Position numbers and translations under genes: made by a program. DNA of 64,000 nucleotides from an uncultured Eubacteriales bacterium. Its GTDB lineage: Bacteria; Bacillota; Clostridia; Christensenellales; DTU072. The notes beneath the pieces were generated by a model. That model saw only the letters and a program-made list of their open reading frames with translations, ran no database searches and was not told the DNA's origin. Shown piece by piece: positions 1 through 64,000 of the stretch. Numbering within the stretch: position 1 is the stretch's first letter; each line of letters starts with the position of its first letter. The stretch is taken from assembly GCA_949292905.1 (NCBI GenBank), contig CASFAV010000013.1, forward strand, positions 1-64,000, given 5' to 3'.

Positions 1-18
1 GGAAAGGCGCTTCTTCAT
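1..18 (-). CDS. Start of an unidentified gene, cut by the window edge
   Basis: Six codons (MKKRLS) are visible from an ATG at 18. The sequence AGAGGT lies just upstream and can act as a ribosome-binding site. The gene follows the V-ATPase D subunit by 25 bases on the same strand, so it is probably the next gene of that operon. Nothing more can be said about its product. Confidence 0.45.
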
Positions 19-43
19 AGTACCTCTTTGAAAGAACTGCGCG

Positions 44-670
44 TTATTTTGCCAACATCGACTTGACTTTCATAAGCCTTATCGTATTGGCGCGTTCGTT
101 CTCGTCCAGTTTCATCGTTATATATTTGATGGTCTCCTCGTGGTCGGGGATCATCACGTATTCGAGTGCGTTGACTCTCCTGCGGTTCTTCTCTATTTCG
201 TCGGCGAGCATATTACAGGTCTTCTCCACTTCGGCGAGCCTCACGAGTTTGACGAGCACCTCGCTCAGCTTCGCTATCGAGCTGTCGAGCTCCGACGACA
301 CCGTCGCGAAAGAATAAGGATACAGCTCCGTGGCGTCGCCTTCTTCTATCTCTATGCTCGGCACGGAAACGCTCATGATGTTCTTGACGTCGGATCTGAG
401 TTTCACGCTCCTTGCGGGCATGGCGACGGCTTCCTCTATGGTTTCCGGAGAATTGACCGCGCTCGCCATCAGGAAGGAGCGGAGCGCGTCGGTGACTTCT
501 CCTTCGATCTCCTCGCGGAGCTCTTTGTTCAGGCGGATATAGCTCATGAACTGCCTTATGGTTTCGTCCGCCTTGTCTTTAAGGAGCTTATGCCCTCTTA
601 CCGCCGTTTTGAGGCGGTTCTTGAGGGTACGAAGTTCCATTCTTGTCGGGTTAACGTTGAGTCGTGCCAT
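44..670 (-). CDS. ntpD: V-type ATP synthase subunit D
   Basis: Subunit D forms the central rotor stalk of the archaeal-type V-ATPase. It turns inside the A3B3 ring and couples ATP chemistry to c-ring rotation. The 208 residues are of normal family length. The N-terminus (MARLNVNPTR, then LKNRLKTAVRGHKLLKDK) and the helical C-terminus (RRVNALEYVMIP) are family hallmarks and form the expected antiparallel coiled coil. It is the last recognised subunit of the operon, 45 bases after ntpB, as in Enterococcus and clostridial ntp operons. Confidence 0.95.
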   Translation of the reverse strand: MARLNVNPTRMELRTLKNRLKTAVRGHKLLKDKADETIRQFMSYIRLNKELREEIEGEVTDALRSFLMASAVNSPETIEEAVAMPARSVKLRSDVKNIMSVSVPSIEIEEGDATELYPYSFATVSSELDSSIAKLSEVLVKLVRLAEVEKTCNMLADEIEKNRRRVNALEYVMIPDHEETIKYITMKLDENERANTIRLMKVKSMLAK

Positions 671-715
671 AGTTATGATAAGTTTACCGCGCGCTCATTG
701 CCGCGCGCATTGCGT

Positions 716-2086
716 TCAGCCTTTGAAATACTTGTCGAGGAAGGCGTCCTTGATACGTTTGAGTTCGCTCCTCGGCAGTATCTTCAGAAGGTCCCAGCCA
801 ATGTCGAGAGTTTCCTCTATGTCGCGGTTGCGGTTATAGCCCTGCGAAACGTACAGCTTCTCGAATTCTTCGGCAAACCTCGCGTATTTAAGGTCGGTCG
901 CCGTGAGCGCCGCTTCGCCGAGTATCGCGGAAAGCTCTTTTGCTTCCTTGCCTCTCGCGTACGCCGCGAAAAGCTGGTTCATCGTGTCCGCGTGATCCTC
1001 TCTCGTCTTTTTCGCGCCTATGCCTTTGTCCTTCAGTCGCGAAAGCGAGGGAAGAACGTCTATCGGCGGATTGATGCCCTTCTTGTAAAGTTCGCGCGAA
1101 AGTATTATCTGACCTTCCGTTATATAGCCCGTCAGGTCCGGTATCGGGTGCGTCTTGTCCTCCTCGGGCATCGTGAGTATGGGGATCTGCGTTATAGAAC
1201 CCGCTTTGCCTCTTATTCGTCCCGCGCGCTCGTACATGGACGCGAGGTCGGTATACAGATATCCGGGATATCCGCGACGTCCGGGGACCTCTTTACGCGC
1301 CGCGCTCACTTCTCGCAGGGCGTCGGCGTAGTTGGTTATGTCCGTGATTATGACGAGGACGTGCATATCGCGCTCGAACGCGAGATATTCCGCCGCCGTA
1401 AGCGCCATTCTCGGAGTGGCTATACGCTCGATCGCGGGGTCGTTGGCAAGGTTCATGAATAATACCGCCCTGTCGATTGCCCCCGTCTTACGGAAATCGC
1501 TTATGAAGAAATCCGCTTCCTCGAAGGTGATACCCACCGCCGCGAATATAACTGCGAATTTACTCTCCGAATTGAGCACCTTCGCCTGGCGCGCTATCTG
1601 AGCCGCAAGCTGCGCGTGCGGCAATCCCGACGCGCTGAACACGGGAAGCTTCTGCCCCCTGACCAGCGTATTCAGACCGTCTATCGCGCTTATGCCCGTC
1701 TGTATGAATTCGTCGGGATAGTCGCGCGCGACGGGATTTATCGGCATTCCGTTGATATTGAAGCGTTTGTCCGGTATTATCGCCGCGCCGCCGTCTATCG
1801 GTCTGCCCATTCCGTCGAATACTCTGCCGAGCATGTCTTCGGAACAGTTGAGCTCGATGGACTTGCCGAGGAATCTCACTTTCGACGTGGACATCTTTAT
1901 CCCCGACGAGCCTTCGAAAAGCTGAACGAGAGCTTTGTCGCCGTTCACTTCCAATACCTTGCCGCGCCTTACGTCGCCGTCTTCCTGACATATCTCGACG
2001 AGTTCGTCGTATTTGACTCCCTCCACGCCCTCTACGAGCATAAGAGGTCCTACTATTTCTCTGATGGATTTGTACTCTTTAAGCAT
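716..2086 (-). CDS. ntpB: V-type ATP synthase subunit B (non-catalytic)
   Basis: This is the regulatory, non-catalytic nucleotide-site subunit of the A3B3 head. The 456 residues show a beta-barrel N-terminus and a RecA-like core. At the usual P-loop position it has [10 protein letters not shown], the degenerate motif expected in B subunits. The segments [19 protein letters not shown] and [21 protein letters not shown] are strongly conserved in the family. The start lies 9 bases after the ntpA stop, with AGGTGG upstream as ribosome-binding site. Length and motifs are intact. Confidence 0.97.
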
Positions 2087-2095
2087 GTGCCACCT

Positions 2096-3841
2096 CTAAC
2101 CGATAAGCTCTGCGAATTCTTTACGGAGTTCCTTTTCTATCCCGTCGAATTCGTCAAGATCCTTTTCTTCGATATATTTGCTTCTGCCTATCTTCTCTTT
2201 GACGTCGAGAGCGAGTATGTCTTCCACGTCGACGTTCTTGTCCAGCGCGTCGCGCGCGAGACTGTCCGCCGTCAATATCAATTTTAACATGCGGAATTGC
2301 TTATCAAGTGAAGTATAGGTATCCGTTTCGTGAAATGCGTTCTGATGGAGATAGTCCTCTCTTACCGATTTCGCGGTGTCCATCGTTATCTTGTCCTTGC
2401 CGGAAAGCGCGTCCATACCTACGAGCCTCACTATTTCGTTCAGGTTGGCTTCCTCCTGAAGGATACTCATCGCCTTGGCGCGCATCGCGTTCCACTCGGA
2501 GCCCACGTTGTCCTCGTACCAGTCGTGCAATCTGTCGGAATAAAGCGAATAACTCTGTATCCAGTCTATCGCGGGGAAATGTCTCTTATACGCGAGCGCG
2601 GCGCTCAATCCCCAGAAAACTTTAACTATTCGGAGCGTAGCCTGCGCTACGGGTTCGGAAAGGTCGCCTCCGGGAGGGCTGACCGCGCCTATCGCGGTGA
2701 CGGAACCGACGAGGTCTTTACTGCCGAGCACCTTGACGATACCCGCCCTTTCGTAGAATTCCGCAAGTCGGCTCGCAAGATACGCGGGATAACCTTCTTC
2801 GCCGGGCATCTCTTCGAGACGGCCGCTCATTTCGCGGAGCGCTTCCGCCCAGCGGCTCGTGGAGTCCGCCATTATCGCCACGTTGTATCCCATATCGCGG
2901 AAATATTCGGCTATCGTGATACCGGTGTAAATGCTCGCTTCGCGCGCCGCCACGGGCATATCCGAAGTGTTGGCGATAAGCACCGTTCTTTTCATCAGAG
3001 GTTCGCCCGATTCGGGATCTTTGAGTTCGGGGAATTCGTTGAGAACGTCGGTCATCTCGTTGCCGCGTTCGCCGCAACCAACGTAAACTATTATGTCGGC
3101 GTCCGCCCATTTGGCAAGCTGGTGCTGTACGACGGTCTTACCCGATCCGAAAGGTCCGGGCACCGCCGCCACGCCGCCCTTTGCGAGCGGGAAAAAGGTG
3201 TCGATAACGCGCTGCCCCGTCACCATGGGTACGTTGGGTGCGAGTTTAGCGCGGTAAGGTCTTCCCTTACGCACCGCGCAACGCTGTATCATAGTTATTT
3301 TCCTTACTCCCGCGGGGGTCTCTATCTCCGCCACTACGTCCTCTACCGTGAAATCGCCGCTTTTGACCGACTTCACCACGCCGTCCGCGCCGAAAGGCAC
3401 CATTATCTTGTGCCTGATGAGCACGTTCTCGTTGACGAAACCTATCTCGTCGCCCGCTTTGACGGCGTCGCCTTTCGAGACGGTAGCGGTGAACGTCCAT
3501 TTTTTCGTGCGGTCCAGAGCATGCGCTTCGACGCCGCGCGCTATCCTGTCGCCGCCTATCTCTCTCAAAGTTTCGAGAGGACGCTGGATACCGTCGTATA
3601 TGCCTTCGATAAGTCCCGGTCCCAATTCCACCGAAAGCGGCAAGCCCGTGCTCACCACTTCGTCGCCGGGTCCGATACCCGCCGTTTCCTCGTATACCTG
3701 CACCGACGCTTTGTCTCCGCGCAGTTCGATGATCTCGCCTATGAGATGCTGTTTGCCGACGCGCACGACGTCGTACATCTTCGCGTCAGCCATTCCTCCC
3801 GCCACGATAAGCGGTCCGGAAACTTTAATTATAGTACCCAT
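2096..3841 (-). CDS. ntpA: V-type ATP synthase catalytic subunit A
   Basis: This is the catalytic ATPase subunit of the peripheral V1 head. The Walker A motif GPFGSGKT is at residues 229-236. It is preceded by the bulge (non-homologous) region typical of A subunits at about 110-185. The segments [32 protein letters not shown] and [12 protein letters not shown] are the conserved catalytic and hinge regions. The 581 residues match the usual 580-600. It lies between the F and B subunit genes, in the standard order. Confidence 0.97.
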
Positions 3842-3871
3842 ATTTACTCCTTTTTGAGCGGATTGACTCTT

Positions 3872-4195
3872 TTATTTGTCACCGAAAAGTATATCGCTGC
3901 CGATAGCTTTCTCGACGTCTTTGGATAGCCCGCGCATACCGTAGCCGGTACTTCCCTGTGCCGACGGTATCGGAATGACCGCGGGATAAGGTCTCGTCTT
4001 GTAACGCGCCACGATATCCGATATCCTCTCTGCCATGTCCTCGGTGATGAATATGACCGAATATTCGCGGGCAAGCTTTTTCAAACGCTCCTCCGCCTCC
4101 GCGTCGGTACGCGCGTCGAATACGTCCACGCCCAGCGCGCGGAATGCGAGCACCGAATCTTTATCTCCTATTACCGCGATCTTGTTATTAGGCAT
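3872..4195 (-). CDS. ntpG: V-type ATP synthase subunit F
   Basis: Small central-stalk subunit that binds D (called NtpG in Enterococcus hirae). The 107 residues show the Rossmann-like fold: KIAVIGDKDSVLAFRALGVDVF at the start, the strand-loop VIFITEDMAERI in the middle and VIPIPSAQGSTGYGMRGL near the end. Its start overlaps the end of ntpC by 8 bases, which suggests translational coupling. The length is normal for the family. Confidence 0.93.
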   Translation of the reverse strand: MPNNKIAVIGDKDSVLAFRALGVDVFDARTDAEAEERLKKLAREYSVIFITEDMAERISDIVARYKTRPYPAVIPIPSAQGSTGYGMRGLSKDVEKAIGSDILFGDK

Positions 4196-5171
4196 AGAGT
4201 TCCCTCAGCTTTTTTCTTATTTCCTGCTTATCGACGCCGTTTTTGATACAGACGAGCGCGATACGCAACACTTTTATCTCGTTCTGTTTGGCGAGATAAT
4301 AGCCCATAACGGGCGCAACGGAGAACATTTCCGCTTTATTTTTACGGAATATCCCGAGAAGATAGTCGTCGCGCGCGACTTCGAAACCCGCGACGTCGCC
4401 CGAGGCGAGAGCGTCGGCGTAAGGCGCGAGCGGCGTGCGTTTCACGAGCGCCGCGACAGCGGAAACGCCTTCCTGGAACGCTTTCTCGAAATCTTCCGCG
4501 GGAATACTGCCGCCTTCCATAAAGACGTCCTCGAAAAAGGCGAAATTGCCGCCTATACCGAGCGTTCTCACGAAGGAAGCGAGATTAAGGCAATCGGCGT
4601 AAACGCGGAAATACTCTTTGAGCTCCTCGGACGCCGATCTCGAGCGAAGTCTTGCGGCTATGTCCTTGAACATCGCTCTGTCGAAAGCGGTATCCACCTT
4701 TCTCGGAGAAGGTCTGCCGTCCGCGGCGGCTTTGGCTATCTCCGCCACCGCTTCGTCGGCGTAAGGATTGATGTCGGGGTTCTCGCGTTCGAGCTTGTCT
4801 CTCAGAAGGTCAATATCTATGAGCCCGCCCGCGCGTAACGCGCCTTCTTCTCCGCCGGAAGCATACCGCGCTTTGACAAGCGCTTTCATGTTGTGATAGT
4901 CCGCCTGCAAACGGAAACATTCGAATCCCGCGCCTTCGGGAGCGATGCCGTCGATAAATTTCTCGGTGATCGCGGCTTCCGCCGAAAGTATACTCTCGAA
5001 ATCGTTGGGGTCTTCCGGCACCGTTCCGCCGCCGTAGCCCGCTTCTATGAGAATTTTAACGGCGTCCTGAAGCGCGTCCGCCTCCAGCATCCTGGAAAGA
5101 CGGTCTCCCGAGAAAAGATTTTCTTCCCGCGCTTTCACTGCGGCGTTGGCGAATATCAGCCCTTCTTTCAT
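4188..5171 (-). CDS. ntpC: V-type ATP synthase subunit C
   Basis: Subunit C is the funnel-shaped, all-helical adaptor that seats the central stalk on the membrane c-ring. The 327 residues are helix-rich and similar in length to NtpC/AtpC. The N-terminal segment (NAAVKAREENLFSGDRLSRMLEADALQDAVKILIEAGYG) and the C-terminal segment (YYLAKQNEIKVLRIALVCIKNGVDKQEIRKKLRELYA) are the best conserved parts. The start codon overlaps the ntpE stop by 4 bases (ATGA), so the two are translationally coupled. Confidence 0.93.
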   Translation of the reverse strand: MKEGLIFANAAVKAREENLFSGDRLSRMLEADALQDAVKILIEAGYGGGTVPEDPNDFESILSAEAAITEKFIDGIAPEGAGFECFRLQADYHNMKALVKARYASGGEEGALRAGGLIDIDLLRDKLERENPDINPYADEAVAEIAKAAADGRPSPRKVDTAFDRAMFKDIAARLRSRSASEELKEYFRVYADCLNLASFVRTLGIGGNFAFFEDVFMEGGSIPAEDFEKAFQEGVSAVAALVKRTPLAPYADALASGDVAGFEVARDDYLLGIFRKNKAEMFSVAPVMGYYLAKQNEIKVLRIALVCIKNGVDKQEIRKKLRELYA

Positions 5172-5749
5172 TTACGTTCTCCGAATATTTCAGCGGCGAC
5201 GGCAGGCTCTATTTCCTCGCGCAACGAGTCGAATTCCGTTTCGAGCGAGAAATTCTTGTCGTAACTGCCGTTCGTAAGTATCACGCCTCCGCGAATGTCC
5301 GCGTACTCTTTGGACAGCGTGAGCTTTACGCCGTATTTTTCCGCCGTTTTTTTGACGAAGGCGGCGGTGACGGTCTTCGCGTCGCATTCCGCGATCTTAA
5401 CGACGTCGCCGTCCTCCGCAGAAGCGAGCATACCTTCGATTATTTTAAGGTATTTATCTTTCGGCAAAGCTCTGACCGCTTCGAGCGCTCGCGCGAATGC
5501 TGTATCCAACACTCTTTGTTTGGCTTTGAGGGCGAGTTTTTTCACTTCGAGTCTCGCGACGGACTCTTTCCGTTCGAGTATCTCGCGGCGCAATATTTCC
5601 GTTTCGCGCATGTTTTCTTCGCGGAATATTCTCACGTCGTTAAGTGCGCGTTCTATAATTTCCTGCGCTTTCGCACTGCCCTCCTCTCGGGTGGAATTGG
5701 ACATTTTGACCGCGTCGGACACGATCTTTGCTGCGATTTTGTTTTCCAT
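5168..5749 (-). CDS. ntpE: V-type ATP synthase subunit E
   Basis: Subunit E forms the peripheral stalk (stator) with the G/H subunit. The N-terminal half (about residues 1-95) is a charged coiled coil and the C-terminal half is a small mixed domain that holds the A3B3 head. The 193 residues match the family. GGVILTNGSYDKNFSLETEFDSLREEIEPAVAAEIFG at the end is characteristic. The gene follows ntpK after a 68-base gap that contains a GC-rich hairpin. Confidence 0.92.
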   Translation of the reverse strand: MENKIAAKIVSDAVKMSNSTREEGSAKAQEIIERALNDVRIFREENMRETEILRREILERKESVARLEVKKLALKAKQRVLDTAFARALEAVRALPKDKYLKIIEGMLASAEDGDVVKIAECDAKTVTAAFVKKTAEKYGVKLTLSKEYADIRGGVILTNGSYDKNFSLETEFDSLREEIEPAVAAEIFGERK

Positions 5750-5774
5750 ATACTATCCTTAATTTATGATCTTC

Positions 5775-5791
5775 TACGCGCGCGGCGCGTA
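5775..5791 (-). promoter_or_regulatory. GC hairpin between ntpK and ntpE
   Basis: A perfect 7-bp inverted repeat (TACGCGC, 3-base loop, GCGCGTA) lies in the 68-base gap after the c-subunit gene. No U-tract follows, so it is not a classical terminator. A similar hairpin lies before ntpK. Such elements can act as RNA stability or processing sites; that role is an inference. Confidence 0.5.
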
Positions 5792-5817
5792 AGAGGAGCG
5801 GTATATACCTGACCTTC

Positions 5818-6330
<513 letters not shown>

Positions 6331-6356
6331 TTAGTTTTTTTGTCGTTTATAGTATT

Positions 6357-6371
6357 GCGCGCAGGGCGCGC
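6357..6371 (-). promoter_or_regulatory. GC hairpin between ntpI and ntpK
   Basis: A perfect 6-bp repeat (GCGCGC, 3-base loop, GCGCGC) lies in the 77-base gap between ntpI and ntpK. It is not followed by a U-tract. With the hairpin downstream of ntpK it brackets the c-subunit coding region. A weak -10-like TACTAT follows it, so an internal promoter cannot be excluded. Confidence 0.45.
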
Positions 6372-6386
6372 GATATTATCGGATTA

Positions 6387-8393
6387 TCAGTTATTGAGGT
6401 AAGTGTACCGCGTTTTCCCTCCGAGCGGATCGAATGCGTGACCTTTGCCCTCGTAAAACCTTCCGAAGAACTCGATGTACTGCAATCTCGAATCGTGGAC
6501 GTAAGCGCCGAGCAGGTTAATGGAGAGGTTGAAGGCATGCCCTACGATGAGGACGGGCACGGCTACTATCCAGCCGTACCAGCCGCCGCCGAAGAAGGTA
6601 TTGACGATGAGGTCGGCGAGCATATTGACGACGTAACCGATGACGCCGGTGGTGAGTCCCAGACCGAAAAGCCTCGAATAAGACAGGAGATCGCTTACCA
6701 CGTTGATGGAGCCGTAGACGTTACCGAGCGCGCCGGTGACCATTTTAAGAGGATTTTTCTTGCCTGCGGCGCCGCCTAAAATTATCATAGCGAAGCCCGC
6801 TATCGCAACGTACATACCTATATCGCCCGTCACCCCTATCCATTCGGGAACGGGATCGGGGTTGACCGCTCCGAGGAATACGGAAAGCGTGGGGAAAAGA
6901 AGGGCGAGCCCTACGAATATCACCACCCAGCCGAACTGATTGAATATACCGCTCCAGACCTGTTTCGACTTGATCTCGTCGACGCCTTTGAGAGCGAAGC
7001 CGGTAGCCATCTGCAGGACTCCCATCGCGAGCGAAAGCAAAAACATTTTAAGCGGCTCGTTCATAGGGTTGAACCAGGAAAGCTTATCGAGGAAGGAGCC
7101 TTCTTTGAGAGTGATGCTGAACCAACCGCCGAACAATGCGCCCCATATCACCGTGGAAATACCGCAAAGTCCGAACATTATCAACATTCTGCCGCTGTTC
7201 TTGACGGGTTTGAAGATTTTAACTATAAGGAAACAGGCTAACGCCATGATAAGCCCGTAGCCCGCGTCGCTTATCATTATACCGAAGAAAAGGAAATAGA
7301 AAACGGCGACGAATATCCCGGGATCGCGCTCTCTGTACGCAGGTACGCCGAACATCTCGGTGATACCCTGGAAAGCGCCGGTTACGGGATCGGATTTAAG
7401 AAGCGTCGGGGGCTGTTCGTCGTCCGCGGGCTCTCTGAAAAACACTTCGGTAAGTTTACACTTCTTTTTGATGTCTTTGGTAAGCGCTTCCGTCCTGTCG
7501 GCGGGCACCCAGCCTTCCATGACGAACGCCTTGCCCGTCCGCGGACAAAGCTCCATGACGTCGGTCTTCGCTATCTCTATTTTGTAATAATCGTAAAGTA
7601 TCTTGATTTTCGTAAGATGCTCTTTAAGCGCCAACGCGCGTTCGACAGCCTCTTTGCGACGCAGGTCGAGAGTTTCCTCTCTCTCTTTGAATTCCGCTAA
7701 CTTCTCCGCCGCGGTGGCGTCGTAATCGTATGCGCAGGAAACGAAATCGTATCCCGCGAGCACGTTTTCGAGCTCGCGCGCATTATCGACGTGCGCGACA
7801 GCCACGAACGCGCTCTGCTTCGAGCCAGCGTAAAGCGCCGTTTCCGCATAAGGAGCGCATTCGGTAACGAGCGCGTCCCCTTTCTCGGCAGTGACCAGAC
7901 CTGCGTATAAGACCGTGTGCGCGGTGTTTTTCAGCTCGCTGAACTTGAGGGGCATCCCGGCATAAGGCAGTATCTGCTCCTTCCTCGCCTCCAGGCGAGC
8001 GCGCTCAGATTTAATGGCGACCAGCTCGGAATTTATGTTCTCCATCTCGGAGACGACGGCGAATATCTCCACTTCGTCTTTGACGGCGTCGTAATATTCG
8101 TCGAGCTCTATGAGCCTGTTTTCTTTCTTGAAATTGAGTTTCGGGGTGTTGTCTTTGTCGAAAAGCCTGTGCTCCTTGACCATCTCTTTCAAAAAATCGA
8201 TAGCAAAGCTCAGCCGCAAGAGTTTGGCTTCGTGCTCCTCTCTGCGCGCCGTTTCCTGTCTGAAAGCGGTGTGCTCGATCTCTTCGGTGCGGGCAACTTC
8301 CACCGCGCCGCTTTTGACGAACAACTTAAGGAGCTTGCCGCAATCGTTTTCGTGAGCGACAAGGCTCATTTTACTCATTCTAACGACCGACAT
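6387..8393 (-). CDS. ntpI: V-type ATP synthase subunit I (a-subunit)
   Basis: Stator membrane subunit that provides the two ion half-channels beside the c-ring. The 668 residues split into a cytoplasmic, coiled-coil-rich N-terminal half (about 1-345) and a C-terminal half with about seven to eight membrane helices. Family motifs include FREPADDEQPPTLLKSDPV, then FFGIMISDAGYGL, and VSDLLSYSRLFGLGL, which contains the essential Arg that faces the c-ring Glu. The length is typical. The gene overlaps the end of the upstream G/H gene by 14 bases. Confidence 0.96.
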   Translation of the reverse strand: MSVVRMSKMSLVAHENDCGKLLKLFVKSGAVEVARTEEIEHTAFRQETARREEHEAKLLRLSFAIDFLKEMVKEHRLFDKDNTPKLNFKKENRLIELDEYYDAVKDEVEIFAVVSEMENINSELVAIKSERARLEARKEQILPYAGMPLKFSELKNTAHTVLYAGLVTAEKGDALVTECAPYAETALYAGSKQSAFVAVAHVDNARELENVLAGYDFVSCAYDYDATAAEKLAEFKEREETLDLRRKEAVERALALKEHLTKIKILYDYYKIEIAKTDVMELCPRTGKAFVMEGWVPADRTEALTKDIKKKCKLTEVFFREPADDEQPPTLLKSDPVTGAFQGITEMFGVPAYRERDPGIFVAVFYFLFFGIMISDAGYGLIMALACFLIVKIFKPVKNSGRMLIMFGLCGISTVIWGALFGGWFSITLKEGSFLDKLSWFNPMNEPLKMFLLSLAMGVLQMATGFALKGVDEIKSKQVWSGIFNQFGWVVIFVGLALLFPTLSVFLGAVNPDPVPEWIGVTGDIGMYVAIAGFAMIILGGAAGKKNPLKMVTGALGNVYGSINVVSDLLSYSRLFGLGLTTGVIGYVVNMLADLIVNTFFGGGWYGWIVAVPVLIVGHAFNLSINLLGAYVHDSRLQYIEFFGRFYEGKGHAFDPLGGKTRYTYLNN

Positions 8394-8706
8394 ATTTAGC
8401 TGTAAACGCCTCTAATATCATTTTTTCGGCGTCGGCGGTGTCCGCCGCAGCCTCGATGGCGTCCGCTTCGCGGGCGCCTTCCGCCACTATCGCGGCATAC
8501 GCCGCGTCTGCGTCGCGCTCGGATTCCTGAGCCACGGCGCGCCTCTCCGCTTTCGCTTTGACTTTAGCCTCCGCGACTAACCTCTGCGCCTCCGCTTCGG
8601 CGTCGAGATTGGCTTGCTTGGCGTCCGCAAGCGCCTCCTGCATAAGACGTTCGGCTTCACGTTCCGCTTCCGCTATTCCGTCCACTATAGCTTTGATGTT
8701 ATCCAT
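8380..8706 (-). CDS. V-type ATP synthase subunit G/H-like peripheral stalk protein
   Basis: A 108-residue protein that is nearly all charged or alanine-rich coiled coil (AEREAERLMQEALADAKQANLDAEAEAQRLVAEAKVKAKAERR). Its position before subunit I is that of the G/H stator subunit (NtpF in E. hirae) that pairs with subunit E. Sequence alone is low-complexity, so the assignment rests on operon position and coiled-coil character. It overlaps rpiB by 8 bases and ntpI by 14 bases, so all three are likely co-translated. Confidence 0.82.
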   Translation of the reverse strand: MDNIKAIVDGIAEAEREAERLMQEALADAKQANLDAEAEAQRLVAEAKVKAKAERRAVAQESERDADAAYAAIVAEGAREADAIEAAADTADAEKMILEAFTAKYVGR

Positions 8707-9145
8707 TGCGTTTCTCCAGTCGCATTATCTTATCGACGCGGATTGCGTGTCTTCCTCCGGCAAAAGGCGTCGTCAAAAATATCTTCGTGAATTCGTATGC
8801 TTCCTCGGGGGAAGTTATCCTGCCTCCCATGGCGAGGATATTGGCGTTATTGTGCTCCGCCGCCATCTGCGCCGAAAACGCGTCGGTAACGTGCGCGCAA
8901 CGGATACCGTTAATTTTATTGGCGGCTATGGAGATACCTATGCCCGTGCCGCACAGAAGCACGCCCTTGTCGGCTTTGCCTTCGCTGACTGCTACCGCCA
9001 CTTTCTCCGCGTAATCGGGATAATCCACTGAAGCGGTGTCGTAAGTTCCGTAATCCTCGTATTCGTGACCGAGCTCTGTGACCGCTTTGATGACGGCGTC
9101 TTTAAGAACGATACCGCCGTGATCGCAACCGATGGCAATTTTCAT
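8699..9145 (-). CDS. rpiB: Ribose-5-phosphate isomerase B
   Basis: Interconverts ribose 5-phosphate and ribulose 5-phosphate (or a related sugar phosphate) in the pentose phosphate pathway. The 148-residue protein starts MKIAIGCDHGG and contains the active-site segment GVLLCGTGIGISIAANK, followed by RCAHVTDAFSAQMAAEHNNANILAMGGRI. The ATG at 9145 is chosen over in-frame codons upstream because GGAGGG lies just before it. It is the first gene of the V-ATPase transcription unit and overlaps the next gene by 8 bases, an unusual partner for an ATPase operon. Confidence 0.93.
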   Translation of the reverse strand: MKIAIGCDHGGIVLKDAVIKAVTELGHEYEDYGTYDTASVDYPDYAEKVAVAVSEGKADKGVLLCGTGIGISIAANKINGIRCAHVTDAFSAQMAAEHNNANILAMGGRITSPEEAYEFTKIFLTTPFAGGRHAIRVDKIMRLEKRNG

Positions 9146-9202
9146 AAGCCCTCCTTCTTCGAGCGGCCGGACGCCGCAAGCCTGAAACGGCATATATAGA
9201 TT

Positions 9203-9231
9203 AGTATACTACCTTCTAACGAAAAATTCAA
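9203..9231 (-). promoter_or_regulatory. Promoter of the rpiB-V-ATPase operon
   Basis: TTGAAT (9226-9231), a 17-base spacer and TATACT (9203-9208) match the sigma-A consensus well. The predicted +1 is near 9196, giving a leader of about 50 bases before the rpiB ribosome-binding site. Confidence 0.72.
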
Positions 9232-9239
9232 TACTTAAT

Positions 9240-9268
9240 AAATAAAACGCGCAGTCGCGCGCGCATTA
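9240..9268 (-). terminator. Terminator after sua5
   Basis: Read on the minus strand, a CGCGC/GCGCG stem is followed by TTTTATTTATT. It lies about 65 bases past the sua5 stop and just before the rpiB promoter, so it separates the two transcription units. Confidence 0.7.
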
Positions 9269-9329
9269 TCCGTTTACGTATATTTCCGATCGCCGTAAAG
9301 TCACGATCCGGCGGGACTCGGAAGGGATA

Positions 9330-10337
9330 TTATTCTTCCGTTTTTCCTCCCGTGGATTTGGAAAGTCTGTTGTTCAGCGCATAGTATTCGGGTTTGTCGG
9401 AAAAATCCTCCAGAACTATACAGGAATATATCTTCTCGGCGTCCCGCATGGCGGAAAACACGTTGCGCATACATTCCGCAGGCGACGAGCCCAGATCTAT
9501 AGCGGAAACGCCCCCGACGGCTTTTACGAACGCGCTCTCGCCCATAACGACCGCAGAGGGATAACGGGAAGCTATCCTTACAGCCGCTTCGGGAGTTCGC
9601 GCTCCAATGCAGGGAACGACGGGCGCGTAATGCTTGTATTTCATACCGGGCGCCGCCGCGACGACGACTTTACCTTTGTGGTTGACGACTTCGCCCAACA
9701 CTTCCGCGAGCATCTCCGCGGTGATCGCGCCGGGGCGCAGTACCGTAGGCACCTCGCGGGTAAGGTCTATGACCGTGCTCTCTATCCCCACGTCAGTCTG
9801 ACCGCCGTCAAGAATGAGCGGTATCCTGCCGCGCATATCCTCGTACACGTCGGAAGCGCGCGTGGGACTTATCCTGCCGCTCGTGTTTGCCGAAGGCGCG
9901 GCTATCGCGCAACCGGAACGGCGTATAAGTTCGAGCGCTATCTCGTTATTCGGGATCCTTATCCCTACCGTTCGGAGACCTCCTGTCGTAATAAGCGGCA
10001 TTCTCTCACTTTTCGGAAGCACTACCGTGAGAGGTCCCGGAGAAAACTTCTCCCACAGCCTGTAAGCTTCGTCGGGAATATACGACGCGGCGACGGCGGC
10101 GCCTTCCGGCGAAGCCACGTGCACGATAAAAGGATTGTCCTGAGGTCTGCCTTTGGCGATAAAAATACATTTCACCGCTTCCTCGTTGAAAGCGTCCGCG
10201 CCGAGTCCGTAGACCGTTTCGGTGGGAAACGCCACGAGTTCGCCGCGGCGTATATATTCCGCGGCTTTGTCGAGGAGTTCGACTCCGCCTATAACGGTAT
10301 CGTAATTTTTGTCAATCGCTTTTTCAACCGAGTTCAT
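9330..10337 (-). CDS. sua5: Threonylcarbamoyl-AMP synthase, Sua5 type
   Basis: Makes threonylcarbamoyl-AMP from threonine, bicarbonate and ATP, the first step of the t6A37 tRNA modification. The 335 residues contain a YrdC domain (about 20-205; FPTETVYGLGADAFN, KGRPQDNPFIVHV, SANTSGRISPTRASDV, VLRPGA) and a C-terminal Sua5 domain (about 235-325; APGMKYKHYAP). This is the long Sua5 form, not the short TsaC form. The start overlaps the end of the upstream lipoprotein gene by 14 bases, with GGGGTGAT as ribosome-binding site, so the two genes form one transcript. Confidence 0.95.
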   Translation of the reverse strand: MNSVEKAIDKNYDTVIGGVELLDKAAEYIRRGELVAFPTETVYGLGADAFNEEAVKCIFIAKGRPQDNPFIVHVASPEGAAVAASYIPDEAYRLWEKFSPGPLTVVLPKSERMPLITTGGLRTVGIRIPNNEIALELIRRSGCAIAAPSANTSGRISPTRASDVYEDMRGRIPLILDGGQTDVGIESTVIDLTREVPTVLRPGAITAEMLAEVLGEVVNHKGKVVVAAAPGMKYKHYAPVVPCIGARTPEAAVRIASRYPSAVVMGESAFVKAVGGVSAIDLGSSPAECMRNVFSAMRDAEKIYSCIVLEDFSDKPEYYALNNRLSKSTGGKTEE

Positions 10338-12138
10338 ATATCACCCCGCAACCGTTCTCTACGGTAGCGACCACCGTATAGAAAGTTTTGCCGTCTTTGA
10401 AACAGTAATCCACCGTGGAGACCGATTCGCATTTATTGGAAAGGAGTACGGTGTCGCCGTCGTTTGCGCGCAAACCGAATTTACCCTGAGAATCGCGCGT
10501 GACGTAAACGCCGTTGCAGATACGGTAGCATTCGGGCACGGACGTGACCTCACCGTCTTTGCTTATGCGGTAGAAAGCCTGTTCCGTTATATTGCCGTCC
10601 ACGTCCTGCGTCACCGTTTTGGACGCCATGGCGTAGTTACCGAAAAACGGCGAGATCGCATCGTACTCGAAGGGCGCGATCACTTTACCCGTGGCGGCGT
10701 CGACGGCTCCGACTGAGATGATAACTTCGCTCGTGGTGACCCTTTCCTTGTACGCGATGATGACGCCGTTATGCACGAAAGCGTTGAAATAGCTGTTGTC
10801 GTCCTCCGTGCCGGCGAGGGTGACCCACGACCCGTCCGAATAAGTATGGTAACCCAACGCGTTGAGCGCGAGCGAGAAGTTGGGATCGGCGTTCTCGAGA
10901 CCGTAGCCGTCCACGAAAACGGGCGGCAGGACGAGGTTGGAAGCGAGCGTCGCGTTACCCGCGGTGTCGTAGATCTGGAAGGAGGTTGCCCAGCTTCTTA
11001 CCGATTCCGAATTGAAATAATAATAATAGTAATAAACTATCGAATAACCCGCTTTGACTATTTCGCTCGTGGGAAGCAAGGGAAGCACGTACGGCGAGCG
11101 CCATTGCTGAACGTTGGAATTTTCTTCCACGTTGATGGCGTCCGTTATACCTCTGACGTCGCCGGAAGTGTATTTGTTGGAAACCATGAGCACCCTTTCC
11201 GCGTCGAAATCTTTACCGGAAAGCATGGAAACGCGTTTGCTTTTCATAGCTATGTAATAGGTATTGTTTTCCTCGTCCATACGGGTGAATTCGTAGGTGT
11301 CGAAAGCCTCCGAGGAGGTGTACGTACTGCTCGCGATGAACCACCCGCCGCCGATGTAATATACTTCGGTATCGCACTCGGAAGCGTCGTAAATGCTCTC
11401 GGTAAAGAAGGAAACGCCGCATTTCTTGACGAGATAACCGTTAGCGTCCACTTCGGAAAGCGCGTAAAAGTCTACGGCGTCCTGACGAACGGCGGCGAGA
11501 TATCCGTCCTCGCATACGAAAGTCGTGTTGTTGTCCACGTTATTGACGCGCGCCACTTCCAGAAGCCCGTTTGCGCTGACGTAATCGTATATCGTGGCGT
11601 AAGTGTACCCGTTGTCGAACGAGGTGACGTTCTTGTCGCCGAGCATGACAAGGTATCTGTCATTGAGGAAGGTGATCTGAGTGATGAGAGGCGCGTACGG
11701 ATATTGGGTGATACCCTCGTAAAAACCGTATTCGCCGCGGAAACGCACCACGCCCACGTAATTTATTTCTTCGCCGTTTTCTATGTTGGGCGCGACGACT
11801 ACGGCGTAATCGCCTCTGATGTCGAGCACCGAATAATAGCGCGGCTCAACGTAGACCTCGCTCGAAGAACAGAAGCCGTAACGCGTAAACGTGACCGTGG
11901 AGACTTCTATCTCGCTTTTTGTGACAAAAACGTCGTTCGCGCCGTCGTAACTCGCGACGGTGACGCCTTCGGGCAGACGCAGTTTCTCGGTTATCGAATG
12001 ATAAGCGGGCGTGGAAGTATAGTTCGTAAACACGTCGCTTATACCGATCTCGCCGGTATCCTTCTTGTCCGCGCACCCCGCCGCGAAAGCGACGGTAAGC
12101 GCAAGAATAATCAAAATTGCCACGAACTTGCGTTTCAT
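10324..12138 (-). CDS. Lipoprotein with WG-repeat-like / propeller-like repeats, function unknown
   Basis: I do not recognise a named family. The first 22 residues are a lipoprotein signal (MKRKF, hydrophobic stretch, AAGC with C22). The remaining 580 or so residues are beta-rich with repeated short strands. The C-terminal part resembles WG repeats (GKVIAPFEYDAISPFFGNYA; QGKFGLRANDGDTVLL). It is therefore an extracytoplasmic, membrane-anchored protein. The ATG at 12138 is chosen because it begins the signal peptide. No ribosome-binding site precedes it, and a consensus promoter places the transcription start on this codon (leaderless). sua5 follows with an overlap. Confidence 0.8.
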   Translation of the reverse strand: MKRKFVAILIILALTVAFAAGCADKKDTGEIGISDVFTNYTSTPAYHSITEKLRLPEGVTVASYDGANDVFVTKSEIEVSTVTFTRYGFCSSSEVYVEPRYYSVLDIRGDYAVVVAPNIENGEEINYVGVVRFRGEYGFYEGITQYPYAPLITQITFLNDRYLVMLGDKNVTSFDNGYTYATIYDYVSANGLLEVARVNNVDNNTTFVCEDGYLAAVRQDAVDFYALSEVDANGYLVKKCGVSFFTESIYDASECDTEVYYIGGGWFIASSTYTSSEAFDTYEFTRMDEENNTYYIAMKSKRVSMLSGKDFDAERVLMVSNKYTSGDVRGITDAINVEENSNVQQWRSPYVLPLLPTSEIVKAGYSIVYYYYYYFNSESVRSWATSFQIYDTAGNATLASNLVLPPVFVDGYGLENADPNFSLALNALGYHTYSDGSWVTLAGTEDDNSYFNAFVHNGVIIAYKERVTTSEVIISVGAVDAATGKVIAPFEYDAISPFFGNYAMASKTVTQDVDGNITEQAFYRISKDGEVTSVPECYRICNGVYVTRDSQGKFGLRANDGDTVLLSNKCESVSTVDYCFKDGKTFYTVVATVENGCGVIYELG

Positions 12139-12144
12139 AGATGT

Positions 12145-12173
12145 ATTGTAGCACACGCGCGCGCGACAGTCAA
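12145..12173 (-). promoter_or_regulatory. Leaderless promoter of the lipoprotein-sua5 operon
   Basis: TTGACT (12168-12173), a 17-base spacer and TACAAT (12145-12150). The +1, counted 7 bases past the -10, is 12138, the A of the lipoprotein ATG. The spacer is almost entirely alternating purine-pyrimidine (a CGCGCGCGCG run). Confidence 0.78.
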
Positions 12174-12204
12174 TGTAAATTGGGTGAACATTACGGCGTC
12201 CGGA

Positions 12205-12235
12205 CGGACTACGCGCACAAAGAGCCGCATATATT
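12205..12235 (+). promoter_or_regulatory. Promoter of the tspO-like gene, predicted leaderless
   Basis: The -10 TATATT is at 12230-12235 and predicts +1 at 12242, the A of the start codon. The -35 is weak (CGGACT at 12205-12210, 19-base spacer), so the call rests on the -10 and on the absence of a ribosome-binding site. Confidence 0.5.
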
Positions 12236-12241
12236 CGGAAT

Positions 12242-12703
12242 ATGAAAACGTACGTCAAACTTCTCTCGTTCACCGCGGCGATGGGTTTCGTATTCGTGAC
12301 GGCATACTCTTCGGGACTGCTCGTGGATACGGAAGGCGCTTACTGGCACGAGATCGCTCCGAAAATAACATTGCTCCCTTCCGAAAGCGTTTTTCAATGG
12401 GTATGGATAGCGGTCTACGCGCTGTACGTCATCCTTATCACCCCCACCGTCGCCAACCGCAAATACCGCGGCGCGCTGCCGCTGTGGGGGCTTGTCGGCG
12501 TAATGAACGTATTGTGGTGCGCGGCTTTTTTCGCGCTCGAATTGCCTTTGTTTGCGTTGAGCGTACTTATAGCGGAGATCGCCCTTCTGTGCGTGCTTAC
12601 CGATTTTTACATACGCAATACCAAATATCTATGGATAGCCATGATCCCGATACTCGCCTGGTATATCTTCGCCGCCACTCTCAATATAGACGCTCTGATA
12701 TGA
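12242..12703 (+). CDS. TspO/MBR family membrane protein
   Basis: TspO/MBR proteins are five-helix membrane proteins that bind tetrapyrroles and other small hydrophobic ligands. This one has 153 residues, the normal size, with five hydrophobic segments. Family features are APKITLLPSESVFQWVWIAVYALYVI (Pro then Trp/Tyr-rich helix 2), NVLWCAAFFALELPLFAL and the end segment FYIRNTKYLWIAMIPILAWYIFAATLN. The gene diverges from the lipoprotein-sua5 operon; the two start codons are only 103 bases apart. No Shine-Dalgarno sequence is present. Confidence 0.85.
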   Translation: MKTYVKLLSFTAAMGFVFVTAYSSGLLVDTEGAYWHEIAPKITLLPSESVFQWVWIAVYALYVILITPTVANRKYRGALPLWGLVGVMNVLWCAAFFALELPLFALSVLIAEIALLCVLTDFYIRNTKYLWIAMIPILAWYIFAATLNIDALI

Positions 12704-12713
12704 GCGCGAAGCA

Positions 12714-12742
12714 ACAAAAAAGCGTCCTTTGCGGAACGCTTT
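12714..12742 (-). terminator. Terminator after rnfB, also at the tspO-like gene end
   Basis: On the minus strand an AGCGT..CC/GG..ACGCT hairpin is followed by TTTTTTG, about 50 bases past the rnfB stop. On the plus strand the same hairpin lies just after the tspO-like gene but has only a weak tail, so it may serve both convergent genes. Confidence 0.8.
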
Positions 12743-12790
12743 AGTCAGGATCGTATGCTTTTCGATTCAAGCGTGCGATCTTTCAGGTAA

Positions 12791-13591
12791 TCATTTCGAC
12801 TTAACGGTAAGTATGCACTTCGAAGGACATTTCTCTGCGCAAACTCCGCAGGAAACGCATTTACCATAATCTATAACGGGAAGGTTGTCCTTGAGCGTTA
12901 TGGCGCCTTCGGGGCAGTTCTTCGCGCAAAGTTCGCACCCTATGCAACCGTGGGCGCAGTTGACGCGTACTTCCTTACCTTTATCGCAGTTACTGCAAGC
13001 GATATAATATTTAGCCGAAGCCGGTATGCGTTTCAAGAGTTTTTTGGGGCAGTACATTATGCACCTGCCGCAAGAAATACATTTGCCTTGATCGACGACG
13101 GCTACCCCGCCCACGATGTCGATGGCGTGCGCGGGACACTCCGACACGCACTTGGACATACCTATGCAACCTACGGGGCAGGATTTCCTGCCGCCCGCGA
13201 GAAGCTCCACCGAAGCGCAGTCGCCGTACCCCTGATAATCGTATTTGTCGGAGCACAGCTCTCCGCCGCTGCACGCGCAAACGACTATCGTTTCTTCTCC
13301 CGTGTCCGCGCCGCCGAGGACTTCCGCTATAAGCGCCTTATTCGCTTTGGAAGTCGCGTTGCACATACTTAACTGCGCTTCGCCTTTGACTAGCGCCGCC
13401 GCGAAAGCGTCGCAGCCTGCATATCCGCAACCGCCGCAATTAGCTCCCGACAGAAGGCTCGCCACCTTATCCACCCTATCGTCGGTCACTACGGCGAATT
13501 TTTTAGAGCAGACGGCGATAAGCACCGCGAATACGATCGCAAGCCCCGTGAGAAGCAAGACAGGTATCAATATCTCTAAAGCAACAGGCAT
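12791..13591 (-). CDS. rnfB: Rnf complex iron-sulfur subunit RnfB
   Basis: RnfB accepts electrons from reduced ferredoxin and passes them into the Rnf complex. The 266 residues begin with one membrane helix (about 5-28), then the Fe-S domain NCGGCGYAGCDAFAAALVKG, and then several ferredoxin-type clusters: CVSECPAHAI, CISCGRCIMYCPKKLL, CIGCELCAKNCPEGAI and CVSCGVCAEKCPSKCI. This multi-cluster form is typical of clostridial RnfB. It is the last gene of the rnfCDGEAB operon. Confidence 0.97.
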   Translation of the reverse strand: MPVALEILIPVLLLTGLAIVFAVLIAVCSKKFAVVTDDRVDKVASLLSGANCGGCGYAGCDAFAAALVKGEAQLSMCNATSKANKALIAEVLGGADTGEETIVVCACSGGELCSDKYDYQGYGDCASVELLAGGRKSCPVGCIGMSKCVSECPAHAIDIVGGVAVVDQGKCISCGRCIMYCPKKLLKRIPASAKYYIACSNCDKGKEVRVNCAHGCIGCELCAKNCPEGAITLKDNLPVIDYGKCVSCGVCAEKCPSKCILTVKSK

Positions 13592-13600
13592 AAACCCTCC

Positions 13601-14185
13601 TTAACCGAAACTCAAGCCCGAGAATGCCGCAAATCCCATGGCTATGACCGCGGCGGCGGCAAGAGTTATCGGGAAACCTTTGAAGCTCTCGGGAATATCC
13701 GCAATTTCCATTTTCTCGCGGATACCCGCGAGTATGAGGATCGCTATCGTGAAGCCCACGCCTGAAGCCACGCCGTTGACGAACGAATACAGAATATTCG
13801 TAGTGGCAAGCTCCGTAACGTTCATTATCGCCACGCCGAGCACGGCGCAGTTGGTGGTTATAAGCGGAAGATATACTCCGAGCGCGCTGTAAAGCGACGG
13901 CGAAAAGCGTTTCACGAATATTTCGACGAGCTGAATGAGCGCTGCGATAACGAGAATGAATACGATCGTGCGCAAATATTCTATGCCCGCCGCGACGAGC
14001 GCGAGGTCGATGGCGTAGGTGATGACGCTCGCCACTCCCATGACGAAAATGACCGCAAGACCCATACCGAGAGCGGTATCCGTCTTTTTGCTTACTCCGA
14101 GGAAGGGGCATATGCCCAGGAAACGCGACAATACGAAGTTGTTGACGAATACTGCGTTGATAACGATTAGCAATACGTACGGCAT
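13601..14185 (-). CDS. rnfA: Rnf complex membrane subunit RnfA
   Basis: Integral membrane subunit with six helices, 194 residues. The N-terminus VFVNNFVLSRFLGICPFLGVSKK contains the conserved Cys that takes part in the intramembrane Fe-S site shared with RnfE. PLITTNCAVLGVAIMN is the second conserved segment with its Cys. The start codon overlaps the rnfE stop by one base (TAATG). Confidence 0.97.
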   Translation of the reverse strand: MPYVLLIVINAVFVNNFVLSRFLGICPFLGVSKKTDTALGMGLAVIFVMGVASVITYAIDLALVAAGIEYLRTIVFILVIAALIQLVEIFVKRFSPSLYSALGVYLPLITTNCAVLGVAIMNVTELATTNILYSFVNGVASGVGFTIAILILAGIREKMEIADIPESFKGFPITLAAAAVIAMGFAAFSGLSFG

Positions 14186-14958
14186 TATGCGTCACCTCCT
14201 TCCCTGTTCAACGCTTCTATGGCGTCAGCCCCTGTTTCGGGTTCCAGAATAAGCGGTATCTGTTCCCCGTTCTTATTTTTCGGAACGCCGTCGTTATCGT
14301 TGTTTTTGTTTTCGGCGCGCTTTTTGAGCGCGTTTTCGACAGCTTTCACGGCGGCGTTATATATGACCATCATGAAGCCGTAGACGAGGAATCCGCCCGC
14401 GGGCAGGATGAATATCGTCATCGGCAGTCCCGCTTCGACGAGCGCGGTGAATTCGTAACCGAACAGCGCGCCGGCGCCGAGGAATTCACGTATCATACCG
14501 AGCAACGTGAGCGAGAAAGCGAAGCCGAGCCCTATCCCTATGCCGTCCAATACCGACGGAAGCACGGGATTGAGCGACGCAAAGCTCTCCGCTCGCGCAA
14601 GCAATATACAGTTGACGACGACGAGAGACAGGAAAAGTCCCAGCGAATCGTAAAGGTCAGGAAGCCACTTGCGCATGATCATCTGCACGAGCGTAGAGAA
14701 CGTGGCGATGACGAGGATATACGCGGGTATACGCACTTTGCGGGGAATGAAATTCCTGAGAAGGGAAACTATCGCGTTGGAGCACACGAGCACGAACGTG
14801 GTGGCGAGCCCCATCGAGAGCCCGTTGATAGCGCTCGTCGTGACGGCGAGCGTGGGACAGGTCCCGAGCACCAGTCTGAACGTGGCGTTATTCTTGAACA
14901 CGCCCGAAGTGAGCGGTTCGAAGGTTTCACGGAGATTGCGGGTCGCGTCTTTAGCCAT
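14185..14958 (-). CDS. rnfE: Rnf complex membrane subunit RnfE
   Basis: Integral membrane subunit paired with RnfA, 257 residues with six helices in about 1-205. Family segments are NNATFRLVLGTCPTLAVTTSAINGL and LSLVVVNCILLARAESFA, each with a conserved Cys. A hydrophilic C-terminal tail of about 45 residues, rich in Lys, Asn and Glu, follows the last helix and is longer than I expect for RnfE. It abuts rnfG and overlaps rnfA by one base. Confidence 0.96.
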   Translation of the reverse strand: MAKDATRNLRETFEPLTSGVFKNNATFRLVLGTCPTLAVTTSAINGLSMGLATTFVLVCSNAIVSLLRNFIPRKVRIPAYILVIATFSTLVQMIMRKWLPDLYDSLGLFLSLVVVNCILLARAESFASLNPVLPSVLDGIGIGLGFAFSLTLLGMIREFLGAGALFGYEFTALVEAGLPMTIFILPAGGFLVYGFMMVIYNAAVKAVENALKKRAENKNNDNDGVPKNKNGEQIPLILEPETGADAIEALNREGGDA

Positions 14959-15555
14959 TTACATACCTCCCGTGAGAATGACGTAAGCGCGCACCGAAGC
15001 TTTCACCGCGAGGAATACCGCGTTGGTGGTGTAGGTGGCGCTGGTGACTTTGACGGGCGTGAAATATCCGTCGTCGGGGGCGACTATCTGTTCGCCTTCG
15101 GACACGTCGAAGCGGTCCGTCGTAAGTCCTATATACTGATCGAGATGTTTGTCTTTGAAAGCGTTTGCGCCGAGTCCCGGCGTCTCCGAATGGCTGTAAC
15201 CGCTCAGTTTGACTATCTCGTCGTCTTTGATTATGACGAGCATGCTTACGCCTTCGGCGTTATATCCCACTTTATCTGCTTTGGCGACGTGGGTAAGAAC
15301 GATGTACGCGCCGTCTTCGGCGACGAATACGTTGAGCACTTCCGTCCCGTCGGTATTCTCGAAATCTTTAAGATCGACTTCGCTCGCTATCTCCGCTTCG
15401 GCGTAGAATTCCCCTATCGCCTTACGGAGTTCCGCGGCTTCGTCGACCTGCGTGAAAAGGTTGACCACCGCAAGGAGCAGCGACGCAACCAACGCTATCA
15501 CGCCCAGGCAGACCACTATGCGCACGCTTTCTTTGGAAACGTTCACTTTCTTCAT
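14959..15555 (-). CDS. rnfG: Rnf complex flavoprotein subunit RnfG
   Basis: Extracytoplasmic electron carrier with covalently bound FMN. The 198 residues have one N-terminal membrane helix (about 11-34), an FMN-binding domain with HSETPGLGANAF, and the flavin attachment segment TSATYT at 171-176, where T174 should carry FMN through a phosphoester bond. The usual motif has Gly or Ser before Ala-Thr, so this version is acceptable. The start overlaps the rnfD stop by 4 bases. Confidence 0.95.
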   Translation of the reverse strand: MKKVNVSKESVRIVVCLGVIALVASLLLAVVNLFTQVDEAAELRKAIGEFYAEAEIASEVDLKDFENTDGTEVLNVFVAEDGAYIVLTHVAKADKVGYNAEGVSMLVIIKDDEIVKLSGYSHSETPGLGANAFKDKHLDQYIGLTTDRFDVSEGEQIVAPDDGYFTPVKVTSATYTTNAVFLAVKASVRAYVILTGGM

Positions 15556-16601
15556 AGCGCCGCCTCCTTCTTGTCTTTTTTGACTTTCGGGGGCTTACGG
15601 TACCCGAACGGATGCGGTTTGCAGGCTTTGTCGATAAGCGGAACGAGCAGGTCCATGAGAAGAATCGCAAAACTCGCGCCCTCGTTCATACCGCCGTAAC
15701 GGCGGATAAGGATGGTGAGCAACGCCGCACCCGCGGCAAATATTATTGTACCCGCGCGCGTATTCGGAGAAGTTGCGTAATCGGTGAGCATGAACACGCC
15801 CGCGAAAAGCACGCCGCCGCCGAGAAGATTGGGCAGTATGAAATTCCAGCCGTTCTTATAGAAAATAAGGCTGAAAAGCGCTATTCCCGCAAAATACGTG
15901 AGCGGTATTTTCCAGTCGATTATCTTGAAAGCGATAAGATATATCGCGGCTGCGATTATAGCCACCGCGCAGACTTCGCCGATCGTGCCGGGGATGTTGC
16001 CGAGGAACATATCGAGAAGGTCCACCTCGACGTTACCTGTACCGGCGGCGCTTTTCACTTCGGCGAGCGGCGTCGCGCTCGTCACGTAAGCGGCTTTGTC
16101 GACGAAGCCCACGAAAAAGTCCTTGACCGCGAGCGCGCCCGACGCGTAATCTATGGGACGCACGTATTCCATCATCTGCGTGCTCCAGGAAAGAAGCAGG
16201 AAAACGCGTCCCGTAGCCGCGGGATTGGCGAAATTCCTTCCCAGACCGCCGAAAAGCATTTTGACGAACATTATCGCCACCAATCCTCCCACTATCGGCA
16301 CGTAAAACGGTACCGTGGGCGGCAGGTTGAGTCCAAGTATCATTCCCGTGACCACCGCGGAAAGATCCTTGACGGTATTCGGTCTTTTACGAATGAGATT
16401 GTACAGCGTTTCACCGCATACCGAGCTCGCCACGCACAGCGCGACCGTGAGAAGGCTGTACACGCCGAATATCACCACGCCCGCTATGAGACAGAAGCTC
16501 AGCGCGATGATGACGTGCATCATTATTTTTTCGGTCGTCAGATTACTGCCGACGTGCGGCGAGGAGGATACGAGCAGTTTGCGGGTACTTTCTTCTTTCA
16601 T
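15552..16601 (-). CDS. rnfD: Rnf complex membrane flavoprotein RnfD
   Basis: Membrane subunit with about nine to ten helices and a covalent FMN. VTSATPL carries the flavin-linked Thr (T177 from the chosen start). GLGRNFANPAATGRVFLL and the C-terminal RRYGGMNEGASFAILLMDLLVPLIDKACKPHPFGYRKP are family hallmarks. I start the protein at the ATG at 16601 (349 residues), which has GGAGGGG upstream, rather than at a TTG five codons earlier that overlaps the rnfC stop. Confidence 0.96.
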   Translation of the reverse strand: MKEESTRKLLVSSSPHVGSNLTTEKIMMHVIIALSFCLIAGVVIFGVYSLLTVALCVASSVCGETLYNLIRKRPNTVKDLSAVVTGMILGLNLPPTVPFYVPIVGGLVAIMFVKMLFGGLGRNFANPAATGRVFLLLSWSTQMMEYVRPIDYASGALAVKDFFVGFVDKAAYVTSATPLAEVKSAAGTGNVEVDLLDMFLGNIPGTIGEVCAVAIIAAAIYLIAFKIIDWKIPLTYFAGIALFSLIFYKNGWNFILPNLLGGGVLFAGVFMLTDYATSPNTRAGTIIFAAGAALLTILIRRYGGMNEGASFAILLMDLLVPLIDKACKPHPFGYRKPPKVKKDKKEAAL

Positions 16602-16612
16602 AGCCCCTCCGC

Positions 16613-17905
16613 TCAAATTTTAAGTTCTCTTATAAGTTTCTTCGCCAGTCTCTGCGACTGAACGAGAGGTCTTTTCGCGGGGCACACGTAGGCGCAACAA
16701 CCGCATTCGATACAGCTCATAGGATAAAATTCCTTCGCTTCCTTGATCTTATCCTGCAAAACGAGCGCGTCGGTCATCATCGGCATCAGGTTCATCGGGC
16801 ACACCGAAGCGCAACGGGCGCAATTTATGCAGGGCGTGGGTTTGACGGCGCGTATCTCGCGTTCGGTCAGTAAAAGGAGCGCGCTGCTGCCTTTGCTTAC
16901 CACGGGCTCGAGACTCGGAAGCGAAATGCCCATCATAGGACCGCCCGAAACGGCTTTGACGTATTCTTCTCGCACGCCGAGATATTCAACCACTTCCGAG
17001 AAAGGCACTCCCGTCCTTACGTACAGGTTGGCGGGACGCGCGACAGCTTCGCCCGAAACTGTCATGAAACGCGCATAACAAGGTCTCCCCGGTACGCAGG
17101 CTTCGTACACCGCGTAAGCGGTGGAAATATTGAGCACTATGTACCCTACGTCGGAAGGAAGCCCGCCGTTGGGCACTTTTTCTTTGGTAAGCGCGTAAAT
17201 GAGTTGCTTTTCGCCGCCCTGCGGATATTTTGTCTTGAGCTCGTGTATGAGAATGCCCTCGTCGTTCTCCGTCGCGTAGATCATTCTGTCGATGGCGTCG
17301 CGCTTATTTCCCTCTATCCCTACCAATACCGTATCCGTACCGAGAGCGGAGGCAAGTAGCTTGATGCCCGCGACAACGTTCTCGGGGCGCTCGAGCATAA
17401 GACGGTAATCCGTAGTTATGTACGGCTCGCATTCCGAGCCGTTGATTATCAGAGCTTTTACGGGAGACTTCGTTTCCAGTTTGACGTGCGTGGGAAAGGT
17501 AGCTCCGCCCATACCGACGATGCCGGCTTCTTTACAGCGCGCGATGACTTCCTCACGGGTAGGCTCGGCGAGCGGAGGAAGCGTTTCCTCGGCATATTCT
17601 CCGTCGTTGTCGATGACCACGTGCGGGATCTTCCTTCCTGCGGCGTTAACGCGGCGCGCTATTGCGGAAACCTTGCCCGAAACGGGACTGAAAACATTGG
17701 CGGACACGTAAGACGACGCTTTCCCGATAAGCGTACCCGCTTTGACGTAGTCGCCTACCGCCACGCACACCTCGGCGGGCGCGCCTATATGTTGCGTAAG
17801 CGGGACGTAAACCTTGTTCCCGGCGGGCATTACCTCTATCGGGCAGTCCGCCGAAAGCTCTTTCCTCTCCTTGGGGTGTATACCGTGCTTAAAAGTAAGT
17901 TTCAT
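16613..17905 (-). CDS. rnfC: Rnf complex NADH-binding subunit RnfC
   Basis: RnfC carries the NADH/FMN site at the cytoplasmic face, the NAD+ end of the complex. The 430 residues contain an N-terminal barrel-sandwich domain, the glycine-rich GMGGATFPTHVKL, the YPQGGEKQLIYALTKEKVPNGGLPSDVG segment, and two [4Fe-4S] motifs near the C-terminus (CINCARCASVCPMNLMP and CIECGCCAYVCPAKRP). First gene of the operon. No ribosome-binding site precedes the ATG, and the promoter predicts a leader of about 2 bases. Confidence 0.97.
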   Translation of the reverse strand: MKLTFKHGIHPKERKELSADCPIEVMPAGNKVYVPLTQHIGAPAEVCVAVGDYVKAGTLIGKASSYVSANVFSPVSGKVSAIARRVNAAGRKIPHVVIDNDGEYAEETLPPLAEPTREEVIARCKEAGIVGMGGATFPTHVKLETKSPVKALIINGSECEPYITTDYRLMLERPENVVAGIKLLASALGTDTVLVGIEGNKRDAIDRMIYATENDEGILIHELKTKYPQGGEKQLIYALTKEKVPNGGLPSDVGYIVLNISTAYAVYEACVPGRPCYARFMTVSGEAVARPANLYVRTGVPFSEVVEYLGVREEYVKAVSGGPMMGISLPSLEPVVSKGSSALLLLTEREIRAVKPTPCINCARCASVCPMNLMPMMTDALVLQDKIKEAKEFYPMSCIECGCCAYVCPAKRPLVQSQRLAKKLIRELKI

Positions 17906-17913
17906 ACATATCC

Positions 17914-17942
17914 ATTATAAAGGTTTCGCGCGCTAAAGTAAA
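17914..17942 (-). promoter_or_regulatory. Rnf operon promoter, near-leaderless
   Basis: TTTACT (17937-17942), 17-base spacer, TATAAT (17914-17919). The predicted +1 is 17907, two bases before the rnfC ATG at 17905. The bases between the -10 and ATG contain no Shine-Dalgarno sequence. Confidence 0.72.
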
Positions 17943-17999
17943 TACCCAATTTCCCCGCTGACGCAAAAATTTCGGCGCGCGCCGCGCCTCGCTCTTATG

Positions 18000-18037
18000 A
18001 AAAAAAATACGGCGCCCCGTTATCGGGAACGCCGTAT
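18000..18037 (-). terminator. Strong terminator after the large surface protein gene
   Basis: On the minus strand an 8-bp stem (ATACGGCG/CGCCGTAT) with an inner CCCG/CGGG pairing is followed by eight T residues. It lies 25 bases past the stop codon. Confidence 0.93.
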
Positions 18038-18061
18038 GCTCTTTACGTGTCCGAACGCTCG

Positions 18062-21000
18062 TCAATCGTCGTATTCGTCCGGGGTGATGTCCTTCTTGCG
18101 GTCTTTGCTCTTACGCGCCGCCTGTATCTGTTTGTTTTCGATATCCACGGGCATCTTGCTCTCGACTTTGGTCTTTCTGAGCTTCTTGGAAACCTTGTCT
18201 TTGAGTTTTCTGTAAGAGAGTATCACGATGACCGCGATCAGAATCACGCCGATGACTACGGAAGAGACTATCAGCCATACCTGCGGATCGATCTCTTTAT
18301 CGCCGTCGCCTTCGTCTTTATCGCCTTCTCCGTCTTCGCCGTCGTCGCCGTCATCCTCGGGCGCGGCTTCGGTCTTATAGGTACCCGTTCTCACCGCGGA
18401 ACCGTTCTCGACGGCAGCCACTGCCGCGTCGTACTCGGTCGCGTCCTCGAGCTTGGTGATGGTCACGTCGTCTATGGCAAGCATACCTACCACGAAGTTC
18501 TCCACCTTCTCGTCCTCGCCCTGAGCGTCGTTGCTGCCGAGCGTGTAGTTGAGATAAATGCTGTGCGAAGAAGCGGATTCGTTATAGTAATAGAACGTGT
18601 ACTCGAGCATCGAGGTACCCGGATCGATATAAAGGGTTTCCCAATACCCGTTGGTATTGTCATACACGAGGCGGAATTCCGCTTTTGTGCCTTCGCTCGC
18701 GAGGAGCTTTGCCTTGAAGGTTATCTTGTAATACGAGGTGGCGCTCATCGAGAAGCTGGACGACTGATAATACTGTCCCGCGGCTTCCTGAACGTTGGCG
18801 AGCAGGAGGTACATATTGTTGCCTCTGTCGCCGAGGTTCTCGGTAAGGAAGCTTCTGACTTCGTCTTCGCCGAAATCGGCAAGCGCGTAGCCTTCGGAGC
18901 GGATATAGCTCACGAATGCGTCCTCTATCTTGGTCTTGTCGTAAACGCCGTATACGATGTTGGGTTCGTCGTCGGTACCCGACTCCGCGCCGCTCGCGTT
19001 ATGATGCGTGTAGGAAGCGGGAGTGTATCCGAGATAACTGCCGTCATCGGTCTCGTCTTCGTAATTGTCGAAAGAATCGGTGAAGTATTCGACGACTTTG
19101 AAGACGTAGTTGTTGGTGTAATATGAAGCGGTCTCTCCGCGGGAGCTCAGGCCGGTCGCCTCGTTCTCTCTCGCCTTGCGGATATCGGCTACGGTGAGTT
19201 CCGCCACGTCCTCAGCGGGAGTGTCGATGCCGTATTCGTCCTTGAGAAGGGTCGCTATCTCCTCCGCGGTGATCTCGTCCGCGTTGTCGATACCGTAAAC
19301 GAGCTTGTTGTACGCCGCTTCGTCCGCGAGTTTCACGAGCATGACGTCGTCGAAGTAAACGGTGCCGGAGCTTAAGCCGTAGGACACTTTCGTGGCGTCC
19401 TCGTCCGTGCCGAGAGCGTTCTCGGTCACGCCGTACTTATTGCCGAGATAGAGCTCTAGGTTAAGAGTCGCGGAAGACATGTTGGTGGCGATATAGAAGT
19501 CGTATCTCACCCACTTGCCCGCCGTATCGATATTGACGTATCCGACGTATTCGCCGTCTTCGGCGGCGTTGTAGTCGTCGTAATTCCTGTTGATGGTGAG
19601 CGCGTTGGAATTGTTGGCAAGAGTAACGCTCGCTTTGCCTCCGTCCGTCTTTACCCATACGCTCAGACGGTAATATGAATTCGCGCTCAGAGTGGAGCTC
19701 GCGCTCTTGTATCCGAAATAGGTCTCGAAAGCGCTCGTGATCATGAGAAGGTTCTTCGACGAAGTGGAACGGTACGCCATCGAATCCCCCGCTCCGAAAT
19801 AGAACGCATTGCGCTCGTCGTCGGTAAGACCGGTATACTTCTCGTAATTGATGACGCCCGCTTCCGCCGATCCGAAGATAGCCTCCGCTTCCGCTTCGTT
19901 GGCGGTATCTCTTACGTACTGCTCCGTTCCGGTCACGCCGCTGACGGACTTCGTGGTGCTCGCCGCGGAGGTGTATATCTTACCGTTCACTTCCGCTACC
20001 GCGCGTACATAATAAGAACGGTTGGCGGTGGCGGTGAAGGTGTATTTGACGTTATCGTCGTCTTCCACGCCTTCGGAAGCGAGTACTTTACCGACGAGAA
20101 CGCCGTCCTCGCGAGTGCCGTCCTCGTTCCTGAAGCCGTTCATATACACATAATAAGCGGTGACTTCGGGATTGACTCTGTTCCAGCTCAAAGTGGTGCC
20201 GGAAACGCTGACGCTGACCGCGCCGAGCGCGTTAGCAGCAGAAGTGCTCGTCCAGCTGGAAGGGCTCGACACGCCGACGATATTGCCTTCGGCGTCGAAT
20301 ATCTCTTCATCGTCGTCGGAATAGTTGCTGTCGGAGATGGAGGAGAAGTCGCCGTTGGTCACGGAGCTCGTGCTCGAAGAAGTTTCGGTAAGCGAGACCT
20401 TCTTCACGTAAGTGCCGCTCGAAGCGGTATTATATTCGGTATAATCGACCTCGGTGAAAGTGCACGCCGTGATCAACACCGTACCTTTGGTGTGGCTCGC
20501 GGGCGTGTAGATGTCGCCGGAACCGAATTCGAAATAGAGATACAGCTCTTTCGAGGTCGTCGCGCTGCCCTTGAAAAGGACAGAGACTTCGGTCCATTCC
20601 CCTACCGCTATGCTGCTGACGGCGGCGGAAGAATTCACGACGGCTTCGATCTCTTTGTCGTAAACGGAAACCTTGAAGGTGGAGCCGCTTGCGAGATCTA
20701 CGGTATTTACCCACATCGAAAGTCTGTAGAAATGATTGGGCTTGACGACCATGAAGTCGCCCGTGGGCATGAAGGTGAGCGTAGTCGCGGTGTAATCGTT
20801 GTGCCTCAGCATAACGACGTCGAATTTGTCCTCGCCTATCGCGAAGGTACCGGGCGCCGCCATACCGACGAGCGCGGGATCGGTGAATACCGTTCCGGTG
20901 TCGTAAGCGTAGGTGCCGCCTATCTTGCCTATCGTGACGAGCTCCGCGGAAGTCTTGTCGTCGACCATAGCGTAACGCCAGCCCTCGCCCTCTTTAGCCG

Positions 21001-23017
21001 CGTTTATGGCGGTGAATTCGGGAGAATCCGCTTCGGGTGTAAGTCCGAAGCCGGCGTAATCGGTCTCATAGAGGACGGAAAGCGGTTCGTACTCCGATTC
21101 GTCGTCCACTTCGGCGTATTCGTTGACGGTAAGGCTGTCGAAGAAGCAACCGCCGGGATAGAGAGTATCGTCGCCCCACTCGCCTTCGCCGTACCAGAAT
21201 TCGAGCTGAAGCTGTCTGTCGGCGAGTTCGTTACCTTTAACTTTGATGGTAAGTTGCTGCCAGCTTCCCCAGCTGCCGTCGCTCTGTTGTTCGAGTTTGG
21301 TATCGGTGGTAGCTCCCGAAAGACGGAAAGTAGCGTATACTTTTTCGTCCCCGTTGACGTACTGCATGTATTTGTTGTACTCGCTGAGCTCGTTTTCGTA
21401 AACTTCTTTCTCGTCGAGATACTTATCGTAAGCGTCGAGTTTTTCGTTATAAGTTTCGAGCGCGTTTTCGTACTCTTCGTCGGTGCCAAAATCATCTCTC
21501 TTGGGAGCTTCGCCGGGATCTTCGACTGCCTCGGGTTCTTCGGGAGCGTCGATAGCGGGTACCCAGATATATACCCAAACGGATACCTCGTAATATTTAT
21601 TGCTTTCGATTAAGAGATTATAATCGGATACGTATCCCGCGCCGCTGATCGCGTGATCGAGATGATAGATAAGAAGCGCTTTGCTGTCGAGAGGATTGGC
21701 GCCGTAAGTGAGGTTATACGCACCTGTCGTGGGATTATAGAAATCCTCTATCGCGGGAGCGGTAAACGTCGTGCAGAGTTTATTGAAAGTGTCTGTCGGA
21801 ACGAGGTTGTTGTCGTCGTCCTTTTCGAAGCTGTAAAGTTTCGACATATCGAATATTCCCCTCGGATCGGAGGAATAGGATTGATAACTGTTGCTGATGG
21901 TGGTGTAGTCCGGGAAATCTTCGTCGTCCTCAAGCCCTTCTTTGCCGAGCACCCAGGTGTAATTGGCGGAATCGCCGACTTTGGCGGTGTAATAAGGCTT
22001 GATATAAGAAGTATTGGTGGTGCCCGCGTCGTAAGGTCTGTACGCGGTGAAGTTTACGTCGGGATAGACGAGGCTGACGACGGTCTGTCTGCCTACGTTG
22101 ACGTTGAGCGCGCGGGAGATATCGGTGCTCTCGCGGGCGGCTTCGGGGCAGAGCGCCTCGAAATTCTCGGTAAGCGCCGCTTCGTACTCGGCGCATACGC
22201 CGTTATCCGTAGCGAGTTCGGTGAGCACTACGTTATCGAACATTACGGTACCTTTGGCGAGATAGGGATTGATTTTGGTTTTGCCGCTTTCGTCGTAAAG
22301 GGTGGAGGGTCCGTGTCCGAGCCAGAGCTGTATGCTTATGGTCCTGTCCTCGTAGTTGTTTCCTTCGAGGTATATCTCGTAGGTCTGCCAGCGCTGTTCG
22401 GTATTGATCGAAAGGTATTCGACGTACACGTCGTCCCCTATCACGAGGGCAGCGCCGCGCTTGGACATGTCGGTGTCGTTCTCGTCAAAAATAAGGTCCG
22501 TCCAGACGTCTATCGTGAGTTTATAATATTTACCCTTGGACACGGTAGCCGTCTTGCTCGCGGAATAGAATATCGAACCGTACTTTTCGTCGGCGGACAT
22601 GGAGATCACGAGCGCGTTGGTATCGGCATATTCTCCGCCCTCTTTCTTGGGGGTGTTGGGTGCGATCCCGGGATATACGACGAGCTGCGTGTTGATGGCG
22701 TTCTTGTTGGTCGAGAAAATACTTTCGTTGAGATCGACTACGCCGTATACGAGATTCGCGGCGGTATTTTTCCAGGAGCCGTCGTCGGTGGCGATGCTCC
22801 AACCGGTAACGTTGGTCTTGACGTAAGCGCTGCTCGCGCCGGTAGCGGTAGCGAAAGTACCGTTGTTTATCGCGGCGGTATCGGTCGCGGTCTCGGTCGA
22901 CTCGTCGTCGGTCCCTTCGTCGGGATCGGCGGGCGGTTCGCAAGCCACGGCTATGATCACGCAGAAGATCAACAACGCCGCTAAAAGTGTGTACAGGAAT
23001 TTCCTTGATTTTTTCAT
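18062..23017 (-). CDS. Very large modular surface protein (1651 residues)
   Basis: No named family is recognised. The N-terminus is a signal sequence ending AVAC, so C26 may be lipidated; the lipobox is imperfect because Ala is at -3. Five similar modules of about 200 residues resemble carbohydrate-binding beta-sandwiches. Each has a YY+LSVWV-like strand (about 162, 475, 762, 1112, 1427) and ends in a GTVxFDDVxLxxL-like strand (about 255, 623, 845, 1219, 1508). A fibronectin type III-like domain lies at about 922-1025. Module 2 is split by an acidic helical insert (about 486-550). An Asp/Glu-rich linker (1552-1578), a membrane helix (about 1579-1600) and a basic 50-residue tail end the protein. 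It is probably a polysaccharide-binding or adhesive surface protein. Confidence 0.85.
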   Translation of the reverse strand: MKKSRKFLYTLLAALLIFCVIIAVACEPPADPDEGTDDESTETATDTAAINNGTFATATGASSAYVKTNVTGWSIATDDGSWKNTAANLVYGVVDLNESIFSTNKNAINTQLVVYPGIAPNTPKKEGGEYADTNALVISMSADEKYGSIFYSASKTATVSKGKYYKLTIDVWTDLIFDENDTDMSKRGAALVIGDDVYVEYLSINTEQRWQTYEIYLEGNNYEDRTISIQLWLGHGPSTLYDESGKTKINPYLAKGTVMFDNVVLTELATDNGVCAEYEAALTENFEALCPEAARESTDISRALNVNVGRQTVVSLVYPDVNFTAYRPYDAGTTNTSYIKPYYTAKVGDSANYTWVLGKEGLEDDEDFPDYTTISNSYQSYSSDPRGIFDMSKLYSFEKDDDNNLVPTDTFNKLCTTFTAPAIEDFYNPTTGAYNLTYGANPLDSKALLIYHLDHAISGAGYVSDYNLLIESNKYYEVSVWVYIWVPAIDAPEEPEAVEDPGEAPKRDDFGTDEEYENALETYNEKLDAYDKYLDEKEVYENELSEYNKYMQYVNGDEKVYATFRLSGATTDTKLEQQSDGSWGSWQQLTIKVKGNELADRQLQLEFWYGEGEWGDDTLYPGGCFFDSLTVNEYAEVDDESEYEPLSVLYETDYAGFGLTPEADSPEFTAINAAKEGEGWRYAMVDDKTSAELVTIGKIGGTYAYDTGTVFTDPALVGMAAPGTFAIGEDKFDVVMLRHNDYTATTLTFMPTGDFMVVKPNHFYRLSMWVNTVDLASGSTFKVSVYDKEIEAVVNSSAAVSSIAVGEWTEVSVLFKGSATTSKELYLYFEFGSGDIYTPASHTKGTVLITACTFTEVDYTEYNTASSGTYVKKVSLTETSSSTSSVTNGDFSSISDSNYSDDDEEIFDAEGNIVGVSSPSSWTSTSAANALGAVSVSVSGTTLSWNRVNPEVTAYYVYMNGFRNEDGTREDGVLVGKVLASEGVEDDDNVKYTFTATANRSYYVRAVAEVNGKIYTSAASTTKSVSGVTGTEQYVRDTANEAEAEAIFGSAEAGVINYEKYTGLTDDERNAFYFGAGDSMAYRSTSSKNLLMITSAFETYFGYKSASSTLSANSYYRLSVWVKTDGGKASVTLANNSNALTINRNYDDYNAAEDGEYVGYVNIDTAGKWVRYDFYIATNMSSATLNLELYLGNKYGVTENALGTDEDATKVSYGLSSGTVYFDDVMLVKLADEAAYNKLVYGIDNADEITAEEIATLLKDEYGIDTPAEDVAELTVADIRKARENEATGLSSRGETASYYTNNYVFKVVEYFTDSFDNYEDETDDGSYLGYTPASYTHHNASGAESGTDDEPNIVYGVYDKTKIEDAFVSYIRSEGYALADFGEDEVRSFLTENLGDRGNNMYLLLANVQEAAGQYYQSSSFSMSATSYYKITFKAKLLASEGTKAEFRLVYDNTNGYWETLYIDPGTSMLEYTFYYYNESASSHSIYLNYTLGSNDAQGEDEKVENFVVGMLAIDDVTITKLEDATEYDAAVAAVENGSAVRTGTYKTEAAPEDDGDDGEDGEGDKDEGDGDKEIDPQVWLIVSSVVIGVILIAVIVILSYRKLKDKVSKKLRKTKVESKMPVDIENKQIQAARKSKDRKKDITPDEYDD

Positions 23018-23073
23018 TTTACCACCATTGATAAAAGATTTTGTCGGCGGGCACTGACCCGCAAGTATTTACA

Positions 23074-23102
23074 ATATTACCATAACGCGCGAAATAACAC
23101 AA
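23074..23102 (-). promoter_or_regulatory. Possible promoter of the surface protein gene
   Basis: TTGTGT (23097-23102), 17-base spacer, TAATAT (23074-23079); predicted +1 near 23067. The leader of about 50 bases carries a GCGGG/CCCGC hairpin and a GGTGG ribosome-binding site. Confidence 0.45.
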
Positions 23103-23124
23103 GAATAATAAGTGAAGTTTTTGA

Positions 23125-24609
<1,485 letters not shown>

Positions 24610-24678
24610 TCCGCCTTACGCTTACGGCTTTGCCGTAACTTCCCCGGCTGGGAATATGTAAGCCGTCAAAAAAACTTT

Positions 24679-24722
24679 CCCGCCCGTAAAAGAGCTTCGG
24701 TTCTCAAACGGACGGGATTTTT
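24679..24722 (+). terminator. Terminator after gdhA
   Basis: A CCCGCCCGT/ACGGACGGG stem with one mismatch and an inner GAGC-UUCG-GUUC hairpin is followed by ATTTTTA, about 70 bases past the stop codon. Confidence 0.75.
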
Positions 24723-24729
24723 ATATACT
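24701..24729 (+). promoter_or_regulatory. Possible promoter of the flippase gene
   Basis: TTCTCA (24701-24706), 17-base spacer, TATACT (24724-24729), overlapping the gdhA terminator. The predicted +1 (24736) leaves about 9 bases before the ATG at 24745, with no ribosome-binding site. Confidence 0.45.
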
Positions 24730-24744
24730 TAATACCGTAAGCCT

Positions 24745-26301
24745 ATGTCGTATTCTTCGGTATTCAAGTCTGTAGCGACCGTAACCGTACTTTCGGTCAT
24801 CACGAGAACGCTGGCGTTCCTTTTCAAGATATACCTTTCGCGGGCGGTCGGCGCGGAGATACTCGGACTGTATCAGATATGTCTGTCCGTGTTCTTCCTG
24901 TTCATATCGCTCACCTCGGGCGGACTTACGACGGTACTTTCGCGGAAAATAGCGGAATCGGACGCGCTCGGCGACAAGTCGCGATCGCTCGCCTATCTCA
25001 CCGCTTCGCTCGCTATAGGCATGACCGCCGCCGCGATATCGGTGGGCGCGCTGTATCTTTTCGCACCCTACGCCACCGTGCTTATCTCCGACGAACGCGC
25101 CCTCCCCCTCCTCAGGATAATGATACCCGCTCTCGTCAGTACCACTTTCTACATCATCGTAAGAGGCTGGTTCTGGGGAACGAAACAATTCGGCGCGTTC
25201 TCGCTCACGGAGCTCATCGAAGAAATACTGCGTATACTGTGCACGTTGCTCCTCGTGTCGGGCGTGGTGTCCGGAATAAGCGGAGCCACCGGTATAGCGC
25301 TCGCTTTCACTATAAGCGACGTCATAGTCGCATTGATAATTTTCCTTATTTTCGTCAGAAAAGGCGGCAGATTCCGCAAATTCGATAACGTAGGCGACAT
25401 TCTGCGCCCTTCAGCGCCGCTGACGGTAATGCGCGTATTCGGCTCTTTGGTGGGCACCGCTCTTTCGCTGATACTCCCCGCAAGGCTTATCGCGGGCGGG
25501 ATGAGCGTGGCGGACGCCACCGCGAGCGTGGGGCGCATAGCGGGCATGGCGAACCCCTTACTTTTTGCGCCCAACGCGATAATCGGCTCCCTCGCTATAG
25601 TCCTTATCCCCGAAATGAGCGCCGATAACGTTCGCGGAAATTACGCATCTCTCAACCGACGTCTGGACGCGGGGATATCTTTCGCCCTGCTCGTATCGGG
25701 CGCCTTCCTCGCTCTGTACGCCGCTCTCGGAGAGGAACTCACGGTACTGCTCTACGACGACTCTCCGTCGGGACTCTATCTTTCCGCCTGCGCCCCCCTT
25801 CTGCTGCTCATGCCAATCAATCAGATAGTGACTTCCACGCTCAACAGCGTGGGTATGGAAAAGGAGAGTTTCTATACCTTCACGATAGGCACGATATTCA
25901 TGATAGCGGCGTGCTACATACTGCCGACGTATATCGGGATATACGCCGTGATAGTCGCCAACGCACTCTGTCTCGTCATAGAAGTCGTAGGCAACGTCTA
26001 CCTGCTTAATAAGAAAATCAAACTGAAATTCGGGTTCCTGAAAACTCTGTTCCTGATAGCCGTATTCGTATTTCCCTGCAAATTGCTCGTCGACTGGATA
26101 TACAACATCACGGCTCGCGTGAACGAAGTGTTCGCACTGATATGCGCAGGTATGGCGGGCATGGCGGCGTACGGCGCGCTGTGCTACGCGTCGGGGCTCG
26201 TGGACGTGGACATGTTCCTCAGCAGAGTACGCCGGAAAAAGGCTAGCAAGACCGCCCCCGCCGTGAAAGGCGGGAGCGCGGAAAGCGCAAGAAACGGTTG
26301 A
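24745..26301 (+). CDS. SpoVB/MurJ-like polysaccharide flippase (MOP superfamily)
   Basis: A 518-residue membrane protein with about 14 helices, of the multidrug/oligosaccharidyl-lipid/polysaccharide flippase superfamily. The N-terminus (SRAVGAEILGLYQICLSVFFLFISLTSGGLTTVLSRKIAE) and middle (MANPLLFAPNAIIGSLAIVLIPEMSAD) match the stage V sporulation protein B / oligosaccharide flippase group. Likely job: flipping a lipid-linked cell-wall or exopolysaccharide precursor across the membrane. Sporulation cannot be inferred from this gene alone. The C-terminal 25 residues are basic and hydrophilic. It is convergent with folT. Confidence 0.86.
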   Translation: MSYSSVFKSVATVTVLSVITRTLAFLFKIYLSRAVGAEILGLYQICLSVFFLFISLTSGGLTTVLSRKIAESDALGDKSRSLAYLTASLAIGMTAAAISVGALYLFAPYATVLISDERALPLLRIMIPALVSTTFYIIVRGWFWGTKQFGAFSLTELIEEILRILCTLLLVSGVVSGISGATGIALAFTISDVIVALIIFLIFVRKGGRFRKFDNVGDILRPSAPLTVMRVFGSLVGTALSLILPARLIAGGMSVADATASVGRIAGMANPLLFAPNAIIGSLAIVLIPEMSADNVRGNYASLNRRLDAGISFALLVSGAFLALYAALGEELTVLLYDDSPSGLYLSACAPLLLLMPINQIVTSTLNSVGMEKESFYTFTIGTIFMIAACYILPTYIGIYAVIVANALCLVIEVVGNVYLLNKKIKLKFGFLKTLFLIAVFVFPCKLLVDWIYNITARVNEVFALICAGMAGMAAYGALCYASGLVDVDMFLSRVRRKKASKTAPAVKGGSAESARNG

Positions 26302-26323
26302 GCGTACCGTAGCCGAAAGGATT

Positions 26324-26956
26324 TCAGCCTTTCTTCTCCGCGTCAGCGGCGGAAGTATCCGCGCCGCCCGACGCTTTGTGACCTACGGAAGCCCTGTCGC
26401 CGTCGAGAAATCCGTCTTTGAAAACGTATTTCGCAAGCGGGTAATACATGAGGCAGGTAAGCACAATATTTATCGCCATGATTATCGATTGCGTGGCTAT
26501 CCTGCCCGCGAGGTAGACGAAATAAGTTTTCGCTCCGCGAATGTAATAAAACCAGATGCCGAAAGTATTCACGCCGCACATGCACACGACGAAAACGATA
26601 GCATAGGCGATGAGTATTTTGACTATAGGCGGCAATTTGGGGATCTTGTGCACGAGCCCCGGGATCACGCCGAGCAGCACAGAGCCGAGAGTAATGAAGA
26701 TATTGAAAGCGCCTCCCGACGAATTGATGAGCCAGCCGAGAATATCGCCCACTCCTCCCGCTATACCGCCGCATACCGGACCCAGAAAAGCTCCCGCGAG
26801 CGCGCACACGAGATAACTGAACGATATAGCGTTACTGCTCGCGCCCATGAACGGGAGATAGACGGTAAAGCTGTTGGCGATGACCGCTAAAGCCGCGAAA
26901 AGCGCAGTATACGCTATCCGCTTGACGGAAAAGTACCTTTTGAGACGGTAACCCAT
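26324..26956 (-). CDS. folT: Folate-family ECF transporter substrate-binding subunit (FolT-like)
   Basis: Substrate-capture (S) component of an energy-coupling-factor vitamin transporter, 210 residues with about six helices. FSVKRIAYTALFAALAVIANSF and YLVCALAGAFLGPVCGGIAGGVGDILGWLI are typical of the group. Folate is assigned because a tetrahydrofolate riboswitch lies in the leader. The ATG at 26956 is preferred over a GTG 14 codons earlier, since the earlier codon lies inside the leader hairpins. The AAGGA ribosome-binding site is buried in a hairpin. The shared ECF ATPases and T subunit are not in the window. Confidence 0.88.
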   Translation of the reverse strand: MGYRLKRYFSVKRIAYTALFAALAVIANSFTVYLPFMGASSNAISFSYLVCALAGAFLGPVCGGIAGGVGDILGWLINSSGGAFNIFITLGSVLLGVIPGLVHKIPKLPPIVKILIAYAIVFVVCMCGVNTFGIWFYYIRGAKTYFVYLAGRIATQSIIMAINIVLTCLMYYPLAKYVFKDGFLDGDRASVGHKASGGADTSAADAEKKG

Positions 26957-26980
26957 AAAAAAAGTCCTTCTGCAAAGAAC
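26957..26980 (-). terminator. Expression-platform hairpin of the folT riboswitch
   Basis: On the minus strand GTTCTT-TGCAG-AAGGAC forms a 6-bp hairpin (26964-26980) followed by seven T residues (26957-26963), and the next base is the A of the folT ATG. The 3' arm contains the AAGGA ribosome-binding site. It could act as an intrinsic terminator or by hiding the ribosome-binding site. A second small hairpin (26989-27004) shares bases with the end of the riboswitch P1 stem. Confidence 0.7.
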
Positions 26981-27005
26981 CCATCGAAAAATAGTCACCT
27001 ATTTA

Positions 27006-27104
27006 TGCAACGGACGCGGCGCATTACCGCAGGTAATAACTTACCTTTCGTCCGCAAACGACATCCCATTCTGCGGCACTTAACGCAATACGCCTACTCT
27101 GCAT
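27006..27104 (-). ncRNA. Tetrahydrofolate (THF) riboswitch
   Basis: The minus-strand leader matches the class-I THF riboswitch from memory at its conserved blocks, in order: AGAGTAG, GCGTTAAGTG, GAATGGGATGTCG, ACGAA, GCGGTAAT and TCCG near the 3' end. The closing P1 stem is ATGCA/TGCAT. The downstream gene is a folate-type ECF transporter, the usual target. Binding of reduced folate should lower expression of the transporter. Confidence 0.93.
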
Positions 27105-27119
27105 TTATTTGATGGATAT

Positions 27120-27148
27120 ATCATATCACCTCCGGAAGCGATAATCAA
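27120..27148 (-). promoter_or_regulatory. folT promoter
   Basis: TTGATT (27143-27148), 17-base spacer, TATGAT (27120-27125) with an extended -10 TG. Predicted +1 near 27113, nine bases before the riboswitch starts. It lies only a few bases past the stop of the upstream DUF4363 gene, and no terminator separates them. Confidence 0.75.
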
Positions 27149-27154
27149 GGCTTT

Positions 27155-27529
27155 TCAGATAATATTTCCTATCCGCAAAGCGTACATGTCCTCGAATTCC
27201 TCTCCGGTCTGCCTTATCCTGTTGAGCAGCGCCTGCGCCGAATCGAAATCCTCCGCCGCCACGGCGCCCACGAGCTCGCCGTAGGTTATCGAAATTTCTA
27301 TAAGCTGGTTGTGCGGAAGGAACAATTCGAGGTATTTATGACGTTTTTCCCACCACTCCTGCGTCTCTTTGATCTGCTTGAGGTCGTAGGTTTCGTCCTC
27401 CTCCACGATAAAGGAGTCGAGCCTCGAATTGAGTTCCTCGAAAGTGGTCTTGATGAATATCTGTTCGAATACTCCGAGCCCTAATATCAGTGCGAGCGTA
27501 ACGACTACGGCGGCGACTTTGTATTTCAT
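27155..27529 (-). CDS. DUF4363 family protein
   Basis: A 124-residue protein with an N-terminal membrane helix or uncleaved signal (about 4-22) and a helical extracytoplasmic domain (TYDLKQIKETQEWWEKRHKYLELFLPHNQLIEI). This matches DUF4363, a family usually encoded beside DUF421 proteins, as here (12-base gap). The function is unknown. The start follows a GGGGGGAAGGA purine run that can serve as ribosome-binding site. Confidence 0.8.
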   Translation of the reverse strand: MKYKVAAVVVTLALILGLGVFEQIFIKTTFEELNSRLDSFIVEEDETYDLKQIKETQEWWEKRHKYLELFLPHNQLIEISITYGELVGAVAAEDFDSAQALLNRIRQTGEEFEDMYALRIGNII

Positions 27530-27541
27530 TCCTTCCCCCCT

Positions 27542-28210
27542 TTAAGCGCTTACCGCGACGTTTTCCGCGATATACTTTTTGCCGCGCGGCTGAAGATACA
27601 CGCGTTCCTTGTCAAGCGTTAAAAGCACCACTTCCTTCATTTTGAGCCCCTTATTCTTGACGTAATCCTCGACGAACGCCTTGTCCACGCCCGCGGGCTT
27701 GAAATTGGTCTCCATGAGTCTGCCTTCCACCACGAGGGTAACGGGCACGCCGCTCGGCGCGGGCGCCTCGTCGTTGGCGAGTATGGAGACGTTGCCGTTC
27801 GTCTCGCAAACGGCGAATTTGACCTGTTCGACAGAAAAAAACTGCTGACTTCTGAGGCTCTCGAGAAGGTCGTTCACGGTGATATTAAGCTTCGCCATGG
27901 ACTCCGAATCGATGCCGTCGGAATTTATGATGATAACGGGTTTTCCGTTGAGGAGCCTGCGGAATTTGATCGATTTCGTGGCAAAAAGCGTGAAAAAGAA
28001 GTGTAACAGGAACATTACGAACAGCGGCACTATGCCGTAGACGAGCGGCACGGCTATATCCTGCATGGGCATGCAGGCAACGTCCGCCACGGCGAGAGTT
28101 ACGACGAACTCGAAGGGCTGAAGCTCGCCTATCGTGCGCTTGCCCATAAGGCGCAAGCCCACGAGAAGACAAAGATATATGATTATCGTCCTGACAAATA
28201 CCACAAGCAT
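27542..28210 (-). CDS. DUF421 (YetF-like) membrane protein
   Basis: A 222-residue protein with three N-terminal membrane helices and a cytoplasmic C-terminal domain. RTIIIYLCLLVGLRLMGKRTIGELQPFEFVVTLAVADVACMPM is the family signature, and KPVIIINSDGIDSESMAKLNITVNDLLESLRSQ is the conserved start of the soluble domain. DUF421 proteins (YetF, YdfR, YrbG in Bacillus) have no firm biochemical role, though a link to spore or membrane physiology has been proposed. No ribosome-binding site is present and the promoter predicts +1 on the ATG. Confidence 0.88.
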   Translation of the reverse strand: MLVVFVRTIIIYLCLLVGLRLMGKRTIGELQPFEFVVTLAVADVACMPMQDIAVPLVYGIVPLFVMFLLHFFFTLFATKSIKFRRLLNGKPVIIINSDGIDSESMAKLNITVNDLLESLRSQQFFSVEQVKFAVCETNGNVSILANDEAPAPSGVPVTLVVEGRLMETNFKPAGVDKAFVEDYVKNKGLKMKEVVLLTLDKERVYLQPRGKKYIAENVAVSA

Positions 28211-28216
28211 AGCGTT

Positions 28217-28245
28217 AGTATGCCTGCGTGAAAAGAATTTATGAA
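28217..28245 (-). promoter_or_regulatory. Leaderless promoter of the DUF421-DUF4363 pair
   Basis: TTCATA (28240-28245), 17-base spacer, CATACT (28217-28222). Each box matches 4 of 6 consensus bases. The predicted +1 is 28210, the A of the DUF421 ATG. Confidence 0.55.
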
Positions 28246-28258
28246 AGTAACCACAACG

Positions 28259-31084
28259 CTATTGCGCCCCGAATATCTTTTTAAGATAAGCGCCCGTGAC
28301 CGAAGCGGGATTTTCGCTCACTTCCTCGGGCGTGCCCGAAGCCACAACCTCGCCGCCTCCGTCGCCGCCTTCGGGACCGAGATCGACTATATAATCCGCA
28401 ACCTTGATGACGTCGAGATTATGCTCGATGACTATTATCGTGTTGCCGCCGTCCGCGAGCCTGTCGAGTATCTTGATGAGTTTCTGCACGTCGTACATGT
28501 GCAGTCCCGTCGTCGGTTCGTCGAGAATGTACAGCGTCTTGCCGGTATTGCGCTTGCTGAGCTCGGTAGCGAGCTTCACGCGCTGCGCTTCACCTCCCGA
28601 AAGCGTCGTCGAGGGCTGCCCCAGCCTGATATATCCCAGTCCGACGTCCTGCAGACACTTGATCTTGTTGTAAATGCGCGGGACGTTGCGGAAAAATTCG
28701 CACGCGGCATCCACCGTCATGTCGAGCACGTCGAAAATTGACTTGCCTTTGAACTTGACTTCGAGCGTTTCCTTGTTGTAACGCTTACCGCCGCACACCT
28801 CGCAGGGGACGTATACGTCGGGAAGGAAGTGCATCTCTATTTTGAGGATACCGTCGCCCTTACAGTTCTCGCACCTGCCGCCGGGAACGTTGAAACTGAA
28901 TCTGCCTCCGGTATATCCTCTCGCTTTCGCGTCCGCCGTCATCGCGAAAAGTTCGCGTATCGGGGTGAACACCTCGGTATAAGTGGCGGGATTGCTCCTC
29001 GGAGTGCGCCCTATCGGACTCTGATCTATACATATCACGTTATCGAAGTTCTCGGCGCCCTCTACGGAATCGAATTTACCTTCGGTGCGGAAGGCGTGAT
29101 TGACGACGTTGACGAGATGCGGGTAGAGTATGCCGTTGACGAGCGAGGATTTGCCGCTTCCGGACACGCCGGTCACCGCGGTCATCACCCCTACGGGAAA
29201 TTCCACCGTCACGTTCTTCAGGTTGTTCTGCTTTGCGCCGCGCACGACGAGCTTCTTGCCGTTTCCTTTGCGCCTTTCTTTCGGCACGGGTATCGAGCGT
29301 CTTCCTGCGAGATAATCGCCCGTAATGGAATCTTTACAAGCGATAATGTCGTCAACGGTACCCTCGGCTACCAAATATCCACCCTTTTCTCCTGCATACG
29401 GTCCGATATCGATTATGTGATCGGCGGAGCGTATTGTCTCCTCGTCGTGCTCTACCACGATGAGCGTATTGCCGAGATCGCGTAGCTTCTGCAACGCTTC
29501 TATCAATCTTCCGTTATCTCTCTGGTGCAGTCCTATCGAAGGCTCGTCGAGAATGTACAGCACTCCCATGAGCCCGCTGCCTATCTGGGTGGCGAGCCTT
29601 ATACGCTGGCTCTCGCCGCCCGACAGCGTAGCCGCCGAACGCGCGAGCGTGAGGTATCCGAGTCCCACCGTGTTGAGAAAGTTCAGTCTTGCGAGCACTT
29701 CTTTAAGTATCGGCGCGCACACTATCTTGTCGCGCTCGTTGAGCTCGACTTTGTCGAAAAACTCTATAAGCTCCTTTACCGGAAGCTCGCACACCTCGGC
29801 TATATTCTTGCCCGCAAAGGTAACGGCGAGCACTTCCTTTTTGAGACGCTTGCCTCCGCATGCCTCGCACGGAAGGAATGTCATATACCTTTCGAGGTCG
29901 TTCTTCACCCCTTCCGACTGCGTTTCCTTGTATCTCCTTGCGAGGTTGTTTATTATGCCTTCGAAGGGGGAGCTGTACGTCGCGCTGAAGCGCTTGGACT
30001 GCCACTCCATATCGACGGTCTCGCCCTTCGTGCCGTAAAGTATGATGTTCTTCGCTTCGGGCGAAAGGTCTTTGAACGGCACGTCGAGGCTGAAGCCGTA
30101 TTTGCGCGCGACCGCCGTGAGTTCGCGCTCGTACATCTTGCCCATATCCATTATCGACCAGCCGCTGACGCGGATCGCGCCCTCGTGTATCGAAAGATTC
30201 TCGTCCCTTATGACTTTGTTCACGTCCACTTCGTGGCGCATCCCTATTCCGAGACAGGACTCGCAGGCGCCGTAAGGGCTGTTGAACGAGAACATTCTCG
30301 GCGTAAGCTCCGGTATAGATATTTCGCAGTCCGGACAGGCGTATTTGGTGGAATACAGCGTTTCCGTGCCGTCCGTTTCGACGGACACAAGCCCGTCGGC
30401 GAGTTTCAGCGCCGTTTCCACGGAATCGGTGAGTCTTCTGTTCATATCCGCGTGTATGACGAGCCTGTCTATCACCACGGAGATCGTATGCTTGATATTC
30501 TTTTCGAGATCTATGTCTTCGTCGAGCGTGCGCATTTTGCCGTCCACTTTCACGCGGACGTAACCCTGTTTGCGGTATTGCTCGAAAAGTTTATTGAATT
30601 CGCCTTTACGGCCTCTTACCACGGGCGCGGATATTATGACTTTAGTCCCTTCGGGATTCTGCATAATGCGTTCGTTGATCTGATCCACGCTTACGGAAGT
30701 AATTTCCCTGCCGCATTTGGGACAGTGCGGAACGCCCGCATGCGCGAATAAAAGCCTCAGATAATCGTATATCTCCGTGACGGTGCCCACCGTGGAACGC
30801 GGGTTCTTGCTCGTCGTTTTCTGATCTATCGATATTGCGGGGCTCAAGCCGTCTATGCTCTCGACGTCGGGCTTCTCCATCTGCCCCAAAAACATTCTCG
30901 CGTAACTCGAAAGGCTCTCGATATACCTTCTCTGTCCTTCCGCGAATATCGTATCGAACGCAAGCGACGACTTTCCGCTTCCGCTTAAACCGGTAAATAC
31001 CACGAGCTTATCCCGCGGTATCGTTACGTTTATATTCTTGAGATTGTTTTCTTTCGCGCCCGTCACGCGTATGTCGCTACGCAT
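28259..31084 (-). CDS. uvrA: Excinuclease ABC subunit A
   Basis: Damage-recognition ATPase of nucleotide excision repair; it loads UvrB on damaged DNA. The 941 residues hold two ABC ATPase modules. The first Walker A is GLSGSGKSS at 32-40 and the second is GVSGSGKSS near residue 640. ABC signatures are [13 protein letters not shown] and [13 protein letters not shown]. Zinc-binding Cys pairs include CPKCG, CPDC with [12 protein letters not shown], and CENCKGDG with CEVCGGKRY. The ATG overlaps the uvrB stop by one base, so uvrB and uvrA are coupled. All motifs look intact. Confidence 0.98.
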
Positions 31085-33063
31085 TATTTATCTCCTCTCA
31101 ACTTTTTGAGTTCGGCTATCCTGTCGCGCAGAACGATCGCCCCTTCGAAGTCGTATCCCGCGGCGGCGGTAGCCATTAAGCCGCGTAAATGTTCGATCTC
31201 GGCGTTGATCTCGCGTTTCGTCATCTTCTTGACGTTCTTGTCAAATTCCGCTTTTTTCGTTATCGCTATCGTATTCACGATGGGTTTGACGATGGTGCGC
31301 GGCGTTATGTTGTGCGCCTTGTTGAACGCTATTTGCTTGTCGCGCCGCCTGTCCGTCTCCGCTATCGCCTCGCGCATGCTCCCCGTCATCACGTCGGCGT
31401 ACATTATCACGCGCGCGTCTTTATTACGCGCCGCGCGACCAACGGTCTGAATGAGCGAGGAACGCGATCTTAAGAAGCCTTCCTTGTCCGCGTCGAGTAT
31501 CGCCACGAGCAATACTTCCGGTATATCCAGTCCTTCGCGCAGAAGATTTATGCCCACTATGACGTCGATATCCCCTCGGCGAAGTCTGTTGATAATGTCT
31601 ATACGGTCGAGCGTGTCTATATCCGAGTGCATGTATTCCACTTTGATATGGTGCTCTTTGAGATATTCGGTGAGGCTTTCCGCCATTTTTTTCGTGAGCG
31701 TGGTGACCAGCACTCTGCCGCCCGCTTCCACGGCGGTATTTATTTCGCCGATGAGGTCGTCTATCTGTCCGGCGGTGGGTTTCACGGTTATCGGCGGCTC
31801 CAGAAGCCCCGTCGGTCTCAACAGCTGCTCTACCACTTCGCCGCCCGCTTCGCGGAGCTCGTACTCCTGGGGAGTAGCGGAAACGCATATAAGCTGCTTC
31901 ACGCGCGCATTGAACTCGTCGAAATTGAGCGGACGGTTGTCGAACGCCGCGGGAAGTCGGAAGCCGTATTCCACAAGGTTAGTTTTCCGCATACGGTCGC
32001 CGTTATACATACCTCTCAACTGCGGAAGCGTTATGTGGCTCTCGTCCACGAACACTATGAAATCCTCGTTGAAATAATCGATGAGCGTATACGGCGGTTC
32101 GCCCGGTTTCCTCCCGTCGAAATACCTTGAATAATTCTCTATCCCGCTGCAATAGCCCATCTCGCGTATCATCTCGATGTCGTAATTGACGCGCTCGCGT
32201 ATCCTTTGAGCTTCGATGAGTTTATTCTCGGCGGTGAATTCCGCCTCGCGCGCTTCCATATCGAAATGTATTTCCTCGAGGGTGCCTTCGAGCTTGTCGG
32301 AGCCGACGACGTAGTGCGTGGCGGGATAGATCGCGACGTGCTGAACGTAATTTATCGCCTTACCGGTCACGGTATCGAATTCGGCTATGCTTTCCACCTC
32401 GTCGCCGAAAAAGGACACTCTTATAGCCACCGTGGACGAGCTCGCGGGGAATATCTCCAGGCTGTCGCCGCGCGCGCGGAAAGTACCGCGCACGAAGTCT
32501 ATATCGCTTCTTTTGTACTGTATCTCGACGAGCTTGTCGATGATATCGTCGCGTTCGCGGGTATCGCCTTCGCGTATCGACACGACGTGCTTGAAATACT
32601 CTCCCGGCGCGCCGAGCCCGTAGATACAGGAAACGGAAGCCACGACTATCACGTCCGAACGCTCGCAAAGCGAGGAAGTCGCCGAATGGCGCAATTTATC
32701 TATCTCGTCGTTGACTTCGATCTCCTTCTCGATATAGGTGTCGGATCTGGGGATATACGCTTCGGGCTGATAATAATCGTAATAGCTGACGAAATATTCG
32801 ACGCGGTTATGCGGAAAAAGCTCTCTGAACTCGTTACAAAGCTGTGCGGCGAGGGTTTTGTTATGCGCGATGACGAGCGCGGGCTTACCGCACCGCGCTA
32901 TCACGTTAGCCATCGTGAAGGTCTTGCCCGAACCGGTCACGCCGAGCAATACCTGCGTGCGTTTCCCTTCCTCGATACCTGCAACGAGCGCGTCGATCGC
33001 CTCCTGCTGATCGCCGCTCGGGGAATACGGCGCAGTCAATTCATAAGGTATTTTTTCTTTCAT
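31084..33063 (-). CDS. uvrB: Excinuclease ABC subunit B
   Basis: DNA helicase-like core of nucleotide excision repair that verifies damage and recruits UvrC. The 659 residues show Walker A GVTGSGKT at 41-48, the beta-hairpin region [21 protein letters not shown], the DEXH-like [11 protein letters not shown], and motif [15 protein letters not shown]-terminal UVR motif ([37 protein letters not shown]) contacts UvrC. Both ends overlap neighbouring genes by one base, which links it to two small upstream genes. Confidence 0.98.
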
Positions 33064-33425
33064 TACGCTATTATCGCGGAAATTATTACTTTTATCAAAT
33101 ATCCGAGCAACGCGAAAGCTATCGTCAGAGCCACGCGTTGGATTATCTTACGCTTTGCCGTGCGCTTGTCGCGCTCGTAGGAAAGTCCCTTTTCTTTAAG
33201 CACTATACAGTAGACCGTTTCGTCCTTGCGAAGCGCCTTGTCGTAGGCGAAATATCCGTCCACTTTGAGAGCTTCGAGGGTCTTGTCGATGTCGTCCTCG
33301 CGGAAATCCGCTTTGTAAGGTATGAGCGAAAGTATCTCGAGCGGCGTGATAAGGCACTGCCCCGACGCCGAAGCCGAGGAATATATCGCGTTCATCAGAA
33401 GTCTTTCCTTTTTATTGAAAATCAT
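33063..33425 (-). CDS. Small winged-helix-like protein with C-terminal membrane helix (second of a pair)
   Basis: Not recognised. From the ATG at 33425 the protein has 120 residues: a soluble helical domain (about 1-80) that looks like a winged helix ([37 protein letters not shown], then a beta hairpin with [13 protein letters not shown]), a basic linker ([14 protein letters not shown]) and a C-terminal membrane helix (about 98-118). It has the same plan as the gene before it, so the two may be paralogues. The start overlaps that gene by 4 bases and its stop overlaps uvrB by one base, so all are co-translated with uvrB-uvrA. The longer reading frame upstream has no ribosome-binding site. Confidence 0.72.
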
Positions 33426-33817
33426 AACGCGATCGCCCTCACAATGAAATATATCGCCACGGCAAGCGCAACCGCGACGCAACCGCCCGCGAATCCGCAC
33501 ATCAGACTCAGCGTAACTATACCTTTGATACTGCGGGACTTGTCCTCTATGGCTGCCGATAAGCCGCGTTTCTGTTCTTTCTCGACGATGAGAATACCTT
33601 TTTCGAGAGGTTCCACGCAGACGTTTCTGCCGTCGGAATACTTGAGGCGGATAAGGTTATTGAGCGCAAGCTCTTTGACTACGGGTATCACGCTCACGCC
33701 TTCGGCGCCGTCATCGGGCAAGGCGGCGGTAAGCTCTTCCGCACCGAATACCGTCGCCTGACCTTCTCGGGCGTTAGCGACTATGTATTCGAGTACGGCA
33801 AGAGAGTTTTTTCCCAT
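33422..33817 (-). CDS. Small winged-helix-like protein with C-terminal membrane helix (first of a pair)
   Basis: Not recognised. The 131 residues contain a soluble domain (about 1-78) with helices and a wing-like hairpin (ALNNLIRLKYSDGRNVCVEPLEKGILIVEKEQKRGL), a short basic/acidic linker and a C-terminal hydrophobic helix (about 100-126), so it should be membrane-tethered with the domain in the cytoplasm. It is the first gene of the operon that includes uvrB and uvrA. There is no ribosome-binding site. The promoter predicts transcription starting at the A of the ATG. Confidence 0.75.
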   Translation of the reverse strand: MGKNSLAVLEYIVANAREGQATVFGAEELTAALPDDGAEGVSVIPVVKELALNNLIRLKYSDGRNVCVEPLEKGILIVEKEQKRGLSAAIEDKSRSIKGIVTLSLMCGFAGGCVAVALAVAIYFIVRAIAL

Positions 33818-33823
33818 AAATCG

Positions 33824-33852
33824 ATTATATCATCATATAATTGAACCGTCAA
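33824..33852 (-). promoter_or_regulatory. Leaderless promoter of the winged-helix/uvrBA operon
   Basis: TTGACG (33847-33852), 17-base spacer, TATAAT (33824-33829). The +1, 7 bases past the -10, is 33817, the A of the start codon. No LexA-type dyad was seen at the promoter. Confidence 0.82.
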
Positions 33853-33867
33853 CCGCCGCCCACGCCC

Positions 33868-35517
33868 TTACGAACGGCGTATGTCTTTACGCTTGATCTT
33901 CCCGGATATGGTCTTGGGAAGCTCGGTAACGTATTCCACTATACGCGGATATTTATAAGGCGCCGTAGCGTGCTTGACGTGATTCTGAATGTCCTTGGTA
34001 AGCTCCGGAGAAGGCGTGTAGCCTTTGTTGAGGATAATGGTAGCTTTGACCACCTGACCGCGAATGGGATCGGGCGCTCCCGTTATCGCACATTCGAGCA
34101 CGGCTGGGTGTTCCATAAGCGCGGATTCCACTTCGAAAGGTCCTATGCGGTAGCCGCTGGACTTGATGATATCGTCCTTCCTGCCCACGAACCAATAAGT
34201 TCCCTCTTTGTCGAAAACGGCAAGATCTCCCGTGTGGTAATATCCCGTTCCGAGGGCGTTTTCCGTGCGTTCGGGATCCTTGTAGTATCCGACAAGTAAC
34301 CCTATCTGGTCTTTTTTGAGACGTATTACCACTTCGCCTTCGGTGTCGGGGGTAGTGACTATTTCGTCGTTGTCGTCCACGAGTATGAGGTCGTAGATGG
34401 GATCGGGTTTACCGCAGGAGCCGGGGATACCCTTGGAATATCTGAAGTTGGCGAGTATGACCGCCGATTCGGTCTGACCGAAACCTTCGCGTATCTCAAG
34501 CCCCGTATGCTCCTTGAACATACGGAAAACTTCGGCGTTCAACGCTTCGCCCGCCGTCGTACAGCTCACGAGAGAGCTGAAGTCGTAAGCGTCGAGATTT
34601 TCTCTTATGAGGAAACGGTATATCGTGGGCGGCGCGCAGAAAGTGGTTATCTTGTATTTTGCAAGCAGCGGTAGGATATCCGTGGGCGTGAACCTGCCGT
34701 AATAATCGTAACAGAATACGGCGCTTCCCGCTATCCATTGTCCGTAGATCTTGCCCCAGCTGAATTTAGCCCAGCCCGATTCCGCCATCGTGAAGTGTAT
34801 CCCGTCGTCCACTACCGCCTGCCAGTAATAAGCGGTCATTATGTGTCCCAGAGGATATTTGAAGTCGTGCATGACCATTTTGGGCTGACCGGTGGTGCCG
34901 GAAGTAAAATATACCATCATCGTATCGTGAAGCGCGGGACGTTCCTCGTCGGTAAGCTCGAGCACGTCGGAATACTTCATCATCTCGGTATCCATATCGA
35001 GATAACCTTCGCGTTCGCCTATCGTGAATTTATACTTGAGCGTGGCGCACTTGGGCTCCGCCTCGTTGATATAATCGATGACTTCGTCCTCGTTTATCGC
35101 AAACAACGCTTTGACGTCGGCATTATTGCAACGGTAAGCTATGTCCTTGACCGTCAGAAGGTAAGTCGCGGGTATGAGCACGACGCCGAGCTTACAGCAA
35201 GCGACGTTGACGAGGTAATACTCGTAACGGCGGTTGAGCATAGTCATGACGAAATCGCCTTTTTTGAGTCCTTTTGCGCGAAGCATGTTCGCGACCCTGT
35301 TGGAAAGAGCGGAAAGCTCGCCGAAAGTGATTATGCGTTCTTCGCCGTGATTGTTACACCAGACTATGGCTTTCTTGTCGGGGCAAAGGCGTGCGTATTC
35401 GTCCACGACGTCGTAAGCGAAATTGAATTTTTCGACGGGTTTGTATCTGAGATTAGCGTGGTAATCTTCGTAATCCTTGAATTCCGTTCTTTCGAGATAG
35501 CGACTGACCAGATTCAT
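33868..35517 (-). CDS. AMP-forming acyl-CoA synthetase, medium-chain/acetyl type
   Basis: Activates a carboxylic acid with ATP and CoA to acyl-CoA, AMP and PPi. The 549 residues carry the adenylation P-loop (YFTSGTTGQPKMV), the A5-type segment (GFGQTESAVILANF), the hinge (GYYHTGDLAVFDKEGTYWFVGRKDDIIKSSGYRIGPFEVES) and the catalytic Lys near the C-terminus (PKTISGKIKRKDIR). It resembles medium-chain acyl-CoA synthetases more than acetyl-CoA synthetase in length, but the acid used cannot be told. AAAGGAG precedes the ATG. It diverges from the ECF sigma gene. Confidence 0.9.
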   Translation of the reverse strand: MNLVSRYLERTEFKDYEDYHANLRYKPVEKFNFAYDVVDEYARLCPDKKAIVWCNNHGEERIITFGELSALSNRVANMLRAKGLKKGDFVMTMLNRRYEYYLVNVACCKLGVVLIPATYLLTVKDIAYRCNNADVKALFAINEDEVIDYINEAEPKCATLKYKFTIGEREGYLDMDTEMMKYSDVLELTDEERPALHDTMMVYFTSGTTGQPKMVMHDFKYPLGHIMTAYYWQAVVDDGIHFTMAESGWAKFSWGKIYGQWIAGSAVFCYDYYGRFTPTDILPLLAKYKITTFCAPPTIYRFLIRENLDAYDFSSLVSCTTAGEALNAEVFRMFKEHTGLEIREGFGQTESAVILANFRYSKGIPGSCGKPDPIYDLILVDDNDEIVTTPDTEGEVVIRLKKDQIGLLVGYYKDPERTENALGTGYYHTGDLAVFDKEGTYWFVGRKDDIIKSSGYRIGPFEVESALMEHPAVLECAITGAPDPIRGQVVKATIILNKGYTPSPELTKDIQNHVKHATAPYKYPRIVEYVTELPKTISGKIKRKDIRRS

Positions 35518-35543
35518 ACCGAACTTCTCCTTTAGTTCAAGAT

Positions 35544-35572
35544 ATTATAGCACAAGGCGGCGCTACGGTAAA
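35544..35572 (-). promoter_or_regulatory. Acyl-CoA synthetase promoter
   Basis: TTTACC (35567-35572), 17-base spacer, TATAAT (35544-35549) with an extended -10 TG. Predicted +1 near 35537. The 20-base leader contains the AAAGGAG ribosome-binding site, in contrast to the divergent sigma-factor promoter. Confidence 0.72.
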
Positions 35573-35587
35573 GTAAATTAACGCCCC

Positions 35588-35616
35588 TTGACAAAAGTAA
35601 CGTGCTTTAGTAAACT
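35588..35616 (+). promoter_or_regulatory. Leaderless promoter of the ECF sigma gene
   Basis: TTGACA (35588-35593), 17-base spacer, TAAACT (35611-35616). The predicted +1 is 35623, the A of the start codon. The perfect -35 suggests housekeeping sigma-A use rather than autoregulation by the ECF factor. Confidence 0.75.
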
Positions 35617-35622
35617 ACGGCT

Positions 35623-36153
35623 ATGGACAAACTCGTACGCAGAACGAACGCGCTTATAATGCGGATAGCCGGGGGTGACAAAAACGCCCTCGGTAAGTTG
35701 TACGAGCTTACTTCGGGATATCTTTTGAATATGGCGCGCGCCTATGTGCGCGACAGAAGCCTTGCCGAGGACGTCGTTTCCGAAACCTATCTCAAAGCGG
35801 TGCGCGGCGCGGGCAGCTTCGATCCCAAAGGCAACGGCTTGAACTGGCTTTTCAAGATAGTGAGGAACACGGCTTTCAATCTCAATTCTTACGAAAACCG
35901 CAGGCGCCACGAAGACATAGAAGCCCACCTCGACATAGCGGACGTATTCGACGCGGTGGACGACGCGCGGCTCGATATGAAAGAATTGCGCGCAGTCGTC
36001 CGCACGCTGCCGCGCGAGGAACGCGCCCTGCTGTATTACCGCTACTGGGAAGGCTACACGGTGCGTGAGCTTGCAGAGCTTACCGGCAAGCCCGTAAGCA
36101 CCACGCAGGACGCTCTCAAAAGGATACTGAAGAAATTGAAAAATAAGCTATGA
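35623..36153 (+). CDS. ECF-type RNA polymerase sigma factor
   Basis: A 176-residue sigma-70 family factor of the extracytoplasmic-function group. Region 2 spans about 25-85 (LYELTSGYLLNMARAYVRDRSLAEDVVSETYLKA, then WLFKIVRNTAFN) and region 4 about 120-172 (LPREERALLYYRYWEGYTVRELAELTGKPVSTTQDALKRILKKLKNK), a clear helix-turn-helix. There is no sigma region 3 or 1. It is followed by a single-span membrane protein that may hold it at the membrane, then by a beta-propeller protein. Target promoters are unknown. Confidence 0.93.
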   Translation: MDKLVRRTNALIMRIAGGDKNALGKLYELTSGYLLNMARAYVRDRSLAEDVVSETYLKAVRGAGSFDPKGNGLNWLFKIVRNTAFNLNSYENRRRHEDIEAHLDIADVFDAVDDARLDMKELRAVVRTLPREERALLYYRYWEGYTVRELAELTGKPVSTTQDALKRILKKLKNKL

Positions 36154-36197
36154 GCGCCGTACAAAGTCTATTCGCGCGTTGTAGTTCATAAGGAAAT

Positions 36198-36830
36198 ATG
36201 AAAGACAAACTGTACCGCAAACTGAATAAGGATAAACCGTCTCCGAAAGTTTTGGCAGCCGCTTATGCGGAAATGGATAACCAAAACCGCGAGAACGCGC
36301 GTAAATCGAAGCGTGAGCCGCGCACCGTCTTACGGTGGGCGATAGCCTCCGCGTGCTCGCTTATCCTCATCGTTGTGGTAGCGCTCGCGATAGGCAATCC
36401 CGATTTCGGCATAGGCTGCAACTCGGCGCACAAGGATTCCGCGCAGAGTCCTTCCGACAACGGCAGTCTCAACGGAGGTATGACGGACGCTTCCGATGAC
36501 GACTCCGATACAAATGAGAGCGGAGCGGGATTCGTCGTCACCGACGAATATTTCGAGGAAATATCGGAAGAGCTCGGCGGCTCCGTGGCGGGCTTATATA
36601 GCGGTTCGGGCGACGAGCGCGTTTATGTATACGCGCTTGACGAGCCGTTCAAGATCGACGGCGAAAGCGCCGTCATACCTTCCTGCGGTATCTCTGTAAT
36701 TTACCGCGCCGCTACCGACGGCTACGAAGCCGCGTTCAAGGGTACGGACAACGTGTATTATTATATATATTCCACGATAAAGGACGAGGACACCTTCCTC
36801 CGCTTCGTCCGCTCGATAGAATTCAAATAA
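36198..36830 (+). CDS. Single-span membrane protein, possible anti-sigma factor
   Basis: Not recognised by sequence. The 210 residues have a basic cytoplasmic N-terminus (about 1-45), one membrane helix (46-66) and an extracytoplasmic part that begins with a Ser/Asp/Asn-rich linker and ends in a compact mixed domain (EEISEELGGSVAGLYSGSGDERVYVYALDEPF...). Position directly after an ECF sigma gene, and this topology, are typical of anti-sigma factors. No zinc-binding anti-sigma motif (HxxxCxxC) is present. AAGGAAAT precedes the ATG, 44 bases after the sigma stop. Confidence 0.62.
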   Translation: MKDKLYRKLNKDKPSPKVLAAAYAEMDNQNRENARKSKREPRTVLRWAIASACSLILIVVVALAIGNPDFGIGCNSAHKDSAQSPSDNGSLNGGMTDASDDDSDTNESGAGFVVTDEYFEEISEELGGSVAGLYSGSGDERVYVYALDEPFKIDGESAVIPSCGISVIYRAATDGYEAAFKGTDNVYYYIYSTIKDEDTFLRFVRSIEFK

Positions 36831-36902
36831 TTTTATTTTTTTCCGAACAAATTTTTTCCCGCGTTGTTGTTTATGCGAAAAGCATCAAGGAGAACGCTTT
36901 AT

Positions 36903-38717
36903 ATGACGGAAAGAGTCAAGAAAAGAAAAGGTCTGAAAATATTCCTTATAGTTTTGCTTACGCTCGTGCTCATCGGCGCGCTTATGCTCGTGCTTTACTA
37001 CGAGCTCCCCTACCGCCCCGTCGGGAACGACCGCGACAAGCTTACCGCGATACCCTTCTCGTCCGCAGAGGACGTCGACAGAGTATACTCGGATTTCGCG
37101 AGCTTCGGTTACTACCGCACGATAGATCCGCACGAGATATTTTATCTGTTCCAAGGCGCAACCAAAGAGGACGCTTCGATAAGCTCCGATGAGGCGCCCT
37201 CTGACGGCGCCGCCTCCGATTACTCCGGCACGAATACGCAGGTGGAAGGCATCGACGAAGCGGATATCGTCAAAACGGACGGAAAATATATCTACGCAGT
37301 GAATTCCTATAAGCTGAACATATTGAGCGCAAGTAACGGCGTTACCGAGAAACTCTCCTCGATAAGCCTCGAAGGAAGTTCCAACGAATTCTATATCTAC
37401 GGCGATACTCTCGCGATCGTCTACAATTCGAACGATATAGGCACCTCTAACGCGACCGGATACGGCATAAAGGTATATTCGATAGCCGACCGTAGCGCGC
37501 CGAGGCTTATACGCACGGTGGAACACGGCGGCGAATACGCCGAAACACGCCTTAAAGACGGAGTTATATATTATACGGTGCGCTCGCGCTTCTACGGCGA
37601 GCTCCCTTATTTGTATGACGGCGCCGCGGGCTACGACGGAGCATTCCCTTACGACAAAGCCTTCTATTTCGACGGTCTCCCCTCTTATGATATCTGCGTG
37701 ATAGGTAAAATCGATCTTCTCGACGCCGCCCGCGACGGATACCGTTGCTACGTCGGAGTGGGCGAGAATATGTATATGTCCGAAAACTACATTTATCTCA
37801 CCTCTACCGACGCGTCGAATATGTACCGCACCAACGGCTTGAGAACGTATATCGACAATAACGCCACGGCTATGACGCGCGTGGCGCGCTTCGGGCTCGA
37901 CGATCTCGCATTTGCGGGAGCCGCCGAAGTGAACGGTACCCTCAAGGACAGATACTGCATGGACGAATACGAAGGGAATTTCCGTATCGCCACCACGGCG
38001 GGAGCCGAAGGAAGCGCGGTATACGTACTGAACGCAGAGCTTAAAGTCATGGGAAAAGCGGAGAATATCGCTCCCGGCGAATCGATATATTCGGTGCGCT
38101 TCAACGGCGACACGGCGACTATAGTCACCTTCCTGCAGATAGACCCCGTCTTCAAAGTGGATCTGAGCGATCCCGCTTCGCCCAAAGTGTCCGAAGGACT
38201 CAAGAAGGACGGCGTATCCTACTATCTCCACTATATAGAAGGCACCGACTACGTTATAGGCTTGGGGCGCGACACTTCGGGCGGAATGACGACGGGACTC
38301 GAAGTGGTGCTTTTCGATATGAGCGGCGCGGAAGCAAAGGTGATAAATACCGTGATAATAGGAAGCAGTTACGGCTATTCCGAAACGCTGTACGATCCGC
38401 GCGGAATACTCTATGACAAGGAGCGCGACCTTTTCGGCTTCGCCGCGGAAGTGTACTCCTCGTCGGGAGAATATAAGCAGTCCTACTATATGTTCGGCTT
38501 CAAGGACGGCGTACTCAGACTGCGCGCCACCGTAGGACACGACGCGTCTATGGACTCGCGCTACGAGATAATAGACGGCGACGGTTACTATACCGACAAT
38601 TACGCCGTGAAGCGCGCGGTACAGATAGGCGACTACGTTTACGCGGTAAGCAACCGCCTCGTCACCGCCCACAGCATAGCGGATAACTTCGCGCTCGTCG
38701 GCGTGACGGAACTCTGA
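36903..38717 (+). CDS. Membrane-anchored beta-propeller domain protein
   Basis: A 604-residue protein with an N-terminal anchor helix (about 11-33) and an extracytoplasmic domain of the family of secreted beta-propeller domain proteins. The family hallmark is SGTNTQVEGIDEADIVKTDGKYIYAV. Later segments such as ARFGLDDLAFAGAAEVNGTLKDRYCMDEYEGNFRIATT also fit. The function is unknown. The ATG at 36903 is chosen because AAGGAG lies upstream; an earlier in-frame ATG adds only 13 residues and has no such site. It follows the sigma and membrane protein genes with no terminator between, so it is probably in the same operon. Confidence 0.85.
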   Translation: MTERVKKRKGLKIFLIVLLTLVLIGALMLVLYYELPYRPVGNDRDKLTAIPFSSAEDVDRVYSDFASFGYYRTIDPHEIFYLFQGATKEDASISSDEAPSDGAASDYSGTNTQVEGIDEADIVKTDGKYIYAVNSYKLNILSASNGVTEKLSSISLEGSSNEFYIYGDTLAIVYNSNDIGTSNATGYGIKVYSIADRSAPRLIRTVEHGGEYAETRLKDGVIYYTVRSRFYGELPYLYDGAAGYDGAFPYDKAFYFDGLPSYDICVIGKIDLLDAARDGYRCYVGVGENMYMSENYIYLTSTDASNMYRTNGLRTYIDNNATAMTRVARFGLDDLAFAGAAEVNGTLKDRYCMDEYEGNFRIATTAGAEGSAVYVLNAELKVMGKAENIAPGESIYSVRFNGDTATIVTFLQIDPVFKVDLSDPASPKVSEGLKKDGVSYYLHYIEGTDYVIGLGRDTSGGMTTGLEVVLFDMSGAEAKVINTVIIGSSYGYSETLYDPRGILYDKERDLFGFAAEVYSSSGEYKQSYYMFGFKDGVLRLRATVGHDASMDSRYEIIDGDGYYTDNYAVKRAVQIGDYVYAVSNRLVTAHSIADNFALVGVTEL

Positions 38718-38755
38718 AATTATCTATATCCTTAATAGTGCCCTGCGGCACGGAG

Positions 38756-38790
38756 GAAGGCGTTTCCCTCGGGAAGCGCCTTCTTCTTAT
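38756..38790 (+). terminator. Terminator after the beta-propeller gene
   Basis: GAAGGCGTTTCCC and GGGAAGCGCCTTC form a 13-bp stem with one G-U pair, followed by TTCTTAT. It lies about 40 bases past the stop codon. Confidence 0.88.
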
Positions 38791-39232
38791 ATATCGCGTT
38801 AATCCCGCCCGCTCCCCCGCTTACCAAAGCGCGTAGCCCCTTCCCGTAACGCCTTACGCCCCGCGCCACAAAAGAAGCGGCTTCTTACGAAGCCGTCCCG
38901 CTATCGGTGCCGCAGGCACCATATTAAAATGTAAGCGAATTACTTTAAGCGCACGAAATTGCATTTACTACGTTCATTCTATAATAAACGACCTTTCCGC
39001 ACTCGATAAACAGCGAGTATGCGAGCGAGATGATCTCCCTCTCAATGCAATTCGATATTATACCAAAATTCGTAGGGGGTATTATCATACCTGCGAGCTC
39101 CGATATGCGCGTATGCGCATTTGATATATTGAGGATACTTATATCGCTTTTCGGGATACCCGTTCTCAGATTTTATGTATTATTATTCTCGTATGCGCGA
39201 TTATACATACGGGGATACCTCGTCTTTTGAGT
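38791..39232. other. Gene-free stretch between two convergent terminators
   Basis: No convincing coding frame was found. The first part holds stable small hairpins (GGCTTC-TTAC-GAAGCC; GGTGCC-GCA-GGCACC). A lone TATAAT lies near 38982 with no good -35 at normal spacing. The second part is AT-rich with short dyads (GGTAT-TATC-ATACC; CGTATG...CATACG). It may be gene remnants, a small RNA locus or plain spacer. Confidence 0.4.
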
Positions 39233-39262
39233 TAAAAAAAACGCGCCCTTTTCGGGCGCGCC
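39233..39262 (-). terminator. Terminator after hom
   Basis: On the minus strand CGCGCCC-GAAAA-GGGCGCG is followed by eight T residues, 20 bases past the hom stop codon. Confidence 0.95.
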
Positions 39263-39281
39263 GTTTTATAATGCGTCGCGT

Positions 39282-40544
39282 TTACATCACGCGGATAAGG
39301 GAGTCTACGGAGATCACTTCGTTAAGCGATTTGATCTCGGCTATAGCCTTGTTTATCTTCGATTCCGCGGTGCGGTGTATCATGAAGATGATAGAGGCTT
39401 TGCCCTCGTCCGCCTGCTGTTGTACGGAGTTGATCGATACGCCGTATTTGCCGAAGGCGGTAGCCACTTTCGCAAGCACGCCCGCTTTGTCCTCGACGGT
39501 CATACGGACGTAATATTCGCTCGTGAAGTCGTCCGCGAATGCGTCCGCTTCCGCTTCGCCGTACGGGAAGCGCATGTGCTCCGTCTGCGCCGCGGCGTAC
39601 ACTATGTCGGAGACTATCGCGGAACCGGTGGGAAGATCGCCCGCTCCCCTTCCGTACAGCATTATGTCGCCCACGTTGTTGCCGTTGATGAGAACGGCGT
39701 TGAAGGAGCCTTTCACGGAAGCGAGAGGATTGTTCTCCAGTATGAACGCGGGGTGTACGCGTGCCTCTATCTTGCCGTCCACGCACTTACCGATCGCAAG
39801 CAGCTTCAGAGTATATCCGAAGCGCTTACCGTACTCGATATCTATCTTGCTTATCTTGCTGATACCCTCGCGGTAGATCTTGTCGAGAGGAACTTTCTTA
39901 TGGAAGCAGAGGGTAGCGAGTATGCTCAGTTTGTACATACTGTCGAAGCCGTCCACGTCTGCGCTCGGATTGGCTTCGGCGTAGCCCAATCTTTGCGCTT
40001 CCTTGAGAACGTCGGCGTACTCCAGTCCTTCGTCCGCCATCTTCGTGAGTATGAAGTTGGTCGTGCCGTTGACGATACCCATTATCGAATTGATACGGTT
40101 GCCCTGCATGCTCGAAGTGAGCGCGCGTATAACGGGAACGCCCCCTACGCAACTCGCTTCGAAGTAAAGTCCGCCGCCGCCCTCTCTCGCCGCCGCTTCG
40201 AGATCGCTCCAGCACTTGCTGAACATCTCTTTATTGGCGGTGACGATGCTCTTGCCCGCTCTGAGCGCGGCGATAAGGAAGGAACGCGCCGGCTCTATGC
40301 CGCCGAAAAATTCCGCGACTACCTTGATCTCGGGGTCGTTCACTACGTTGTTTATATCGGTGGAAACGATATCGGGATCTACGCCGAGCGCTTCGACTTT
40401 CGCCGTATCCTTCTCGAGAATGTGTCTTATCTCGATATCGATACCGTCCGTCGCCATTATGTCGTCGTGCATATCGCGCAAAATACGGTAAGTACCGCCG
40501 CCTACCGTGCCGAGTCCCAATAAAGCCACTCCTACTTTTTTCAT
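39282..40544 (-). CDS. hom: Homoserine dehydrogenase
   Basis: Reduces aspartate semialdehyde to homoserine, the branch to threonine and methionine. The 420 residues have an N-terminal NAD(P) fold (LGLGTVGGGTYRIL), the catalytic core (GIVNGTTNFILTKM; EAQRLGYAEANPSADVDGFDSMYKLSIL) and a C-terminal ACT domain (about 345-420; VEDKAGVLAKVATAFGKYGVSINSVQQ) that usually mediates threonine feedback. AAAGGAG precedes the ATG. It lies 13 bases after coaX and is co-transcribed with it. Confidence 0.97.
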   Translation of the reverse strand: MKKVGVALLGLGTVGGGTYRILRDMHDDIMATDGIDIEIRHILEKDTAKVEALGVDPDIVSTDINNVVNDPEIKVVAEFFGGIEPARSFLIAALRAGKSIVTANKEMFSKCWSDLEAAAREGGGGLYFEASCVGGVPVIRALTSSMQGNRINSIMGIVNGTTNFILTKMADEGLEYADVLKEAQRLGYAEANPSADVDGFDSMYKLSILATLCFHKKVPLDKIYREGISKISKIDIEYGKRFGYTLKLLAIGKCVDGKIEARVHPAFILENNPLASVKGSFNAVLINGNNVGDIMLYGRGAGDLPTGSAIVSDIVYAAAQTEHMRFPYGEAEADAFADDFTSEYYVRMTVEDKAGVLAKVATAFGKYGVSINSVQQQADEGKASIIFMIHRTAESKINKAIAEIKSLNEVISVDSLIRVM

Positions 40545-40557
40545 ATATTTACTCCTT

Positions 40558-41334
40558 TCAACGGTCTTTATTCAGATCGTATAGTATTTTAAGTCCTTTC
40601 AGAGACAACGCTCTGTCTACGGTGTCTATTATTTTACTACCGGAAGAAGTCACGAGTTCGCTCATACCGCCCGTTGCGATGACTTTGACTTTGTCGTAAC
40701 CGCTTTCCTCCGTCATTCTGCCGATAATGCCCTCGACAAGCCCCGTAAAGCCGTAGATTATGCCCGCCTGCATATTCTGCACCGTCGTTCTTCCGATAAT
40801 GCTGCTCGGACGTATAAGCTCGATACGTGGAAGCTTCGCCGCCGTATTGGTAAGCGCTTCCGCGCTCGATTTGATACCGGGAGCTATCGCTCCGCCGAGG
40901 AATACGCCCTCCGCGTCGATGAATCCGAACGTCGTGGCGCTTCCGAAATCGACGGTAATACAAGGTCCGCCGTACTCGTAGTAAGCGGCGACGGCGTTGA
41001 CGATACGGTCGGCGCCCAACTCCTCCGGCACTAGATAATTGAGCTGAATACCGAGGTTTATGCGGTTATTTACCATTATCGGGCGCTTGTGCGTGTAATA
41101 ACTGCACATATGCTCTATCGTGTAATTGAGCGCGGGCGCAACCGAACTCATGATCATACCTTCAACGTCGTTGAAAGAGTATCCTTTAGAACTCAGAAGG
41201 TCGAAAAATACCATGCCGAATTCGTCCGCCGTCTTGGTATGGTCGGAAGCTATACGCCAGGTGGTCGTTATCTTACCGTCTTTGAGCACCCCGATTTTGA
41301 TATTGGTGTTACCTACGTCTAATAATATAACCAT
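40558..41334 (-). CDS. coaX: Type III pantothenate kinase
   Basis: First enzyme of CoA synthesis (pantothenate to 4'-phosphopantothenate), of the ASKHA fold. The 258 residues include DVGNTNIKIGVL at the N-terminus, the substrate segment ELGADRIVNAVAAY, the phosphate segment CITVDFGSATTFGFID and GGAIAPGIKSSAEAL. Type III kinases need a monovalent cation and are not inhibited by CoA. It leads the coaX-hom transcript. No ribosome-binding site precedes the ATG; the predicted leader is 3 bases. Confidence 0.96.
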   Translation of the reverse strand: MVILLDVGNTNIKIGVLKDGKITTTWRIASDHTKTADEFGMVFFDLLSSKGYSFNDVEGMIMSSVAPALNYTIEHMCSYYTHKRPIMVNNRINLGIQLNYLVPEELGADRIVNAVAAYYEYGGPCITVDFGSATTFGFIDAEGVFLGGAIAPGIKSSAEALTNTAAKLPRIELIRPSSIIGRTTVQNMQAGIIYGFTGLVEGIIGRMTEESGYDKVKVIATGGMSELVTSSGSKIIDTVDRALSLKGLKILYDLNKDR

Positions 41335-41343
41335 AGTAAATCA

Positions 41344-41372
41344 ATCTTAACATTTTTTATCGGATATGGCAA
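41344..41372 (-). promoter_or_regulatory. coaX-hom promoter, near-leaderless
   Basis: TTGCCA (41367-41372), 17-base spacer, TAAGAT (41344-41349). Predicted +1 is an A at 41337, 3 bases before the coaX ATG. Confidence 0.65.
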
Positions 41373-41432
41373 GTATATTCCCGAATTCCGATAGCCGATT
41401 GCTTTATCTATAGCGTTTTTTCACTCAAAGCG

Positions 41433-41470
41433 CAAAAAAAAGCGTTCCCTCGAAGGAAACGCTTTTTATT
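41433..41470 (-). terminator. Terminator of the S10-spc-alpha operon
   Basis: On the minus strand AGCGTTTCC-TTCGA-GGGAACGCT is followed by eight T residues, about 20 bases past the rplQ stop. The reverse strand also ends in TTTTTATT, so it works in both directions. Confidence 0.95.
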
Positions 41471-41484
41471 CTTTGAATAAAGAC

Positions 41485-41997
41485 TTACACCAGCTCGATT
41501 ATGCACATCGCGGCGTCGTCGCCTCTGCGGTTAGCCGTTCTGACGATGCGGGTGTAGCCGCCCTTCGTTCCGAGCTCCTCGGCGCGCTTGGCGTACTTGG
41601 GAGCAAGTTCGCGGAAGAGTTTTTCGATGAGAGGATGCTTGATGTCGGCGGTACGTTTTTTGAAATCCGCTTTCTTCTCCTTGTCTGCCTGCACTTCCTG
41701 CAGATCCTCGAGTTCCGCCATCATCTTACGGCGAGCGGCGAGCTTCTTCGGTCCGTCGTTGACGAAAGTGACGTCGATCTTCTCGTCCTTCTGGTTGAGC
41801 TTCTGCTTCGTCACGGTCACGGTGTCTTCGTAAGTGTTGATAGCGAGAGTGATCATCTTCTCGGCTACCTTGCGCACTTCCTTCGCCCTCTCGACGGTGG
41901 TCTCGATCCTGCCGTGCCACAGCAGTTCGGAAGCCTGACTGTATACTAACTGGACTCTCTGGTCCGTTCTTTTACCTAACTTTCTTGCTTGTGCCAT
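41485..41997 (-). CDS. rplQ: Ribosomal protein L17
   Basis: Large-subunit protein near the peptide exit tunnel. The core is recognisable by RKLGKRTDQRVQLVYSQASELLWHGRIETTVERAKEVRKVAEKMITLA at the start and YAKRAEELGTKGGYTRIVRTANRRGDDAAMCIIELV at the end. At 170 residues it is longer than the usual 113-130, because a charged, Lys-rich insert (about 55-120) separates the two halves, as in some clostridial L17 proteins. Last gene of the operon, 14 bases after rpoA. Confidence 0.96.
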   Translation of the reverse strand: MAQARKLGKRTDQRVQLVYSQASELLWHGRIETTVERAKEVRKVAEKMITLAINTYEDTVTVTKQKLNQKDEKIDVTFVNDGPKKLAARRKMMAELEDLQEVQADKEKKADFKKRTADIKHPLIEKLFRELAPKYAKRAEELGTKGGYTRIVRTANRRGDDAAMCIIELV

Positions 41998-42011
41998 TTT
42001 AACTTACTCCT

Positions 42012-42965
42012 TTAATCATCCTTATTGCTGAGGCTCAGTCCCATACTTTCGAGCTTACGGATGACTTCGTCCAGAGATTTTCTGCCGAGGTTCTTGACCT
42101 TCAACATATCGTCTTCGCTCTTCTTCACGAGATCTTCGACGGTGAATACGCCCGCGCGTTTCAGGCAGTTCAAAGGTCTTACGGAAAGCTCCAGTTCCTC
42201 GATGCTCATGCTGAGCGCCTTGGACTGCTTGTCGTCGTCGCGCGAAACCAGTATCTCTCTCGAATCCATATCCTCTACGAGGTTGATGAACAGTTTGAGG
42301 TGGTCGCCCATAACTTTGGCGGCGAGGGAAATGACCTCTCTGGGACTTGCCGCCGCGTTGGTCTTGACGTTGACTCTGAGCTTATCGTAATCGATGGACT
42401 GACCTACACGGGTGCTCTCCACTTCGTAACTTACCGCCACTACGGGAGAATACAGCGAATCGATAGGTATGTAGCCGATGGGAGCCTGAGGTATTTTGTT
42501 GTCCTTGGCGGAAACGTAGCCTCTGCCTACGCCTACGGTGAGCTCCATATTGAGGGTAGCGCCCTCCTCTATGGTGCAGATGTACGCGTCGGGGTTCATG
42601 ACCTCGATCCCGGTGGGGAAATCGATGTCGGCCGCGCTTATCACGCCGGGGGTGCTGCGAATCAAAGTAACGGTGGTATCCGTGAATTCGTCGGGATTAA
42701 GCACTTTGATAGCGAGCTCTTTGAGGTTGAGAATAATGTCCGCCACGTCTTCGCGTACTCCGGGCACGGTGCTGAATTCGTGTTTGACTCCTTCGATCCT
42801 TATGCCGCGGATAGCCGCTCCGGGGAGCGCCATACTGAGTACTCTGCGAAGGCAGTTACCGATGGTGATACCGTATCCCCTCTCGAGAGGTTCGACGGTG
42901 AACGTCGCCTGGTCGCCTTTGGCGCTTTCTTCAATAGTAATTTTGGGTTTGAAGAGTTCCAACAT
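42012..42965 (-). CDS. rpoA: RNA polymerase alpha subunit
   Basis: Assembly platform of RNA polymerase and contact point for activators. The 317 residues have the N-terminal dimerisation domain (about 1-230; FTVEPLERGYGITIGNCLRRVLSMALPGAAIRGIRIEGVKHEFSTVPGVREDV) and the C-terminal UP-element-binding domain (about 245-317; LSVRPLNCLKRAGVFTVEDLVKKSEDDMLKVKNLGRKSLDEV). Both are intact. Gene order rpsD-rpoA-rplQ is standard. Confidence 0.99.
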   Translation of the reverse strand: MLELFKPKITIEESAKGDQATFTVEPLERGYGITIGNCLRRVLSMALPGAAIRGIRIEGVKHEFSTVPGVREDVADIILNLKELAIKVLNPDEFTDTTVTLIRSTPGVISAADIDFPTGIEVMNPDAYICTIEEGATLNMELTVGVGRGYVSAKDNKIPQAPIGYIPIDSLYSPVVAVSYEVESTRVGQSIDYDKLRVNVKTNAAASPREVISLAAKVMGDHLKLFINLVEDMDSREILVSRDDDKQSKALSMSIEELELSVRPLNCLKRAGVFTVEDLVKKSEDDMLKVKNLGRKSLDEVIRKLESMGLSLSNKDD

Positions 42966-42985
42966 TGTCTATCCTCCTTAATCGC

Positions 42986-43609
42986 TTACTTCGAGTACAA
43001 CTCGACGATCATATGCTCTGCGATGGACAGGTCGACGTCCTCACGAGTGGGCATAGCTTCTACCTTGCCGGTAAGGGTCTCGGTGTCGAAGCTGAGCCAC
43101 TTGGGAAGATTGGCGATCTTGGCGCCCTTGAGCTCTACGAAAAACGCTTTCTCCTTTTTGGTGTCTTTGACGGCTATGACGTCGCCTTCGCTGACGAGGT
43201 AGGAAGGGATATTGACGGTCTTGCCGTTGACGGTGATGTGTCCGTGGTTGACGAGCTGTCTGGATTGAGCACGGGACGAACCGATGCACATACGGTACAC
43301 TACGTTGTCAAGCCTTCTCTCTATGAGAATGAGCATGTTCTCGCCGGTAACGCCGCGCATTTTTTCCGCCATCTCGTAGTACATATGGAATTGTTTCTCC
43401 ATAAGACCGTACGCTCTCTTGGCTTTCTGCTTCTCGCGGAGCTGAACGCTGTAAGCGGTGGCTTTTTTACGACCGGCGCCGTGTTGTCCGGGAGGCGTGG
43501 GACGCTTGTCGAGGGCGCACGCGGCGCTCAGGCATCTGTCGCCTTTAAGAAATAATTTGCAACCTTCACGTCTGCAAAGTTTGCAAACGGGTCCTGTATA
43601 TCTTGCCAT
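42986..43609 (-). CDS. rpsD: Ribosomal protein S4, zinc-binding form
   Basis: Primary 16S rRNA binder that starts 30S assembly. The 207 residues carry an N-terminal zinc site with C9, C12, C26 and C31 ([25 protein letters not shown]), then the S4 RNA-binding domain ([40 protein letters not shown]). S4 is the autoregulator in many bacteria. Here the gene is inside the alpha operon, as in E. coli, rather than alone as in Bacillus subtilis. Confidence 0.98.
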
Positions 43610-43624
43610 TTTCGTATCCTCCTA

Positions 43625-44017
43625 TTACAGTCTTCTGCGTTTGGGCGGGCGGCAGCCGTTGTGAGGTATGGGAGACACGTCCTGTATCTTCGTGACCTCG
43701 ATCTCCGCGACCTGCATCGCGCGGATAGCGGATTCTCTGCCTTGTCCCGGTCCTTTGACGTAAACTTCCACTTTGCGGATGCCGTGCTCTTTGGCGGCTT
43801 TCGCTGCGTCCTCGGCGACGAGCTGCGCCGCGTAAGGAGTGGATTTACGGCTGCCCTTGAGACCGAGCTTGCCTGCGGACGACCAGCTGATGGTGTTGCC
43901 GTCCAAGTCTGTAAAAGTTACGATGGTATTGTTAAAGGAAGCGTGAATGTGCACCTGACCTTTCTCGATGTGTTTAAGGTCCTTCCTTCTCTTGATCTGA
44001 CTTCTTCTGACTGCCAT
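43625..44017 (-). CDS. rpsK: Ribosomal protein S11
   Basis: Small-subunit platform protein that contacts mRNA near the E site. The 130 residues include [43 protein letters not shown] and the basic C-terminus [18 protein letters not shown], both typical. Normal length. Lies 18 bases after rpsM. Confidence 0.98.
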
Positions 44018-44035
44018 TTCTTATCGTCCTCCTGA

Positions 44036-44404
44036 TTACTTCTTCGAGCGACCGACCGTACGTTTCTTACCTTTACGCGTACGAGCGTTCTGCTTGGTGC
44101 TCTGTCCGCGGACAGGCAGTCCCTTTCTGTGTCTTACTCCACGGTAGCAACCTATTTCCATAAGACGCTTGATATCGAGCATCACGTCGCGTCTCAGGTC
44201 ACCTTCGACGTGAAGATTGTTTTCGATATAATCACGGATCTTGACGATCTGCTCTTCGGTCAAATCCTTTACACGGGTGTCGGGATCGATTCCCGTCTCG
44301 GCAAGCAACTTCTTCGAAGTCGTAAGCCCGATGCCGTATATGTACGTGAGACCGATTTCAACTCTCTTTTCACGGGGTAAATCTACACCTGCTATACGAG
44401 CCAT
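44036..44404 (-). CDS. rpsM: Ribosomal protein S13
   Basis: Small-subunit head protein that contacts 23S rRNA and tRNA. The 122 residues begin [26 protein letters not shown] and end in the basic tail [28 protein letters not shown], as expected. GGAGGT precedes the ATG. It follows a 248-base gap after rpmJ, the longest inside the whole operon, which may hold a promoter and a structured leader. Confidence 0.98.
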
Positions 44405-44566
44405 TTAGTAACCTCCAACATAATCTATTTGTAATATCTATGCCCAATCGCCGGGTTAAACCGGAATAGAATGCCTCCCGGTTCAGCCGCCCCGACGACA
44501 TTTGTCTTCTAAGACGGGAATATATTCTTTACATACGTACGCGCGCGCTTTACCGCGTGCTTTGAT
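44405..44566 (-). promoter_or_regulatory. Structured leader before rpsM
   Basis: This part of the unusually long gap contains a perfect hairpin (AACCGG/CCGGTT, 44459-44483) followed by more GC-rich pairing sequence and then the rpsM ribosome-binding site. Long structured leaders at this position often bind a ribosomal protein for feedback control. That role is inferred, and I do not recognise a known class. Confidence 0.4.
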
Positions 44567-44596
44567 ATTGTATCATACAACAACTCTTATACGCAA
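44567..44596 (-). promoter_or_regulatory. Possible internal promoter for rpsM-rplQ
   Basis: TTGCGT (44591-44596), 18-base spacer, TACAAT (44567-44572). Predicted +1 near 44560, about 155 bases before rpsM. The -35 lies inside the arm of a long inverted repeat. Confidence 0.4.
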
Positions 44597-44618
44597 ACGA
44601 ATTGCGCATAAAAGTTGT
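44580..44618. repeat. Long inverted repeat between rpmJ and rpsM
   Basis: The two arms (ACAACTCTTATACGCAA and TTGCGCATAAAAGTTGT) pair over 17 bp with two G-U pairs and a loop of about 5 bases. On the plus strand it is followed by CGTTTTT, so it looks like a terminator facing against the operon. On the sense strand there is no U-tract. Confidence 0.6.
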
Positions 44619-44652
44619 CGTTTTTCCGATAAAATCTCATCGGGCTAGCGTT

Positions 44653-44769
44653 TCAGCCCTGTTTTTGTTTATGGTTAGGATACTTGGAGCAGATAACCAT
44701 AACTTTGCCGTTTCTCTTGATGATCTTGCACTTGTCGCACATGGGTTTGACAGAAGGTCTGACTTTCAT
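44653..44769 (-). CDS. rpmJ: Ribosomal protein L36, zinc-binding form
   Basis: A 38-residue large-subunit protein that begins [20 protein letters not shown]. Zinc ligands C11, C14, C27 and H33 are present, so this is the zinc-containing paralogue. It lies 21 bases after infA, the usual place in Firmicutes. Confidence 0.97.
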
Positions 44770-44790
44770 TGCTGTATCTCCTATTTTCGA

Positions 44791-45012
44791 TTAGTTTTTA
44801 CTGCGGTAAACAATTCGTCCGTTGTTGAGGTTGTACGTACTCATGGCAACTTTCACGTTGTCGCCCACGTAAACTTTGATGTTGTTCACGCGCATTTTGC
44901 CGGCGAGATACGCCGTGATAACGTGTCCGTTGGTGAGCTTGACTTTGAAGGTAGTCGCGGGCAAAACTTCTATAACGGTGCCCTCTACTTCGATTGTATC
45001 GTCCTTAGACAT
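44791..45012 (-). CDS. infA: Translation initiation factor IF-1
   Basis: Binds the ribosomal A site during initiation. The 73 residues form one OB-fold/S1 domain (MSKDDTIEVEGTVIEVLPATTFKVKLTNGHVITAYLAGKMRVNNIKVYVGDNVKVAMSTYNLNNGRIVYR). IF-1 usually has about 72 residues. Family segments GTVIEVLP, FKVKL and GKMR are intact, though AMSTYNLNNGRI replaces the usual ELSPYDLTRGRI. Confidence 0.97.
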   Translation of the reverse strand: MSKDDTIEVEGTVIEVLPATTFKVKLTNGHVITAYLAGKMRVNNIKVYVGDNVKVAMSTYNLNNGRIVYRSKN

Positions 45013-45034
45013 ACTGAACTCCTTGTTTATTTTT

Positions 45035-45307
45035 TTATATCGAGCCGTTGTAGGCGCGAAGCGCGCTTCTTACCTCGGCGTCGAAGATCTTTTTACCCTC
45101 GGCAAGCTTGTCAGCTATTTTCGCGATGACGTCGCCTTGGGGTTTGAGGTGTTTGATCTTTTTAAGTTTCGGCTTGTCCACTCTGCGGAGATCGCCGTCG
45201 GCTATGGTCACGTATTCGTCGTCCACTATTTCGATCACTACGTAAAACCTGCCTGCGTCTCTTCCCGACCTCGAGAAAACTACCGAACCTAACGCGATGC
45301 TTTTCAT
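45035..45307 (-). CDS. KOW-domain RNA-binding protein (L14e-like)
   Basis: A 90-residue protein with an N-terminal KOW motif (IALGSVVFSRSGRDAGRFYVVIEIVDDEYVTIADGDLRRVDKPKLKKIKHLKP). A KOW or L14e-like protein between map and infA is common in Clostridia and is thought to act in translation, but its role is not settled. The ATG at 45307 is 3 bases past the map stop. A GTG at 45313 that overlaps the stop is an alternative start. Neither has a clear ribosome-binding site, so translation is probably coupled to map. Confidence 0.85.
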   Translation of the reverse strand: MKSIALGSVVFSRSGRDAGRFYVVIEIVDDEYVTIADGDLRRVDKPKLKKIKHLKPQGDVIAKIADKLAEGKKIFDAEVRSALRAYNGSI

Positions 45308-45309
45308 AA

Positions 45310-46056
45310 TCACAAAGTAAGTATTTCCACGCCTTCGGGACGTATGACTACTGTGTTCTCGTAATGCGCGGAAGGCTTGCCGTCGGCGGTGAATACCGTC
45401 CAGTCATCCCCTTCCACCTGCATGACCTTGCGGGTGCCGAGGTTGATCATGGGCTCTATGGCGAGAGTCATATTCGCCGCAAGCCTCATTCCCCTGCCCG
45501 GTACGCCGTAATTGGGTACGCTGGGATCTTCGTGGACCGTGGCGCCTATGCCGTGCCCCACGAGCTCTCTCACCACTCCGTAACCTCTGGATTCGGCGTG
45601 TTTCATTATCGTGGCGCCGAGATCTCCGAGCCTGACTCCCTCTTTGAGGATGGACACGCCCTTGAAGAAACACTCCTCGCAGCAATCCTTGAGCGCCGCT
45701 TTTTCCGCGGAGATCCTGCCGATGCCTACGGTGCGAGCCGCGTCGGTATGGAAACCGCCCACACCCACGCCGGCGTCTATTTTGAGGAGCATGCCCTCTT
45801 CGAGGACTCTGTCGCCGGGAATGCCGTGGACTATTTCGTCGTCGATAGAGAGGCAAAGCGTCGCGGGGAAACCGCCGTATCCCAGAAAGGACGGGACCGC
45901 ATTGTTACGTTTGATGTAGTCGTACGCTATCGCGTCGAGCCGCCTCAAGGTGACTCCCGGCTTGGCGTTGTCGGAAACGAGTCTTAACACGTCGCGGAGA
46001 ATTACCCCCGCTTTTCTCATAAGATCTATTTCCTGTTCGCTTTTAATGGTTACCAT
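45310..46056 (-). CDS. map: Methionine aminopeptidase, type I
   Basis: Removes the N-terminal Met from new proteins, using a two-metal site. The 248 residues show the pita-bread fold with metal ligands in IDAGVGVGGFHTDAARTVGIG (two Asp), GHGIGATVHEDPSVPNYG (His), MTLAIEPMIN (Glu) and HYENTVVI (Glu). HGIPGDRVLEEGMLLKIDAG is also conserved. Normal length. Lies between adk and the KOW gene, as usual in the spc operon of Firmicutes. Confidence 0.98.
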   Translation of the reverse strand: MVTIKSEQEIDLMRKAGVILRDVLRLVSDNAKPGVTLRRLDAIAYDYIKRNNAVPSFLGYGGFPATLCLSIDDEIVHGIPGDRVLEEGMLLKIDAGVGVGGFHTDAARTVGIGRISAEKAALKDCCEECFFKGVSILKEGVRLGDLGATIMKHAESRGYGVVRELVGHGIGATVHEDPSVPNYGVPGRGMRLAANMTLAIEPMINLGTRKVMQVEGDDWTVFTADGKPSAHYENTVVIRPEGVEILTL

Positions 46057-46084
46057 TTCGCCGAAACCTTCTTTTCAAAGATCT

Positions 46085-46699
46085 TTAGCCGAGGATCGAT
46101 TTGATCTCGTCGAACACTTCGTCGACGCTCTTTGCGGCGTTCACGTTGACGAGAACGCCCCTCTGTGCGTAAAAGTCCTGAAGCGGCGCGGTGGTCTTCT
46201 CGTAGACGGCGAGACGGTTGAGGATGATATCTTCTTTGTCGTCGTCGCGCACGAAAAGCGTGGCTCCGCACTTATCGCATATCGGCGAAGGATGGGTGGA
46301 AACGTGATAGGTCTCGCCGCAAACGCAGCTGCGTCTGCCGCCCAGTCTTGCGATGACGGTGGCGGGGTCGACTACGAAATTGATGACGTAGTCCACTTTG
46401 GTGAGTTTCTCGAGCGCTTCCGCCTGAGGGATGCTGCGGGGAAAGCCGTCGAGAAGAAAGCCCTTCTTGCAATCTTCTTCGGCGAGTCTCGCCGCGACTA
46501 TGCGCACCACCACGTCGTCGGGGACGAGCTGTCCTTTATCCATAAAGCTCTTGGCGTAGAGACCTATCTCCGTGCCGCGCGCGATATTGGAGCGGAAAGC
46601 GTCGCCCGTCGAAATGTGGGGTATGCCGTAGTACTCTTTCAATTTAGCCGCCTGGGAGCCTTTACCGGCTCCCGGCGCTCCTAAAAGAATTATGTTCAT
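46085..46699 (-). CDS. adk: Adenylate kinase with Cys-rich LID
   Basis: Interconverts ATP and AMP with two ADP. The 204 residues show the P-loop GAPGAGKGSQA (7-17), FLLDGFPRSIPQAEAL and a LID domain with four Cys (C125, C127, C141, C144). These resemble the structural zinc site of Gram-positive kinases, but the first pair is spaced CxC rather than the CxxC I expect, so zinc binding is likely but not certain. At 204 residues it is slightly shorter than the usual 214-217. Both ends are tightly packed; it overlaps secY by one base. Confidence 0.97.
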   Translation of the reverse strand: MNIILLGAPGAGKGSQAAKLKEYYGIPHISTGDAFRSNIARGTEIGLYAKSFMDKGQLVPDDVVVRIVAARLAEEDCKKGFLLDGFPRSIPQAEALEKLTKVDYVINFVVDPATVIARLGGRRSCVCGETYHVSTHPSPICDKCGATLFVRDDDKEDIILNRLAVYEKTTAPLQDFYAQRGVLVNVNAAKSVDEVFDEIKSILG

Positions 46700-48027
46700 T
46701 ATTTCAGGAATCCTTTGTTGTTCTTTACGAGCAACTGGCTTTCAAGCTGTTTCTGGAACTCGAGAGCCACGGAAACGACTATCAACAAGCCCGTTGCGCT
46801 GAACGCGTTACCGAATCCGAGGTTACGGAATCCGGGTACCTGCTGGAGGATCAGCGTAGGAATGAGCGCTATGAAGGCGAGGAACAGAGCCCCGAAAAGC
46901 GTCAGTCTGTTATTGATCTTCCTGAGATAGTCGCTGGTCGCTCTGCCGGGTCGGATACCGGGGAGGAATCCGCCGTTCTGCTGGAGCATGCGCGCGACGT
47001 CGTCGGGATTGAACTGAATCTGAGCGTAGAAGTAGGCGAAGAAGATAATCATTATGAACATTATGGGAGCATAGAGATTACCGTTGGTGCCGAGCCATTC
47101 CGCCCACACGAGTCCGAACTGAGTGTCTTCCCATCCGCCGAACTGGATGATCATCTGCGGGAACATGATAAGGCTCGACGCAAAGATGATCGGCATGACG
47201 CCCGAAGCGTTGACTTTGAGCGGTATATGGGTGGACTGTCCGCCGTACATTTTGTTACCTTTTACCTGTTTGGCATACTGAACCTGTATCTTGCGGTCCG
47301 CCATATCGACGAAAACGATGATGAAGAACAGCAATACCACAAGGAGCAGGAAGCCGAGCAGATACCACAGACCGGAGGTGTCTCCCGCTTCGATCTCGGC
47401 GGGGATGGTGCCGGTCATGGCTCCCCAGATGGAAGTTCCGAGGGAGGATATGATACCGATGAAGATTATGAGCGAGGTGCCGTTACCGATACCGTACTCG
47501 GTAATGCGTTCCGCAAGCCACATAACGAGCGAAGAGCCGCCGACAAGAATGATGACGATGAGGATCATCGTAAATACCATATCGGTCTGATTCTCCGCGT
47601 CTCCGGTAAAGACGGGGATGATGGAGTCTTTCCAAAGGAACATAACGCCTATCGCCTGAATGAGAGCGAGCAGTACCGCGGCGTATCTCGTGTACTGAGT
47701 GAGTTTTTTGCGGCCTTCCTCACCCTCTTTGCTCAATTTCTCGAGCTTGGGGATAATAAGCGTCAACAGCTGCATGATAATGAAGCTGTTGATGAAGGGC
47801 ACTATGCCCAATGCGAATATAGTTCCGTAAGTAAAAGCGCTACCGGTGATAGCAGACAACATCAAAGTGAAGTCGGTCTGGCTGACGCCCGCGAATATCG
47901 ACGCGGAGTCGAGTCCCGGGATGGGGACGAAGCAGCCGATACGGTACACAAGAATGAGCGCGAAAGTGATGAGCATCTTCTTGCGAATATCGGGCGACAG
48001 GAAGGCGTTTTTAATAGTTTGGAACAT
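46699..48027 (-). CDS. secY: Preprotein translocase subunit SecY
   Basis: Main pore of the Sec protein-export channel, ten membrane helices, 442 residues. Conserved stretches include IPGLDSASIF, GIVPFINSFIIMQLLTLIIPKLEKLSKEGEEGRKKLTQYTRY and IQVQYAKQVKGNKMYGGQSTHIPLKVNASGVMPIIFASSL; the C-terminal FLPGIRPGRATSDYLRKINNRLTLFGALFLAFIALIP also matches. Intact. One-base overlaps with both rplO and adk show coupling. Confidence 0.98.
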   Translation of the reverse strand: MFQTIKNAFLSPDIRKKMLITFALILVYRIGCFVPIPGLDSASIFAGVSQTDFTLMLSAITGSAFTYGTIFALGIVPFINSFIIMQLLTLIIPKLEKLSKEGEEGRKKLTQYTRYAAVLLALIQAIGVMFLWKDSIIPVFTGDAENQTDMVFTMILIVIILVGGSSLVMWLAERITEYGIGNGTSLIIFIGIISSLGTSIWGAMTGTIPAEIEAGDTSGLWYLLGFLLLVVLLFFIIVFVDMADRKIQVQYAKQVKGNKMYGGQSTHIPLKVNASGVMPIIFASSLIMFPQMIIQFGGWEDTQFGLVWAEWLGTNGNLYAPIMFIMIIFFAYFYAQIQFNPDDVARMLQQNGGFLPGIRPGRATSDYLRKINNRLTLFGALFLAFIALIPTLILQQVPGFRNLGFGNAFSATGLLIVVSVALEFQKQLESQLLVKNNKGFLK

Positions 48028-48470
48028 TAAATTACCTCTACTTTACCGCCTGCTTTCTCGATTTTATCCGCAGCGGATTGAGTGAATTTTTTAGCCTGTA
48101 CGGTCAGCTTCTTGGTGAGTTCGCCGTTGCCGAGCACTTTGAGACCGTAGGGACGGATCTTACCGATGAGTCCTGCGTCCGCGAGCAATTCGGCGGTGAT
48201 CACGGTGCCGTCGGCAAAATTATCGAGAACGCCGACGTTGACGGTGGTGTATTCCGCGGAGAAGTGATTTTTGAAGCCTCTCTTGGGAACTCTTCTGGTG
48301 AGGGGCATCTGTCCGCCTTCGAATCCGGGACGAACGCCGCCACCCGATCTTGCCCATTGTCCTTTGTGACCTTTGCCGCTGGTTTTGCCGAGCCCGGAGC
48401 CTATGCCTCTGCCCAGTCTTTTAGCGGGAGTGACCGCACCTTCTGCGGGAGCTAATGTATGCAATTTCAT
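48027..48470 (-). CDS. rplO: Ribosomal protein L15
   Basis: Late-assembling large-subunit protein. The 147 residues begin [57 protein letters not shown], the conserved Gly/Arg-rich arm, followed by RVPKRGF and the C-terminal globular part. It lies 11 bases after rpmD. Confidence 0.98.
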
Positions 48471-48481
48471 GTCGCTGCCTC

Positions 48482-48664
48482 CTACTTAACGTCTTCCACG
48501 CGCACGAGGTGGGATACTTTGAATATCATACCGCGGATCACGGGGTTGTCGTCGTGAATTTTGCTCGCGCCGACCTTGTTGAGACCGAGCGCTTTGACGT
48601 TTGCCTTCTGATTCTCAAGGCAACCTATAGTGCTTTTGACAAGCGTTACTTTGATCTTAGCCAT
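48482..48664 (-). CDS. rpmD: Ribosomal protein L30
   Basis: Small large-subunit protein of 60 residues with the normal fold: [55 protein letters not shown]. Normal length and position between rpsE and rplO. AGGAGG precedes the ATG. Confidence 0.97.
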
Positions 48665-48675
48665 TGTAAACCTCC

Positions 48676-49194
48676 TTAACCGATGATTTCCTCAACGGTC
48701 TTGCCGCGCAGAGCCGCATACTCTTCGGCGGTCTTGAGCATTTTGAGACCGGCGATGGTGGCTTTGACGCTGTTGATGGGGTTATTGGTTCCGATGCACT
48801 TGGTACGGATGTCGGCGATGCCGCTGACTTCGAGCACCTGACGGACCGCGCCACCCGCTATAACGCCGGTACCTTCTTCTGCGGGAAGCAGCAGAACTTT
48901 GCCTCTGCCGTAGACGCCGGTGACCGCATGCGGTATGGTCCTGTCCTTGGTGGAAATCGTGAACATAGCCTTCTGGGCGGCTTTGGTGGCCTTCTCGATA
49001 GCTTCGGGAACTTCCGCGGCTTTACCCATACCGGCGCCCACTCTGCCTTTGCCGTCGCCCACTACCACGAGGGCTGCAAAGCGCATGTTGCGTCCGCCCT
49101 TAACAACCTTGGTAACGCGGTTGACGGATACGGTCTTTTTGATAAGATCGTCCTTGGGCTCTCTGTTGAATCTCTCTCTGTCGTTTCTTGCCAT
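48676..49194 (-). CDS. rpsE: Ribosomal protein S5
   Basis: Small-subunit protein important for decoding fidelity. The 172 residues have the N-terminal double-stranded RNA-binding domain ([48 protein letters not shown]) and the C-terminal domain ([29 protein letters not shown]). Normal length. Confidence 0.98.
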
Positions 49195-49209
49195 AGTTGT
49201 TCTCCTCTA

Positions 49210-49596
49210 TTATTCGGCTTCTTTCGCGCCGATGGCGAGACCGGCTTTCCTCGCGCCGTCGGCAAGAGCCGCTACGCGTCCGGTGTAAAGGTATCCTCCG
49301 CGATCGAATACGACCTCGGTGATACCGGCTGCGAGAGCTTTCTTCGCTACCGCTTCGCCCACGATGCCGGCGGCTTCGACCTTGGTCTTGCCCTTCACCG
49401 CGGCAGCGATGTCCGCCTGCTGGGTGTTGGCAGCCACGATGGTCTTGCCCGCTACGTCGTCGATGACCTGAGCGTAGATGTTCTCGAGCGATCTGTACAC
49501 GCAAAGACGGGGAGTCTCGGCGGTGCCTTTGAGATAATTGCGAAGCCTTCTATGTCTTTTCTGCCTGACAGCATTCTTATTGGGTTTCTTAAACAT
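49210..49596 (-). CDS. rplR: Ribosomal protein L18
   Basis: Binds 5S rRNA with L5. The 128 residues include [43 protein letters not shown] and [24 protein letters not shown], both typical. The N-terminal arm is basic ([15 protein letters not shown]). Normal length. Confidence 0.98.
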
Positions 49597-49611
49597 GTTA
49601 TTTCAGTCCTC

Positions 49612-50154
49612 CTATTTTCCTGCGGTCTTGCCTTCCTTGCGGAGTATGGTCTCATCCTTGTACTGGATGCCGTATCCGTGATAAGGCTCGGGCTTGCGAA
49701 TGGCTTTGATGTCCGCGGCGAATTGTCCCACTTTCTCCTTGTCGATACCTTTGACGGAAATCTCGGTGGGAGAAACGACTTCTACTTTGAGTCCTTCGGG
49801 AGCGATAACGTCGACGGTGTGGCTGTAGCCCACGGAAAGCACGACTTTGTTGCCCTGCGCAACCGCTTTGTAACCTACGCCGTTGATGATGAGGTTCTTG
49901 GAATAGCCCTTCTCTACGCCGACCACCATGTTGTGGATAAGCGCGCGGTAAAGACCGTGAGCGGCTTTGACGTTCTTCGCTTCGCTGGCGCGTTTGACGT
50001 GAACTTCGCCGTTGACGACTTCCACGGAGATCTTATCGTTCTCGATCTTCTGAGTAAGGGTTCCGAGGGGACCTTTGACGGTGACTACGCCGCCTGCGTA
50101 ATCCACGCTGATGCCCTGATTGAGTTTGATGGGTGCTCTACCTATTCTCGACAT
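49612..50154 (-). CDS. rplF: Ribosomal protein L6
   Basis: Large-subunit protein near the factor-binding site. The 180 residues have two repeated domains: [33 protein letters not shown] at the start and [33 protein letters not shown]-like sequence at the end (the first residues read GIDKEKV). Normal length, in standard position between rpsH and rplR. Confidence 0.98.
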   Translation of the reverse strand: [180 protein letters not shown]

Positions 50155-50164
50155 AGTCCACCTC

Positions 50165-50569
50165 CTACCAAACGTAAGCGAGTACTTCGCCGCCCGCTCC
50201 GAGAGCGCGGGCTTTCTTGTCGGTCATAACACCTTTGGAGGTGGATATGATCGCGATACCGAGACCGCCGAGGACCTTGGGAAGCGCGTCGGACTTGGCG
50301 TAAACGCGGAGTCCGGGCTTGGAAATCTTCTTGAGTCCGTTGATAACTTTCTCTTTATTGGCGGTGTATTTGAGTTCGATGTGTATAACGTCCTGAGGTT
50401 GACCTTCGGTTTTCACGACGGTCGCGCTTTTGACGTAGCCTTCTTCAACCAATATCTCCGCGATGGCGGCTTTGATCTTCGAGGCGGGAACGTCTACGCT
50501 CTCCTTCCTCGCGGTAAGCGCGTTACGGATGCGGGTAAGCATATCGGCAATGGGATCTGTTAAAGTCAT
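50165..50569 (-). CDS. rpsH: Ribosomal protein S8
   Basis: Early 16S binder and the autoregulator of the spc operon in E. coli. The 134 residues run from [43 protein letters not shown] to the C-terminal [27 protein letters not shown]. The ATG at 50569 follows AGGAGGT; the longer open frame upstream overlaps rpsZ and is not used. Confidence 0.98.
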
Positions 50570-50580
50570 GTCTGTACCTC

Positions 50581-50766
50581 CTACCAACTGGCTTTGCGGA
50601 CGCCGGGGATCTCTCCTTTGTACGCGAGCTCTCTGAAGCATATTCTGCAGATTCCGTACTTGCGCAGGACCGCGTGAGGTCTGCCGCAAATGGAGCAACG
50701 GGTGTACTCCCTGGTGGAGAACTTCTGCTTCTTTTTCTGTTTATTTTTCAATGCTGTTTTTGCCAT
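50581..50766 (-). CDS. rpsZ: Ribosomal protein S14, zinc-binding type Z
   Basis: A 61-residue S14 of the short, zinc-binding type. Ligands C24, C27, C40 and C43 are in [21 protein letters not shown]. The ATG at 50766 follows GGAGG at 9 bases distance. The gene sits between rplE and rpsH, as in Bacillus. Confidence 0.98.
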
Positions 50767-50779
50767 AAGTAACAACCTC

Positions 50780-51367
50780 CTACTTCATGAAAGGCATTCC
50801 GAGCAGTCTAAGGAGCTCTTTAGCCTCTTCGTCCGTTTTCGCGGTGGTGGTGATGCACACGTCGAAACCTCTTACCTTTTCGACCTGGTCATAAGCTATT
50901 TCGGGGAATATGAGCTGTTCTTTGATACCCATCGAATAGTTGCCCCTGCCGTCGAAAGAGTTACCGGAAATACCTTTGAAGTCACGTACGCGGGGGAGCG
51001 CGATGGATACGAGCTTGTCGAAGAAGAACCACATTCTGTCCCTGCGGAGAGTGACCATGGCGCCTACCTGCTGACCTTCGCGGACTTTGAAGTTAGCCAC
51101 GGAGTTCTTCGCTTTGGTGGGCACGGACTTCTGTCCGGCGATCTTTTCGAGTTCTTCGGTCGCGAGCTGCATGCTCTTGGAGTTGTCCTTGATGTCGCCG
51201 AAGCGCATGTTGAGAACGATCTTCTCCACCTTCGGAACTTCCATAACGGTCTTGTAGCCGAAAGTCTTGATGAGCGCGGGAACTACTTCCTCTTTGTATT
51301 TGATCTGCATTCTGCTGACTTCCTTGACGGGAGCCGCATCGTTAGTTTTTTCCACTTTTTTAGCCAT
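50780..51367 (-). CDS. rplE: Ribosomal protein L5
   Basis: Binds 5S rRNA and contacts P-site tRNA. The 195 residues include [70 protein letters not shown] and [34 protein letters not shown]. It has about 12 extra N-terminal residues compared with the usual 179-residue form ([20 protein letters not shown]). Confidence 0.98.
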
Positions 51368-51372
51368 AGTGA

Positions 51373-51801
51373 TTACGCCTCCTTATTCTCGGTCGTCGCT
51401 TCAGCCTTGGGAGCGGCTTTCTTTCTGACGGCGCTCTTGGTAGCCTTCGCGGCTTTGGCTTTAGCGGCCTTCTTGGTCACGAGCGTCGCGCCGCACTTCT
51501 TGCAGTAACGCACTTTCTTGCCGTCCTCTTCGCGGTATCCCACGCGGGTGGGCTTGCCGCAAGCGGAGCACACGGGCATGACGTTGCTGGCGTCCACGCT
51601 GCCGGGCTGTTTGATAAGTCCGCCTTTGTCGCTCGCTTTACGCGCCTTGACGGCCTTGGTATTGACGGTCAGGAGCCCGTCGCCTTCGATAAGCACACGG
51701 TGCTTCTCGGCGTTAACGGCGGTGACCTGCGCGGTCTTACCCTTGTCTTTACCGGCGATGATCATAACATAATCGTCTTTTTTAACACTGAGTTTTGCCA
51801 T
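51373..51801 (-). CDS. rplX: Ribosomal protein L24 with zinc-like motif and Lys/Ala tail
   Basis: Early-assembling large-subunit protein with a KOW domain ([35 protein letters not shown]). C78, C81, C100 and C103 form a zinc-ribbon-like site, which is present in many bacterial L24. The last 35 residues or so are a low-complexity Lys/Ala tail ([26 protein letters not shown]), which lengthens it to 142 residues compared with about 105. The tail is probably a disordered RNA-binding extension. Confidence 0.97.
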
Positions 51802-51812
51802 TGTTCTTCTCC

Positions 51813-52181
51813 TTAAAGCACTTCGGGTGCGAGGGATATGATCTTCATGTAATCTTTATCTCTCAGCTCTCTCGCAACAGGTCCGAAGATACGCGATCCG
51901 CGGGGCTGTTTCTGGTTGTCGATGATGACCGCGGCGTTATCGTCGAATTTGATGTGGGTACCGTCCTTGCGCATGATGCCTTTATGGGTCCTCACGATAA
52001 CTGCCTTGACGACGTCGCCCTTCTTGACGGTGCCGCCGGGAATAGCGGTCTTGACGGACGCGATGATAACGTCGCCGATGTTGCCGCTTCTCACGTAGGA
52101 GCCGCCCAACACGCGAATGCACATTATCTCTTTCGCGCCGGAGTTATCTGCTACTTTCAATCTGGTTTGAGGTTGTATCAT
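51813..52181 (-). CDS. rplN: Ribosomal protein L14
   Basis: Large-subunit protein at the intersubunit bridge. The 122 residues [28 protein letters not shown]... through ...[29 protein letters not shown] match the family along their whole length. Normal length and position. Confidence 0.99.
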
Positions 52182-52192
52182 TTCCTGCCTCC

Positions 52193-52447
52193 TTACTTAG
52201 CCTTCTCGATGATGGTGACAAGGCGCCAATTCTTCTCCTTGGAGAGCGGACGGGTTTCCGCTACTTCGACTTTGTCGCCGATACCGCACTCGTTGTTCTC
52301 GTCGTGAACTTTGAGCTTCTTGGTGCGGAGAATATACTTTTTATACAGAGGATGCTTAACCTTCTGCTCGACGGCGACGACTACGGTCTTGTCCATTTTG
52401 TCGCTGACGACTATGCCTACTCTCGTTTTTCTGAGATTTCTTTCCAT
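52193..52447 (-). CDS. rpsQ: Ribosomal protein S17
   Basis: OB-fold small-subunit protein, 84 residues. [78 protein letters not shown] is typical through its whole length. Lies 12 bases after rpmC. Confidence 0.98.
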
Positions 52448-52459
52448 TGTTCAATCCTC

Positions 52460-52711
52460 CTAAGCCTTCTTCCTGGCGCGCGTTTTTTTCGCCGCTTTCT
52501 CGGGTTCGGCGCTGATGCCGAGCTCTCTCTGACGAAGAACGGTCTTGGCTCTTGCGATGTTCTTCTTGCACTCCTCAAGTACCATGGGGTTGGACAACTG
52601 ATTGGTCGCGTGCTTGAAGCGCAGGTTGAACAGCTCTTCTTTAAGCTCGTTGACCTTGTTGGTCAGTTCCTCGTTGGTCATTTCAAAAAATTGCTGAGAT
52701 TTCTTAGTCAT
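52460..52711 (-). CDS. rpmC: Ribosomal protein L29
   Basis: Two-helix large-subunit protein at the tunnel exit, with a basic C-terminal tail ([13 protein letters not shown]) that makes it 83 residues instead of about 66. The core is [54 protein letters not shown] start at the ATG at 52711, which overlaps the rplP stop by 8 bases. A GTG 9 bases earlier is an alternative. Confidence 0.95.
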
Positions 52712-53150
52712 TCGAATCACCGCCTTCTACTGCTTTCTCGAGGTCGCTTTTTTTAGCGATCTTGCACTTGATGGGGAGCTTGTTCGCCGCAAGACGCAGA
52801 GCTTCTTTCGCCTGCTCCTCGCTGACGCCCGCCATCTCGAACATCACTCTGCCGGGTTTGACTACCGCTACCCAGAATTCGGGCGCGCCCTTACCGCTAC
52901 CCATACGGGCTTCGGCGGGATGCTTGGTGACGGGCTTGTGGGGGAAGATGTCCACCCAAACCTGACCGCCACGTTTGATATATCTGGTCATCGCAACACG
53001 GGCGGCTTCGATCTGATTGCTCTTGATCCAGCCGGGCTCCGCCGCGACAAGACCGTACTCGCCGTAAGCGATAACGTTGCCGCGCATGGCCTTACCGGTC
53101 ATTCTGCCGCGATGCTGCTTTCTTCTCTTAACTCTTTTAGGCATCAACAT
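52704..53150 (-). CDS. rplP: Ribosomal protein L16
   Basis: Large-subunit protein at the A-site finger. The 148 residues begin [105 protein letters not shown], a full match. The first ATG (53150) is 11 bases after GGAGG. A second ATG at 53144 would be 17 bases away, so the first is preferred, although MPKRVKRRK is the usual N-terminus. Confidence 0.97.
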
Positions 53151-53151
53151 A

Positions 53152-53853
53152 TTAGTCTTTACCTCCTTTCACTTTGAAAACTTCACCCTTGTATATCCAC
53201 GTTTTCACGCCGATGATACCGTAGGTGGTATGAGCTTCGGCAAAGCCGTAATCGATGTCCGCGCGAAGCGTCTGAAGAGGAATGGAACCCTCGTGGTAGC
53301 TCTCGCTTCTCGCTATTTCGGCGCCGTCGAGACGTCCGGAAACCATCGTTTTGATACCTTTGGCGCCCGCTCTCATCGCTCTTCCCATGGCGAATTTCAT
53401 CGCTCTGCGGAAAGGAGTCCTCTTCTCGAGCTGAGTAGCGATGCTCTCCGCCACGAGCTGGGCGTTGAGGTCCATGCTCTTGACTTCGTGCACGTTGACG
53501 TTGAAGGTCTTGTCGGGTCCGACTATCTTGCGGATAGCCGCGTTGATGGCGTCGATGCCCTTTTTCTTCGCGCCTGCTTCTTCGGGAGCGGGAGCGGCGT
53601 CCTTGCCTTTACCCATCTTACCGACCGCCACGCCTACTCTGCCGCAGTAAATGTCGATCTTGATATTGCTCGCCGCGCGCTCGATATTGATGTTGGATAT
53701 AGCCGCGTCGTAGTAATTCTTCTTGAGGTACTTACGGATCTCGTTGTCCTCTTTGATGCACTTGCCGAAATCCTTTTTACCCGCGTACCAGACGCTGTTC
53801 CAAGGGGAATTGATACCAACTCTTAAACCGTGCGGATTAACTTTTTGTCCCAT
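53152..53853 (-). CDS. rpsC: Ribosomal protein S3 with an insertion in the KH loop
   Basis: Small-subunit protein at the mRNA entry site with a KH domain and a C-terminal domain. [24 protein letters not shown] and the C-terminal [29 protein letters not shown] are intact. The KH nucleic-acid-binding loop, normally GKKG followed directly by a helix, is GKMG (78-81) followed by a Lys/Ala/Pro/Glu-rich insert of about 17 residues (82-98) before the helix resumes. Total length is 233 residues. The insert is in frame and looks like real coding sequence. Confidence 0.97.
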
Positions 53854-53870
53854 TTTGTCGTAACCTCCTA

Positions 53871-54257
53871 TTACTTCGCGGCGTCAAGAATGACGGTGAT
53901 GTGGCTGGTGCGCTTGAGTATCCTCGCGCCTCTGCCTTTGGCTCTCGCTCTCATTCTCTTGAGCGTGGGGCCCTGGTCTGCAAAACATTCCGCTACGTAA
54001 AGCGTGTCTTTATTCATATTAAGGTTGTTTTCCGCATTCGCCGCCGCGCTGTTGACGACTTTGAGCACGGGCTCGCAAGCGGCTTTGTTCATCGCGTTGA
54101 GGAGCGCTACCGCTTCGATATAGCTCTTGCCGCGGATGACGTCGAGAACGCTGCGCACTTTGTAGGGCGACATTCTGATCATTCTCGCTACGGCATGCGG
54201 ACGGTTATCTCTGCTCTCGGCTCTCGCCTGGGCTTTTTCTCTGATTCTGGTTGCCAT
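53871..54257 (-). CDS. rplV: Ribosomal protein L22
   Basis: Large-subunit protein that lines the exit tunnel. From the ATG at 54257 the protein has 128 residues: [64 protein letters not shown] and the tunnel-loop segment [35 protein letters not shown] precedes this start; the longer frame upstream lies inside rpsS and is rejected. Confidence 0.98.
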
Positions 54258-54270
54258 ATCGAATAACCTC

Positions 54271-54552
54271 CTACTTCTTGCCGGTGGCGGCTTTGCTTCC
54301 CGCGTGTCCGCGGAAGGTCCTGGTGGGCGCGAATTCGCCGAGCTTAAGACCAACCATATCTTCGGTCACGTATACCGGAACATGCTTCCTGCCGTCGTGT
54401 ACGGCTATCGTGTGTCCTACGAATTCGGGGAATATCGTCGAAGCTCTCGACCAGGTCTTAACGGGCTTCTTCTCGCCGGATTCGTTCATTGCAGTGATTT
54501 TCTTCATAAGGCTTTCTTCGCAGAAAGGACCTTTCTTAACCGATCTACTCAT
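54271..54552 (-). CDS. rpsS: Ribosomal protein S19
   Basis: Small-subunit head protein, 93 residues. [83 protein letters not shown] is a full-length match. Lies between rplB and rplV, as usual. Confidence 0.99.
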
Positions 54553-54566
54553 TACAGTGCCTCCTA

Positions 54567-55394
54567 CTAATTAACGCGCTTGATGATCATCTTGGAAGAC
54601 TTGGCCTTCTTGCTACGGGTCTTATAACCGAGCGCGGGCTTGCCCCAAGGTGTAACGGGTGAAGGCATACCGATCGGGCTCTTGCCTTCGCCGCCGCCGT
54701 GCGGGTGGTCGCAGGGGTTCATGACAACGCCGCGTATGGTGGGTTTGACGCCCATGTGACGGGTCTTACCCGCTTTACCGACGCTCACGTTCTCGTGATC
54801 GAGGTTGCCGACCTGTCCGATGGTGGCTTTGCATTTGATGCTTACGTACCGCATTTCGCCGGAAGGCATGCGCAGAGTGGCTTTGCCGCCCTCTTTCGCC
54901 ATGAGCTGAGCGGATACGCCCGCGGAACGGGCGATCTGTCCGCCTTTGCCGGGTTGCAGTTCGATGTTGTGTACGGTGGTACCGACGGGAATGTCGCTCA
55001 GAAGAAGCGCGTTGCCCGCTTTGATGTCGGCGCCTTCGCCGCTTATAACGGTGTCGCCCACTCCGAGACCTACGGGAGCGAGGATATAACGCTTCTCGCC
55101 GTCGGCGTAGTTAAGGAGCGCGATGTTGGCGCTGCGGTTGGGATCGTACTGAACGGAGGCAACTTTGGCGGGGATACCGTCTTTGTTCCTCTTGAAATCG
55201 ATGATCCTGTATTTATTCCTGTTGCCGCCGCCGATGTGTCTGACGGTGATTCTTCCCGTGTTATTGCGGCCGCCGGTCTTATTCTTACTGACAAGAAGGC
55301 TCTTCTCCGGAGTCGTGGAGGTGATCTCCGCGAAATCGGATACGCTCATGTTGCGGCGCGCGGGGGAGGTAGGTTTATATCTGATAACTGCCAT
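54567..55394 (-). CDS. rplB: Ribosomal protein L2
   Basis: Large-subunit protein needed for subunit joining and peptidyl transfer. The 275 residues run from [22 protein letters not shown], through [53 protein letters not shown], to the conserved C-terminal [52 protein letters not shown]. The universally conserved His of [12 protein letters not shown] is present. Normal length. Confidence 0.99.
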
Positions 55395-55415
55395 ATTTAC
55401 TGTCCTCCTTCCTTA

Positions 55416-55712
55416 TTACGCTAAGCTCTCGAAGAATTCGATGGCTTTGCTGTCGGCGGTCAGAGTTACGTACGCTTTCTTATAGGAAGCGGTCGTACCT
55501 TCGTCCTTTCTGCCGCCGCGTCTGACTTTGCCGGACACTCTTACGGTGTTGACTTTGTCCACGGTCACGCCGAATATATGCTCCACAGCCGCTTTGATCT
55601 GAGTCTTGGTGGCGGATTTGAGCACTTTGAAGACGTACCTTTTTGCTGCTATACCGTCGTAGCTCTTTTCGGAGAGGACGGGTTTGATGATGATGTCGTA
55701 GTAGTTATTCAT
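55416..55712 (-). CDS. rplW: Ribosomal protein L23
   Basis: Tunnel-exit protein that docks trigger factor and SRP. From the ATG at 55712 there are 98 residues: MNNYYDIIIKPVLSEKSYDGIAAKRYVFKVLKSATKTQIKAAVEHIFGVTVDKVNTVRVSGKVRR. The start overlaps the rplD stop by one base (TAATG), which supports this start over the longer frame. Confidence 0.98.
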   Translation of the reverse strand: MNNYYDIIIKPVLSEKSYDGIAAKRYVFKVLKSATKTQIKAAVEHIFGVTVDKVNTVRVSGKVRRGGRKDEGTTASYKKAYVTLTADSKAIEFFESLA

Positions 55713-56332
55713 TACGCATATACCTCCGTAAGGGCGTTGACGGCGTCCACCGTGAGAACGCACTTATTGGCGCGCACGAGATCGTACACGTTGATGAGCG
55801 CGACGTCGGTGAGCGTGAGCGCCTGAATATTGCGGCTCGCGAGATTGAGCTTGTCGTCGTGTCCGTTGACAACGAGCAACGCGGTCTTCTCTACGCCGAT
55901 ATTCTTGAGAGCTGCGGCGACTTCTTTGGTCTTGGGCTCGGCGATATCGAATTTATCGACAACGATGATATCTCCGTCGGCGAGCTTGCGGCTCAGAGCG
56001 CTGCAAAGAGCTCCCGCTCTCATTTTCTTATTGACTTTCTTGGAAAAGTCTCTGGGCTTCGGCGCGAATACGACGCCGCCGTGAGTCCATTGAGGAGCGC
56101 GTATGCTTCCCTGACGGGCTCTGCCGGTACCCTTCTGTCTCCAGGGCTTGATGCCGCCTCCGCGTACTTCGGTACGGGTGAGGGTGGACTTGGTGCCCTG
56201 ACGCTTGTTGGCGAGCTGAGCGACGACTACCTGATGAATGAGAGCCTCGTTGTACTCGCATCCGAAAACAGCCTCGTTGAGCTCGATGGTGCTTACTTTT
56301 TTACCCAGGGTGTTAATAACATTCACTTTCAT
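55712..56332 (-). CDS. rplD: Ribosomal protein L4
   Basis: Tunnel protein and, in E. coli, the feedback regulator of the S10 operon. The 206 residues show the conserved loop KRQGTKSTLTRTEVRGGGIKPWRQKGTGRARQGSIRAPQWTHGGVVFAPKPRDFSKKVNKKMRAGALCSALS and the C-terminal VYDLVRANKCVLTVDAVNAL. Normal length. Confidence 0.99.
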   Translation of the reverse strand: MKVNVINTLGKKVSTIELNEAVFGCEYNEALIHQVVVAQLANKRQGTKSTLTRTEVRGGGIKPWRQKGTGRARQGSIRAPQWTHGGVVFAPKPRDFSKKVNKKMRAGALCSALSRKLADGDIIVVDKFDIAEPKTKEVAAALKNIGVEKTALLVVNGHDDKLNLASRNIQALTLTDVALINVYDLVRANKCVLTVDAVNALTEVYA

Positions 56333-56351
56333 ATCCGTATCTCCTTAAACC

Positions 56352-57005
56352 CTATTTGAACCATTTGGAGCCGCGGGACTTCTTGAGAGATTCCTTGACG
56401 ATGACGAGAGAATCCTTGGGTCCGGGAATGCCGCCGGCAATGAGGATGATATTGCGCGCGGCGTCGACTTTGACAACCTCGAGGTTCTGCACGGTAACGC
56501 GCTCGTGACCGTACTGACCGGGCATTTTCTTATTCTTGAAAACCCTTGAAGGGCTGGAGTTCGCGCTCAGGGAGCCGACGCCTCTGTGGTAACCCGAACC
56601 GTGAGCCTTGGGCCCGCAGTGGGTATTCCATCTTTGAATGGTGCCGGTGTAGCCGCGACCTCTGGAAGTTCCGACTACGTCTACGTGATCGCCTGCCGCG
56701 AATACGTCGCATTTGATCTCGCCGCCCACGGCGTAAGAGGAGCAATCCGCGAAACGGAACTCTTTCATATACTTCCTGGGAGCGACGCCCGCCTGTTTGA
56801 ACTGACCTGCGGTGGGCTTGTTGACGTTCTTTTCTTTCACGGAGCCGAAACCGACTTTGACCGCGTCGTAACCGTCTTTATCGACGGTCTTGACCTGCAC
56901 TACGCAGCAAGGACCGGCTTCGACGACGGTGACGGGGATCATGGTGCCGTCAGCGGTGAATATTTGGCTCATACCGAGTTTTTTACCTAAAATCGCTTTA
57001 TTCAT
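56352..57005 (-). CDS. rplC: Ribosomal protein L3
   Basis: Early-assembling large-subunit protein near the peptidyl-transferase centre. The 217 residues include KAILGKKLGMSQIFTADGTMIPVTVVEAGPCCVVQVKTVDKDGYDAVKVGFG, GRGYTGTIQRWNTHCGPKAHGSGYHRGVGSLSANSSPSRVFKNKKMPGQYGHERVTVQNLEVVKVD and VIVKESLKK. The segment WNTHCGPKAHGSGYHR is shaped as expected. Normal length. Confidence 0.99.
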   Translation of the reverse strand: MNKAILGKKLGMSQIFTADGTMIPVTVVEAGPCCVVQVKTVDKDGYDAVKVGFGSVKEKNVNKPTAGQFKQAGVAPRKYMKEFRFADCSSYAVGGEIKCDVFAAGDHVDVVGTSRGRGYTGTIQRWNTHCGPKAHGSGYHRGVGSLSANSSPSRVFKNKKMPGQYGHERVTVQNLEVVKVDAARNIILIAGGIPGPKDSLVIVKESLKKSRGSKWFK

Positions 57006-57019
57006 TGTGAGCCTCCTTG

Positions 57020-57328
57020 TTAAAGTTTGATCTGAATATCTACGCCTGCGGGAAGATCGAGTTTCATAAGAGAATCTACGGTGCGCGCGGAGCTGTTGTA
57101 GATATCGATCAAACGCTTGTGAGTACGAAGTTCGAACTGCTCTCTGCTGTCCTTATATTTATGGGGGGAGCGGAGAATGGTAACGATTTCTTTCTCAGTG
57201 GGCAACGGGATAGGTCCTGAAATGCTGGCGCCGGTGCTTTGGGCGGCATCGACGATCTTGGCACACGAGGCGTCTATCAGATTGTGGTCGTAGGCTTTCA
57301 ATTTAATCCTAATCTTTTGACCTGCCAT
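57020..57328 (-). CDS. rpsJ: Ribosomal protein S10
   Basis: Small-subunit head protein, also the NusE elongation factor partner of NusB. From the ATG at 57328 there are 102 residues: [106 protein letters not shown] precedes the start. It is the first gene of the S10-spc-alpha operon and has a leader of about 220 bases. Confidence 0.99.
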
Positions 57329-57548
57329 TATATATGTCCTCCTTGTGATGTCGTAACTGGTACACACTAGTCCGTGTGTGTCGCGGTTCCCTCTAAATAA
57401 ACGGCGCACGCGCCGAAACAGGATATAGAAACCGCATTGCCGTGTATCCTCCGGAATTGACGCCCGTAGTCAAGCGCAATATTCCATCGTCGGTCACTTA
57501 ACCGAGCGGTTTTGGCATACAAAAAGTCCAAAATCCTCGGAGCCAGCG
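57329..57548 (-). promoter_or_regulatory. Structured leader of the S10 operon
   Basis: About 220 untranslated bases lie between the promoter and rpsJ. They hold an attenuator-like hairpin (57395-57415) and a 6-bp hairpin (ACACAC/GTGTGT, 57362-57379) just before rpsJ. Long S10 leaders are often the site where L4 acts to repress transcription or translation; I did not recognise a known L4 leader motif. A 65-codon frame in this stretch is probably not a gene. Confidence 0.5.
57395..57415 (-). terminator. Attenuator-like hairpin in the S10 leader
   Basis: CGGCG-CGTG-CGCCG followed by TTTATTTA on the sense strand of the operon, about 70 bases before rpsJ. The tail is broken by an A, so it is a weak intrinsic terminator; placed in the leader it could serve as a regulated attenuator. 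Confidence 0.45.
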
Positions 57549-57554
57549 TGTGAT

Positions 57555-57583
57555 ATGTTACCAAAGATAAAGCTATATGTCAA
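57555..57583 (-). promoter_or_regulatory. S10 operon promoter
   Basis: TTGACA (57578-57583, perfect), 17-base spacer, TAACAT (57555-57560). Predicted +1 near 57548. Confidence 0.8.
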
Positions 57584-57925
57584 ACGATTTTCGCAACATT
57601 TTCAATTTTTTTAACGGAAAAAGTAAAAAGATATCCAATATATGGTGTTTGCGCGCTCAAGCCCTGCGGAACGGGCTAAAAAAGCATATACGCGCGCGTG
57701 CGCGAACAATATAATTATATCGCGCGATAACGAACGCGCAGATGAATATATGCGCTATCGAGCGGTATCCCCTTCCTGAGGAACGAACGGAGTCGCATAC
57801 GCGGTCTTATGAAAATATGAGCGTATGCGCATATCCGAAAACGTCCTCTTTACCTCCAAATATGCGCTCGCCGCGCCGCATAGCGGAAATACGACCGTAA
57901 AGCCCTTTTGTCGCGCGTGAAAGTG
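57584..57925. other. Gene-free spacer between the S10 operon and uxaC
   Basis: No convincing gene is seen. Contents: an AT-rich stretch (57590-57650) upstream of the S10 promoter that could be an UP element; a hairpin AGCCC/GGGCT (57660-57677) without a useful U-tract; a 21-base purine-pyrimidine alternation near 57684-57705; and a 10-bp palindrome ATCGCGCGAT (57719-57728). A 91-codon frame on the minus strand that runs into uxaC is judged chance. Confidence 0.4.
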
Positions 57926-57954
57926 TTGCAAGCGAAGAATTAATGTAATATAAT
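57926..57954 (+). promoter_or_regulatory. uxaC promoter
   Basis: TTGCAA (57926-57931), 17-base spacer, TATAAT (57949-57954, perfect). Predicted +1 near 57961, giving a leader of 35 bases with CGGAGAAAG as ribosome-binding site. Confidence 0.88.
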
Positions 57955-57995
57955 TTAAGCGCGGAAAACGCAAAACGATATACGGAGAAAGAACT

Positions 57996-59390
57996 ATGAA
58001 AAAATTTATGGACGAAAAATTTCTTCTCAACTCCCCTACCGCCGAAAGGCTGTACGCGGCAATAGCCGATCTTCCGATAGTCGACTACCATTGCCACCTC
58101 GACGCGTCCGAGATATATAACGACAAGCACTTCGCAAGCATCACCGAGATCTGGCTCGGCGGCGATCACTACAAGTGGCGCGCGATGCGCAATATGGGCG
58201 TAGATGAAAAGCTTATCACCGGAGACGGCGACGATTATGATAAATTTGTAGCTTGGGCAACAATTATGCCCTATATGGCGGGACATCCTCTCTACCATTT
58301 TTCGCATCTGGAGCTACGGAAATACCTCGGTATCGACACCCCTCTCAACGAACGCACGGCACGCGCCGTGTACGAGGAAGCCAACGCCGCGCTCAAAGAC
58401 CTCGGCGCGCGTAAGATACTCGAAAAAGCGGGCGTGGAAACCGTCGTTACCACGAACGACCCGATAGAAGATCTCGAATATCATATCAGACTTCGCAAAG
58501 AAGGCTTCCGCGTAAAGGTATTGCCCGCGTTCCGTCCCGATAAGGCGGTGAACATCGAGAAAGCGGGATTTGCCGATTACGTGGCTTCGCTCGCCAAAGT
58601 CGCGGGATACGAGATCAAGAGTTTCGCAGATATCAAACGGGCGCTCAGAGACAGACTGACTTACTTCGTCGCGAACGGCTGCAAGGCTACCGATCACGGA
58701 CTCGACCGCATGCCCTCTTTCGTACCCTTTTCCGAAGCCGAAGCGGACGAAGTTTTCCGCAAGGCAATGAGCGCGATGCCGCTCACCGAGCGCGAAGCCG
58801 ACGGCTACAAAACAAATCTTCTTTTGTTCCTGGCTACGGAATACGCCGATCGCGATATCGTTATGGAGATACATTTCGGTTGCAAGCGCAATCCCAATTC
58901 CGCCATGTTCCGTAAGCTCGGCGCGGACGCGGGATTCGACTGTATCGCAGGCGACACGAACGCCGACGCGCTGTATCCTTTCTTCGACGCGCTCGAACGC
59001 ACCGACAGCCTCCCCCGCACCCTCATATTCTCTCTCAATCCCAACGACAACGACGAGCTCGTAACGGTTTGCGGCGCCTTCAACAAAGCTCCCTGCAAAG
59101 GTAAAGTACAACAAGGAAGCGCATGGTGGTTCAACGACAACAAACCGGGAATGGAGCGTCAGCTTACGGCATACGCGGCGGGGATACCGATCGACACCTT
59201 TATCGGTATGCTCACGGACTCCAGAAGTCTTTTGTCCTACGCGCGCCACGACTATTTCAGAAGAATATTCGCAAACTTCCTGGGCTCGCTCGTCGAAAAC
59301 GGCGAATATCCCGAATCGAATATAGAATATCTCGAAAAAATAGCGAAAAACGTAGCCTATTACAACGTTAAAAACTATTTCGGTATCTGA
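57996..59390 (+). CDS. uxaC: Glucuronate isomerase
   Basis: Isomerises D-glucuronate to D-fructuronate (and galacturonate to tagaturonate), the entry to hexuronate breakdown. The 464 residues start MKKFMDEKFLLNSPTAERLY and include VDYHCHLDASEI (H32, H34, metal ligands of the amidohydrolase-type barrel), WLGGDHYKWRAMRNMGV and EIHFGCKRNPNSAMFRKLG. Normal length. It stands alone with its own promoter and terminator; the other hexuronate genes are not in the window. Confidence 0.97.
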   Translation: MKKFMDEKFLLNSPTAERLYAAIADLPIVDYHCHLDASEIYNDKHFASITEIWLGGDHYKWRAMRNMGVDEKLITGDGDDYDKFVAWATIMPYMAGHPLYHFSHLELRKYLGIDTPLNERTARAVYEEANAALKDLGARKILEKAGVETVVTTNDPIEDLEYHIRLRKEGFRVKVLPAFRPDKAVNIEKAGFADYVASLAKVAGYEIKSFADIKRALRDRLTYFVANGCKATDHGLDRMPSFVPFSEAEADEVFRKAMSAMPLTEREADGYKTNLLLFLATEYADRDIVMEIHFGCKRNPNSAMFRKLGADAGFDCIAGDTNADALYPFFDALERTDSLPRTLIFSLNPNDNDELVTVCGAFNKAPCKGKVQQGSAWWFNDNKPGMERQLTAYAAGIPIDTFIGMLTDSRSLLSYARHDYFRRIFANFLGSLVENGEYPESNIEYLEKIAKNVAYYNVKNYFGI

Positions 59391-59471
59391 ACGCGATAAC
59401 GTTACGGAAATGGTAACGCCGTACCGTTCGGCTACCGTTACCGTTAAAGCAAAACGGAAACGCACACGGAA

Positions 59472-59503
59472 AAGCGGCTCGCCCTTCGGCGAGCCGCTTG
59501 CTT
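59472..59503. terminator. Bidirectional terminator between uxaC and argD
   Basis: A perfect 12-bp stem (AAGCGGCTCGCC/GGCGAGCCGCTT) with a CTTC loop. The minus-strand tail is TTTTCC, good for argD; the plus-strand tail (GCTTTAGC) is weaker but still likely to stop uxaC. Confidence 0.88.
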
Positions 59504-59536
59504 TAGCATGTTTCGTTACCGGCTACGGCTCCCGCG

Positions 59537-60733
59537 TTACAGGGAAGCTACGGTCTTTTTGAGTTCTTCGATCATCTCGTCGATCTGTTCCTCGGTGATT
59601 ATGAGCGGGGGGACGAATCTCATCACTTTGTGTCCGCATACGTTCAGTATATAACCTTTCGAGAGCATATCGTTATATATGGCTTTCGCGAAAGCTTCGT
59701 CTTCCACTTCCATTCCGTCGATGAGTCCCATTCCGCGTACTTCTTTCACCTTCGGGTGCTTTATCTCTTTGAGGCGCGCGCGGAGATATTCGCCTTTGCG
59801 CGTAACGTCTTCCATGAATCCGGGTTCGCGTATCTTCTTGCATACCGCGTAGCCCACGGCGCACGCGAGCGGCGCGGAACCGAAGGTCGTGCCGTGATCG
59901 CCCGGCGTCCACGCTTCCGCAACTTCGTCGGTGGCAAGGCACGCCGATATCGGGAAGCCGCCGCCTATGCCTTTAGCCGCGCTCACGACGTCGGGTTCTA
60001 TACCGTAATGCTCGAAAGCCCAGAATTTACCCGTTCTGCCCGCTCCCGTCTGTACTTCGTCGAGTATGAGAAGCTGTCCGTTCTTCTTCGTGAGTTCCCT
60101 TGCAAGCTTCATATACGACTCCGTGGCGGGCATTATGCCGCCCTCGCCCTGTATGGGCTCGATAAGCAGAGCCGCTACCTCTTTGTCGCCGAGCGCTTTC
60201 GCGAGCGCTTCCTCGTCGTTGTAAGGAACGTATATGCCTATTCCGCCGGGAAGAGGAGCGAAAGGTTTATTGTACTGTTCCTGTCCCGTGGCGGTCACCG
60301 TAGCGAGCGTCCTGCCGTGGAAAGACTGCCTCGCCGACACTATCTTATATTTGTTTTCGCCGCGCTTATAGAAATATTTGCGCGCAAGCTTTATACTGCA
60401 TTCGTTGGCTTCCGCGCCGCTGTTGCCGAAAAAGACTTTGCCGAGGTTGGTGCCCTTCACGAGCTGCTCCGCTATGAGTCCGCGCGGTTCCGAATAGAAA
60501 TAGTTGGATACGACGGTGACCTTTTTCGCCTGTTCGATAAGCGCGTCGGTAAATATCGGATGATTATAACCCAATGCGTTCACCGCGATGCCCGCAAGGA
60601 AATCGAGGTAAGTTTTACCTTCGGAATCGGTGAGATAACAGCCTTCGCCCTTGACGAAAGCGATGTCCACCGGAGAATAAGTATTCATGAAATACTTTTT
60701 GTCGCGTTCTTTGATAACGTCGAAATTGCTCAT
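59537..60733 (-). CDS. argD: Acetylornithine/ornithine-type aminotransferase (ArgD family)
   Basis: PLP-dependent aminotransferase of the acetylornithine/succinylornithine group, 398 residues. Motifs: FFGNSGAEANECSIKLARKYFYKR, FHGRTLATVTATGQEQYNKPFAPL, LILDEVQTGAGRTGKFWA and the PLP Lys in VSAAKGIGGGFPIS. ArgD usually makes acetylornithine for arginine synthesis. Here it sits after a YfcC transporter and a Crp/Fnr regulator and no other arg gene is present, so a catabolic role on ornithine or another omega-amino acid is also possible. Confidence 0.93.
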   Translation of the reverse strand: MSNFDVIKERDKKYFMNTYSPVDIAFVKGEGCYLTDSEGKTYLDFLAGIAVNALGYNHPIFTDALIEQAKKVTVVSNYFYSEPRGLIAEQLVKGTNLGKVFFGNSGAEANECSIKLARKYFYKRGENKYKIVSARQSFHGRTLATVTATGQEQYNKPFAPLPGGIGIYVPYNDEEALAKALGDKEVAALLIEPIQGEGGIMPATESYMKLARELTKKNGQLLILDEVQTGAGRTGKFWAFEHYGIEPDVVSAAKGIGGGFPISACLATDEVAEAWTPGDHGTTFGSAPLACAVGYAVCKKIREPGFMEDVTRKGEYLRARLKEIKHPKVKEVRGMGLIDGMEVEDEAFAKAIYNDMLSKGYILNVCGHKVMRFVPPLIITEEQIDEMIEELKKTVASL

Positions 60734-60748
60734 TGAATTACTCCTTGT

Positions 60749-62314
60749 TTATACGTATACGAGATATTGAGCTATCGCCAGCACTCCTATCGTGGCGGCG
60801 AAAAGCGTAAGATGTATTTTGATGCTCCAGCGGAACCACTTGCCGTAATCGACGGGAGTGAGCCCCAGTATTAGCAGCAAGCCCGCGTTGGTGGGCAGTA
60901 TAACGTTGGCGAAGCCGTCCGCGAAAGCGAAAGCGAGCACCGCCACCTGCGGATCGAGTCCTACGAGGGCGCAGATGTCGAATATCATCGGCATGAACAG
61001 GAAGGCTTTGGCGGAGCCCGACTGGATGAATATCTCGAAAACGAAGATGATGCAATATATTATCATCGTCGTCCCGAAACCGCCTTTATCCCCGATCAGG
61101 GTAATGAATTTATAGAGAATGGTATCCATAATGTCGCCTTTCTCGACGATATAGCGGATACCGCCCGCTATAAGGATGAGCACTACGGCGGGGAGCAGAG
61201 TGAGCGCGCCCTTGCCGAGTTGCTTGAAAAGCTCTTTGCCCTTGAGCCCGCACATGATGGAAGCGCCGACGCCCGCTATGACGTAGACGGCGAGGATTAT
61301 ATACATGAGGTAGTCGGCGAGCGCGCGCCACGCCACGGAGATAAGCGCGAGCGCGACCACTCCGAGCATCCAGCAACCGAACCACAGAAGCGCTTTGTTT
61401 TTCCCTTTATCCTCGGTGAAATCGTCGATGCGGAAGGAAAACTCTTTCTTACGCATCGAGTCCTCGGCGAATACCACCGATTTTTCGGGGTGACGTTCTA
61501 TTTTACGCGCGTAAGGATAAAGGAACGCCATCAATATTATGTATGCGAGCACGAAAGTGAGTATCCGCATCCCGATACCGGAATACATTTCGAGTCCGCC
61601 GAGAGTCTGCGCCACGCCTACGGTGAAGGGATTGACCACGCCTGCCGAAAATCCGAAGCAGCTCGCCACTACCGCTATCGCGAGTCCGACGAGGGCGTCC
61701 CAGCCGAGCGCGTAACAGAGCATGACCACCACCGGCACGAGCGGGATGAGCTCCTCGAACATACCCGCGGTACTTCCGAGGAACATGAACGCGAAGCACA
61801 AGAGGAACAACAGAAGATATTTACGGTGCCCGAGCTTATGGTTGAGATATTCGACCATATAGACCATTATGCCCGTCTCGTCGAGCGCGGTGAAGACCGC
61901 GCCGATAATGAAAAGCAGTATTATGATCGCCCAGACCGTCATATAACCGTCCGAAGTAGGCAGCAATATCATCAGAGGCGACAACAGGAACTGCCACCAC
62001 TTGATGCCTTCGAGCGTGGGATCGGCAACGTAAGTGCCCGGAATTATGGCGCCCGAAGCGTCGCGCTGATATGCGCCTTTTTCGAGAACGAAAGTCAGTA
62101 TGTACGCGGTAACGAATAAAGCGAGCACGACCGCCGCTCCTATAAATACGGCCTTTTTGCTTATGCTTATCGATCTTGCCTTTTTGAGTTCCGTAGCGGG
62201 AGTAAGCGCTGCGGCGGCGGCTTCGCCGTCCGCCGTGAGAGCGTCCCCCTCCGCGACGTTTTCTTCAACTCCGGTATTGTCGTCGTTCACGTTCATTTTC
62301 TCGTCGTCAGACAT
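60749..62314 (-). CDS. YfcC/DcuC-family membrane transporter
   Basis: A 521-residue transporter with about 12 helices after a 50-residue hydrophilic, acidic N-terminus. FLGSTAGMFEELIPLVPVVVMLCYALGWDALVGLAIAVVASCFGFSAGVVNPFTVGVAQTLGGLEMYSGIGMRI is the YfcC/C4-dicarboxylate-carrier family signature, repeated in the second half (GSAKAFLFMPMIFDICALVGLDPQVAVLAFAFADGFANVILPTNAGLLLILGL). Members move amino acids, often arginine/ornithine, or C4-dicarboxylates. The operon with argD favours an amino acid. The start overlaps the hydrolase gene by 8 bases. Confidence 0.9.
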   Translation of the reverse strand: MSDDEKMNVNDDNTGVEENVAEGDALTADGEAAAAALTPATELKKARSISISKKAVFIGAAVVLALFVTAYILTFVLEKGAYQRDASGAIIPGTYVADPTLEGIKWWQFLLSPLMILLPTSDGYMTVWAIIILLFIIGAVFTALDETGIMVYMVEYLNHKLGHRKYLLLFLLCFAFMFLGSTAGMFEELIPLVPVVVMLCYALGWDALVGLAIAVVASCFGFSAGVVNPFTVGVAQTLGGLEMYSGIGMRILTFVLAYIILMAFLYPYARKIERHPEKSVVFAEDSMRKKEFSFRIDDFTEDKGKNKALLWFGCWMLGVVALALISVAWRALADYLMYIILAVYVIAGVGASIMCGLKGKELFKQLGKGALTLLPAVVLILIAGGIRYIVEKGDIMDTILYKFITLIGDKGGFGTTMIIYCIIFVFEIFIQSGSAKAFLFMPMIFDICALVGLDPQVAVLAFAFADGFANVILPTNAGLLLILGLTPVDYGKWFRWSIKIHLTLFAATIGVLAIAQYLVYV

Positions 62315-63242
62315 CTTTTCCTCTCTTGGCGTAAGCGGCTTCCGCTTTAAGCACGAATTCTTTTACGGTATTCGCATACTCGTCGGGATATTTTGTTATG
62401 CTTCTCGCGTGTATGCTGTCGGGGAACGTATGCAGTTCCGCCTGCGGAGCGGCTTCCTTCAACATCAGAGCGTTTTTGTAATTTACCGTTTTATCCGCTT
62501 TGCTGTGCATTATGAGTATGGGGCAACCTACCCGCGTTATCGCTTCGAGAGCGTCGCACTCCTTAACGTCGAAGCCGAAGCAATGCTCTGAGACAAGACG
62601 TATCGAAGGCATAACGGCTTTGCGGATACCTTCGCTGTCGGTATAACGGGTAAGCAGACCTTCGAAATTGGCGTAACCGCAGTAATCTATGAGGAATACG
62701 GCGTCGGGTATCTCCGCCGCGACCATTATGGCGGTAGCGGCGCCCATACTTTCGCCGAAAAGCGCTATATCGTCCTCCGTGCGCCGTTCGCGAAGCTCTG
62801 ATATCCAGTCGAGGACGTCGTACTTCTCGTAAGCGCCGAAAGTAACGGTATCCCCTCCGCTCAAGCCGCTTCTTCTGTGATCCGGAATAAACACGTTATA
62901 GCCGAGTGAAAGAAAAAGCGTCAGATATTTGAGTTGGGAAGCAAAGCAGGAATTGTGCCCGTGCAGACAAACGACGGTTTTCGACGAGCCTTCGCATACA
63001 TAAAAACGCGCGGCGAGCTCGTAGCCGAATCTCGACGTGCGGAATAATTGCTCGAACGGTATCCCGGTCACCGCGCGATCGAGCCCTTTCTCCTCGATTT
63101 CGTATTCGACGAGGTAGTCGACAGTGCGTTTTTTCGGTTTGACAAGCCCTTTTATACCGAAATACAGCCCGATAAACCATACCGCAAGCAACGCCGCTAC
63201 GGTAAGGACTACCGCTATCAAAACAATTTCGCCGACGGACAT
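62307..63242 (-). CDS. Membrane-anchored alpha/beta hydrolase
   Basis: A 311-residue alpha/beta-hydrolase of the family often annotated as cell-surface or lysophospholipase-like hydrolases. An N-terminal membrane helix (about 5-28) precedes the domain. CLHGHNSCF forms the oxyanion region, the nucleophile is S165 in GESMGAAT, an acid lies in LIMHSKADKTVNY, and the His is in DSIHARS. The substrate is unknown. AAGGAGCGGTT precedes the ATG, 18 bases after the regulator gene. Confidence 0.87.
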   Translation of the reverse strand: MSVGEIVLIAVVLTVAALLAVWFIGLYFGIKGLVKPKKRTVDYLVEYEIEEKGLDRAVTGIPFEQLFRTSRFGYELAARFYVCEGSSKTVVCLHGHNSCFASQLKYLTLFLSLGYNVFIPDHRRSGLSGGDTVTFGAYEKYDVLDWISELRERRTEDDIALFGESMGAATAIMVAAEIPDAVFLIDYCGYANFEGLLTRYTDSEGIRKAVMPSIRLVSEHCFGFDVKECDALEAITRVGCPILIMHSKADKTVNYKNALMLKEAAPQAELHTFPDSIHARSITKYPDEYANTVKEFVLKAEAAYAKRGKDV

Positions 63243-63260
63243 AACCGCTCCTTCAGTATC

Positions 63261-63956
63261 CTATCTTGCGGTGTTGGCAAGTTCAGCCAGTCTTTCCACG
63301 TCGTGTATGACGATCTCGTCCTTACGGTAGGATATGATGCCGTCCTCTTTCATATGGATCATCTCCCTGGACATCGAGGGGCGCGAAACGTTGAGATATT
63401 CCGCCATTTCGTTACGGTTGAAGCCGAGATGTATGACGTTGGTGCCCTGCGCGAGATACTTGTCGTAGAAGAGTTTGGATATCTTGCCGCGCATGCTCTT
63501 GATCTTGAGATATTTGGCGTCATTGTTGATGACGTCTATCCTGTCGGCAAGACAACTCAAAGTGTTTTCGAGCAATTTCTGATGATGGGGACAATTTTTC
63601 GGGCACTGCTTGACTATAGTGGGAATACTGATATACAGTACCGTGGAGTCCTCGGCGAGGACAACGGAGGAACGGTAAGTCCTGTCCCCGGCGTAGCCTT
63701 CCACTTCGCCGAACATGCCGCCCACTTCGAGTTCGCCGCAGTTGACGAGCTCGCCGTCCGCCTTACGTATGAATTTGACGGCGGAGCCTTCGAGTATGAT
63801 ACCCACTTCGGTCACGGGATCGCCCGCTTCCGCGACTACCCTGCCGCGCGAATATTTGTTGATGTGCCCGTGCAGGCAATCGAATATTTTGTTGATCTCG
63901 TTGTCGTCAAAATCGGCAAAAAGCTTGTTTTTCTTGAGTAATCTGAAGATATTCAT
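63261..63956 (-). CDS. Crp/Fnr-family transcriptional regulator
   Basis: A 231-residue regulator with an N-terminal cyclic-nucleotide-type sensor domain (about 10-125), a dimerisation helix and a C-terminal winged helix-turn-helix (about 178-215; HLGFNRNEMAEYLNVSRPSMSREMIHMKEDGIISYRKDEI). CPKNCPHHQKLLENTLSCLADRI precedes the helix; the Cys/His cluster resembles one seen in other clostridial members and could bind a metal or redox cofactor. It is the first gene of the operon with the hydrolase, transporter and argD. AAGGAG precedes the ATG. Confidence 0.93.
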   Translation of the reverse strand: MNIFRLLKKNKLFADFDDNEINKIFDCLHGHINKYSRGRVVAEAGDPVTEVGIILEGSAVKFIRKADGELVNCGELEVGGMFGEVEGYAGDRTYRSSVVLAEDSTVLYISIPTIVKQCPKNCPHHQKLLENTLSCLADRIDVINNDAKYLKIKSMRGKISKLFYDKYLAQGTNVIHLGFNRNEMAEYLNVSRPSMSREMIHMKEDGIISYRKDEIVIHDVERLAELANTAR

Positions 63957-64000
63957 ACGTTTCTCCTTGTCTGTACGCCGTCCGAATGTTCCACGGCAAA

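Follow-up and report, generated by a model that had tools for sequence, protein, structure and literature searches.

A THF-I riboswitch upstream of folT with a candidate exchange of pairing between P1 and the expression platform

The minus strand of the 64-kb stretch of DNA analyzed here, referred to as the window, carries a folate-uptake gene preceded by a riboswitch aptamer and, farther upstream, by a promoter-like site:

26324–26956, minus strand: folT, folate-family ECF transporter S component, 210 aa (TIGR04518, PF07155, PF12822)
27006–27103, minus strand: THF-I riboswitch aptamer (RF01831), full length by covariance model
27120–27148, minus strand: promoter-like -35/-10 site (TTGATT, 17 nt, TATGAT), from a consensus scan

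An Rfam scan matched RF01831 on the minus strand from 27103 to 27006 with 77.9 bits (gathering cut-off 36) over model positions 1–99 of 99, and the E value of 3.2e-16 rules out a chance match. The protein encoded downstream, read from the ATG at 26956–26954, matched TIGR04518 at 80.3 bits (cut-off 60), as well as PF07155 (50.9 bits) and PF12822 (44.1 bits), and this ATG lies 49 nt from the aptamer on the same strand. A THF riboswitch before folT had been claimed in the first-pass annotation, and the covariance-model search of the leader for the THF family, with its complete match above the cut-off, together with the TIGR04518 score, confirmed that the element is a genuine THF-I riboswitch ahead of the folate-uptake gene folT. 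The aptamer was the sole Rfam element in the window at gathering thresholds and the single RF01831 element in the whole genome, with no second THF element found in the 1.95-Mb search. The window shares the full aptamer, the folT target, and the GAGUA junction with the THF-I class (RF01831), and its aptamer shows no visible difference from it. The THF-I riboswitch was reportedly the subject of papers by Ames et al. in 2010 and Trausch et al. in 2011. The THF-II riboswitch, according to passages of PMC6800512 and PMC9881143, has reduced-folate sensing and hiding of the Shine–Dalgarno sequence (SD) in common with this element but uses another aptamer, has the SD within its P1, and stands before folE in Rhizobiales.

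The promoter-like site agrees with the consensus at 9 of 12 positions, has a TG before the -10, and ends on its outer side at 27148, which is also where the first-pass annotation ended; alone it is weak evidence, since 1 such site was found in 2 kb against 2.0 expected by chance. By eye, TTGAC...TATAAT-like sites were present just 5′ of the aptamer in several relatives. Directly upstream of the riboswitch on the minus strand (27155–28210) are a DUF4363 gene and a DUF421/YetF gene. Elsewhere on the minus strand (18062–23017) is a gene for a 1651-aa protein that, as judged by eye, begins like a lipoprotein and has a hydrophobic segment at its C terminus; it had no NCBIfam match at E 0.001.

Searches of the genome found neither DHPS (TIGR01496), a profile found in 13 of 14 control genomes, nor FolE (TIGR00063), found in 11 of 14, while DHFR and an ECF T component were present and a FolC-like match fell below the cut-off. 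From the absence of DHPS and FolE in this search, the bacterium probably imports folate as its supply and is likely a folate auxotroph, and with folate probably imported, a switch that turns folT off in response to reduced folate makes sense. The riboswitch is thus a likely control point of folate supply for a bacterium in which DHPS and FolE were not detected.

Between the aptamer and the start codon, the leader runs through the AAAUAG-GUGA-CUAUUU hairpin, GGGUUCUUUGCAGAAGGAC, and seven U residues to the AUG, and contains the following elements:

26989–27004, minus strand: linker hairpin AAAUAG-GUGA-CUAUUU directly 3′ of P1, predicted at -2.7 kcal/mol
26963–26981, minus strand: SD-sequestering or terminator-like hairpin GGUUCUUU-GCA-GAAGGACU, from folding and relatives
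26965–26970, minus strand: Shine–Dalgarno GAAGGA in the 3′ arm of the hairpin, from sequence
26957–26963, minus strand: seven-U tract, also the spacer between SD and start, from sequence and enrichment

The SD hairpin, with arms GGUUCUUU and GAAGGACU around a GCA loop, has a predicted stem of 7–9 bp, counting G-U pairs and the first U residues, with an energy of -3.4 kcal/mol for the 7-bp core and -5.7 kcal/mol for 8 bp, and most relatives read show the same architecture. The SD has a longest run of 5 when scanned against AAGGAGGT, and the seven-U tract abuts the folT start codon. The 8-bp stem leaves a gap of 6 nt to the AUG, and the start codon thus lies less than 10 nt from the hairpin. An earlier count of 6 bp for this hairpin was fair, and the SD in the 3′ arm, the seven U residues, and the ATG that were placed after it are all present. 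In the minimum-free-energy fold, GGUGACU (26999–26993) pairs with GGUUACC (26953–26947) just inside folT; this pairing would enclose both the SD hairpin and the AUG and is a possible extra lock on the OFF state.

The U tract was compared with the rest of the genome and with related leaders. The genome sample comprised 441 kb, i.e., the window and 20 further stretches; a simple ORF rule predicted 384 genes in it, and 199 of these had an SD run of 5 or longer. U runs of at least 5 within the 9 nt preceding the start codon were found in just 3 of these 199 SD-bearing genes, folT among them and the only one with seven U. The aptamer was found in 37 of 40 genomes of the family, the window genome included, and all 37 leaders were read; in the order, 168 of 297 genomes were positive and 88 further leaders were read from 87 genomes. 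A U run of at least 5 preceded the start in 34 of the 37 leaders of the same family and in 94 of all 125 THF leaders read across the order, a count that includes two leaders with doubtful starts (L097, L111) and comes from an order sample biased to higher-scoring matches, with related leaders not independent of one another. In L026 and L034, the U tract continues into an inferred UUG start. Set against 3 of 199, these counts make the U tract look like a kept feature of THF leaders and not a genome-wide habit. An Rfam search of 14 of the 20 further stretches (280 kb) gave 6 matches, all tRNAs, so that the sample offered no riboswitch of the same design for comparison.

The THF class is said to have been described in 2010, after the survey of Barrick and Breaker in 2007. 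Passages of that survey (Barrick & Breaker 2007, PMC2258182) describe terminators so near the gene that the hairpin carries the ribosome-binding site on its 3′ side, and assign such riboswitches to "dual transcription and translation attenuation". As far as these passages define the platform (PMC2258182), the leader in the window has the same position of the ribosome-binding site and a start no more than 10 nt away, but differs in that its U tract is itself the spacer between SD and start, touching the AUG, and in that its stem is weaker than a GC-rich terminator. Many f1 relatives fold into stronger stems followed by U5–8, and because strong stems with U tracts are common among them, the clade as a whole probably relies on dual action; on these predicted folds, dual action is plausible for the leader in the window, where the weak stem with its two G-C pairs may terminate transcription. 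A THF riboswitch before folT with one hairpin able to end transcription, to hide the SD, or both is supported by the covariance-model match, by the protein family of FolT, and by comparison of the 125 leaders, in line with the earlier suggestion. The design is a known type of switch, and the kinds of riboswitch known stay as they were.

Control at a single level was weighed on the same evidence. If the switch acted on translation only, the hairpin would hide the SD, its stem would be too weak to terminate, and the U tract would be an unstructured spacer. The two G-C pairs and the energies of -3.4 (7-bp core) and -5.7 kcal/mol (8 bp) are consistent with this, as is a terminator scan that did not flag the hairpin because three G-C pairs were required, and passages of PMC9881143 have THF-II, the other folate class, acting through the ribosome-binding site; the rarity of U runs before SD-bearing genes (3 of 199, folT included) against 34 of 37 THF leaders of the family, and the stronger stems with U5–8 in many f1 relatives, argue against it and leave this reading unlikely. 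A switch acting on transcription only, in which the hairpin serves as an intrinsic terminator and the shortness of the leader alone has placed the SD in its 3′ arm, would account for the enrichment of the U tract in THF leaders, and passages of Barrick & Breaker (PMC2258182) give transcription attenuation as dominant in Firmicutes. However, because the predicted hairpin pairs the SD, read-through RNA would be translated poorly as well unless it refolded, and we consider a transcription-only switch the least probable of the readings.

A small hairpin sharing bases with P1 had been put forward in the first-pass annotation as a possible switch. The idea was right in spirit, but the AAAUAG/CUAUUU hairpin adjoins P1 and shares no bases with it in the Rfam structure, and it was therefore set aside as the main switch. 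AAAUAG...CUAUUU is retained with variable inserts in L019, L020, L023, L025, and L030. In three of these, from one genus (L023, L025, and L030), roughly 65–100 nt are inserted in the linker between AAAAAUAG and CUAUUU, with both half-sites flanking the insert, as well as the platform, conserved.

P1 does share bases with two alternative helices, here called A and B, each pairing one P1 strand and its junction with the platform, and these rank above the AAAUAG/CUAUUU hairpin as the best candidates for the switching helices. Their strands are:

27097–27103, minus strand: UGCAGAG, P1 5′ strand plus the GAG of J1/2 GAGUA, proposed strand of helix A (from pairing and other families)
26971–26977, minus strand: CUUUGCA, platform strand of helix A, overlapping the 5′ arm and loop of the SD hairpin (from folding)
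27008–27014, minus strand: UCCGUUG, J2/1 plus P1 3′ strand, proposed strand of helix B (from the constrained ON fold)
26980–26986, minus strand: CGAUGGG, platform strand of helix B, a CAAUGGAC-type motif in relatives (from folding and relatives)

Helix A joins 27103–27097 to 26977–26971 in 7 bp with one G-U. Constrained folding predicted two mutually exclusive states, with -53.3 kcal/mol for the OFF state (P1 plus the SD hairpin) and -52.1 kcal/mol for the ON state, approximately 1.2 kcal/mol apart, and in the ON fold only helix A was imposed, with helix B arising unimposed. The predicted probability that 26970–26964 is unpaired was 0.54–0.79 in the ON fold against 0–0.23 with P1 imposed. With nothing imposed it was mostly 0.10–0.30, and the OFF hairpin is therefore predicted to be favored by default.

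Taken together, the best explanation for the locus as a whole is that the THF-I riboswitch is an OFF switch on folT working through an exchange of pairing between P1 and the platform, to which we assign a probability of about 0.65. With reduced folate bound, J1/2 and L3 would form the pseudoknot, P1 (UGCAG/UUGCA) would close, and the 5′ arm of the platform would fold back on the arm that holds the SD. RNA polymerase may then stop within the U tract, and any RNA escaping termination would remain closed to ribosomes. In the absence of ligand, the platform would invade P1, with CUUUGCA taking the P1 5′ strand and the junction GAG to form helix A and CGAUGGG taking J2/1 and the P1 3′ strand to form helix B. 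Since the two helices would between them occupy the 5′ arm that the SD hairpin needs, the SD would be freed and FolT made. This gives a concrete two-state model for the THF-I class that ties bases of the ligand pocket to the switching step, and the clade allows aptamer and platform to be compared across genomes.

The U of GAGUA, adjoining the GAG of helix A, is presumably U7 by our own mapping to the structure numbering. Passages of PMC11477058 report that THF at the L3–J1/2 pseudoknot controls P1 stability and that U7 lies in a base tetrad with the ligand. The proposed switch would have in common with the strand-exchange riboswitches, as they appear in passages of PMC10907184, a P1 strand that takes part in two exclusive folds and a toehold beside the duplex; compared with that account, capture in the window would differ in taking both P1 strands and in having junction bases of the ligand pocket as its toehold, both proposed from the model. 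We do not claim that the P1–platform pairings are new to the literature.

Seen in the window alone, helix A is unremarkable, as 164 of 2000 platform shuffles reach 7 bp with G-U allowed, and comparison was therefore relied on. For comparisons of the P1 strands, the 125 leaders were reduced to 119 by dropping six duplicates (same P1 strand and last 42 nt), and to 117 in the aptamer-wide window scan and later tests by leaving out L097 and L111 with their doubtful starts; the starts of L033 and L087 were set by hand, and the P1 strand of L114 was misplaced. Across the 119 leaders, swapping P1 5′ strands gave no helix A as good as that with own strands in 2000 permutations, and J2/1 with the P1 3′ strand likewise paired better with its own platform in helix B (0 of 2000 swaps as good). 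Of the 125 leaders, 67 had a helix A with at least 6 contiguous pairs, G-U allowed, whereas shuffled platforms gave 41 on average and 51 at most; for seven contiguous pairs, the count was 31, with 15 on average and 22 at most after shuffling.

Changes at the junction point in the same direction. Nine aptamers, which come from three families (f17, f18, f20) and are not independent, have AAAG for AGAG, and CUUUG occurs in the last 42 nt before the start in 6 of these 9 but in 8 of 100 AGAG leaders (Fisher p 1.0e-4; 10 of the 119 leaders with other junctions excluded), whereas CUCUG occurs in 0 of 9 and 18 of 100, respectively. Over the whole platform, CUUUG was found in 8 of 9 AAAG and 12 of 100 AGAG leaders (p 2.7e-6), but the last-42-nt figures are preferred because in L103 and L108 CUUUG sits in the linker. 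The leader in the window is among the 8 AGAG leaders with CUUUG and pairs via one G-U. Full 7-bp Watson–Crick versions of helix A were found as UACAAAG/CUUUGUA (L090), UGCAAAG/CUUUGCA (L085), AGCAGAG/CUCUGCU (L062, L087), and GGCAGAG/CUCUGCC (L070); position 3 is also changed in L069, L071, and L115, and the outermost pair is frequently mismatched. For helix B in f17, GUCC faces GGAC in L083, L094, and L113 and GUUC faces GAAC in L090 and L104, with L076 as a wobble intermediate.

When the aptamer was scanned with a 9-nt window, the signal peaked at the two P1 strands (z -5.8 and -6.5), while interior segments were mostly near 0, the strongest at -2.8. In the control runs the P1 strands scored -5.4 and -6.2; reversing their letters brought z down to -1.9/-1.3 and -1.4, and swaps within GC-matched bins gave -4.9 and -5.6. 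When each of the 26 families was represented by a single leader, the P1 strands reached the 5% level in 162 and 127 of 200 draws, against 34 and 2 of 200 when reversed. It is this drop under letter reversal that speaks for the P1 strands.

These results are set against others that leave the comparative support for the switching helices real but not clean. Helix A had no advantage from own strands in f1, where 1139 of 2000 swaps did as well, or in f17 plus f20 (1129 of 2000). Its signal therefore arises between families, a level at which relatedness and composition can produce a similar pattern; 15 of the 37 f1 leaders have fewer than 6 contiguous helix A pairs, and helix B showed a weak own-strand advantage within f1 (69 of 2000). 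A control 9-nt segment upstream of the aptamer also scored (z -4.9, reversed -3.0, GC-binned swaps -4.3) and reached the 5% level in 195 of 200 one-per-family draws, or 156 of 200 reversed, indicating that part of the signal is relatedness or composition. With this control scoring and no advantage within f1 or f17 plus f20, a claim of clean covariation is ruled out.

In a further reading, the ON state would be plain loss of P1: helices A and B would reflect composition and relatedness, and the outcome would be decided by the kinetics of folding alone. The nearly equal score of the upstream control, the lack of own-strand advantage for helix A in these families, and the 164 of 2000 shuffles giving 7 bp all suit this account. 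It is made doubtful by the sharp fall of the reversed-letter controls for the P1 strands, by the AAAG/CUUUG exchange and the other compensations, and by a predicted ON fold that is nearly isoenergetic and frees the SD.

The P1–platform exchange may extend beyond the window. An order-wide capture of both P1 strands, with the GAG of J1/2 and GUCC of J2/1 as toeholds and one hairpin, its U tract doubling as the spacer between SD and start, acting on both polymerase and ribosome, is put forward tentatively and with the odds somewhat against it; with junction bases as toeholds, ligand binding would directly block invasion. Among 29 leaders with a helix A of 6–7 bp (f1, f6, f17, f20), the ON–OFF difference ranged from -15.1 to +10.0 kcal/mol (median -0.5), and the predicted switch is thus not balanced in every leader. 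Other families of the order may use mainly the P1 3′ strand, in which case the choice of strand changed in evolution. Platforms in f11, f16, f24, and f33 (e.g., L046, L099, L119, L045) carry GUAGC- or AUGUAGC-like motifs, for which the P1 3′ strand with its tail (GCUGCAU) is by eye a possible pairing partner and which suggest a 3′-strand design, although the best duplexes in leaders of this type are not always at the GUAGC-like site. In L109, L114, L118, L097, and L112 (f3, f6), GAAGU-type junctions (e.g., GGAAGUnGUA) replace GCAGAGUA, and these aptamers precede frames that read as folC-like by sequence, most with inferred UUG starts.
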